From positions 1 to 33,296 of the IMG/VR virus record IMGVR_UViG_3300010370_000126: 33,296 nt of DNA. One strand, 5' to 3'. Below are positions 1 through 33,296 of the stretch, piece after piece. The notes beneath the pieces are model-generated. The model was not told the DNA's origin, did no database searches, and saw only the letters and a list, made by a program, of their open reading frames with translations. The DNA is from a virus. The position numbers were made by a program, and so were the translations under genes. Numbering within the stretch: the stretch's first letter is position 1; every line of letters begins with the position of its first letter.

Positions 1-1
1 T

Positions 2-199
2 ACCGTCGATACGCGGACATCTGGAAACACCTTTATCACAGCGCTGACAATAGACGACGCGCAGAACGCGACGTTTGCTGGCTCCATCGCCATCGGCAAC
101 ACGGTGAACACCGTCAGCCCGACAAGCCCGAATCGCACCATCACAATGGTGATCGGCGGCACGACCTACTATATCCACGCCAAGACCACGAACGACTAA
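2..199 (+). CDS. Tail-fibre-like protein, C-terminal end (partial)
   Basis: The reading frame is open from the left edge to TAA at 197-199, so only the last 65 residues are present. The peptide is rich in Thr, Ile, Asn and Gly and looks beta-structured. It contains GNTVNTVSPTSPNRTITMVI and ends GGTTYYIHAKTTND. Short repeats of this kind, ending in a GGTTYY-type strand, are common at the C-termini of phage tail or head-decoration fibres. The gene lies upstream of other tail and lysis genes on the same strand. The exact structural role is inferred. Confidence 0.7.
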   Translation, partial: TVDTRTSGNTFITALTIDDAQNATFAGSIAIGNTVNTVSPTSPNRTITMVIGGTTYYIHAKTTND

Positions 200-208
200 T
201 CTTCACCC

Positions 209-586
209 ATGCAAACCGCCATCTCGCCCGTGCAGGTGTACCCTGCCACCGCCAACACGCTCTACCTGCGCAGCATCGGTTTAGGCCCGCCGCCCTCCTA
301 CTACTACGAGTTGCAGGATGTGCAGGTGGTCGAGAAGACCCGCGAAGTCGCCAATCCCGCCTACGTTCCCGCCGTTACTGATGGCTTGGGCAGCGGAGCA
401 ATCCTTCAGCCCGCGCAGGGCGAGCCCACCGTCACGGAGACGTATGAGGAGACGACTGTTGTTGTGCTCAAAAACGGCAACGTGAACATGACGCAGGAGC
501 AATGGGATGGCTGGTCTGAAACCGTCAATGACGACGAGTACCAGCTTGATTCCATCTCGGCCAATCTTGGGCTAACCCGTGCGTGA
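209..586 (+). CDS. Hypothetical phage protein, 125 aa
   Basis: This small acidic protein begins 10 bases after the preceding stop. It has a run of prolines and tyrosines (GPPPSYYYELQDVQ), a middle segment rich in Val and Thr, and ends in NDDEYQLDSISANLGLTRA. There is no signal peptide or membrane segment. The C-terminus overlaps the next gene by 8 bases, which suggests translational coupling. Small proteins of this kind often sit just after tail-fibre genes, and a role as a tail-associated or chaperone-like protein is possible. I do not recognise the family. Confidence 0.75.
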   Translation: MQTAISPVQVYPATANTLYLRSIGLGPPPSYYYELQDVQVVEKTREVANPAYVPAVTDGLGSGAILQPAQGEPTVTETYEETTVVVLKNGNVNMTQEQWDGWSETVNDDEYQLDSISANLGLTRA

Positions 587-1028
587 GCAGCTAAAAGCTG
601 CCTTCACCAAGTTCCCATTCTGCCTAGCCACCTACGTTTGCCTGATAGGCGCGGGGTGGCTTTTGGCTTTCGGATGGAAGCCTGTTGAGGACAACCCTCC
701 CGTCTATGTCAGGGAGGTGGAGGTAAGGGCTGGGGAGAGGGCTTGGCAGGTGAGCCATACGGGAAGTATGAAGCCCTTCCTTCAGGGAGGGGAGTATGTC
801 GTTACGGTGGCTAATTACGACGCCATTAGGCTTGGCCAAATCTTGGTCTATCACGCTCCCTACAACAAGAGCCCCATAGTGCATAGAGCTGTCCAGAAGG
901 ACAAAGATGGGTGGATAATGTCAGGCGACGCCAATAGGCACACGGAGTCTTGGTTTCGCGTAACTAAGGAAAACTACTTAGGAACTGTGGTGGCCGTCTA
1001 CAGGCTTGACAAAACCAAAGCTAATTAG
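579..1028 (+). CDS. Membrane-anchored S26 signal-peptidase-like protein
   Basis: The 149-residue product starts at GTG 579 and overlaps the previous stop. Residues about 12-32 are a hydrophobic anchor. After it come the three boxes of the signal peptidase I (S26) fold in the right order: HTGSMKPFLQGGEYV (Ser63, the expected nucleophile), GQILVYHAPYNKSPIVHRAV (His102) and SGDANRHTE (Asp117). A His in the IVHR box, where the classical bacterial enzyme has the general-base Lys, is the Ser-His pattern of SipW, archaeal and ER signal peptidases. The length suits a minimal enzyme. It sits three genes before a holin, so a lysis or host-membrane role is plausible. A non-catalytic homologue is possible, but all expected residues appear present. 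Confidence 0.78.
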   Translation: MREQLKAAFTKFPFCLATYVCLIGAGWLLAFGWKPVEDNPPVYVREVEVRAGERAWQVSHTGSMKPFLQGGEYVVTVANYDAIRLGQILVYHAPYNKSPIVHRAVQKDKDGWIMSGDANRHTESWFRVTKENYLGTVVAVYRLDKTKAN

Positions 1029-1040
1029 ACCAATAAGGCG

Positions 1041-1202
1041 ATGACTACTGAACAAGCCCTCAATAACCTATATGCCGCGAGCCGCCGTGCTCCTCTAACT
1101 GCTGAAGAGCACGAAATCCTCAGAAAGTCCGCAGAATTGCTTTTAGAGGCAATTAAGCCGAAGGATGAGGGGAAGGTCGCGGAGTTTCCCAAAACGCCTT
1201 AA
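1041..1202 (+). CDS. Small hypothetical protein, 53 aa
   Basis: An ATG at 1041 opens a 53-codon frame to TAA at 1200-1202, 12 bases after the S26-like gene. The product (start MTTEQALNNLYAA, end KVAEFPKTP) is predicted helical: the region around LTAEEHEILRKSAELLLEAI looks like two short amphipathic helices. I recognise no family. It occupies the gap between the S26-like gene and the holin in the same orientation, which is the main support for it being real. Confidence 0.6.
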   Translation: MTTEQALNNLYAASRRAPLTAEEHEILRKSAELLLEAIKPKDEGKVAEFPKTP

Positions 1203-1208
1203 AACGCA

Positions 1209-1235
1209 AGGAATGGCCGTTTAAAGGGCATTCCT
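1209..1235 (+). terminator. Hairpin between small ORF and holin
   Basis: AGGAATG(G)CC and GG(G)CATTCCT pair over about ten positions with one mismatch, around the loop GTTTAAA. It lies 7 bases after the stop at 1202. There is no U-run after it, so it may be a processing or pausing hairpin and not a complete intrinsic terminator. Confidence 0.35.
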
Positions 1236-1300
1236 GTAACGCCCAATAAGGTGTTATTTATCGGACGTAAACGCCCTTAGCGACCAATCTATTAGACGTT

Positions 1301-1762
1301 ATGGACCTATCCACCCTTCTCGCAGGACCGATAGGGTCCATTTTAGGACTAGGGGGAGCCATCTTCCAGAAGTGGCTCTCCATGAAGGAGGCTAGGGAGA
1401 AGCATCAGATGAAGCTGGAGGAGCTAAAGTTGGCCTCCCAGATTGACCTCCAGAAGGCAGACATAGCCCTCAGATCGACGATTGAGGAGGGCAACGCCCA
1501 AACATTCGGGAAGGCCATAGACGCCCAAGCTGGGCTTAAGGCCAATTCGGGATGGGCTTCCGACGTTCTAGCCCTGTTCCGTCCCGGCCTCACTCTGGCC
1601 CTTTGGGTGAGCTCAATGATTCTCGCGGTGTGGTATCGTGATAGCAATCCAGAGCTTATGAGTTTCATCATCACCTCCACCTTCGGGATGTTCTCCATCT
1701 CAGTTGGCTATTGGTTCGGGGTGCGTACCGAGCAGAAGATGGCAATTAGGAGCGTCAAATGA
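1301..1762 (+). CDS. Holin, three-transmembrane GTA-type
   Basis: The 153-residue protein has a short hydrophobic, Gly-rich N-terminal segment (about 5-24), a charged helical middle (about 28-65, with KEAREKHQMKLEELKLASQ) and two clear membrane helices (about 94-112 and 119-140). This layout matches the 'holin of 3 TMs' family found in gene-transfer agents and many tailed phages. It would form membrane lesions at lysis. It ends in AAATGA, overlapping the next start. No recognisable endolysin lies next to it. Confidence 0.78.
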   Translation: MDLSTLLAGPIGSILGLGGAIFQKWLSMKEAREKHQMKLEELKLASQIDLQKADIALRSTIEEGNAQTFGKAIDAQAGLKANSGWASDVLALFRPGLTLALWVSSMILAVWYRDSNPELMSFIITSTFGMFSISVGYWFGVRTEQKMAIRSVK

Positions 1763-1932
1763 ACGTCCCACGCCAAGTAGGTAGTGATGTCCTAGCAATG
1801 GTGAGTGCCACCAGTAGCATTGCCGCTTGGCAGGAGCAGATTGATTGGGGTCTCCGCATCCTAGCCTCCCTCTTAGCCATTGCAGCCGGTGTCTATTCCA
1901 TTGTGGTACGCTATCGGAGAGCTAAGCGATGA
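1759..1932 (+). CDS. Small single-membrane-span protein, lysis-associated
   Basis: An ATG overlapping the holin stop (ATGA, 1759-1762) opens a 57-residue frame. Residues about 33-51 (ILASLLAIAAGVYSIVV) form one membrane helix, followed by a basic tail RYRRAKR, giving a predicted N-out/C-in or anchored topology. Tight coupling to the holin suggests a second holin, antiholin or holin helper. No cysteine lipobox is seen, so it is not an obvious spanin. The next gene again begins in an ATGA overlap. Confidence 0.7.
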   Translation: MNVPRQVGSDVLAMVSATSSIAAWQEQIDWGLRILASLLAIAAGVYSIVVRYRRAKR

Positions 1933-2189
1933 ATCGGAAGAGCAAAGCCGATATGCCCTGCAACCAGCCGATGAAAAGCTGGAGGCCGGGGAAGAAGAAA
2001 GTGGTGAAAGCCTGTGCGAATGGGCAGGAGAGGATTGTCCATTTCGGTGATAGTTCCATGCAGGACTACACCCAGCACAGGAGCAAGAAGCGTAGGGAGT
2101 CCTATTGCGCTAGGTCTGGTGGCATCAAGGGCGGGGAAGGAAAGCTGTCCGCCAACTACTGGGCTCGTAAGGTATTATGGTCCTGTTAG
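1929..2189 (+). CDS. Conserved small phage protein (MPCN...W-K-LW type), 86 aa
   Basis: The product is strongly basic and carries the pattern MPCNQP ... KKVVKAC.NGQE.IVHFGD ... RRESYCARSGG ... LSANYWARKVLW. This resembles a small protein family common in aquatic phages, where MPCN, IxFG, a Lys/Arg-rich stretch and a terminal YWxxKxxW recur. Its function is unknown; the basic charge suggests nucleic-acid or virion association. The first eight residues may be an extension, since an internal ATG precedes PCNQ. The start at 1929 is coupled (ATGA) to the preceding stop. Confidence 0.75.
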   Translation: MNRKSKADMPCNQPMKSWRPGKKKVVKACANGQERIVHFGDSSMQDYTQHRSKKRRESYCARSGGIKGGEGKLSANYWARKVLWSC

Positions 2190-2193
2190 GACG

Positions 2194-2211
2194 CCTCCCC
2201 TAGCGGGGAGG
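2194..2211 (+). terminator. GC-rich hairpin CCTCCCC-TAGC-GGGGAGG
   Basis: A perfect 7-bp stem with a four-base loop lies 5 bases after the stop at 2189. It is followed by a G-rich stretch and then AATCAATTTT, with no immediate U-tract. A transcript-end or stability hairpin is possible; termination efficiency is doubtful. Confidence 0.4.
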
Positions 2212-2247
2212 TGGAGGGGGAATCAATTTTCTGTCAACACCAAACTT

Positions 2248-2388
2248 ATGAGCAAATCAGGCGAACGCTACAAGTCCAAGAAGCAGATGGCTCGTCACGA
2301 AATGGGCGAGGGCAAGAAGGAGGCCATGATGGAATATGGCTCCATGAAGACCAAGAACCACGGCACCAGCCGTAAGAAGTGCTCCTAA
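2248..2388 (+). CDS. Small basic phage protein, 46 aa
   Basis: The frame from ATG 2248 to TAA 2386-2388 encodes a very basic, Met-rich peptide (MSKSGERYKSKKQMARHEM, later MMEYGSMKTKN, end SRKKCS). The same frame is open further upstream to 2014, but that part overlaps the previous gene and looks like a shadow. The gene sits in a cassette with the two other tiny basic proteins on either side. I do not know its function. Confidence 0.65.
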   Translation: MSKSGERYKSKKQMARHEMGEGKKEAMMEYGSMKTKNHGTSRKKCS

Positions 2389-2389
2389 G

Positions 2390-2527
2390 ATGCCTCTCAC
2401 CAAAAAAGGTAAGAAGATTATGTCCGCCATGCAGAAGGAGTATGGCAAGGAGCGCGGACAACGTGTGTTTTACGCCTCTGCCAACGCCGGAAAGATCAAG
2501 GGCGTAGAGGGGCGCAAGAAGCGGTAG
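2390..2527 (+). CDS. Conserved tiny phage protein, MPLTKKGKK family, 45 aa
   Basis: ATG 2390 follows the preceding stop by one base. The product starts MPLTKKGKKIMSAMQKEYG and continues ERGQRVFYASANAGKIKGVE. That pattern (Lys-rich start, VFYAS.N.G.IKGV) is a recognisable 40-50 residue protein family of many tailed phages, often near lysis or tail genes. The function is unknown. It is too short for many automatic gene calls. Confidence 0.75.
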   Translation: MPLTKKGKKIMSAMQKEYGKERGQRVFYASANAGKIKGVEGRKKR

Positions 2528-2542
2528 TGATAGGATAGGCGT

Positions 2543-3307
2543 ATGCCTGTCCTTTCAACAGTTGGCGCGGCGAGCCTCCGCGCATTTGGGGCTTTCAGAC
2601 CTACTTCAGCGGCTCCCTTCATCGTAGCTACGGGAGGGACGGTGTATGTCGATCCGACTAACGCCGATTACAAGATTCACCAGTTTACGTCTGACGGTAC
2701 GTTTGCGATTAGTTCTAGTCCCGTATCTGCCACTATTCAGTTGATGATGGTGGGTGGAGGCGGTGGAGGATTGTACGGTGGTGGTGGTGCGGGCGGGTAT
2801 ATCTATCGGTCGGCCTTTTCTGTTAGTGTTGGCTCCTATTCCGCTGTCATAGGTGCTGGAGGTGGTTTTGGCGTCAACGGTGGAGACACAACATTTGGAG
2901 GTCTTACGGCCCTTGGTGGCGGAAGTCCAAACGGTTCAGGTGGTAGCGGAGGTGGAGGTCGTGACGCAGTTGGTGGTGCTGGTTTGCAACCCACCTCTTC
3001 TTCTGGAGGATTTGGAAATAAGGGAGGAGATTGGACTTCATTTGGAAACGACGGAGGCGGTGGTGGCGCTGGAAGTGCCGGTGGACTGCCTACTGGTGGA
3101 GCAGGGCGCACGGCTGAAATCATCAGCAGCGGTGGAACGTATGCCACATTTGCGGCAGGTGGCTACGGAAACGTATCAAGCACATCTTCCGCCCTTCCTG
3201 CCGTGGTAGCCAACTCTGGCAATGGTGGTTGGGGTGGTGGTTACAGCAGCATCAGCTTTGGTTCCGGTCAGGACGGCATCATCCGCATTCGTTACAAATT
3301 CCAATAA
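2543..3307 (+). CDS. Glycine-rich tail protein
   Basis: This 254-residue protein has a short N-terminal beta region (about 1-60, including VDPTNADYKIHQFTSDGTF), then a long Gly-rich part from about residue 72 to the end with many GGGG and GGAGG runs. It closes with GSGQDGIIRIRYKF, a typical last strand of the phage glycine-rich tail domain. These domains probably form polyglycine-II-like or beta-sandwich tips on tail fibres and vary quickly. The stop codon overlaps the next start (TAATG). Confidence 0.75.
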   Translation: MPVLSTVGAASLRAFGAFRPTSAAPFIVATGGTVYVDPTNADYKIHQFTSDGTFAISSSPVSATIQLMMVGGGGGGLYGGGGAGGYIYRSAFSVSVGSYSAVIGAGGGFGVNGGDTTFGGLTALGGGSPNGSGGSGGGGRDAVGGAGLQPTSSSGGFGNKGGDWTSFGNDGGGGGAGSAGGLPTGGAGRTAEIISSGGTYATFAAGGYGNVSSTSSALPAVVANSGNGGWGGGYSSISFGSGQDGIIRIRYKFQ

Positions 3308-5511
3308 TGGCTCGCTATTCCAGATACGGGGCGATTGACAGCCCGATTGCAACGGATGGTGACACAGCCTTCCTGAAGATGAACAATCGTCTGCGGCCTG
3401 ACCAGCTTCAGGCAGCGGAAGTGGCCTACTCATCCAACGGGCGGATGGATGTTGATGGAGCTTGGCAAACCCGCAAAGGCATTGACAGTTTTGGTCCTAC
3501 GCTGGCTGGAAATACGGAGTCGATTCGCCTACTGGCTACCCCCACTTGGAAGCTGTATTCGGGTACGGTGAGCATTAGCTCAGCCAGCCGAAGTAATGCC
3601 ACGGTGACGGTGAATACTTCCACCAGCCACGGCTATTCATCAGACACGCTGGTTTACATCTCTGGCCTTACAGGAACTGTTAATCCAAATGGCAATCGCC
3701 TCATTACGGTTGTCAATGCCACCCAATTCACGTTTAGCATTACAGGGGCTACTGGAACCGAAACCTACTCTGGTGCTGGAACTAGTCAGCCAGCCCAGCT
3801 TTCCGCTGCATCCGTAACGGGCGTCTTTGGATCGTGCCTTTTCAGCAATCCGAATACGGCCAACGACAACTACATCATTCTGGCCACCAACCTGAATGTT
3901 CAGGCCATCAAGTTGTCTACTGGTGTAGCCACCACCCTCACCTACCCGACAGGGGTTACGATTGCATCCACCGTCGAGCTCCTGCACGCTTTTGACAAGG
4001 TGTTCATCTTCAGGAATGGGCAGCAAGCCCTGCAATGGGACGGCGATTTTAACGGGTCGTTGGCTTTCACCTTGGTTCAAGGAGGAGCGTATGCTGCCTC
4101 AACGTACATAGACAACTCAAACAACACGGTTGTTCTTGATGGAGTTGCAACTGTTACCACTCCTTCAAGTCACGGCCTATCTGTTGGCGACCAAATTTAC
4201 GTCGTTGATAAGGGTGCTGGGTCATTAATTGAGGATGGAGATGGCTACACCATTGCCAGCGTTACAACTTCGCCTTCACACACGTTTACGTTCTACACCC
4301 AGACGCCCGACGACGCCACCCATAAGGCGGTTTATTCCGTTAGGCAGAGCCAAAGCCTTGGTTTGATGCATATGCCAGCCCCAGCTTGGGGTGTTCAGCA
4401 TCAACGCCGTTTGTGGCTCCCGTATGTTTACGAACCGGGTGGGACATCGGGTAGCCCCACCTACACGAATAGGAAGATTTTGGATGAGGTGGTTGCTTCC
4501 GACATTCTGGACAGCGACACCTACGACAAGATTCAGTCGCAATACCGCATTAGCGCGGGTACGGCTGACAGCTTGGTGGGAGTGGAGCCGTTTGCCGAGG
4601 ACAACCTGCTTGTCTTCATGCGGCACTCCATCCACCTCATCAAGGGCATATCAGGAAGCCTACTGGACACATCAGTCAATCTAATCACCAAAGAGGTGGG
4701 ATGTGTGGCCCGCAAGTCCATCGTCCAGATTGGCAATCAGGTGTTGTTCCTCTCGGACAATGGTGTCTACGCCGCAGCCTTCGGCGACCTTTACAACCTA
4801 CGCGGAGCGGGCGTCCCGCTGTCCGAGCCTATCAACCCCCTGATTGGGCGTATCAACCGTAATTACGCCCAGAACGCCGTAGCGGCCTATTACAACAATC
4901 GCTACTATCTGGCTGTTCCGTTGGACAATTCAACGGTGAACAACACCCTGTTGGTGTACAACTTCCTCAATCAGGGATGGGAGTCCATCGACACCACGGG
5001 TCAGAACGCTTGGGAGATTAACCAGCTAATTGTCGGGGATACGGGAGGGTTGTCCAAGCTCTACGTTGTGGGCAGCTTGGGAGCCATCCACATCATTGAT
5101 GGGCGTGAGGACAACAAGGACAACCTCACGCTGTATGCGGGCATAGGGGCTCAAGCCTACCCCATAAGCTCCTACGCCACCACCCGTCAGTATACGATGG
5201 GAACTCTAGACCGTAAGAAGTTCTCGTCTTACGAGCTTCATGTGGAATCTTCCGCAAGTCAGGCTTCCAATGCCTCCATTGCCGTGGAAACGGAGAATCT
5301 GGACTCCACGGAGGCCCTTACAACCATCTACGAACTGCTAGGAAACGCCAATCTGAGTGTGGCTGAAGATGCCTCCCTGCGTGGTAGGATTGGTAATAAG
5401 CGGGGCTATGGGGCTCAGCTCACCTTCACGCCAACCTCTGGAAGACCCAAACTACGGGCCGTAACGCTAAATGCGGCCATCACCAATCTCGGAATAACCC
5501 AAGCCACCTAA
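3307..5511 (+). CDS. Large structural protein, probable tail nozzle/beta-propeller
   Basis: The best start is ATG 3307, which overlaps the preceding TAA; the frame is open upstream but only as a shadow of the Gly-rich gene. The 734-residue product has no membrane segment and is rich in beta-type repeats (GDQIYVVDKG, TVSISSASRSNATVTV). A conserved stretch VGNQVLFLSDNGVYAAAFG is followed later by YYNNRYYLAVPLD and LLVYNFLNQGWESID. This repeated 'SDNGVY ... YYLAVP ... VYNF...W' signature is seen in nozzle-like, DNA-stabilising tail proteins of podoviruses (P22 gp10 and T7 gp12 type). The exact equivalence is inferred from pattern and position beside tail-fibre genes. Confidence 0.62.
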   Translation: MARYSRYGAIDSPIATDGDTAFLKMNNRLRPDQLQAAEVAYSSNGRMDVDGAWQTRKGIDSFGPTLAGNTESIRLLATPTWKLYSGTVSISSASRSNATVTVNTSTSHGYSSDTLVYISGLTGTVNPNGNRLITVVNATQFTFSITGATGTETYSGAGTSQPAQLSAASVTGVFGSCLFSNPNTANDNYIILATNLNVQAIKLSTGVATTLTYPTGVTIASTVELLHAFDKVFIFRNGQQALQWDGDFNGSLAFTLVQGGAYAASTYIDNSNNTVVLDGVATVTTPSSHGLSVGDQIYVVDKGAGSLIEDGDGYTIASVTTSPSHTFTFYTQTPDDATHKAVYSVRQSQSLGLMHMPAPAWGVQHQRRLWLPYVYEPGGTSGSPTYTNRKILDEVVASDILDSDTYDKIQSQYRISAGTADSLVGVEPFAEDNLLVFMRHSIHLIKGISGSLLDTSVNLITKEVGCVARKSIVQIGNQVLFLSDNGVYAAAFGDLYNLRGAGVPLSEPINPLIGRINRNYAQNAVAAYYNNRYYLAVPLDNSTVNNTLLVYNFLNQGWESIDTTGQNAWEINQLIVGDTGGLSKLYVVGSLGAIHIIDGREDNKDNLTLYAGIGAQAYPISSYATTRQYTMGTLDRKKFSSYELHVESSASQASNASIAVETENLDSTEALTTIYELLGNANLSVAEDASLRGRIGNKRGYGAQLTFTPTSGRPKLRAVTLNAAITNLGITQAT

Positions 5512-5512
5512 C

Positions 5513-6208
5513 ATGGCCATTCTAGCTACAGGCAACACCTTCAATACGGGTGACAGCGTTACAGCCACCATGCTGAACAACTCTGTCAATAATGCGACGT
5601 TTGCCAGCGGGGCCGTGGACGGGGTGACCACCCAGCTTTCTGGCGGGGCTGTCATTGTGAAAGATGGTGGAATCACTACGGCCAAGTTGAGCACGGGAGG
5701 ACCCACTTGGACCTCTGGAGGTGCTCTTACAGCTGGTTCCATTCAAAATACTCCGATTGGTAGCACTTCTCCTGCTGCTGGGTACTTCACCTACTTGTCT
5801 TCGTCCAGCTATATGTCAATGCGCGGAGCCATTGAAAGGGCTTCGATTGACACTACCGCCCTAACCGGCACCTTCAACTTCAACTGGACAACGTCTGCCG
5901 TTCGTTACTTCACCACCAACGCATCGGCCAACTGGACCCTGAATGTGCGGGCGTCGTCCACGGTGACGTTGAACGACACGATGTCGGATGGAGAGTCCAT
6001 CAGCTTCACCACACTCTGCACGCAAGGCAGCACGGCCTACTATCAGTCGGCCATGCAGATTGATGGCAATGCTGTCACTCCAAAGTGGGCTGGTGGTACG
6101 GCTCCTACGGCTGGCAATGCCAACAGCATTGACGTTTACACCTTTACCATTGTAAAGACGGCGAATGCCACCTTCACCGTCCTCGCCTCACAGACAAAGT
6201 TTGCCTAA
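5513..6208 (+). CDS. Tail fibre protein
   Basis: The 231-residue protein begins one base after the nozzle-like gene. Its N-terminal third (MAILATGNTFNTGDSVTATM, then GGITTAKLS) resembles the attachment part of short phage fibres. The C-terminal part carries FNWTTSAVRYFTTNASANWTLNVR, MSDGESISFTTLCTQG and IDVYTFTIVKTANATFTVLA. This last block resembles the C-terminal module of many cyanophage- and pelagiphage-type tail proteins ('...DVYTYTIIKTASATFTVLASQTKF'). Host-surface binding is the likely role. Confidence 0.72.
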   Translation: MAILATGNTFNTGDSVTATMLNNSVNNATFASGAVDGVTTQLSGGAVIVKDGGITTAKLSTGGPTWTSGGALTAGSIQNTPIGSTSPAAGYFTYLSSSSYMSMRGAIERASIDTTALTGTFNFNWTTSAVRYFTTNASANWTLNVRASSTVTLNDTMSDGESISFTTLCTQGSTAYYQSAMQIDGNAVTPKWAGGTAPTAGNANSIDVYTFTIVKTANATFTVLASQTKFA

Positions 6209-6572
6209 GGCTGTAGATGTCGCTCTGGCTCTTTACGGGCCAGAGTTTTCTAGGATTCATGGCCATTACACGCTGAATGGCTTCTGTTACTCACAACCAG
6301 ATGTAATGGTGTTGTTCAGGCCAGCTAATAGGGTTAGGCTTGATGAGTGGAATCCTAAAGATGCTGATTGTTGGTGGGTGGAACTGGCTATTGGCCCTGA
6401 AGCACCGTCCATCTTTGCTAGAATCGTCCCGTGGTCACTACCTTACGTTGGCTGGCAACGCGGGTTGAGAAATGACCTAAGCCCACGATTCTTCCCATTT
6501 TCAAAAGCCAAAGCACTACATGAGCTTCTCAACCAAGGTAGCCGCACCTCCCCCTGCTCCAGCCCCGGTTAA
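6201..6572 (+). CDS. Hypothetical phage protein, 123 aa
   Basis: The frame begins beyond the fibre gene end, and TTG 6201, overlapping the fibre stop, is the most sensible start (LPKAVDVALALYGPEFSRIH). An upstream ATG lies inside the fibre gene. The centre reads MVLFRPANRVRLDEWNPKDADCWWVELAIG and the end FARIVPWSLPYVGWQRGLRND, a W/P/R-rich conserved patch that recalls small phage proteins found beside tail fibres. It overlaps the next gene by 53 bases. Function unknown. Confidence 0.6.
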   Translation: MPKAVDVALALYGPEFSRIHGHYTLNGFCYSQPDVMVLFRPANRVRLDEWNPKDADCWWVELAIGPEAPSIFARIVPWSLPYVGWQRGLRNDLSPRFFPFSKAKALHELLNQGSRTSPCSSPG

Positions 6573-8472
6573 TGCAGGAGAGTCTGCCAGCGAGTTTATT
6601 CGGCAGATGGCGAGTCCTGAGTTTCAGAACTTGCTGCTGAGTGCTGAGTCCACCTATCGCCCCCAATACACGGCTCTCTCCCAGCGTGATTTGCAGAACA
6701 CCCTGTTGGGTGTAGCCCCGGGTACGGCTGAAGGCTTTTACGGAACGCTTGATTTGGCGGATATGGCGGCTCGTCGTCAGGCCGCTCTCCAGCAGAGTTT
6801 GCAGACACAGGCCACGGAGTTTGGTTTGGCCCAGCTTGGGGCCTATGCTCCTCAAGCCCGTGAAGCCTATCTAGCGGCCAATCCTGAAATGGCTGCTGCG
6901 CTTGGTCAGGCTGCTCAGCTTGGCGGGCGTCAGATGAGTGGCTATTTGAATGAGATGGGTAGGCTTGCCATGCAGGCTCCTCAGGCTCAGGCCATCAGCC
7001 CTGAGCGGGTGGCGGCGGCGCAAGGGTTCACTCCCCAGCAGGTGGCAGCTCAGCAAGTTCAGCTTGGTGGCACTCTTACACCTGAGCGTGTGGCTGCTGA
7101 GCGCATAGCGGCTGAACGGGTGGCTGCGGGTCAAGTAGCTGCGGAGCGGGTTGGGGCTGGAGCCCTTGGTCAGTCGCTTTACCAGCAAGCCCTTCAGGCA
7201 CAGCAAATGTCGCCTGTCAGTCAGGCGCTTCAGGCTCAGGCTATGGCGCGGGCTCAACGCCCGGGTCAGCTTACGGCTGAGGAGATTCGTGCCGCCACGC
7301 AGGGTGCGCGTGAGATGGCGGCTGGCACGGGTCGTCTGGAGAGCGCGGCTGGTATTACGGGTGAGGCCCTTGCCCGTGCGGGTGCTGCTCGTCAGCGCAC
7401 GGCTGAGGACATTGCGATGGCCCAGCAGATCAATCAGCAGCTTCTGGGAGCCCAGCAGATGGGTCAGCAGCTTGCCACGGATGTGCTTCGTGCCGACATT
7501 GCCCGTCAACAAGCCAATGTGGCCACGGCTCTTCAGGCTGGTCAGTTTAATGTTGGTACGGGATTGGAAGCTGCGCGAGCCAATCAGCAAGCCATGCTTG
7601 AGGCTGCTCGTCTCAATCAAGCAACTGGTCTTCAGGCTGCGCTGGCCAATCAGGCCGCGGGTATGCAGGCTGGCCAGTTCAACATTACGAACGCACAGGA
7701 TGTGCAGCGGATGAACCAAGCCGCCAATCTTCAGGCGGCTTTGGCCAATCAGCAGGCTGGAATGCAGTCGTATCAGTTTGGGGCTGGCCAGAATCTGGCT
7801 GCTCAGGAGCTTAATGCCCGTCTTGGGCTGTCTGCTGCGGAGGCCAATCGTGCGTTTCAAGCCCAGCAGCAAGCCCAGCAGTTTGCCAATCTTGGTGCTA
7901 CGCTTGGTGCGGAGCAGAGTATGCTTGGGGCTGATCGGGCTTACGCCCTCCAGCAAGCCCAGCAGCAAGCTGGCGTTACGGCTGCAAGTCTTGGTCTTAT
8001 TGGCTTTGGTCAAGCCCCCACAGCTATGGGCTATGGAGCCCAGCAGCAGGGCATTAGCGCGGGTCAGATGCAAATGGGTCCGCAGCTATTTGATCCGTCC
8101 GCTGGCATCAATCTGGGCCTCCAGAATGCGGCCAACTTGGCCAACTATCAGGCTTCCACCTACGGAGCCCGTGCTGGCGCTCAGGGCCAGATTGCTGGCG
8201 CTACGATTGGGGCGGTGGGTAACATCCTTGGCTCGTTTGCTGGCAATCCTTCGCTCAAGATACCGTGCTGGGTTGCCCGTGAGGTGTACGGTGTGAACAA
8301 TCCGAAATGGCTGATGTTCCGCGAGTGGCTGTTCAAGTCGGCCCCCAAGTGGTTCCGCAACCTTTACATCAAGCATGGCGAGCGGTTTGCCAGCTTCATT
8401 AGCAACAAGCCCAAGCTGAAGGGACTCATCCGTTCTTGGATGGATGCCCGCATCAACACCCAATTCGCATAA
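6520..8472 (+). CDS. Large Ala/Gln-rich virion or ejection protein
   Basis: The 650-residue product is mostly Ala, Gln, Leu and Asn in long predicted helices. Residues about 160-220 hold repeated AERVAAGQVAAERV units, and about 340-440 hold repeated blocks such as LQAALANQ.AGMQ..QFN. The C-terminal ~70 residues are different: IPCWVAREVYGVNNPKWLMF, later RNLYIKHGERFA and LIRSWMD. This compact CWVAREVYG...W..FREW domain recurs at the end of phage structural proteins. With the next two genes it forms a trio of large proteins after the tail genes, as ejection (internal virion) proteins do in podoviruses. Confidence 0.68.
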   Translation: MSFSTKVAAPPPAPAPVNAGESASEFIRQMASPEFQNLLLSAESTYRPQYTALSQRDLQNTLLGVAPGTAEGFYGTLDLADMAARRQAALQQSLQTQATEFGLAQLGAYAPQAREAYLAANPEMAAALGQAAQLGGRQMSGYLNEMGRLAMQAPQAQAISPERVAAAQGFTPQQVAAQQVQLGGTLTPERVAAERIAAERVAAGQVAAERVGAGALGQSLYQQALQAQQMSPVSQALQAQAMARAQRPGQLTAEEIRAATQGAREMAAGTGRLESAAGITGEALARAGAARQRTAEDIAMAQQINQQLLGAQQMGQQLATDVLRADIARQQANVATALQAGQFNVGTGLEAARANQQAMLEAARLNQATGLQAALANQAAGMQAGQFNITNAQDVQRMNQAANLQAALANQQAGMQSYQFGAGQNLAAQELNARLGLSAAEANRAFQAQQQAQQFANLGATLGAEQSMLGADRAYALQQAQQQAGVTAASLGLIGFGQAPTAMGYGAQQQGISAGQMQMGPQLFDPSAGINLGLQNAANLANYQASTYGARAGAQGQIAGATIGAVGNILGSFAGNPSLKIPCWVAREVYGVNNPKWLMFREWLFKSAPKWFRNLYIKHGERFASFISNKPKLKGLIRSWMDARINTQFA

Positions 8473-8473
8473 C

Positions 8474-9985
8474 ATGGCCATCATCGGACAAGGCGTTCAG
8501 GCTGGTTTGGGACGGGTGGACTACACCCCCTATCTTCAGGGGGCGATGGCTGGTGCTCAGGGCGTTGCCCAAGGCATTGCCGGTGTTGGTCAGGCTGTTT
8601 CGCAGGGGGTGAAGGACTACCTCCAGAAGCAGGAGGAAAACCGCAAGAAGAAGGAAGCCACCACATTCTTCACGGGATTCATCAATCAGAACCCCCAGAT
8701 TGCCAGCTCGCTTGGAATTCCTCTCAATCTCAAGGGAGAGGTGGAGGACCCGGGTATTGTTAAGGCTGTTATTGAAAGTCTTGGTGGGCCAGACAAGGCA
8801 ATCAGCATTGGAACATCCCTTCAGAAGTTTGAGCAGGACAAGCGCATAATGGAGCTTCAGGCTGACGCCGCCTCGCGTCAGGCCGAGATTGACCGCCTCA
8901 ACATTGCCGCGTTGCAAGATGCTGCTACGAAGAGGGCTCAAGATGTTAGGAACATTGAGGCGGCAACAAAGGCTTACGGTGCTGTTCCCCAGACGGTTGG
9001 CGGGGTAGTGCGCGAGTTGGCTCCCTCCTACTCTGCTCCGCAACCGAGGCTACAGGACTTCCTCTATTCTTCCGGGGCGGCAACACCTCCGGTTGTACCC
9101 GTCAGGAAGCTGCCCAAGGAACTGGCGGACTTTGCCCAATACGGCAATGAGGGCTTCATTGTTGGAATTGATCCTAGGACGGTGCAGCGCTTTGTGGGAG
9201 ATCAATCGCAACGGGCTGTGGCTCTGTCCTCGGAGATTGCCCAGCTCACCCAAGCCCAGCAGTCGGGCACCCTTGGTGGCGTGGCTGGTCGTCGTCTTGC
9301 GAAGCGTGCGGACGACCTGAAGAAAGAGTTGGAGGGCGTGACAAAGGAGACGCGCACCACGCTGGCCAAGATAGAGGACTATCAGACCAACAAGCCCGAT
9401 CTCAAGTTTGCCGTGGAGTCGCTGCCCCCGTCATCCCTCATCAACAGGACGGTGAAGGAGGTTGAGCGTAAGGTGGAGCGTGAGGCCACCACGGACGAGA
9501 AGACGGCGGCTTTCATCTCCGCCTACATCAAGAACGACGGTAAGATTACACCTGAATTCATCGACAAGGCCCGCGATGCCTTCAAGACGGAGATGGCTGT
9601 GTACGATGCGGGCGATGGCGTCATGGCTGTCCGCGTTGGTAACAGCGCGCAAATCATCGACAGGGGTAAGCCGTTGAGCGCGGCGCAGGTAAAGGAGATG
9701 AAGGCCGAGCAGTATCAGAAGCTGCTCAGCGGATTGGCCGAGTCTTCCGAATGGGAATCCCTACCGATTGATTTGAAGAAGACCATCAGCGAGCTGGCTG
9801 CTGCCCATGAGAAGGGCCAGAATATGCTGGGCACTAGGATGTCGGGTCAGGAGGCATTCGTGCAACGCCGTCAGGAGCTCCTTGGCGCTGGCAAAGTATC
9901 TGCCCCTGCGGCTCCAGCTGGGGCTCGTCCAGCCGCCCGTCCCACGACCACCTCACTAGCCCCGGGTTGGTCCCTAGTGCGCTAA
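8474..9985 (+). CDS. Probable internal virion/ejection protein, 503 aa
   Basis: ATG 8474 follows the previous stop by one base; in-frame sequence upstream belongs to the neighbour. The N-terminus is rich in Gly, Ala and Gln (VDYTPYLQGAMAGAQGVAQ), then helical and charged through most of the length, with coiled-coil stretches such as ADAASRQAEIDRLN and RLAKRADDLKKELEGVTKE. The tail is Pro/Ala-rich (APAAPAGARPAARP). There are no enzyme motifs. Order and composition suggest it acts with the flanking large proteins in genome ejection; this is inference. Confidence 0.62.
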   Translation: MAIIGQGVQAGLGRVDYTPYLQGAMAGAQGVAQGIAGVGQAVSQGVKDYLQKQEENRKKKEATTFFTGFINQNPQIASSLGIPLNLKGEVEDPGIVKAVIESLGGPDKAISIGTSLQKFEQDKRIMELQADAASRQAEIDRLNIAALQDAATKRAQDVRNIEAATKAYGAVPQTVGGVVRELAPSYSAPQPRLQDFLYSSGAATPPVVPVRKLPKELADFAQYGNEGFIVGIDPRTVQRFVGDQSQRAVALSSEIAQLTQAQQSGTLGGVAGRRLAKRADDLKKELEGVTKETRTTLAKIEDYQTNKPDLKFAVESLPPSSLINRTVKEVERKVEREATTDEKTAAFISAYIKNDGKITPEFIDKARDAFKTEMAVYDAGDGVMAVRVGNSAQIIDRGKPLSAAQVKEMKAEQYQKLLSGLAESSEWESLPIDLKKTISELAAAHEKGQNMLGTRMSGQEAFVQRRQELLGAGKVSAPAAPAGARPAARPTTTSLAPGWSLVR

Positions 9986-10005
9986 TCTTGATGTAAGATT
10001 GGGGG

Positions 10006-13000
10006 ATGCAATTCCAATCCCCTTCAGGAAGGGTTTACAACTGGAACAAACCCACGCCTCCCACCGAGCGGGATTGGGAAGAGCTAATTGCGTTTGACAA
10101 GGCGCAGGATGCTGCGGCTGAGGGCAAGCAGCTCACTACTAATGAGGTGCAGGGCGCTGCCTCCAGCGATGAGGCCCTGAAGGATACGGTGAGGGGCATC
10201 GGCCTTGAGGTGGGCGGCTCCTTGGCGGGTGGTGCGATTGGAACGCTGCTGGCCCCGGGTGTGGGTACGGCGGTGGGAGCCACGGTGGGCGGCTCCGTGG
10301 GCAACTTCCTGAAGCAGCTGCTTGAGCAAGGCGAGGGCAAGCGTGAGGAAATCAAGGGCGGGCAAGTGCTGGCGGCTGGCATTCTCTCTGCCCCGGGTGC
10401 GGTGTTCTCGCGGGCTGCTTTGCAAGCGGCTAGGGCTGGCAGCACAGCGGCCCTTGGGCAGGCCTTGCAGGCTGGGGCTCAAGTGGCTCCCACGGTGGGG
10501 CGCACAGCTGCTATTCGGGCTACACAAGGCGGTATTGCCGCCGCCTTGGCTGGTACGTCTGAAAAGTTGATTGATGAGGGACGCTTGCCAACATGGAAAG
10601 AGGCAACAACTGAGGCGGCTATTGGTGGCGCCCTTGGAGGAGCCGCTGGTTTTGTCGAGGGACGTTATGCCCTGAAGGGCGGCTTCATCAACAACCCGAT
10701 TGGGGCAGCTGCCGCCCGTGGGGCGGCAAGCATTGGTGCCGCCGCCTATGCCTACAATGACGCCGTGGAGAAGGGGAAGCCCAATCCTATTGCGGATGCG
10801 GCCATGTTTGGCGCTCTCACGCTTGGCGGCACCTACCTGCCAGCCAAGATAATGCAGATTGAGAAAGACAGGGCTAGGCGCTTGGTGCTCGGGCCCGAGG
10901 TTATTGCAGGCAAAGAGACGGTAGTGGCTGCCAATGACTTCCAAAACTGGATCAAGTCTTCGGATGCCTACGCTGCCGATTTGGGTAACTTAATGAACGA
11001 CTTTGTAAAGAAGTCGGACAACCCTGACGAGATGGCATCGCTTCTTGTGTCGGTGATGGACAAGAAGACGAGCAAGGAAAAGCTGCCGAATGAGCTGAGA
11101 ATCTATTACGACAAGTGGAAGAGTTTAGTTGGAAAAAATGCTGAGAAGATTTTAGAGCTCTATCCGCATCTCAAGAAGGAGATGGGAAGCATAGTCGAGA
11201 GCATCGAGAAGAACAAGGAGGACTACATCAGGACGGCTTACGCTGCTCACGACCCGCGTGCCGAGAGAGGTGTTGACTGGGACAAACCCGGGACTGCGAA
11301 GAAGTTTAAGGATGAGTTGATGCGCCGCCTTTCCAAGGACGCCGAGAGGCAGGGCGTCACTACAACGCAGGAAGCTATCTCGGCTAAGGCCGACGCCATC
11401 ATGGCCCGTATGGCTGGAGATGTTGCCTTCACAGGATCGGGCCAGATTCCCATTAACATTGGCGGTGCCGGTTCCCCCACGTCGGCGCTACAGAAGAAGC
11501 ACAACCTCAGTCCTGCGGCACGGGAGTGGCTTGGTGAGATAAAGGACCCAGCCACACGCGTTCAGAAGACGTTAAGCGCACAGGCCCGTCTCATCCTTCA
11601 CCACGAACACGATAAGCAGATCAAGGACATCCTGACCAAGAGCGGCATTGGATCAACCTCCATGAAGGAGGGGTATGTGAAGCTCATCGCTCAGGATCAG
11701 CCCACCCTCCACCGCGAGCTTGCAGATATGTATGTGCCCAAAGAGTGGGCGGAGGCTTGGAAGGAGATTTTGGACCCCAATCTCCTAGGCAGCGATCCGC
11801 TGGCCAAGGCGTACATGAAGCTCACCACCACATCCAAGGCCTTGAAGACGGTAGGCAATCTTTTTGAGTCCGTTTCCCCTCAGGCTTGGGGCAACGCCGT
11901 CGTCGCAGCATCGTCCGGCATGGTAAGCCCGTCCAAGATTATTGCAGGAATAAGGGCTGCGCGTAAAAACATAGCTGGCCCGTTGAAGCTGGGAAGTGCG
12001 GAAGAGAAGCTCAACCTGATGGAGGAACTCAAGGAGCTGCGCGGCCTTGGTGTTCTTCAGCCCGGTGCCGAGGTGAAGGAACTTCAGACGTTTATCGGCA
12101 TGGCGTCCAAGGAGAATGACTTCACCAAGTTGATGGATAAGTTCAGCCAAATCTATTCATCTCCTGACTCGGCTTTCAGATACGCCCTCTACCACCACAA
12201 TCTTGATGAAGCCAAGTCGTTCCACCTTGGGATGACGGAACCTCAGCTCAAGAAGTATGCAGCCGAGGTGACGAAGAACACGTTCTCAACCTACGAGTAC
12301 ATCCCGAGGCGTCTTCGTCAGGCCTCTGCTGCAACAGCCGCCAACAGCTTTGGCGCGTTTGAGTTTGAGATGGTCCGTACCACCTACAATCAGGTGAAGT
12401 ATGCCAGCCATTTGCTCAGGCAGGGTCGCCTCAGGATGCAGTCTCCAAACGCAACACAGGCCGACATAGAAGGAGGGAGGGCAATGGTTAAGGCCGGAAT
12501 GAAAAGAATTCTGTCCCTTGCCAGCGTCGCCTCGTTCACGGCAGGAATTGCCACGCTTGGAAGCAAAATGCTAGGTACAAGCGATCAGGACCAGAAGGAT
12601 GTCTCGACGCTTATTCCGCAGTTTGACTCCAACAAGGCCAACATCGTTAAGCTGAACAAGGACGGATCGTTCAGCTACACGCCCATCAATTATCTGATGC
12701 CATACGCCAACATGGCGGATGCCTTTGTGAAGACGATTCAGGGCGAGAATCCCCTCCCCTACGTCAAGACGATGGTGATGGGCGACGATCTCGGGCCTCT
12801 GGTGACGCCCGCCATTGAGGCCATCAACAACACCTACTACAAGACGGACGTTCCCATCACGGAGCCGAGGGACAATGCCGCCCTTGCCATGCGCTTTGTA
12901 CAGCGGGCGTTCCTGCCTCAGGCCATCACGGGCACCCTCACCCGCACGGAGAAGGCCCTGCGCGAGGAAACCAACAAGCTGGGCACCAAGTATACGCTGG

Positions 13001-13743
13001 AGGATCAGGGCCTCCGCATCTTGGGCGCACGCCAGAACACGATGGACATTCTGGGCTCGGCCACGGCCCGCATCCGTTCCACCATTGAACCCCTCAACGG
13101 GGAGGTGACGGGCTACCGCCGCATCCTGAAGGGTCGCATGGACCCGACCACGGGTGAGCTGCGCGGGGTGGATGAGCCAGCCGTCTATGCCCAGCGGGCA
13201 CGCAATTACGAGCTGGGGCAGAAGGAGCTGGGCGAACAATACATGGCGCTCAAGCGCCTGTCCGAGCGCACGGGTGCCTTCAACGACACGGACATCATCA
13301 ATGCCTTCCGTCAGGCGGGCGTTCCCAATCGCCTCATTGCCGGGGCTGTCTTCGGCTACACGGTGCCCATGCCGAGGGGCATTGCCGAGAGCAACAGCGA
13401 CATCATTCAGGACATCCTAGCCAAGCCTGACGGGCAGCGCAACATCCTTGCCGAGATTGAGGCAAGGTCGAATGGTGATCCCTTCAAGAAGCGCCAGCTG
13501 CTCAACACCTACAAGCAGATAAGGGTGAATGATGCCCGAGGCGGGGACGCCATCACCAAGCTGTTCAACGGCTTGGGCGTGTCGGATGGGGAGCGTGCCG
13601 ATGCCATCTACAGGGCCATGTCTGCCCGTCCTGAAATGGCCAACGCCCTGAAGAACAAGCTGGTGAAGACGAGGGTGATGAGCCCCGATGTCTACCGTCA
13701 GGTGAAGGGGCTTGTGGACGCTGACGTGGAGGAAGGACGCTAA
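10006..13743 (+). CDS. Giant internal virion/ejection protein, 1245 aa
   Basis: The start at 10006 has a good ribosome site (TGGGGG about 1-2 bases upstream in a short G-run). The N-terminus (MQFQSPSGRVYNWNKPTPPT, then RDWEELIAFDKAQ) is a common opening of large phage internal proteins. Residues about 65-260 are Gly/Ala-rich and hydrophobic with glycine-zipper-like runs (VGGSLAGGAIGTLLAPGVG), fit for insertion into a bilayer. The rest is helical and charged. No transglycosylase or protease motif was recognised. It is the last gene of the plus-strand structural block and converges with the minus-strand cluster, overlapping it by 4 bases. Confidence 0.68.
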   Translation: MQFQSPSGRVYNWNKPTPPTERDWEELIAFDKAQDAAAEGKQLTTNEVQGAASSDEALKDTVRGIGLEVGGSLAGGAIGTLLAPGVGTAVGATVGGSVGNFLKQLLEQGEGKREEIKGGQVLAAGILSAPGAVFSRAALQAARAGSTAALGQALQAGAQVAPTVGRTAAIRATQGGIAAALAGTSEKLIDEGRLPTWKEATTEAAIGGALGGAAGFVEGRYALKGGFINNPIGAAAARGAASIGAAAYAYNDAVEKGKPNPIADAAMFGALTLGGTYLPAKIMQIEKDRARRLVLGPEVIAGKETVVAANDFQNWIKSSDAYAADLGNLMNDFVKKSDNPDEMASLLVSVMDKKTSKEKLPNELRIYYDKWKSLVGKNAEKILELYPHLKKEMGSIVESIEKNKEDYIRTAYAAHDPRAERGVDWDKPGTAKKFKDELMRRLSKDAERQGVTTTQEAISAKADAIMARMAGDVAFTGSGQIPINIGGAGSPTSALQKKHNLSPAAREWLGEIKDPATRVQKTLSAQARLILHHEHDKQIKDILTKSGIGSTSMKEGYVKLIAQDQPTLHRELADMYVPKEWAEAWKEILDPNLLGSDPLAKAYMKLTTTSKALKTVGNLFESVSPQAWGNAVVAASSGMVSPSKIIAGIRAARKNIAGPLKLGSAEEKLNLMEELKELRGLGVLQPGAEVKELQTFIGMASKENDFTKLMDKFSQIYSSPDSAFRYALYHHNLDEAKSFHLGMTEPQLKKYAAEVTKNTFSTYEYIPRRLRQASAATAANSFGAFEFEMVRTTYNQVKYASHLLRQGRLRMQSPNATQADIEGGRAMVKAGMKRILSLASVASFTAGIATLGSKMLGTSDQDQKDVSTLIPQFDSNKANIVKLNKDGSFSYTPINYLMPYANMADAFVKTIQGENPLPYVKTMVMGDDLGPLVTPAIEAINNTYYKTDVPITEPRDNAALAMRFVQRAFLPQAITGTLTRTEKALREETNKLGTKYTLEDQGLRILGARQNTMDILGSATARIRSTIEPLNGEVTGYRRILKGRMDPTTGELRGVDEPAVYAQRARNYELGQKELGEQYMALKRLSERTGAFNDTDIINAFRQAGVPNRLIAGAVFGYTVPMPRGIAESNSDIIQDILAKPDGQRNILAEIEARSNGDPFKKRQLLNTYKQIRVNDARGGDAITKLFNGLGVSDGERADAIYRAMSARPEMANALKNKLVKTRVMSPDVYRQVKGLVDADVEEGR

Positions 13744-14018
13744 ACGTCGGCTGGGTCCGTCACAAGGGCCCAGCTCTCAGGGCTTTGTGCATAGTGCTCG
13801 GGGATGCCAAACCTGCCTCCGTCTAGGCTCCCGCCCACCCATTCGCACAATAAGTGGGGAAGATTCCCCAGCACTACCCTGCCAACCACGCAGAAGGCCA
13901 TTCTGTTCGTTTTAACGGGCACTACGCTGCCGTCTGGCATGAGCCCTGCCACCCTGTCCAAATGGCCTGTAAAGCGAAACAAAGGCCTATTCTGGCCCCT
14001 TTCTTCAAGATGTGCCAC
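13740..14018 (-). CDS. Small hypothetical protein at end of early cluster, 92 aa
   Basis: Translation probably begins at GTG 14018, 14 bases before the stop of the metallophosphoesterase gene upstream, which suggests coupling. The product contains FRFTGHLDRVAGLMPDGSVV, RMAFCVVGRVVLGNL and ends SPESWALVTDPADV. The composition and evenness look like a real globular protein. It is the last gene of the minus-strand cluster and its stop overlaps the end of the plus-strand giant gene. Function unknown. Confidence 0.55.
   Translation of the reverse strand: MAHLEERGQNRPLFRFTGHLDRVAGLMPDGSVVPVKTNRMAFCVVGRVVLGNLPHLLCEWVGGSLDGGRFGIPEHYAQSPESWALVTDPADV
13750..13774. terminator. Hairpin at convergent gene ends
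   Basis: GCTGGGTCC pairs with GGGCCCAGC over nine positions (one G-U) around the loop GTCACAA, 6 bases after the plus-strand stop at 13743. It lies within the last codons of the minus-strand gene. No clear U-run follows on either strand, so it may only weakly stop the two converging transcripts. Confidence 0.4.
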
Positions 14019-14865
14019 GGATGTTCATTTCCACCCTGCTCCCGCCGTCCTGCTTCACAATCCGAGGGGTGATTTCAAACTCAATCCAGCCTAGGGCGCA
14101 CGGGCTGCGGGCGGCATCCACGTTGTAGCTGGCCTTGCCGTCCTCGTAAGCCTTGAGGAACGAGCCTGTACGGCCCAGCCAAGGGGTGCGCTCCCTCACC
14201 ACCACCTTATTACCAGCTCTTACAAGCCTCAGGCGGGGGCTGTCAGGGATGCAGCCCTTCCCGTGGGTGTGGCCCATCAGGTAGATGTCGGCCTCTGCCG
14301 TCTTGGCCATCTTCTCAATGCTGCTGAATTGCCCTCCTGTGGTGGTGCCCCCACCCTTGCCGTGATGGGCGAAGATGTCTAGGCTCGCTCCCGTATCCTT
14401 GCCCTTAAGCGAGAAGCTAAGGCGGATGAGCGACGAGACACCCAGCCAGCGGGTGCCAAGAGCGTTTGCGAGAACGTGGTCAGTAGTGTTCCCGTCACCA
14501 AAGTCAAAGAAGTGATTGCCGCCAAGCAAGCCAACAGTCCTACCGCGCATAAATCCAAGCTCATTGACCAGAGTGCGTGTAACGCCTTTGTACACGTCCT
14601 TAAGGGTGTTCTTTGTGGTGTCATGGAGGTTATGGTCTGAAAGGACAATGCGCTCGGACGTACTCACCCCGTCCGTGTAGTCGCCCATGCCTAGGAATAA
14701 GGCCCTACGCTTGCTCTTGGCATATTCCAAAAACTGTTCCCACTTGGTGTTGGAGAACATATCGCTGTCGCGGTGGACATCCCCGAAGGGGATAAGTGTG
14801 ATGGGTTGGTCACACTCGGCCTCTACTTTGACAACATGGGAGGTGAAGACGCCGCTAGTTTTCAT
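14005..14865 (-). CDS. Metallophosphoesterase (calcineurin-like)
   Basis: The 286-residue protein carries the full metallophosphoesterase metal-site series: FGDVH (Asp29, His31), GMGDYTD (Asp62), GGNHFFD (Asn117, His118), FAHHGKGG (His167/168) and MGHTHGK (His199, His201). It should be a two-metal phosphodiesterase or phosphatase acting on a nucleotide, nucleic acid or phosphoprotein; the substrate cannot be told. There is no signal peptide, so it is cytoplasmic. It overlaps the small gene upstream by 11 bases and the gene downstream by 14. Phages often carry such enzymes near nucleases, which fits the HNH gene two genes upstream. Confidence 0.88.
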   Translation of the reverse strand: MKTSGVFTSHVVKVEAECDQPITLIPFGDVHRDSDMFSNTKWEQFLEYAKSKRRALFLGMGDYTDGVSTSERIVLSDHNLHDTTKNTLKDVYKGVTRTLVNELGFMRGRTVGLLGGNHFFDFGDGNTTDHVLANALGTRWLGVSSLIRLSFSLKGKDTGASLDIFAHHGKGGGTTTGGQFSSIEKMAKTAEADIYLMGHTHGKGCIPDSPRLRLVRAGNKVVVRERTPWLGRTGSFLKAYEDGKASYNVDAARSPCALGWIEFEITPRIVKQDGGSRVEMNIRGTS

Positions 14866-15040
14866 TGATGATGTAGGTGATGTACAGCCCCTGCTTGGTT
14901 ATTTTGGCCGGTTGGGGTCGATAGAGTTGCTGTTCCGTGCACAGTTCGTAGGAGCAGGGCTTCCTAGCGTCAATGATTTTTCGGGCCTCCTCCTTGGGCT
15001 TAGTCTTGGAAGGCTTTTCCCCGAACAGGTCTAGCTGCAT
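14855..15040 (-). CDS. Small hypothetical protein, 61 aa
   Basis: ATG 15040 is preceded by a strong ribosome site (AAGGAGGTGACGT), which decides this start although it lies 41 bases inside the HNH gene. The product begins MQLDLFGEKPSKTKPKEEA and ends QGLYITYIINEN; a Cys pair occurs in KPCSYELCTEQ. 'MQLDLFGE' openings are frequent in small phage early proteins. The Cys-x4-Cys might bind metal. Function unknown. Confidence 0.7.
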   Translation of the reverse strand: MQLDLFGEKPSKTKPKEEARKIIDARKPCSYELCTEQQLYRPQPAKITKQGLYITYIINEN

Positions 15041-15386
15041 ACGTCACCTCCTTGTGGCATGGCTTGCACAGGACACGGAGCTTGTCGGCTTCACAGAACA
15101 GGCGCTCAACGAACCCCGGGAGGTCGTTGAAACTTGCCAGACGCCCACACGGGTTTATGTGGTCTAACTGTGTCGCTTTCATGGGAAACCACCCGTTGCA
15201 CATCGCGCACTTGTATTCCCATTTCTGTAGCTTGGAAGGCCCGCAATAGGGCTTTCTGGCGGCGTTTCTTGCCTGATAGTTTGCGGGCCACCTTGTGAAT
15301 GAACGCCGCAAGGTGCTTCGCAAGAACCCCCAGAAACGTGCCTCGGTCCATGTTCCCCCCGCTCTGGTTTTAGGCGGCTTTGGCAC
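15000..15386 (-). CDS. HNH endonuclease
   Basis: The C-terminal half has the HNH signature: CAMCNGWFP (Cys pair), ATQLDHINPCG (DH catalytic motif) and LRVLCKPCHKEVT (second Cys pair and final His). This is a zinc-ribbon HNH nuclease, seen in phages as a homing, packaging-linked or host-DNA-nicking enzyme. The start is best placed at GTG 15386, giving an N-terminus VPKPPKTRAGGTWTEARFWG and 128 residues, because WTEARFWGFLRS..RR is the conserved opening of this family. An ATG at 15351 is in another frame. It overlaps the HTH gene by 17 bases. Confidence 0.82.
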   Translation of the reverse strand: MPKPPKTRAGGTWTEARFWGFLRSTLRRSFTRWPANYQARNAARKPYCGPSKLQKWEYKCAMCNGWFPMKATQLDHINPCGRLASFNDLPGFVERLFCEADKLRVLCKPCHKEVTYAARPVRGKAFQD

Positions 15387-15696
15387 GATTGGATTTGAAC
15401 CAAGCCCTGATTTCCTTGTCCCCGTGAGGCATCGTCTTGAAGCAGCGCTTGCGGTTGACGATGTTGCTGATGGTAGTGGAAGAGGCTCCCGTGTCCTTGG
15501 CGATGTCGCTATACTTCTCGCCCGCCTCACGCCGCTTGATGACGGCAATCACCGTGTCAGCGTTCACCCAATAGTGGGGCTTCCTTTCCTTCTCCTTGTC
15601 CAGCAGCGTTGGCGTGCTGAGGTCCATGTTCCGTGTGTGCTTGTTGAGCAGCATCCGAATGCTTCTCATTGTGTCCGATACGTTGAATCCGAGCAT
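15370..15696 (-). CDS. Helix-turn-helix DNA-binding protein
   Basis: The 108-residue product contains VNADTVIAVIKRREAGEKYS, then DIAKDTGASSTTISNIVNRK, a typical helix-turn-helix in which a resolvase-like 'IA..TG.S..TIS.I' helix pair is followed by a basic segment. It likely binds DNA as a regulator or nuclease specificity partner of the adjoining HNH protein. A start at ATG 15627 (MDLSTPTLLDKEKERK) would remove most of the overlap with the upstream MNGKGD gene and is a real alternative. Confidence 0.7.
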   Translation of the reverse strand: MLGFNVSDTMRSIRMLLNKHTRNMDLSTPTLLDKEKERKPHYWVNADTVIAVIKRREAGEKYSDIAKDTGASSTTISNIVNRKRCFKTMPHGDKEIRAWFKSNRAKAA

Positions 15697-15775
15697 GGGT
15701 TCTAAAGATTAAGTCGTAATTGTTGCGGTAGAGTTCCGAGAAGCAGTTGCGTGGACTATCACCTTTTCCGTTCAT
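15557..15775 (-). CDS. Small MNGKGD-type phage protein, 72 aa
   Basis: The N-terminus MNGKGDSPRNCFSELYRNNY, then DLIF, matches a small phage protein type that starts MNGKGD.PR and ends soon after an N..D.IF box. In this frame the chain continues with a His- and Gln-rich tail (HSDAAQQAHTEHGPQHANAA) that overlaps the HTH gene for 140 bases and looks less protein-like. The original gene may have been shorter, the stop having been lost. Function unknown. Confidence 0.5.
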   Translation of the reverse strand: MNGKGDSPRNCFSELYRNNYDLIFRTHARIQRIGHNEKHSDAAQQAHTEHGPQHANAAGQGEGKEAPLLGER

Positions 15776-15992
15776 AGGCTTCGTTTAGTTGTCGTTCTAG
15801 TTGGCGGGCAAAGTCGGCACTCACTTTCTCAACAGGTCCACATTGGAGTAGCCTGAGCACCTCTTTGTCCGTAAGCGGAGTTGGTGATAATTTTGGTATC
15901 ACTCCATCGCTTCCAGATGGGACCATCCGGGGTGGCGAGCTCAAACTCGCGTTTGAAGGTGAAGGGGCAAACAGCTTCCGAAAGAATTTCAT
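15759..15992 (-). CDS. Hypothetical protein in a second frame, 77 aa
   Basis: The C-terminal half is convincing: PLTDKEVLRLLQCGPVEKVS, then ADFARQLERQLNEAY. The ADFARQLER string recurs in another gene of this cluster (17,615-17,896). The N-terminal half lies inside the gene at 15829-16059 in another frame, has no good ribosome site, and is Pro/Ser-rich. A shorter start (GTG near 15,905) is possible. The true product may be the C-terminal part or a frameshift extension of the neighbour. Confidence 0.45.
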   Translation of the reverse strand: MKFFRKLFAPSPSNASLSSPPRMVPSGSDGVIPKLSPTPLTDKEVLRLLQCGPVEKVSADFARQLERQLNEAYERKR

Positions 15993-16059
15993 GTCTGGTG
16001 ATGTCCTTGCAAGGCCACTCTACCCAAGCAAACAAAGTAAACCTAGGTCGCTTTTTCAT
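15829..16059 (-). CDS. Hypothetical protein, 76 aa
   Basis: ATG 16059 has a strong ribosome site (GTGGAGGAATAG). The product starts MKKRPRFTLFAWVEWPCKDI and continues FKREFELATPDGPIWKRWSD, a plausible globular sequence rich in Trp. The last ~18 residues overlap a convincing segment in another frame (see 15759-15992), so a frameshift, real or by sequencing error, near 15,890 may join the two. Function unknown. Confidence 0.6.
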   Translation of the reverse strand: MKKRPRFTLFAWVEWPCKDITRHEILSEAVCPFTFKREFELATPDGPIWKRWSDTKIITNSAYGQRGAQATPMWTC

Positions 16060-16272
16060 CTATTCCTCCACTAATGAAAGGGTGTCGTTGATGGCGGCAC
16101 GCATATAGGCGGCTAGGTCCTCGGGCGACTTGTAGCCCCCGTCCCCGTATTTGATGATGGAGCGGAGATGCTGGTCGAGATCATGCAGGGTGGACCACGC
16201 ATCACCAGCGCGCACGGCGCGGATGTGCTCAATGCGTTCATCGGGCAAATTGAACTCAAGTACAGCCTTCAT
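16060..16272 (-). CDS. Small conserved phage protein, 70 aa
   Basis: The start at ATG 16272 is decided by GGAGG 4-5 bases upstream and an ATGA overlap with the preceding stop; longer in-frame sequence is upstream shadow. The product begins MKAVLEFNLPDERIEHIRAV and continues AWSTLHDLDQHLRSIIKYGD. It matches a family of small phage proteins whose members begin MKA.LEFNLP.ER.EH..A and contain WDMDQ.LR..IKY. Function unknown, predicted cytoplasmic. Confidence 0.78.
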   Translation of the reverse strand: MKAVLEFNLPDERIEHIRAVRAGDAWSTLHDLDQHLRSIIKYGDGGYKSPEDLAAYMRAAINDTLSLVEE

Positions 16273-16559
16273 TTGTCCTCCTTGGTTTGCGGCTTCTTTC
16301 CGGTGATGGCCCAATCGTAGCAGAGCAGGTAGCCGTGGGCGTCGATGATGTTGTCATCCTTGTGGGCATGTACCTCGCGGCTCATCTTCAATAGCACCAT
16401 CATCAAGATGGCTTCCTGAGGCGTGATGTCCCGCTTCAGGATGGGATGGAGCAGGCCGCTCCACATCTTCGCCACCTTGGCGTAGTCGTCGGCAGGGTTG
16501 CCGTAGCTTTCGTTCCTGTCTCCCAGCACAAGCTGGGTGGCCTTGTCAGCGTTGGTCAT
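16269..16559 (-). CDS. DUF6378-like phage protein
   Basis: ATG 16559 (after an AAGGAA ribosome site) gives 96 residues. The sequence follows the DUF6378 pattern: VLGDRNESYGNPADDYAKVA, then KMWSGLL..., then EAILMMVLLKMSREVHAHKD and DNIIDAHGYLLC. Conserved D, H, E and K residues in three helices recall the MazG-like arrangement, but catalysis is not established for this family. The gene overlaps the next by the ATGA tetranucleotide. In-frame sequence upstream of 16,559 overlaps the Cys-rich gene and is excluded. Confidence 0.75.
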   Translation of the reverse strand: MTNADKATQLVLGDRNESYGNPADDYAKVAKMWSGLLHPILKRDITPQEAILMMVLLKMSREVHAHKDDNIIDAHGYLLCYDWAITGKKPQTKEDK

Positions 16560-16737
16560 TGTGTTCCTTTTTGTTCTTTGGTTCGTAGCAGTCGAGAGTC
16601 TTTGGATCGGTAAATTGGCAGATGGGCAAGCCAATCTTTTTGGCATTGGCCTCAACGATGTCCGTTAGAGCTCGGAAGCAGCTAGGAAACTTAGCGCATC
16701 CGTCTCCAACACAGAAGGTCATGTCCTTGTAAACCAT
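16546..16737 (-). CDS. Small Cys-rich protein, 63 aa
   Basis: The start at ATG 16737 is coupled to the preceding stop in a TGATG overlap. The product has five cysteines: MTFCVGDGCAKFPSCFRALT, then LPICQFTDPKTLDCYEP. The CxxxxC...C...C...C pattern suggests a small zinc-binding protein. Comparable Cys-rich mini-proteins occur in phage early clusters. Its role is unknown. A start at the second Met (MTFCV) has a ribosome site too close to be useful. Confidence 0.65.
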   Translation of the reverse strand: MVYKDMTFCVGDGCAKFPSCFRALTDIVEANAKKIGLPICQFTDPKTLDCYEPKNKKEHNDQR

Positions 16738-16979
16738 CAGGAAGCCCCCCTGCTTTTGGCGATCATCTTGTTGATTGCCGCCCTGATTGTAGGCCACTCA
16801 TACACATCAATGGCAACCTTCCCGTAGCCTTCGTTGTATTGTTCGACAATCACAAACTCACCGCCCGCCTCGTCTTCTAGGTAGATGTCCGTGGCGCTTT
16901 CATCAAAGATGGGCTTCCCCTTTGGAGCCACGGTGAGCTTGGTCACTCTGGTTTCGTAGTCAGCTTTTGAGTCTTTCAC
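16737..16979 (-). CDS. Hypothetical protein, 80 aa
   Basis: The protein is acidic in the middle (DESATDIYLEDEAGGEFVIV) and ends WPTIRAAINKMIAKSRGAS. The pattern of alternating strands then a helix suggests a small alpha/beta domain. It overlaps the coiled-coil gene upstream by 20 bases and the Cys-rich gene downstream by one base. I recognise no family. Confidence 0.65.
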   Translation of the reverse strand: MKDSKADYETRVTKLTVAPKGKPIFDESATDIYLEDEAGGEFVIVEQYNEGYGKVAIDVYEWPTIRAAINKMIAKSRGAS

Positions 16980-17280
16980 GTTGGTATGCCTCCATGCGCT
17001 CCTTCTTTACGGCTGCTAGTTCAGCCCTCAGCCTTGTGTTCTGCGCCGCCAAGTCGGCAGCGTCAGCCTCAGATGCAGGACGATTGGAACGAAGCTCTAT
17101 GTTTTCAAACGTGAGATGGTCGTTCCTGTCCTTCAGCTTGGCGTTCTCAATGTCAAGGCGGGTGGCTATCCGCTCAAGCTCAAGGCGCTCTTGATAGTCC
17201 TTATCAATCTGCTCATTGAGCTTGTCGATGTGCTCAGACACCACCTTGCGGTAGGCCGCGAAGTCGTCGGCTACGCTCAC
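16960..17280 (-). CDS. Small coiled-coil protein, 106 aa
   Basis: GTG 17280 overlaps the previous stop (GTGA). Almost the whole protein is a predicted helix with heptad spacing: HIDKLNEQIDKDYQERLELE, then RLDIENAKLKDRNDHLTFEN, then TRLRAELAAVKKERMEAYQ. It is highly charged and lacks enzyme motifs. It is one of four consecutive small coiled-coil genes coupled stop-to-start, which may act as scaffolds or adaptors in host takeover. Function unknown. Confidence 0.65.
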   Translation of the reverse strand: MSVADDFAAYRKVVSEHIDKLNEQIDKDYQERLELERIATRLDIENAKLKDRNDHLTFENIELRSNRPASEADAADLAAQNTRLRAELAAVKKERMEAYQRERLKS

Positions 17281-17618
17281 GGCTGCGCCTCCTTCCTCGC
17301 GGCGTCGATGGCGGCGCGGCTACAAATGTAGGTCGAGCCATACTTCTCAAGCCAGTCCATCCGAAGTTGATCGGCCCGTAATCGTGCAATTTCTCTTTCG
17401 TAAAAGCCGGTCTTAACTTTGAGGTCATTGATTTCCTCGCACGCAATCCGCAGGTGATTGCGCTTTGCCTCAATCTCGTACTCCAGTTGCCTTCTCAGAT
17501 CGATGCACTCTGCGATGTACCAGTCGATGTCGCGCTGGTTTGGTTTTGTCGTTGGGAGTGTCATTTGGTGTAATGCTTTGGCGTGTCGATTAGCCTCGGC
17601 GATCAGGTGGTCGCTCAC
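17277..17618 (-). CDS. Small helical protein, 113 aa
   Basis: GTG 17618 overlaps the previous stop and has an AAGGAGG site 9 bases upstream. The protein is helical (IDWYIAECIDLRRQLEYEIE; FYEREIARLRADQLRMDWLE) and ends ICSRAAIDAARKEAQP. The last segment, AAIDAARKE, also ends the gene at 17893-18138, encoded by an identical 31-base DNA repeat. Function unknown. Confidence 0.65.
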   Translation of the reverse strand: MSDHLIAEANRHAKALHQMTLPTTKPNQRDIDWYIAECIDLRRQLEYEIEAKRNHLRIACEEINDLKVKTGFYEREIARLRADQLRMDWLEKYGSTYICSRAAIDAARKEAQP

Positions 17619-17931
17619 GTTGGCGTTCCTCCTTCGTTGAGATGCTGGCGCATAATGGCGTCGTCTCCTACACGTGGCTTTGTGGCGTCGATGGCGGCTC
17701 GGGCTGATTCAGGCGCAAAAGCGACAAGCAGCCGGTTGGCCTCGCGCAGTTGTTCGCGCAACCGCTCCTTGTCCTCCCGCAGCGTGGCGTTCTCGCGCTC
17801 TAGTTGACGGGCAAAGTCGACCGCAACGTACTTTGCCTCTCCATTAATCCACGGATGGGTGAGTGCTTTTTCGTCCGTGCGTGGTGTGTCGCTCATTTGA
17901 CCTCCTTCCTCGCGGCGTCGATGGCGGCGCG
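17288..17931. repeat. 31-base direct repeat at two gene ends (17288-17318 and 17901-17931)
   Basis: The same 31 bases occur at 17288-17318 and 17901-17931. On the minus strand they encode (R/S)RAAIDAARKE and carry the AAGGAGG ribosome site of the following gene. A diverged copy lies near 17,675-17,700. A second shared string of about 19 bases (CGCTCACGGCTGCGCCTCC) occurs at about 17,272-17,290 and 18,132-18,150. The intervening unique genes are 0.6-0.9 kb apart. Confidence 0.85.
17615..17896 (-). CDS. Small coiled-coil protein with FARQLERE motif, 93 aa
   Basis: ATG 17896 has AAGGAGG 4 bases upstream and overlaps the preceding stop. The protein begins MSDTPRTDEKALTHPW and has a coiled coil AVDFARQLERENATLREDKE, then RLREQLREANRLL, ending with SARAAIDATKPRVGDDAIM. 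'SDTPRTD ... FARQLERE' is a familiar opening of small proteins in phages of uncultured bacteria. The FARQLER box also occurs at 15759-15992. Function unknown. Confidence 0.7.
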   Translation of the reverse strand: MSDTPRTDEKALTHPWINGEAKYVAVDFARQLERENATLREDKERLREQLREANRLLVAFAPESARAAIDATKPRVGDDAIMRQHLNEGGTPT

Positions 17932-18138
17932 CCATTTAATGCATAGCTCGTCCCTAACCCATCTTTCTGGATTGCCTGTAGTCGTCGGATGATCCGTGCG
18001 CCACTCCGTTGTTTCGGCACGCTTATTGATGGCTTCTACTAAAGCCGCCCGCAGCGCGGCGTTTTCCCGCTCCAGCTCGCGTATCCGGCGTGCGGCTGCA
18101 TCGGGATTAGCTTTCGCCCATTGCCACGTTGCGCTCAC
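17893..18138 (-). CDS. Small coiled-coil protein, 81 aa
   Basis: GTG 18138 overlaps the preceding stop (GTGA) and follows GGGAGG. The product contains ARRIRELERENAALRAALVE, a clear coiled coil, then a C-terminal region CIKWRAAIDAARKEVK shared at DNA level with the gene at 17277-17618. It continues the stop/start-coupled series. Function unknown. Confidence 0.65.
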   Translation of the reverse strand: MSATWQWAKANPDAAARRIRELERENAALRAALVEAINKRAETTEWRTDHPTTTGNPERWVRDELCIKWRAAIDAARKEVK

Positions 18139-18323
18139 GGCTGCGCCTCCCTCAGCACCCACAGGATGCGATTGGAGAGCGCCTCATGGTTGGCCTCCGA
18201 TTGCACGATGCGTTTCACTTCCTTCACCTGCTCGCGCAGGACAATGTTCTCGCGCTCAAGGCGCTTGGCCTTGTCGCGGAAGTATTCCAGAGAGCCGTCA
18301 ACGAAGATGATGTTGTCGTCCAT
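18135..18323 (-). CDS. Small coiled-coil protein, 62 aa
   Basis: ATG 18323 has a GAGG site upstream. The protein begins MDDNIIFVDGSLEYFRDKAK and continues RLERENIVLREQVKEVKRIV, a basic coiled coil, ending WVLREAQP. The EAQP ending is shared with the gene at 17277-17618. It is the first of the coiled-coil series in transcription order. Function unknown. Confidence 0.65.
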   Translation of the reverse strand: MDDNIIFVDGSLEYFRDKAKRLERENIVLREQVKEVKRIVQSEANHEALSNRILWVLREAQP

Positions 18324-18325
18324 GT

Positions 18326-18586
18326 TTATTTCCTCAGGTTGAACTCAATGCTGTTCGTGTTCCGCTGGCCGTTGTTCTTTAGCTTGAGGTAGGTGTCAAC
18401 ACCAATGGCAATGCAGCCCATGCCCGTGATGAAGACGATGGCAATAATCAGGGCGATGAAAGCGCCGTCATCAATCTTCTTCTTGAGACGAATGTTCTCG
18501 TAGTGAGCAGCCAATTCGTGGGCCGTCACTTGTTGCTTCGTGAGCTTCGCAAACATCCTGTCGTTGTCTTCCTTGTTCATGTTCAT
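18326..18586 (-). CDS. Small single-span membrane protein, 86 aa
   Basis: The start at ATG 18586 overlaps the helicase stop (ATGA); a second in-frame ATG is at 18580. Residues about 42-64 (GAFIALIIAIVFITGMGCIA) form a membrane helix, after a charged helical N-terminus (AAHYENIRLKKKIDDG). A short polar tail follows. It would anchor a cytoplasmic N-terminal domain at the host membrane. Its place after the helicase gives no direct clue to its job. Confidence 0.7.
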   Translation of the reverse strand: MNMNKEDNDRMFAKLTKQQVTAHELAAHYENIRLKKKIDDGAFIALIIAIVFITGMGCIAIGVDTYLKLKNNGQRNTNSIEFNLRK

Positions 18587-19926
18587 GGCTGGTAGGGTAG
18601 GAATTTGGTGATGGGCCTGTCAAACATCATCGGGCAACGTCCCGTGCCATCGCTGCGGCCCTTGGCTTGGATGGCGTCAACGTAGATGAAACGGATGTCG
18701 TTGTCCGTGAGCTGCTGCATGGTGCCGTCAGGACGATGATCTGGAGCGTGCAGGAAAATCACCCTGTCCGCATCCTGCTCAAGGTTGCCGCTCTCGCGCA
18801 AGTCGGAGAGCCTAGGCTCCCTGTTCTCGCGCTCCACGGAGCGCCCGAGTTGGGCCAGCAGGATGACGGGTAGCTGGAGCTCAATGGCGAGGTCCTTCAT
18901 GGCCATCGTGAACCTGCCCAGCGCCATGTCGCGTGTCTCCCCCCTGTCCTGCTGCGCGTCGTAGCGCTGGAGGTAGTCGATGACAATGGCCCTAGGCTTG
19001 ATGATTTGGGCACAGGCCTTGGCTCTGGTGACGATGTGGGACAGCGTGCGGTCGCGGTCGTACACGTCCACGGACAGGGAGCGGATGCGCTTCAGCTCGT
19101 CCCCAAAGCTGGCCATGTCGGCATGGCTGGCCTTGTTGTTGAGGATGTCGCGCCAGCTCACCCCTGTGTTGGATTGGGCAAAGAGCGGGGCAATCTGCTT
19201 CACCGTCATCTCACGGCTGAAGATGATGACGCGCCCGTCCTTGGCCCAATGCTGTGCAATCTGGCGGGCGCAGCTGCTTTTGCCCATGCCCGGTCGGGCG
19301 GCAATGATGATGAGCTCACCCGCCTTGGCTAGGCCGAAACGCCTGTCCCAATCTGGCCAAGGGTAGTTGATGCCAATGTCCTTGCTGGTGAAGCTGCCGT
19401 CCATGACGCGGGCGAGAACACCCGACGCCTCGTCCGCCGCCTCCGCCACCGTCTCCTGCCTGATGCCAGCGTGGTGCTTGCTGATGAGGTTGTTCACCTC
19501 CGTGGCGAAGTCCTCCACGCTGCCGCTGCGTGTGGCTATCTTCTCGGACATCCGCACACAGGATGACAGCACCTCACGCATGACGTAGTGGTGCCTCACC
19601 TTCTCAATCCAATAGGGCAACTGGGCCGTGGACAGGGCAAGCTGGCTCATCTCCGTCAGGCCGGGGAAGCCGCCCACCTCGTCCAGCTTGTTCATGCGCT
19701 TCAGCTCCTCAGCCAAGGCGTAGAGCTCAAGCGGGCGATTGTTCCTGTGCTGCCATTGGATGGCCTTCCACAGCTTCTTGTGCTGCGGAACATAGAAGCA
19801 CTCCTCGTCGATGCGGCCCTCCGTCGCCTTTACGAGCGACGAAACGCCGTCCATGAGGATGCAGGAGAGGATGATGCGCTCGCCCTCGTCCGAATACGGA
19901 GCGTCAGCTGCGGGGATCGTAGGCAT
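18583..19926 (-). CDS. dnaB: Replicative DNA helicase, DnaB family
   Basis: The 447-residue protein has the DnaB layout: an N-terminal helical domain (about 10-150) with EGERIILSCILMDG, a linker, and a RecA-like C-terminal ATPase. Motifs are Walker A IAARPGMGKSS (about 209-218), SREM (237-240), Walker B AIVIDYLQ (Asp317), and LAQLGRSVERE...PRLSDLRESG with DADRVIFL (about 358-392). It unwinds DNA as a hexamer at the fork. ATG 19926 is preferred because sequence before it lies in the nuclease gene; ATG 19953 is possible. No primase or polymerase is visible in the window. Confidence 0.9.
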   Translation of the reverse strand: MPTIPAADAPYSDEGERIILSCILMDGVSSLVKATEGRIDEECFYVPQHKKLWKAIQWQHRNNRPLELYALAEELKRMNKLDEVGGFPGLTEMSQLALSTAQLPYWIEKVRHHYVMREVLSSCVRMSEKIATRSGSVEDFATEVNNLISKHHAGIRQETVAEAADEASGVLARVMDGSFTSKDIGINYPWPDWDRRFGLAKAGELIIIAARPGMGKSSCARQIAQHWAKDGRVIIFSREMTVKQIAPLFAQSNTGVSWRDILNNKASHADMASFGDELKRIRSLSVDVYDRDRTLSHIVTRAKACAQIIKPRAIVIDYLQRYDAQQDRGETRDMALGRFTMAMKDLAIELQLPVILLAQLGRSVERENREPRLSDLRESGNLEQDADRVIFLHAPDHRPDGTMQQLTDNDIRFIYVDAIQAKGRSDGTGRCPMMFDRPITKFLPYQP

Positions 19927-20698
19927 AACGGTGACGCCAGATGGCGCAGGCATGGAGGAACATGTCAAACTCAGATTGCAACGTGGCGTGGTTGTATTGC
20001 ACGATGTCCACACGTCCAATCTCCGTTGTGCTGACGTACAGGTTGTAGCCAACGTTGTCCTCAACCACACCTCTTCCACCGTTCCAGTAGGCTGCTAGGT
20101 AGGCTGCAATCTGGGCGGGCTGGCCAAAGCGCGTGGTGACGGGCTCATCCGCTTTGGTCTTGGTGGTCTTGAAGTCGAGCGCACCAAAGATGCCATCGTC
20201 GGTGTTGAATAGCAGGTCGCACGTTCCAGCGAAGCCGTGCCTCTTGCACACCACCCGCTCCTCGCTGGCCTTAACATTCAGCCCCATGCCCTTCACCTTG
20301 TCCAGCGCCGCAAGCGCTGGCTCCAAGGCCTCAGCCTCCGTATGCGGAAACGGCTTGTCCGTAAGCTGCGCCTCAATGTTGGCGTGGATGCGCGTGCCTA
20401 GGTCGGCTGCATTGCTCGCCTCATCGAAAGCCTTGTCGAGAATGGTGCGCGTGTAGTCGTCGAGCGACTCGTCACCAATGGGCGGCTGCTTGTAGCAAGC
20501 CTCAGCCACCTTCATCATCTTCCAGCGATCAAGAGCTGGGTTGGCCACCACCTTCAGGATGGAGCTGACGCTGGGCAGTAGTTTTTGTTCCTTCGCGTCC
20601 TTGATTGTTGTCGGACGGAAAGGGTTCTTCGCACCCTTCTTCGTTGGCTGCGTATGCGCCGCCATTCCATCCACCGTGTACCAATGATTACCTTCCAT
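19904..20698 (-). CDS. PD-(D/E)XK exonuclease (RecB/Cas4-like)
   Basis: ATG 20698 (after AAAGGAAC) gives 264 residues. Motifs of the PD-(D/E)XK nuclease fold are ADLGTRIHANIEA (His105), a Glu around 147, FAGTCDLLF (Asp161), GALDFKTTKT (Asp175, Lys177) and GQPAQIAAY (Gln196, Tyr200). The order H..E..GxxD..DxKT..QxxxY fits phage exonucleases that act in recombination with a ssDNA-binding or annealing partner. The adjacent helicase and probable ssDNA-binding gene support this. Upstream in-frame sequence crosses a terminator and is left out. Confidence 0.82.
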   Translation of the reverse strand: MEGNHWYTVDGMAAHTQPTKKGAKNPFRPTTIKDAKEQKLLPSVSSILKVVANPALDRWKMMKVAEACYKQPPIGDESLDDYTRTILDKAFDEASNAADLGTRIHANIEAQLTDKPFPHTEAEALEPALAALDKVKGMGLNVKASEERVVCKRHGFAGTCDLLFNTDDGIFGALDFKTTKTKADEPVTTRFGQPAQIAAYLAAYWNGGRGVVEDNVGYNLYVSTTEIGRVDIVQYNHATLQSEFDMFLHACAIWRHRYAYDPRS

Positions 20699-20729
20699 GT
20701 TCGTGTTCCTTTGCTTTGGCGCTGTTGTT

Positions 20730-20771
20730 AAAAAAGGGGCATGGCGGCAACGCCGGACCACCATGCCCCTT
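20730..20771 (-). terminator. Rho-independent terminator, minus strand
   Basis: Read on the minus strand, AGGGGCATGG and CCATGCCCCT form a perfect 10-bp stem (plus-strand arms 20735-20744 and 20761-20770), followed at once by TTTTTT. A second small stem (CGGC/GCCG) sits in the loop. It lies between the 205-residue gene and the nuclease gene, so downstream replication genes may depend on read-through or a second promoter. Confidence 0.85.
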
Positions 20772-20792
20772 ACCCACATGGCAAACTAATTC

Positions 20793-21410
20793 TTAGAACG
20801 CACCTTCGTCGTTGTCAAGCGAGGAGGTGGAAGCCTCCGTGTGTACGCCACCATTGTTGCGCTCCTTGTACTCCTCGGAAGCCACAATCTTTCCACTAAT
20901 CCACTCGGGGATGTTGACGGGAGGAACGATGGGGCCTTCGTCGGGAATGGTGTAGTGGAGCGTCTCGTTGATCGGCTTCACCGGAGCCATGCCCTTGACC
21001 AGCGGCACCACACCCTGAATGCGGGCGTAGGTTTTGGAGGGGTCGGCCTTGCCCTGCTTGTGCACAATGTTGAGCTGGCAATTCGCACCGAGAATGTTCT
21101 TCAGGTCGAAGCCGTTGAGCTCGTCAGCCGTGAATGGCTTGCCGCGCCAGCTCTCCAGCACGGAACGAAGCGTGGCCTTCTTGCCAATGCTGGCCGTGTA
21201 TTCGCTGCTGATGATGCGCGGCTTCGGGCCGTCCTGCGTGTCAATAGTTTCGTGGGGAAGCTCCCAAAGAATCATCACCTTGCGGCTCGCACGGAATTGG
21301 GGATTGCCCGGGTCCTGCGTGCCTAAGTCGATGACGGCATAACAAACGGCATGGTGGACACCAGCCGGTACGGGATCGCTGTTCTTATTATTACCTGCGT
21401 TTACTTTCAT
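20793..21410 (-). CDS. Probable ssDNA-binding/recombination protein, 205 aa
   Basis: The protein opens MKVNAGNNKNSDPVPAGVHH and includes CYAVIDLGTQDPGNPQF, VMILWELPHET, YTASIGKKATLRSVLESWRG, FDLKNILGANCQLNIVH and EWISGKIVAS. These are strand-rich blocks of a conserved phage protein usually beside helicase and nuclease genes. The acidic, aromatic-ended tail STSSLDNDEGAF resembles SSB C-terminal tips. I infer an OB-fold ssDNA-binding role; the family name is not certain. The leader has no GGAGG but an unusual CAAAACCAAAACCAAACCC stretch before ATG 21410. Confidence 0.6.
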   Translation of the reverse strand: MKVNAGNNKNSDPVPAGVHHAVCYAVIDLGTQDPGNPQFRASRKVMILWELPHETIDTQDGPKPRIISSEYTASIGKKATLRSVLESWRGKPFTADELNGFDLKNILGANCQLNIVHKQGKADPSKTYARIQGVVPLVKGMAPVKPINETLHYTIPDEGPIVPPVNIPEWISGKIVASEEYKERNNGGVHTEASTSSLDNDEGAF

Positions 21411-21491
21411 GTTTGGGTTTGGTTTTGGTTGCGCCCCAGACGAGGGGCAAATGGAAGAATGGACAAACGGGTCTGAAGATCAAGCACAATC

Positions 21492-21568
21492 TGGCGGGAT
21501 GAACGGGGCTCGAACCCGTGGCCTTCTGCGTGACAGGCAGACGCTCTGACCAACTGAGCTATCACCCC
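21492..21568 (-). tRNA. tRNA-Asp (GTC)
   Basis: The minus strand folds as a complete cloverleaf. The acceptor stem GGGGTGA pairs with TCATCCC, the D-arm holds TAGCTCAGTTGGTCAGAGC, the anticodon arm CTGCCTGTCACGCAG carries anticodon GTC, and the T-arm is ACGGGTTCGAGCCCCGT. It has discriminator G and an encoded CCA. All conserved positions look intact. It lies within the early cluster in the same direction; a bacterial-type origin or codon-supply role are both possible. A protein frame covering it is spurious. Confidence 0.95.
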
Positions 21569-21708
21569 TTCAAACGAAAGATTCTGTGGGTACTGCCGGT
21601 TGAACACCAGCCTTTTCAGAGCAAGCATTGAGACGCTGGCCCTGCCCACTCACCAATCTCATCTTTGGTGGAATGATGACACATGTCACCAAGTCGAAAT
21701 TCTATCAG

Positions 21709-21957
21709 TTAGTTGTTCTCCACTTTAGTGGAAGCTGATTGGTACAGGACATCCACCGCAGCGTCAGCCGCGTCAATGCCCCTGCTCACTATGCCCCGCC
21801 ATTCCTTGGCCGCATCCACCACCTCCTGCTGCTCCTTGCATTCAGGAGCAGGAAATCTGGATAGAAATCCATCCATGATTTGATTGGCCCTGAGGATTAT
21901 TTCCGCAAGGGCCATAGCTCTCTCCACCGTGATTCCAGCATTGTCATTCATGTTCAT
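21709..21957 (-). CDS. Small helical protein, 82 aa
   Basis: The preferred start is ATG 21957, which overlaps the stop of a tiny upstream frame (ATGA); ATG 21951 and 21975 are alternatives. The product has NDNAGITVERAMALAEIILR, ANQIMDGFLSRFPAPECKEQ and GIVSRGIDAADAAVDVLYQS, forming three amphipathic helices. It is transcribed ahead of the tRNA gene. Function unknown. Confidence 0.6.
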   Translation of the reverse strand: MNMNDNAGITVERAMALAEIILRANQIMDGFLSRFPAPECKEQQEVVDAAKEWRGIVSRGIDAADAAVDVLYQSASTKVENN

Positions 21958-22031
21958 CGCCCATGAGCCAGACACTTTCGGCTCTCCCTTGCAAGCTCTT
22001 TTTTGAATTTTCTTTCAGCTCTCCTTTTCAT
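21954..22031 (-). CDS. Possible 25-residue basic peptide
   Basis: A short frame from ATG 22031 encodes a very basic peptide (MKRRAERKFKKELARESRKC, end LAHGR). It overlaps the stop of the frame upstream and the start of the gene downstream (ATGA), as other junctions in this cluster do. There is no good ribosome site. Real coding is uncertain. Confidence 0.35.
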   Translation of the reverse strand: MKRRAERKFKKELARESRKCLAHGR

Positions 22032-22155
22032 ACGCTGGTGATGATGTAGGAATACGGGCGCAGTTCACCCATTGCTGGGTGAATGCATTCCTTTCCTCCG
22101 CTGTCTGATGAGAGATGAGGTAGCCGGTATGCTGCCGATCACGCTGGTAGGCCAT
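22015..22155 (-). CDS. Possible small protein, 46 aa
   Basis: A frame from ATG 22155 to TGA 22015-22017 encodes MAYQRDRQHTGYLISHQTAE, then ERNAFTQQWVNCARIP, ending AYEKES. Composition is protein-like and the frame joins the downstream series by overlap. An 8-bp hairpin (TTCACCCA/TGGGTGAA, 22064-22082) lies inside it. No clear ribosome site is seen. Unrecognised. Confidence 0.4.
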   Translation of the reverse strand: MAYQRDRQHTGYLISHQTAEERNAFTQQWVNCARIPTSSPAYEKES

Positions 22156-22319
22156 TGCCCGTGATTGCTCGGCGGTTCACTCCCCGAAGGGAGCCTATTA
22201 AGGATGGCTGGTGTTGCTCGGTCGGGCCATCCGCCAGATGATGCAAGAACTCCCTTGCACAGGGAGAGCCGCACCTCCGTCCAATATGTGAAGCCTAGGA
22301 CGGCGTAGGACAAACCATC
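22156..22319. other. Region without supported gene
   Basis: About 160 bases between two small minus-strand frames. A frame crosses it (starting TTG near 22313) but its translation (Ser/Pro-rich, no clear fold) is not convincing. I see no promoter or tRNA in it. Confidence 0.5.
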
Positions 22320-22526
22320 TTACAATGCCTTTGATGATGGTAGCACCATCTCAACGACATCACTCTTGAACAAGCTGGTGTGAGCCTCCGCTGCCTTGTC
22401 TGAGGAGGGAGCCACAATCCATCGCCACCCCCTGCACAACACGCGAGGGCCGTCCTTCTGCTTACGGAACACCCTGTTCCCAGCCATGAGTTTCGCCCTC
22501 CAATGCACCTGCCATTTTGTTTCCAT
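22320..22526 (-). CDS. Small basic protein, 68 aa
   Basis: The frame from ATG 22526 encodes METKWQVHWRAKLMAGNRVF, then RKQKDGPRVLCRGWRWIVAP, then SSDKAAEAHTSLFKSDVVEM, ending VLPSSKAL. It looks like a small two-part alpha/beta domain and is the first credible gene of the minus-strand cluster. A copy of a 15-base palindrome lies just before its start and another inside codons 16-20, so its translation or transcription may be controlled there. Function unknown. Confidence 0.55.
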   Translation of the reverse strand: METKWQVHWRAKLMAGNRVFRKQKDGPRVLCRGWRWIVAPSSDKAAEAHTSLFKSDVVEMVLPSSKAL

Positions 22527-22552
22527 GCCGCTACAGGAACACCCTGTTCCTG
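22466..22552. promoter_or_regulatory. Two copies of palindrome GGAACACCCTGTTCC
   Basis: GGAACACCCTGTTCC occurs at 22466-22480 and at 22536-22550, 70 bases apart. The second extends to CAGGAACACCCTGTTCCTG (22534-22552), with 8-bp arms. The second copy lies 8-26 bases before ATG 22526 of the minus-strand gene, and a TTGACA (minus strand, 22560-22555) precedes it. This looks like a paired operator for a dimeric repressor, or an RNA hairpin over the ribosome site. No strong -10 element is visible. Confidence 0.55.
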
Positions 22553-22561
22553 CTTGTCAAA

Positions 22562-22594
22562 TAAAAATCCCCACCCGCTACGCAGATGGGGATT
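22562..22594 (-). terminator. Rho-independent terminator, minus strand
   Basis: On the minus strand AATCCCCA and TGGGGATT form an 8-bp stem (plus arms 22566-22573 and 22587-22594), followed by TTTTTATTT. It would end a leftward transcript arriving from the region beyond 22,600, just before the first early gene, and so could also act as an attenuator. Confidence 0.7.
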
Positions 22595-23110
22595 CTCGGT
22601 GAGCGGTGACACGCCCACACTTGAACATGGAACACAACTGGCAGGGATACATTCTACCAGCCGGGCTGGAATGCAAGCGGGAAAACGAAAAAAAGTACGG
22701 CTGGGGGTGTGACGATGCGGGGCTTCGGCTGGGAGTGTGACGGTGTTACGTCCGACCCCTCTGATGCTGCTCATCCGTTCCTGCCCTCGCGTTTGCCCAT
22801 TAACCGCCGTTACTTGCGTTTCTAGCCAGTTTATCGTCATGGTCGTAACCCTGCCCTACTTCGCCTTTCTGACAGTCAGATTAGCCTCTGCCGCATTAGC
22901 CTTCCCAATCCTCCAATCCTTTTGGAGCTCGGCGTGGTGTAGGCATTCCCCTCGCAAGCTCGGGAAATGCAGAAGAATGTGCCGAGACGCAGGGGCTTCG
23001 CCCCCGCGACGCCCCCACTTGCGCGCTCTGCGGAGCGCTGAAGCAAGCAAGCTACGGGACGATCGGGGCCCCTTGCCCCAATCGCCCTACGCAGAAACAG
23101 GACCCCGCTA
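22595..23110. other. Intergenic region, no confident gene
   Basis: About 500 bases between divergent clusters. Several frames cross it on both strands, but none has a good ribosome site and a convincing product. A 17-base direct repeat, CGGCTGGG(G/A)GTGTGACG, occurs at 22698-22714 and 22726-22742. Short starts with a GAGGGG site on the minus strand near 22,950 encode only a 16-residue peptide. The composition around 22,990-23,090 is very G+C-rich. Confidence 0.45.
22698..22742. repeat. 17-base direct repeat pair
   Basis: CGGCTGGGGGTGTGACG (22698-22714) and CGGCTGGGAGTGTGACG (22726-22742) differ at one base and are 28 bases apart centre to centre, close to three helical turns. They could be protein-binding sites. 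Only two copies are seen. Confidence 0.5.
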
Positions 23111-23426
23111 GACAGCCCCCTAGCAAGGGGCTGTCAATTCGATGTCTTGGGCTCAGCTCCGCATCGCCCAAGCAAAGTTAGCAATGGTCAACCATGGTAC
23201 AGGAGGGCCTCGTCGGCCCTCCCTCGCCCGCCCAACCACAGCTTAGACACCAAATAGTGACTGCGCTATGCGCAGGCGCGGCACAGGAGTGCCGCTACAA
23301 GGCGCAGAAAGGGGGCGAATTGCCCCCTTTCACACTATCCCCCATCATAGCTCAGTTAGCCGATTCCACCGCGCCTTCGGCGCATCGGTCAGGCACTGGA
23401 GAAGCCGTCCAGATTCGCCTGAGGCG
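23111..23426. other. Chain of consecutive hairpins
   Basis: At least seven perfect or near-perfect stems follow each other: GACAGCCCC/GGGGCTGTC (23111-23135), GGAGGGCC/GGCCCTCC (23202-23222), CTGCGC/GCGCAG (23261-23275), GCGGCAC/GTGCCGC (23278-23295), GAAAGGGGGC/GCCCCCTTTC (23307-23331), CCGAT+GCGCC/GGCGC+ATCGG (23360-23388) and CTGGA/TCCAG (23396-23412). A palindrome CGCCTGAGGCG follows at 23416-23426. No credible protein frame covers the stretch. It may be a structured RNA, an origin or a packaging-related site. Confidence 0.6.
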
Positions 23427-23430
23427 TGTC

Positions 23431-23557
23431 TGTATTCATCGCAAGGCAGCATAGCACACCTGCCAAGGACGCTCCACTTCGCAAAGCCTTCGTTCCGCGC
23501 CGCCTTCGGCGGTCTTCGATCCTTGACAGGCATGCTATGCCCAGAGCGATGAATACA
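23431..23557. repeat. Large imperfect inverted repeat ending at a start codon
   Basis: The left arm begins TGTATTCATCGC (23431-23442) and the right arm ends GCGATGAATACA (23546-23557), a perfect 12-bp match. Inside, CATAGCA pairs with TGCTATG, then CCTG and CAAGGA pair with CAG(G) and TCCTTG, giving arms of about 38 bases and a loop of about 50 bases with a further CCGCC/GGCGG stem. The right arm contains ATG 23549, the start of the next gene; the left arm carries the same GCGATGAATACA leader pointing the other way, opening a 16-codon minus-strand frame. Confidence 0.85.
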
Positions 23558-24172
23558 TCCACGTCCCCAGTCGAATCAAAACAGGCCGTCTTCACCAGTG
23601 CCAAGGCGACCGATTTAAGTAGTTATGTTTTGCAGTTGCTGCAGAATGTTGAGACTTCTGTAGCCGCTTTTGACGTTGATAGGTTATCAGACAGCCAGTT
23701 GAAGGAGAGGATTGAGCAAGCTAGGAAGGTTGTCGCTGCCCAAAAGGAAGAGGATCGGGCGCAGATCGACTCAGCAGCTCGCCGCGAAGAGAGCAGACAA
23801 CAATCTGCAGATGATGCGTGCAACGCAGACATCATGGACTCGCATGCCGCAATCGACCGCCGCGATAGCCGTTCGCGCAGCGACAGGCGTGACGCAAGAG
23901 ATGAACGTGAGCGCCACATACTCCAGTCGTCATATCGCGTTGCCGCACGCACGATAAAGGTGGAAGTTCAGTTTTACATCGTACACAATGAAGACACTGC
24001 GTACATTACATACATCACTGGAAGCACCAAAGACCGTAGCCTCAAGCAGAGCGTCAACTCTGCCCGAAGCATCTACCGCACGCTGCTCTCTCGCGGCTAC
24101 AAGAAAGCCGACCACGGAGAAGACATGCTAGGCGGTGGCGTCGTCTATCGCAATGCGACGCGCAACGAATGA
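23549..24172 (+). CDS. Hypothetical helical protein, 207 aa
   Basis: ATG 23549 is the natural start (MNTSTSPVESKQAVFTSAKA); the open frame upstream runs through the inverted repeat. Residues about 40-135 are a highly charged helix (LKERIEQARKVVAAQKEEDR; RRDSRSRSDRRDARDERERH), and the last 75 residues form an alpha/beta-like part (VEVQFYIVHNEDTAYITYIT; SARSIYRTLLSRGYKKADHG). There is no membrane segment and no known catalytic motif. It is the first gene of the accessory operon with the amidoligase. I do not recognise it. The start lies inside a strong hairpin, so translation may be regulated. Confidence 0.7.
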   Translation: MNTSTSPVESKQAVFTSAKATDLSSYVLQLLQNVETSVAAFDVDRLSDSQLKERIEQARKVVAAQKEEDRAQIDSAARREESRQQSADDACNADIMDSHAAIDRRDSRSRSDRRDARDERERHILQSSYRVAARTIKVEVQFYIVHNEDTAYITYITGSTKDRSLKQSVNSARSIYRTLLSRGYKKADHGEDMLGGGVVYRNATRNE

Positions 24173-24238
24173 AAACAACTAATCCTTCTCTTAATTCCTA
24201 CATCCCAGTGGGGTATCGCCCCCACACGACTCAATCCC

Positions 24239-24463
24239 ATGACAACTGAAAACCTAAAGAGATTACAACGCGCAAAGGAATTTGGCTACATAACGCAAAC
24301 TGCTGTGCCAGTTGCGTACGAGTACCAAATCGTAAGCGCAGACGGAGCCGCCTTCACGCTGCTGCGCGAAGCGCACCACACCGACTCCGACATCCGCAAA
24401 GCAAAGTCCTTCCTCTACAACTCCGACGATGTTGTCAGACTCAACACAGAAACCATCTCGTAA
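24239..24463 (+). CDS. Hypothetical small protein, 74 aa
   Basis: The product begins MTTENLKRLQRAKEFGYITQ and continues AYEYQIVSADGAAFTLLREA, then SDIRKAKSFLYNSDDVVRLN. Strand-helix alternation suggests a small globular fold. The start has no obvious ribosome site, as for most genes in this operon. A small stem GTGGGG/CCCCAC (24208-24225) precedes it. Function unknown. Confidence 0.6.
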   Translation: MTTENLKRLQRAKEFGYITQTAVPVAYEYQIVSADGAAFTLLREAHHTDSDIRKAKSFLYNSDDVVRLNTETIS

Positions 24464-24479
24464 CCACGCTTCAACGCAT

Positions 24480-24704
24480 ATGCACATCAAGACACACACC
24501 CTGCCATCAAGCTGGGTATCTTACCTAGTTAACGAAGACTTGCTCTTCGTATCAGAGCAGGAGCAAAACGAATGCTTCAAGTTCCTCAAAGAGCAAGACC
24601 TAGACCCGTCCGACCTTGTTTCAACATCATCCCGCTTTTACGGAATGTCACACCACAACCTCAAAACCCAAGAGGTGTGCGTTTACGCTTTCAGCACCAA
24701 ATAA
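24480..24704 (+). CDS. Small phage protein, DUF6926-like, 74 aa
   Basis: ATG 24480 is preferred over the longer frame, which overlaps the previous gene. The pattern LPSSWVSYLVNEDLLFVSEQ, EQNECFKFLKEQDLDP and CVYAF resembles the phage family that reads LPS.WAS.LINGD...L...E...ID.FL...... and ends in a YTFL/YAF strand (DUF6926). This assignment rests on pattern memory and is moderate. The start context MHIK is repeated in the next gene. Confidence 0.6.
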   Translation: MHIKTHTLPSSWVSYLVNEDLLFVSEQEQNECFKFLKEQDLDPSDLVSTSSRFYGMSHHNLKTQEVCVYAFSTK

Positions 24705-24709
24705 CTAAA

Positions 24710-24880
24710 ATGCACATCAAAGTTCCCATGCCCATCAACTTCCGTCTTCTAGCCGAACGCGCCGAAGCCCGCGAGCTTCGCCAGCGCCGTATTGACAAGG
24801 GCGTACTCAGCCCTATCTTCGGCTCCGTCAAACTTTCCCCACGTCGGGGATTCCTCGCCCGGGTCTGGGCCGCAAGGTGA
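24710..24880 (+). CDS. Small basic protein, 56 aa
   Basis: ATG 24710 opens a 56-residue frame starting MHIKVPMPINFRLLAERAEA and ending KLSPRRGFLARVWAAR. It is strongly basic and mostly helical. The start context AAATGCACATCAA is nearly the same as that of the gene before it, which hints at duplication of the 5' region. Its stop (AGG TGA) lies just before a possible GTG start of the amidoligase. Function unknown. Confidence 0.5.
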   Translation: MHIKVPMPINFRLLAERAEARELRQRRIDKGVLSPIFGSVKLSPRRGFLARVWAAR

Positions 24881-24905
24881 CACTTGCGTGACTACGCATA
24901 CGAAC

Positions 24906-26087
24906 ATGAAACGTAATCGCAAACGACAGCTGAACTCCGTGTTCAATCGCATCATCGCCGAGATGATTGCTGCCGACAACTACACGTTCAATGAACGTGG
25001 AATCCCCATGACACAGGCCACGGCACGCGAGCTTCGCGAAAGACTCGCCGAGGCCATCTGCGCGACAAACGACTCCAGCTGGCTGCTCGGCCAAGCAGAG
25101 ATTTGCCGCTTCTACGACTCAAGCCTAACGCATGAGGCACTTGCCACCAAGCGCCAACAGGGGGAAGAGCTTCCTCCGGTCATGTACATGCTTATGCCCA
25201 CAACGCTAACGGCACATCGTGTGCTCCGTCCTTACACAGACAGGGTGATGTACTGTCCCTACGCCAAGAGCCACCTGAAGAACTGCATCCGCGACCGCCG
25301 CTGCATCCACAGCGACTACGCACGAGACAGACGCTTCGCTGAGAGCCAAGGCTTCATCGCCCGCATCAAGCAGATGGACCTCACGCCCAAGGTATTCCGC
25401 TACAACCGAGCCATCTCCGTGGAGATTGAAGGCTTCGCCTCCGTAGGTTTCGAGGCGATGTCACAGGCCCTGCCCATCTGGGCCCGCACAGGTGGAGATG
25501 GCTCCATCCGCGTGCCCACGGGCAGAGGTTATCAGGCCCACGAGGTCAAGGCCCTGTTCCCCCGTGAGCTCATGGAGCCCCGCCTGTACAAGCTGTGCTC
25601 CATCCTCAACAGCCTCGACTTCCGCGTCAATCGGTCCTGTGGACTCCATGTCCACGTCGACCGTCGCGGTATGTCGGAGCCCGAGGTTATCAAGCTCGCC
25701 CGCCGCGTGGACAAGTGGATTGACCAGCTCATTGAGCTGTTCCCGCTGTCCCGTCGTGACAACAGCTACTGCAAGGGTGGCATCGCCGTCGGCGACCGCT
25801 ACCGCCGCGTGAACGTCTCGGCCTTCAGCAAGTACCAAACGCTGGAGTTCCGCATCCACTCGGGCACCTGCAACTACACCAAAATCCTCATGTGGATTCG
25901 CCTCATCGAACTCCTCATGGCCATGCCCAAGGCACCCAAGCCAGCCGACACGCTCCAAACACTCGCGCAGCTCCCGCTGCCCGAGAACGACCGCGCCTAC
26001 TGGCTCCGCCGCCATCGTGAGATAAATCCTCACCTCTACAACGAAGCCCCAGCCCAGAACACCGACAGCCTCAACACGGAGGAATAA
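24906..26087 (+). CDS. Amidoligase (COOH-NH2 ligase, Amidoligase_2-like)
   Basis: This is a glutamine-synthetase-fold ligase that should join a carboxylate to an amine using ATP. In the 393-residue form, motifs are SVEIEG (171-176), TGGDGSI (195-201, the D-x-S box), HEVKALF (Glu213), CGLHVHVD (245-252, metal/ATP site), RDNSYC (284-289), DRYRRVN (297-303) and TLEFRIHSGT (312-321). The N-terminal 160 residues are an extra domain with Cys118, Cys127, Cys133 and His135, possibly zinc-binding. ATG 24906 is given; GTG 24888 with AAGGTG upstream is an alternative. It lies 3 bases before a class II glutaminase, a pairing known for phage amidoligases. Confidence 0.88.
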   Translation: MKRNRKRQLNSVFNRIIAEMIAADNYTFNERGIPMTQATARELRERLAEAICATNDSSWLLGQAEICRFYDSSLTHEALATKRQQGEELPPVMYMLMPTTLTAHRVLRPYTDRVMYCPYAKSHLKNCIRDRRCIHSDYARDRRFAESQGFIARIKQMDLTPKVFRYNRAISVEIEGFASVGFEAMSQALPIWARTGGDGSIRVPTGRGYQAHEVKALFPRELMEPRLYKLCSILNSLDFRVNRSCGLHVHVDRRGMSEPEVIKLARRVDKWIDQLIELFPLSRRDNSYCKGGIAVGDRYRRVNVSAFSKYQTLEFRIHSGTCNYTKILMWIRLIELLMAMPKAPKPADTLQTLAQLPLPENDRAYWLRRHREINPHLYNEAPAQNTDSLNTEE

Positions 26088-26090
26088 GCC

Positions 26091-26957
26091 ATGTGCAAAA
26101 TCGCCATCATCACTCAACATAATCCCTCGGAACGTGACGCCATCATCGCTCGCGTTTGGGCCTATTTCTCCCAGTCGGGAGAGAACGACGGCTTCGGAGC
26201 CGCTTGGCTGGACGAGCAAGGCAAGCTCGCCTACGTCAAGCGCCGCCACGCCTCCCTTGAGGCCCCTCCGCCCTTCGCCTCGTCCTTCTACGAGGACCAC
26301 AACACGGCCAACGCCTCCAACGGTGGGCCGCTCATCATCCACGGCCGCAAAGCCACCTGTGGCGTCAATCTGGAGAACACCCACCCCATGCTTGACGACA
26401 AACGCCAGCGCGGCCTCCTCATCCACAACGGCATCGTCGAAACCGAGAACGAGACGCTTGATCCTGTCACCAGCTCATGCGACTCGGAAATCCTGCTCCG
26501 CGCCATGCTCCACAAGGGCACCAAGGGTCTGGAGGATGTCACCGGCTACTTCGCCTTCGCCTACCTACGCCCAGCCTCGCGCAAGCACGTCTGGTCGCTC
26601 ACGGTGGTCAAGGACAACGTGGCCAGCCTCCACGTCGGCCACAAGTCGGATGTCATCGCCTTCGGCACCACGCCCCACACCGTCCAGCTCATGCTGAACG
26701 AGAATGTGGCCACATGGCCCGTCAAGGACAACACCGCCATGCTGTTCACGGCCAAGGCGAAGCCCCGTATGTGGTCCGTCAAGAAGGGCCAGAAGCCAGC
26801 CCCCAAGCCCACCCACCACGAACCCTACCGCTACACCCGCGATTGGCCAGCCAAACACACCAGCCGCAGCTCCTTCGACAGCGTTCTCACCCAGAACACC
26901 TTCGAAGAACGCAACTACCAACTCGCATTGGAGGCAATGTCCAATGAGGGTCCTTGA
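26091..26957 (+). CDS. Class II glutamine amidotransferase
   Basis: The 288-residue protein starts MCKIAI, and cleavage of Met1 would expose Cys2, the N-terminal nucleophile of the Ntn glutaminases. Other family landmarks are HGRKATCGVNLENTHPM (His84, Arg86, Asn96 and His98 region), LLIHNGIV (His112, Asn113, Gly114) and CDSEILL (Asp131-Glu133). The enzyme should release ammonia from glutamine. It has only the glutaminase domain plus a basic tail (about 225-288), with no synthetase domain, so the amidoligase just upstream is the likely acceptor. GGAGG lies upstream of the start. Confidence 0.87.
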   Translation: MCKIAIITQHNPSERDAIIARVWAYFSQSGENDGFGAAWLDEQGKLAYVKRRHASLEAPPPFASSFYEDHNTANASNGGPLIIHGRKATCGVNLENTHPMLDDKRQRGLLIHNGIVETENETLDPVTSSCDSEILLRAMLHKGTKGLEDVTGYFAFAYLRPASRKHVWSLTVVKDNVASLHVGHKSDVIAFGTTPHTVQLMLNENVATWPVKDNTAMLFTAKAKPRMWSVKKGQKPAPKPTHHEPYRYTRDWPAKHTSRSSFDSVLTQNTFEERNYQLALEAMSNEGP

Positions 26958-27045
26958 CATGATAGTTGGGGCCCTCGTCGCGCTATTCATAGTTTGCATC
27001 TACACGCTCACTATCCTGTTCATCGACAAGGATAAGGGCGACTAG
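26944..27045 (+). CDS. 33-residue membrane peptide
   Basis: An ATG at 26944, overlapping the glutaminase end by 14 bases, encodes MRVLDMIVGALVALFIVCIY, then TLTILFIDKDKGD. Residues about 6-27 form a membrane helix with a charged C-terminal tail. It is the last gene before a strong terminator. It could anchor or localise a product of the operon. No family recognised. Confidence 0.6.
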   Translation: MRVLDMIVGALVALFIVCIYTLTILFIDKDKGD

Positions 27046-27066
27046 GCCCTAGCTCGGTCCCACCAC

Positions 27067-27122
27067 AAAGGGAGCAGCGGAGTTCTGGCGGACGCCAGGG
27101 CGACCCGTTGCTCCCTTTTTTT
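27067..27122 (+). terminator. Strong rho-independent terminator
   Basis: AAAGGGAGCAGCGG (27067-27080) pairs with CCGTTGCTCCCTTT (27105-27118) over about 14 positions with one G-U pair, followed by a T-run at 27116-27122. A second stem CTGGC/GCCAG lies in the loop. It closes the accessory operon 22 bases after the last stop. Confidence 0.92.
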
Positions 27123-27601
27123 ATTCCCCCGCACGCGCACGGGAACAATGCAATTCCACAGGCCCTATCGGGCCAGCAAGGAGAGAAAAGGCAGGTGCGG
27201 GATCATACGAGTCCGCTGCTTCGCAGCTCCCTAATGTACGCCAGAGGTGATAGCCACTACCAGCGGGTTCCCGTTGCTTCGCAACGACCCTATTGGTCTA
27301 CCGGGGGGGCGGGGGTATCTGAAAAGCTCGGGGGGCCCAATGCCATTGGGTCCACCCAACAGGGTTAAAAAAATTTAGACAGGTGCCCCGTTGCCAATCC
27401 TAGCCACTACTACTTAAGTGTAGTGTTTTCGTAACACGCCCTATCAGTAGTTTTTGGAATTAGAGGACGGGAGATAAGGGTAAAAAGTTACACACAATTT
27501 TAAAATTCCTATTATGGGGACGTAAGTGGCTGATTGACAGTAGGATGGTGGTAAAGATTTCCCAGCTTGTATTTTAGTAATAGCCCTGCTTAAATGTTCT
27601 T
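27123..27601. other. Intergenic region before terminase genes
   Basis: This 480-base stretch has no supported gene. It holds small stems GGCCC/GGGCC (27161-27174), GCTGC/GCAGC (27215-27227), CGTTGC/GCAACG (27272-27286) and CCCAAT/ATTGGG (27336-27350). The 10-mer TAGCCACTAC occurs at 27251 and 27401. G-runs at 27303-27335 could form a quadruplex. The right part is A+T-rich. Its position next to the small terminase gene makes a packaging (cos or pac) site and late promoter plausible. Confidence 0.55.
27487..27515 (+). promoter_or_regulatory. Sigma-70-type promoter candidate
   Basis: GTTACA (27487-27492) and TATTAT (27510-27515) are separated by 17 bases and lie in an A+T-rich stretch (AATTTTAAAATT) about 90 bases before the small terminase start. 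The -10 matches five of six consensus bases, the -35 four of six. A TTGACA at 27534-27539 has no good partner. Confidence 0.45.
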
Positions 27602-28219
27602 ATGACCGAGGGTACGGCCATTAAGAAGGAGATGATGAAGGCGATTGTTGCAGCCGGGGAGAATCGACGGCTGGTGGAGGCGCGTGACCCGAAGAAGGCG
27701 GCTAGGTGCTTGGAGCTGATGGCGGAGGGCAAGCCTTGGAAGTCCATCATGCGGGAGGAGGGCATTGATTGGTACACGCTGGTGGGGCTCAGGGCTAGGC
27801 ACAAGGACCTGCTGGACAAGCGCAGGGAGATTGTGGCGCAGGATGCAATGGAGCTGATTGAGGGAGCTAGGATGCTCCAGCAGGAGAAGATGAAGATGCT
27901 GGCGGAGGATGAGACAGCCCTGAAGAGGGTGAACATCCGCGACCTAGCCATGAGCTATGGCATTTACGCCGAGAAGTTCTTTATGGCCACGGAGGGCAAC
28001 AAGGTGGTGGTGGAGCATAGGACAGGGGCTCCCAGCCTTGAGGACGCCGTAAAGGCCATAGAAGAGGCCAAGAAGCGGGCCAAGGCCGTGTCCATTGAAG
28101 TGGACGTGACGCCTGCCAAGGATGTTTCCCATGAAGAAAACAAAGAAGAAGCTAAAGCTGAAGAAGGACGAGACGTTCGACAAGAAGCAGGTGGCGGGGA
28201 TGCTGATGGGCGTCCTTGA
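27602..28219 (+). CDS. terS: Probable terminase small subunit
   Basis: The 205-residue protein has an N-terminal helical DNA-binding-like part (MAEGKPWKSIMREEGIDWYT, then LVGLRARHKDLLDKR, a helix-turn-helix style pair), a central helical region (about 80-120, likely oligomerisation) and a very acidic C-terminal tail rich in Glu, Lys and Asp (EENKEEAKAEEGRD). This arrangement, 0.6 kb, immediately before the large subunit, is usual for small terminases. It would recognise the packaging site. The assignment rests mainly on context and fold pattern. Confidence 0.7.
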   Translation: MTEGTAIKKEMMKAIVAAGENRRLVEARDPKKAARCLELMAEGKPWKSIMREEGIDWYTLVGLRARHKDLLDKRREIVAQDAMELIEGARMLQQEKMKMLAEDETALKRVNIRDLAMSYGIYAEKFFMATEGNKVVVEHRTGAPSLEDAVKAIEEAKKRAKAVSIEVDVTPAKDVSHEENKEEAKAEEGRDVRQEAGGGDADGRP

Positions 28220-28352
28220 CTCCTTTGAAGGCCTTGTGGCCATCCAGATAGCCTTGCAGAAGCAGGTGGACCTGCTGCGTCAGGACATGGAACAGGCCTT
28301 GGGCCGTAGCCGCAGCTACGTCTGGTCGCTTAATGGCGAGAAGCTCGGCTGA
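28131..28352 (+). CDS. Small basic/helical protein between terminase genes, 73 aa
   Basis: ATG 28131 is preferred over 28122 because AAGGA lies 8 bases before it. The product begins MKKTKKKLKLKKDETFDKKQ and continues LMGVLDSFEGLVAIQIALQK, then QVDLLRQDMEQALG, a basic head followed by a coiled coil. It overlaps the end of the small terminase gene by 89 bases and the large terminase start by one base (TGATG). A packaging-related role is likely from position only. Confidence 0.65.
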   Translation: MKKTKKKLKLKKDETFDKKQVAGMLMGVLDSFEGLVAIQIALQKQVDLLRQDMEQALGRSRSYVWSLNGEKLG

Positions 28353-29965
28353 TGGCGCTTAAGTGGGAAGAGCACCCCATCCTGAAGCCGCCCTCCTACG
28401 AGGAGATGGCGGCTCTGGAGCCCAAGGAGCTGGTGAAGCTATGGAACATCTACCATGAGGCCATAGCCAACGCCCGCAAGGACCCGTACAGGTATGGATG
28501 GGTGCTCGACCATTGGCGCATAGCGGAGGAGATGTTCCATAAGCACAGGACGCTCCTCCTGCTGGGTGCGAACAGAAGCGGGAAGACGACGTATGGGGCT
28601 CGGGCTGTCGTCAAGGCGGCGGTGGAGAACGACGAGAGCTTGATTTTCTGCTTCAGCCAGAATCAGGAGACGAGCGTGCTGGTGCAGCAGAGTGCCGTTT
28701 ACGAGTATTTGCCAGCCGAGCTGAAGAAGAAGGCCACGGAAGAGACCCACTACATGAGCTATTCGATGCAGAATGGCTTTGCGAACAAGGGACTGGTGCT
28801 TCCGAACAAGAGCCGGATAGTGTTCAAGACATACAGCCAATACCAGCAGAACCAAACCATCCTTGAGGGCATGAAGCTGGGGGCTCCGAAGCCCAAGTGG
28901 ATAAATGTGGGAGCATGGTGCGATGAATACCTGATGGGGATGGAGCTCCTCGACCGCCTCTACATCCGTTTCAGCACGTTCAACTCCAAGCTGCTGCTGA
29001 CATTCACGCCCAAGGACGGCGTGACGGAGACGGTGCGCTACTACTTGGACGGGGCCAAGACGCTGGAGAGCAGGGAGGCCGAGCTCTTGAACAACCGGCC
29101 TGTGCCCTATGTGCAGGTGAACGAGAACAAGAACACCGGCATCGTCTACTTCCACAGCAAAGACAACCCTTGGTCTGGCTATGAGAGCATTGCCGAGCAA
29201 TGCAGGGCCAAGGGGGACGAGGCCTACACGCTGACAGCAGCCTACGGGGTGCCCACCAAGACGTACACGACGAAGTTCCCCAACTTCTCCGTGGACGTGA
29301 ATGTCGTCAAGCATGAGTCCATCGACCTGAAGGGCAAGACGAGGTATATGGTGCTGGACCCTGCTGGGCGTAAGAATTGGTTCATGGTGTGGATAGCCGT
29401 GGACGAGACGGGGACGTGGTGGGTGTACAGGGAGTGGCCTGACGGCACCTATGGGGAATGGGCAGAGATGCGGGGCGGCAAGTGGATGCCCGGGCCAGCG
29501 GCCAAGGGGCTGGGCCACGGCATACGCGACTACGTTGATTTGATTACGGGGCTGGAGGAGCAGACGGCTGATGTCATCTTTGAACGCCTGATTGACCCCC
29601 GCCTTGGGGCTCAGAAATACCAGACACAAACCGGCGCATCGTCCATCATAGAAGACCTTAACGACGCTGGCTTGGTGTTCGTTCCGGCACCCGGGCTGGA
29701 CATTGAGGACGGGCTACAGGCCTTGCAGACGAAGATGGCTTACAATCGCAAGGCTCCGATGGACAGCCTCAACCGCCCCCATTTCTACATCTCCGACCGC
29801 TGCACGAACATCATCTCCGCCTTGCAGGAGTATACGGCGGATGGAGGGCTGGAAGAGGCGTGGAAGGACCCCGTGGATGTCCTGCGCTATGCGGCCATCT
29901 CCGACATCAGGCACGTCAACCCCAACGACATGAAGGTGAAACGCTCGGCGTCACAGGCTTACTAA
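28352..29965 (+). CDS. terL: Terminase large subunit
   Basis: The 537-residue protein has an ATPase domain with Walker A LLLGANRSGKTT (about 69-80) and Walker B-like KWINVGAWCDEY (about 182-193, with DE acidic pair), a coupling motif LLLTFTP (about 214-220), and a C-terminal RNase-H-like nuclease domain starting MVLDPAGRKNWFMVWIAVD (Asp336), with further acids in LIDPRLG and DVLRYA. It cuts and pumps DNA into the procapsid through the portal, encoded downstream. The start overlaps the previous stop. Confidence 0.92.
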   Translation: MALKWEEHPILKPPSYEEMAALEPKELVKLWNIYHEAIANARKDPYRYGWVLDHWRIAEEMFHKHRTLLLLGANRSGKTTYGARAVVKAAVENDESLIFCFSQNQETSVLVQQSAVYEYLPAELKKKATEETHYMSYSMQNGFANKGLVLPNKSRIVFKTYSQYQQNQTILEGMKLGAPKPKWINVGAWCDEYLMGMELLDRLYIRFSTFNSKLLLTFTPKDGVTETVRYYLDGAKTLESREAELLNNRPVPYVQVNENKNTGIVYFHSKDNPWSGYESIAEQCRAKGDEAYTLTAAYGVPTKTYTTKFPNFSVDVNVVKHESIDLKGKTRYMVLDPAGRKNWFMVWIAVDETGTWWVYREWPDGTYGEWAEMRGGKWMPGPAAKGLGHGIRDYVDLITGLEEQTADVIFERLIDPRLGAQKYQTQTGASSIIEDLNDAGLVFVPAPGLDIEDGLQALQTKMAYNRKAPMDSLNRPHFYISDRCTNIISALQEYTADGGLEEAWKDPVDVLRYAAISDIRHVNPNDMKVKRSASQAY

Positions 29966-29966
29966 G

Positions 29967-30350
29967 ATGAATAGAATTACATTCAAGGATATGGCCAAGG
30001 AGCTCGGCCTCAAGAACCATGAGCTCATCCAGCTGCGGGCGGAGAAGCTCTCCGACGAGGAGTGGGGCAAGGACGAGAAGGGGGCTTGGTTCACGGAAGA
30101 GGGGGCGGACAAGCTCCGCCTGCACAAGCAGGTGCCACTCGCCGTGCCCTCCCGCGTGCAGATGATTGTGGTGAGGCGCGCCCCCAATCCGCATTGGGTG
30201 TATGCCCATTTGGGCAAGACCCATCCTCTGGTTCCTGTCGCAATCAGACCGAGCTGGTGTGATAGGCTTGTCGGCAAACCAATCTACGTCAACATCATCA
30301 AGGACGCGCAAGGCGGAACCACCTATCGGCATGAGGCGCTCGGAAAGTGA
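29967..30350 (+). CDS. Hypothetical protein, 127 aa
   Basis: The N-terminus MNRITFKDMAKELGLKNHEL looks like a helical DNA-binding head (MAKELGLKNHELIQLR). A basic middle, DKLRLHKQVPLAVPSRVQMI, precedes a strand-rich C-terminal half (VRRAPNPHWVYAHLG, VGKPIYVNIIKDAQ). It lies one base after the large terminase stop. The resemblance is to small proteins of packaging operons whose C-terminal part 'PNPRWVYG.' recurs; function unknown. Confidence 0.65.
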   Translation: MNRITFKDMAKELGLKNHELIQLRAEKLSDEEWGKDEKGAWFTEEGADKLRLHKQVPLAVPSRVQMIVVRRAPNPHWVYAHLGKTHPLVPVAIRPSWCDRLVGKPIYVNIIKDAQGGTTYRHEALGK

Positions 30351-30555
30351 CATCACCCTAAATCCCGAGTGGCAGGCCGAGCAGATGGACCGCCTTCTCG
30401 GCTTTGAAATTTTGACTCGCGCCCTTCAGGCCCGCTACCACCCCGTACCCCCGGAGTTGTTGGCGGACAAGGTGGGTGCGAACAAGGGATTTGCCAACAA
30501 CATCATCGTCAAGATTCAACGCCGCCTGAGCCCTAATGAAAAACGACCAAACTGA
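30331..30555 (+). CDS. Hypothetical protein, 74 aa
   Basis: ATG 30331 gives MRRSESDITLNPEWQAEQMD, then RLLGFEILTRALQARYHPVP, then LADKVGANKGFANNIIVKIQ. It is helical and may contain a small helix-turn-helix near its end. The open frame upstream overlaps the previous gene and is a shadow. It overlaps the portal start by 20 bases. I do not recognise it. Confidence 0.62.
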   Translation: MRRSESDITLNPEWQAEQMDRLLGFEILTRALQARYHPVPPELLADKVGANKGFANNIIVKIQRRLSPNEKRPN

Positions 30556-32608
30556 AGCCCTTACGTTCGCCTCGGGCAAGCCCGACGTATCGGCGCTGAA
30601 GAATGCTTACGAGCGGACGATTGGCGATTTGGATTGGTATTTGCAGAGCACGCGGGACAGCTTCGACTATCGCCGCAACATCTGGCCCGGGAAGTCCAAG
30701 GACCTTCGCAAGCACGGAGCCGATGCGTTCCCGTTTGAGGGGGCCTCGGACACGGAGGCTGGCATCATTGACGAGCGCATCAACACCTACGTCGCGCTCT
30801 GCATGGAGGCCCTTGAGCGGGCCAACATCCGCGCCTATCCCGTGGAGCTGGGCGACATCGCCCGTGCCCGTGTTACGTCCGCCTTCCTGAAGTGGATGCG
30901 TTCGTCCTACATCAAGGACTTCAAGCGGCAGATGGAGCTGGGGGCCAACTACCTTTTTGAGCGCGGCATCATGGTGAGCTACGTCGGCTGGATGCGTGAA
31001 AACCGCACCTTCCTCCAGCAGCTCAACCTCCAGCAGATTGCCCAGCTTAGTCCCGACTTGGCTCAGCTGATTGTGGACGGCAAGACGGATAGCCAGATTG
31101 CGGAGCTCTTGAAGCAGCAGTTTCAGGGCGTCACGGATGCCCGTGCGAAGAAGGCCATCAAGCAGCTTCGCAAGACGGGCATGGCCGAGCTTCCCGTGGT
31201 GCGTCAGTCGGTGAACGCGCCAAAGGTGTGCGCCCTAGCCCCTGATGGCGACGTGTTCTTCCCCGCCTACACCACCGACTATCAGAAAGCCCCCTATTGC
31301 TTCTGGCGCGTGCTGATGACGGCACAAGAAATCAAGAACAAGGTGTCCACGGAAGGATGGGACGCGGAGTGGGCCGACACCGTTATCAATAGCTTTGCCA
31401 CGTCCATCGACATTACGGACCCGCGCACTAACACGCAAATCAATCGTGCCGCGTCCAACGAGACGGATGAGCTTTATGAGGTGATTTATGCCTACCAGCG
31501 ACTCATCTCCCAAGAGGACAATTCGGAAGGCATCTATTGCACGGTGTTCCATTCCATGCAAACGGGCACTCCAGAGGACCCGAAGTATGCGAAGCACGAA
31601 CTCCTCAATGGATATGACGACTACCCCTTCGTCGTCACCAAGCTCAGCGAAGACAACAAGCGGCTGTACGAGCTCAACACCGTCCCGGAGCTGCTCAAGG
31701 GCTTGCAATGGGGAGTGAAGGCGGAGCGTGACGCCCGCACCGACCGCAACAGCATGGCGACGCTGCCGCCCATCCTGCACCCCGCTGGCTTCCCGCCGAA
31801 TGATTGGGGCCCGGGTGCGCGTGTGCCCTATCGCCGTCTTGGCGAGATTCAGTTTGGTCCTGTGCCGCCCTACAACCCGGGCAGCATTGAGATGGAGCGG
31901 GTACAGATTGACCAAGCCGACCGCATCATGGGGCTGGACCACAACAACCCGATGTCGCGGGTTCGCCAGCAGTACTATGTGGACAAGTTCCTTGGCCATG
32001 TACGCGACGTTTTGAAACTCGCGTTCAAGTGCTACCAGCGTTTTGGCCCCGAGCAGGTGTTCTTCCGTGTCACGGGTACGTCCGATCCGGTGCGCTACAG
32101 CCGTGGCGACCCGAATGAGGACTTCGACATCAACATCACGTTCGATGTCCTTAACACCGACCCCGAGACGCTGGAGGCCCAGCTGCAACGCTTTGTAAGT
32201 TTGGTGCAGCTCGACCGCAATGGCCGCATCAACATGGACCTGTTGCTGGAGGCTTTGGCTTCTTCGGTGAATCCTGCCCTTGCTGACGCTGTTCTTCAGC
32301 CCGCTGGCGAGGCTCAACAGCAGATTGTGAAGCAGGTGACGGACGACCTCTCCAAGATTTACGCTGGTATCGAGGTGGGTGCGCGACCCAACGGGGCGCA
32401 GGTGGCATTGCAGGTGATACAACAGTACACCCAGCAGCCTGATGTCATGCAGCGTTTGCAGCAGGACGAGGCGTTCCAAGCCCGCTTACAGAAGTACATC
32501 CAGCAATACCAGTTCCAGATGCAGCAGGCGCAGAACGCCCAGATTGGAAAGATTGGTACGGCTCCCGCCCAGATGGGGGAGATGCAGACGCAGGGGATGG
32601 CCCAATAG
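30536..32608 (+). CDS. Portal protein
   Basis: The 690-residue length, position just after terminase and before a scaffold-like gene, and sequence features support a portal. These include an N-terminal helical region, SFDYRRNIWPGKSKDLRKHG, FPFEGASDTEAGIIDERINT, a wing region, GLQWGVKAERDARTDRNSMA, LPPILHPAGFPPNDW and a Gln-rich helical tail (QYQFQMQQAQNAQIG), which resembles podovirus 'head-tail connector' barrels. It forms the dodecameric DNA channel of the head. The start overlaps the preceding gene. Confidence 0.85.
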   Translation: MKNDQTEALTFASGKPDVSALKNAYERTIGDLDWYLQSTRDSFDYRRNIWPGKSKDLRKHGADAFPFEGASDTEAGIIDERINTYVALCMEALERANIRAYPVELGDIARARVTSAFLKWMRSSYIKDFKRQMELGANYLFERGIMVSYVGWMRENRTFLQQLNLQQIAQLSPDLAQLIVDGKTDSQIAELLKQQFQGVTDARAKKAIKQLRKTGMAELPVVRQSVNAPKVCALAPDGDVFFPAYTTDYQKAPYCFWRVLMTAQEIKNKVSTEGWDAEWADTVINSFATSIDITDPRTNTQINRAASNETDELYEVIYAYQRLISQEDNSEGIYCTVFHSMQTGTPEDPKYAKHELLNGYDDYPFVVTKLSEDNKRLYELNTVPELLKGLQWGVKAERDARTDRNSMATLPPILHPAGFPPNDWGPGARVPYRRLGEIQFGPVPPYNPGSIEMERVQIDQADRIMGLDHNNPMSRVRQQYYVDKFLGHVRDVLKLAFKCYQRFGPEQVFFRVTGTSDPVRYSRGDPNEDFDINITFDVLNTDPETLEAQLQRFVSLVQLDRNGRINMDLLLEALASSVNPALADAVLQPAGEAQQQIVKQVTDDLSKIYAGIEVGARPNGAQVALQVIQQYTQQPDVMQRLQQDEAFQARLQKYIQQYQFQMQQAQNAQIGKIGTAPAQMGEMQTQGMAQ

Positions 32609-32610
32609 GG

Positions 32611-32832
32611 CTACTCCCGCATCCGCTTCCACTTATCGGACAGCTCCTGATACTTGGCTACGGAGAGGATTTCCTCCGTGGCCAAGATGCGTCCACTTAG
32701 CTGCTGAAGCCGCTCTGTAGGTACGTCGTGCATCTGCGAGATGCACCATTCGCGGATGCCGTAAATGTAGTGGAGGAACTTGAGGAAGTCTTCGCTGTTG
32801 TGGAGGCGCTCTAGCGATTTGTCGTCAATCAT
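32611..32832 (-). CDS. Lone minus-strand small protein, 73 aa
   Basis: The product begins MIDDKSLERLHNSEDFLKFL and continues HYIYGIREWCISQMHDVPTE, then RLQQLSGRILATEEILSVAK. It matches a small helical family of tailed phages that sits at this spot in the structural block ('...F..FL.YIY..RE..I......(S)E...Q.SGRIL...EIL'). It faces against the portal gene and ends 2 bases after it. Function unknown; it could be a late-acting regulator or virion protein. Confidence 0.7.
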   Translation of the reverse strand: MIDDKSLERLHNSEDFLKFLHYIYGIREWCISQMHDVPTERLQQLSGRILATEEILSVAKYQELSDKWKRMRE

Positions 32833-32943
32833 GGTGGCTTATGGGCTCATGGCTATGGCTTATGGTCAAGCACCAAAATCCTTGTGATAGCATTCGCCAA
32901 CTCGCAGTCGCCGGGGCGTTAAATACGGCGGATAGACCACCTT

Positions 32944-33296
32944 ATGTCAGAAGTCACTACGTCGGACGCGGCAGACGTTAAGCCAGCCGTGGAAACAGAA
33001 ACTAAGCCGATGACGGAGAAGGATTTCCTGTCCTCCCGAATCGCCAAACTGAGCGCCAAGGCCCCAAAGCCTGAAGCCGCACAGTCTGAATCGGCTCCCC
33101 AAGAGGAGGCCCCGAAGGCTTCATCCCCCTCACAGGAGGGCGAACCAAAGCCCAAGGAGGCATCCCCCAAGGAGGTTCTTTCAAAGGATGTTGAGGACCT
33201 TACGGACGAGGAGATTGCCGAGCTGGCCCAAAAGGGCAAGAGCGGCTTGCTAAAGCGCATAGCGGAACTGACAGCCAAGCGAAAGCTGGCCGAAGA
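32944..33296 (+). CDS. Scaffold-like acidic protein, N-terminal part (partial)
   Basis: ATG 32944 opens a frame to the right edge (117 codons so far). The sequence is low in hydrophobic residues and rich in Glu, Pro, Ser, Ala and Lys (KAPKPEAAQSESAPQEEAPK), then becomes helical, with EDLTDEEIAELAQKGKSGLL. Such acidic helical proteins after the portal are usually capsid scaffolds. The capsid gene would be expected next, outside the window. The 110 bases before it hold a 9-base direct repeat GGCTTATGG (32836 and 32857). Confidence 0.68.
   Translation, partial: MSEVTTSDAADVKPAVETETKPMTEKDFLSSRIAKLSAKAPKPEAAQSESAPQEEAPKASSPSQEGEPKPKEASPKEVLSKDVEDLTDEEIAELAQKGKSGLLKRIAELTAKRKLAE

Follow-up and report, generated by a model that had tools for sequence, protein, structure and literature searches.

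A two-enzyme amidoligase–glutaminase cassette of an uncultivated phage: a reduced member of a proposed peptidoglycan-modification module

The cassette and its surroundings

The DNA analysed here is a virus record of 33,296 bases (IMGVR_UViG_3300010370_000126) from an uncultivated bacterial virus, and this whole stretch is referred to as the window. On its plus strand, an amidoligase gene is followed by a glutaminase gene with only 3 nt between the stop codon of the first and the start codon of the second. Small ORFs and a hairpin leader lie upstream of this pair, and a membrane peptide gene and a terminator lie downstream. The features are as follows.

23549–24172, plus strand: ORF of 207 aa, associated with the cassette by position only
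24239–24463, plus strand: small ORF of 74 aa, with one distant relative in locus L184
24480–24704, plus strand: 74-aa member of an LPxxWxSYL protein family (DUF6926-like) that recurs upstream of the pair
24710–24880, plus strand: ORF of 56 aa, its 3' part overlapping the leader element and its stop codon lying inside hairpin H3
24827–24905, plus strand: leader element, a series of hairpins that stops about 8 nt short of the amidoligase ATG; recurrent upstream of the cassette
24906–26087, plus strand: amidoligase (PF12224) of 393 aa, ATG at 24906 and stop codon at 26085–26087; assigned by Pfam, a 49-sequence alignment, an AF2 model and dN/dS
26091–26957, plus strand: stand-alone class II (Ntn) glutamine amidotransferase/glutaminase of 288 aa; assigned by PF13522, a 39-homologue alignment and AF2/Foldseek
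26944–27045, plus strand: single-pass membrane peptide of 33 aa, recognised from its sequence, a near-identical copy in locus L004 and other small transmembrane (TM) peptides in relatives
27067–27123, plus strand: intrinsic terminator closing the cassette, a hairpin at about 27067–27118 followed by seven T; found by RNA folding and a pattern scan

The cassette is surrounded by helicase, nuclease, terminase and virion genes. TerS-like and TerL genes were found near the pair in 18 of 22 loci of the close clade, the window included. Phage C75C1 (OQ984151) shares the overall genome plan of the window, with 40% identity in TerL and 59% in a large structural protein, and by comparison with it the window probably lacks a few kb of head genes. 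Relative to the terminase genes, the cassette faces either direction within the lineage, as expected for a moron-like cassette. No host could be assigned, as the C75C1 record gives none and the named-genome matches to the pair are distant, largely in Bacteroidota loci. A contig binned to Gemmatimonadetes (L132, a MAG) carries an amidoligase with an SLT gene of this lineage about 2 kb upstream, which is a possible host hint or else a mis-binned virus. Three further observations concern the flanks. The ~1.9 kb just upstream of the cassette (21650–23500) showed no convincing gene, a tRNA-Asp lies on the minus strand at 21492–21568, and a noncoding stretch just before the TerS-like gene (27340–27500 in the window, 3370–3530 in L002) is strongly conserved between the two and could be a packaging site or a promoter.

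The sequence-only reading of this DNA had counted four small unknown genes upstream of the pair, and their standing now differs. The protein at 24480–24704 belongs to a recurrent family, members of which precede the pair in L002, L021 and L023–L026; the L002 homologue weakly resembles DUF6926 (E 0.001, under the cut-off), and the window's own protein has no Pfam match. The ORF at 24239–24463 has one relative, 48% identical, in L184 of the same phage lineage, where the 6 kb examined contain no ligase. For the ORF at 23549–24172, we found neither a family match nor a relative in viral contigs. The 56-aa ORF is conserved in L002 (dN/dS 0.32 on 17 changes); since the leader element is itself conserved, its coding status is uncertain, and its 3' end lies on the leader, whose conservation is that of a nucleic acid and not of a protein. 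Three successive genes carry the same 18-nt sequence at their start codons (24473–24490, 24703–24720 and 24893–24910), which suggests duplicated start regions. A sigma-70 promoter for the operon was also sought, and its matches were no more frequent than in shuffled sequences.

The ligase and the glutaminase as a unit

The amidoligase scored 47.3 bits against PF12224 (cut-off 22) and is thus a family member. The motifs VEIEG, DGSI, CGLHVHVD and EFRIHSGT, described as complete in the sequence-only reading, are all present in it, and each contains residues that are invariant among relatives. The conserved glutamine-synthetase (GS)-like core spans residues ~165–375, and the N-terminal ~165 residues evolve fast: against L002, dN was 0.122 in the first 145 residues and 0.017 in the core, a several-fold difference. 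Across 49 sequences, the invariant positions in window numbering are M1, E173, E175, D198, S200, E213, V241, N242, G246, L247, H248, H250, R283, R298, Y299, N303, E314 and R316. A loss of the ATP- or metal-binding residues was looked for, and instead the window ligase retains every invariant column (ExE, D, E, N/HxH, R, R, N, ExR), which we take to correspond to the metal and ATP residues of the GS superfamily. The AF2 model has pLDDT above 90 over most of the core and low values in the N-terminus. Both glutamine synthetase (E 1.3e-3, probability 0.99) and YbdK (probability 0.97) rank among its top four Foldseek matches. Because even the best E-value (1.3e-3) is weak and the TM-scores are low (~0.3), a GS-like fold is suggested by the model rather than proven.

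The second gene was confirmed as a stand-alone glutaminase, as first described, with a PF13522 score of 37.6 bits against a cut-off of 27, so that both enzymes of the pair lie above their profile cut-offs. The residues C2, G36, H84, R86, T89, H98, P99, H112, N113, G114 and D131 are invariant across 39 sequences, and the window protein keeps all of them. We presume, with a profile alignment to 1xff as a guide, that the catalytic and binding residues among them are those of GlmS (Cys1, Arg73, Thr76, Asn98, Gly99 and Asp123). The AF2 model (pLDDT 85.6) matched the GlmS glutaminase domain with E 4e-11, and PurF and EgtC as well. Cys2, the glutamine-binding residues and the fold place the protein in class II (Ntn): the glutaminase domains of GlmS, PurF and AsnB and the enzyme EgtC share this fold, the Cys2 and the glutamine-binding residues, whereas the window protein stands alone and has no synthase domain. 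Since all residues invariant in the 49 amidoligases and the 39 glutaminases are present, both enzymes look catalytically intact from their alignments. Against L002, synonymous changes dominate in both genes (dN/dS 0.23 for the ligase and 0.09 for the glutaminase), and both are therefore under purifying selection.

To compare the pair across phages, an alignment-based scan of viral contigs gave at least 482 related stretches, the best 80 of which were kept; together with annotated phage records these made 56 dereplicated loci. Within this sample, weighted towards relatives of the window, the ligase gene is immediately followed by the glutaminase gene on the same strand in 41 of the 56 loci, so the two genes are not found apart in most relatives. 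At 13 of the 56 loci there was no glutaminase within the stretch of sequence covered, and the ligase can therefore apparently act alone. Among more distant loci from named genomes, an adjacent glutaminase was found in only 23 of 74. The ligase and glutaminase trees agree (r = 0.84 over 33 loci, a value reached in 0 of 2000 permutations), partly through shared phage descent. The pair is co-inherited, with strict adjacency and order and near-contiguous genes, and on this comparative record we regard the ligase and the glutaminase as a genuine functional unit. An apparent overlap of the ligase and amidotransferase genes in Arthrobacter phage Ottawa (L011) proved to be an ORF in another frame and not a fusion.

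The neighbours of the pair are mostly unrelated across phages: only two RimK-like and two gamma-glutamyl cyclotransferase (GGCT) proteins occurred among 134, and cell-wall genes showed no general enrichment across all phages. Of the 22 close relatives, 10 have SLT-type transglycosylase genes in the vicinity of the pair. A defence system was considered too, and the ligase, the glutaminase and three upstream ORFs gave no PADLOC match at E 0.1.

The membrane peptide and the leader element

The 33-residue membrane peptide noted earlier is encoded directly after the glutaminase, with 14 nt shared between the two genes, and the strong terminator that follows folds with -38.4 kcal/mol (z = -5.8) and was also found by the pattern scan. 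Against L004 the peptide is near-identical, with dN/dS ~0.2 on only 7 differences, and a different small TM peptide occupies the equivalent site in L002, L017, L018, L020, L021 and L023–L025. In the close clade, a small single-pass ORF starts between -25 and +60 nt from the glutaminase stop in 10 of 22 loci, against a background of 29/669 (4%) for other gene stops and 10/192 (5%) within the close clade. Given that these loci are related to one another and that their peptide sequences differ, they amount to about four independent cases. In six more loci, TM peptides lie 235–434 nt downstream. Since the peptide is found in both cassette orientations (L017 and L018 versus L020, L021 and L023–L025), it is part of the cassette and not of the terminase side. 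Thus, in close relatives, the membrane peptide belongs with the pair in either orientation. It may have a holin-like role, since 10 close relatives carry SLT-type transglycosylase genes in the neighbourhood of the pair.

The leader element recurs ahead of the cassette in 8 distinct sequences, and in some relatives an 86-aa gene stands between it and the ligase. Its reading frame differs among them: in the window it forms the last part of the 56-aa ORF, and in L024 a DUF6926-like ORF ends with it in another frame, with a stop codon at the equivalent aligned position in both. Conservation of the leader is at the level of nucleic acid and not of protein. Stems H1, H2 and H4 are 100% paired, and two pairs of H1/H4 are changed on both sides with none broken; hand realignment of H3 gave three two-sided changes and one broken cell in L172. 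The last two hairpins, H3 and H4, share bases and therefore cannot form together. The support comes from essentially one divergence (the window and L002 versus the L021–L025 type), the fold of the window's own leader has z = -1.0, and the window and L002 share an identical run of 92 nt that recent recombination could explain. For these reasons, the leader is graded as a probable RNA structure and not as a proven switch. A search of the leader for known riboswitches or other RNAs gave no significant Rfam match.

A sister clade has a hammerhead ribozyme at the pre-ligase site instead of the hairpin leader. It is of type II with a complete core (CGAAA, GUC, CUGANGA) and lies ~30 nt before the amidoligase ATG, at 4255–4311 in L029 and likewise just upstream of the amidoligase in L026, L027, L028, L030 and L034; in L031 one core base is changed. 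The match to Rfam RF02276 reached 23.8 bits, under the gathering score of 37.

Relation to known modules and proposed function

The amidoligase–glutaminase pair is already known in phages. LUZ24-like, RIO-1-like, phiEco32 and OM43 phages carry it, often inside a larger proposed peptidoglycan-modification module (PMC5498523, PMC3890496, PMC10580990). Such genes have been read as serving cell-wall modification, perhaps against superinfection, a view traced to Iyer et al. 2009 (PMC5498523, PMC10580990, PMC11318856), and the action of the phage module on peptidoglycan has been published as a hypothesis (PMC5498523, PMC10580990). In UFV-P2, a LUZ24-like Pseudomonas phage, the module proteins match the family profiles (E 8e-15 and 1e-26), and an amidoligase is followed on one strand by a class II glutamine amidotransferase, which is the order of the window; ATP-grasp, COOH-NH2 ligase and GGCT genes accompany the two in that phage. 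The OM43 phages MEP401 and MEP402 likewise combine a PF12224 amidoligase with a PF13522 glutaminase (PMC10580990). Arthrobacter phages Kovu and Ottawa also keep the ligase–glutaminase order, but their ligase is only ~24–31% identical to that of the window in the aligned parts and, unlike in the window, a GGCT gene lies just upstream.

The modules of LUZ24-like phages, phiEco32 and RIO-1 add ATP-grasp, COOH-NH2 ligase and GGCT genes (PMC3890496, PMC5498523), whereas the cassette of the window comes with a TM peptide gene that overlaps the glutaminase, a terminator of its own and the conserved leader. The linkage of amidoligase and amidotransferase is thus present, but no GGCT, ATP-grasp or COOH-NH2 ligase was detected in the window, which is probably incomplete, nor was an SLT-type transglycosylase. 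We therefore lowered the claim to a reduced version of the module. The earlier description of a compact, self-contained phage system fits the window as it stands; the system itself is a reduced, two-enzyme member of a published module and not an unrecognised one. What is new are the details: the attached TM peptide, the conserved leader hairpins, the hammerhead of the sister clade and a GGCT fusion in C75C1. That phage resembles the window in having the amidoligase beside the terminase genes, but its cassette faces the other way, its glutaminase is fused to GGCT and small ORFs lie between the fusion and the ligase. The fusion, WJE88161 (L094 16116–17012), is annotated as a gamma-glutamyl cyclotransferase with the glutaminase half left unannotated; it matches PF06094 with E 2.7e-21, and the glutaminase profile matches too.

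In the reading we prefer, the class II glutaminase would hydrolyse glutamine and pass the ammonia to the GS-like amidoligase, which would activate a carboxylate with ATP and then amidate it. The most plausible target would be a carboxylate on a cell-wall peptide or precursor, so that the surface of the infected cell is changed, with the blocking of superinfection as a possible benefit. Taken as a whole, this reduced peptidoglycan-modification cassette stands slightly short of an even chance. The ammonia transfer from glutaminase to ligase is its firmest part and seems somewhat probable; the cell-wall target is tentative, and placement at the membrane by the peptide is rather doubtful.

A serious rival, itself on the unlikely side, is a gamma-glutamyl add/remove cycle, in which the ligase would join the side chain of glutamate to an amine (YbdK/GCS-type) and the class II enzyme would remove or trim gamma-glutamyl amides as EgtC does, supplying no ammonia. 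It is serious because EgtC, which cleaves a gamma-glutamyl bond, falls little short of GlmS in its fit to the glutaminase model, and because the homologue in C75C1 forms a fusion with a gamma-glutamyl cyclotransferase; YbdK is moreover one of only a few folds matched by the ligase, and the amidotransferase has been listed with degradation genes (PMC5498523). However, by sequence the glutaminase is nearer to GlmS (E 6.5e-13) than to EgtC (E 0.01), and its 20.7 bits against the EgtC equivalog TIGR03442 are far under the cut-off of 218.65.

Phages modify DNA and host proteins, and the GS-like amidoligase superfamily includes the protein modifiers PafA and Dop, so the target might instead be phage DNA bases or a phage or host protein. 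Among the scanned ORFs of the window, however, no base-modification enzyme was detected, and the neighbours are helicase, nuclease, terminase and virion genes, which leaves such a target improbable. A bolder elaboration is a regulated, membrane-anchored amidation machine. Here the mutually exclusive leader hairpins, one of them containing the stop codon of the upstream ORF, would switch translation of the pair, with translation itself or the supply of glutamine as a possible signal; the overlapping peptide would anchor both enzymes at the membrane for the modification of a nascent envelope precursor, and sister phages would use the self-cleaving hammerhead instead of the leader. We give this little credence. 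Auxiliary nitrogen or amino-acid metabolism is the least probable reading: Planctomycetes Phage-ZRK32, for which aid to host nitrogen assimilation was proposed, has amidoligase and glutamine amidotransferase genes and stimulated growth with nitrate or ammonium, but the relevant passages of that account describe no test of individual genes (PMC10945688), a stand-alone glutaminase releases ammonia and does not fix it, and the window yielded no further nitrogen gene.

Although the pair is frequent in phage contigs, we found no report in the literature of an experimentally demonstrated substrate for this enzyme family. In the window, the two-enzyme version is small, intact and cleanly bounded, and it therefore offers a minimal system that would be easy to express and assay. 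The C75C1 amidotransferase–GGCT fusion offers a helpful hint about the chemistry, and the membrane peptide that accompanies the pair suggests a testable site of action.
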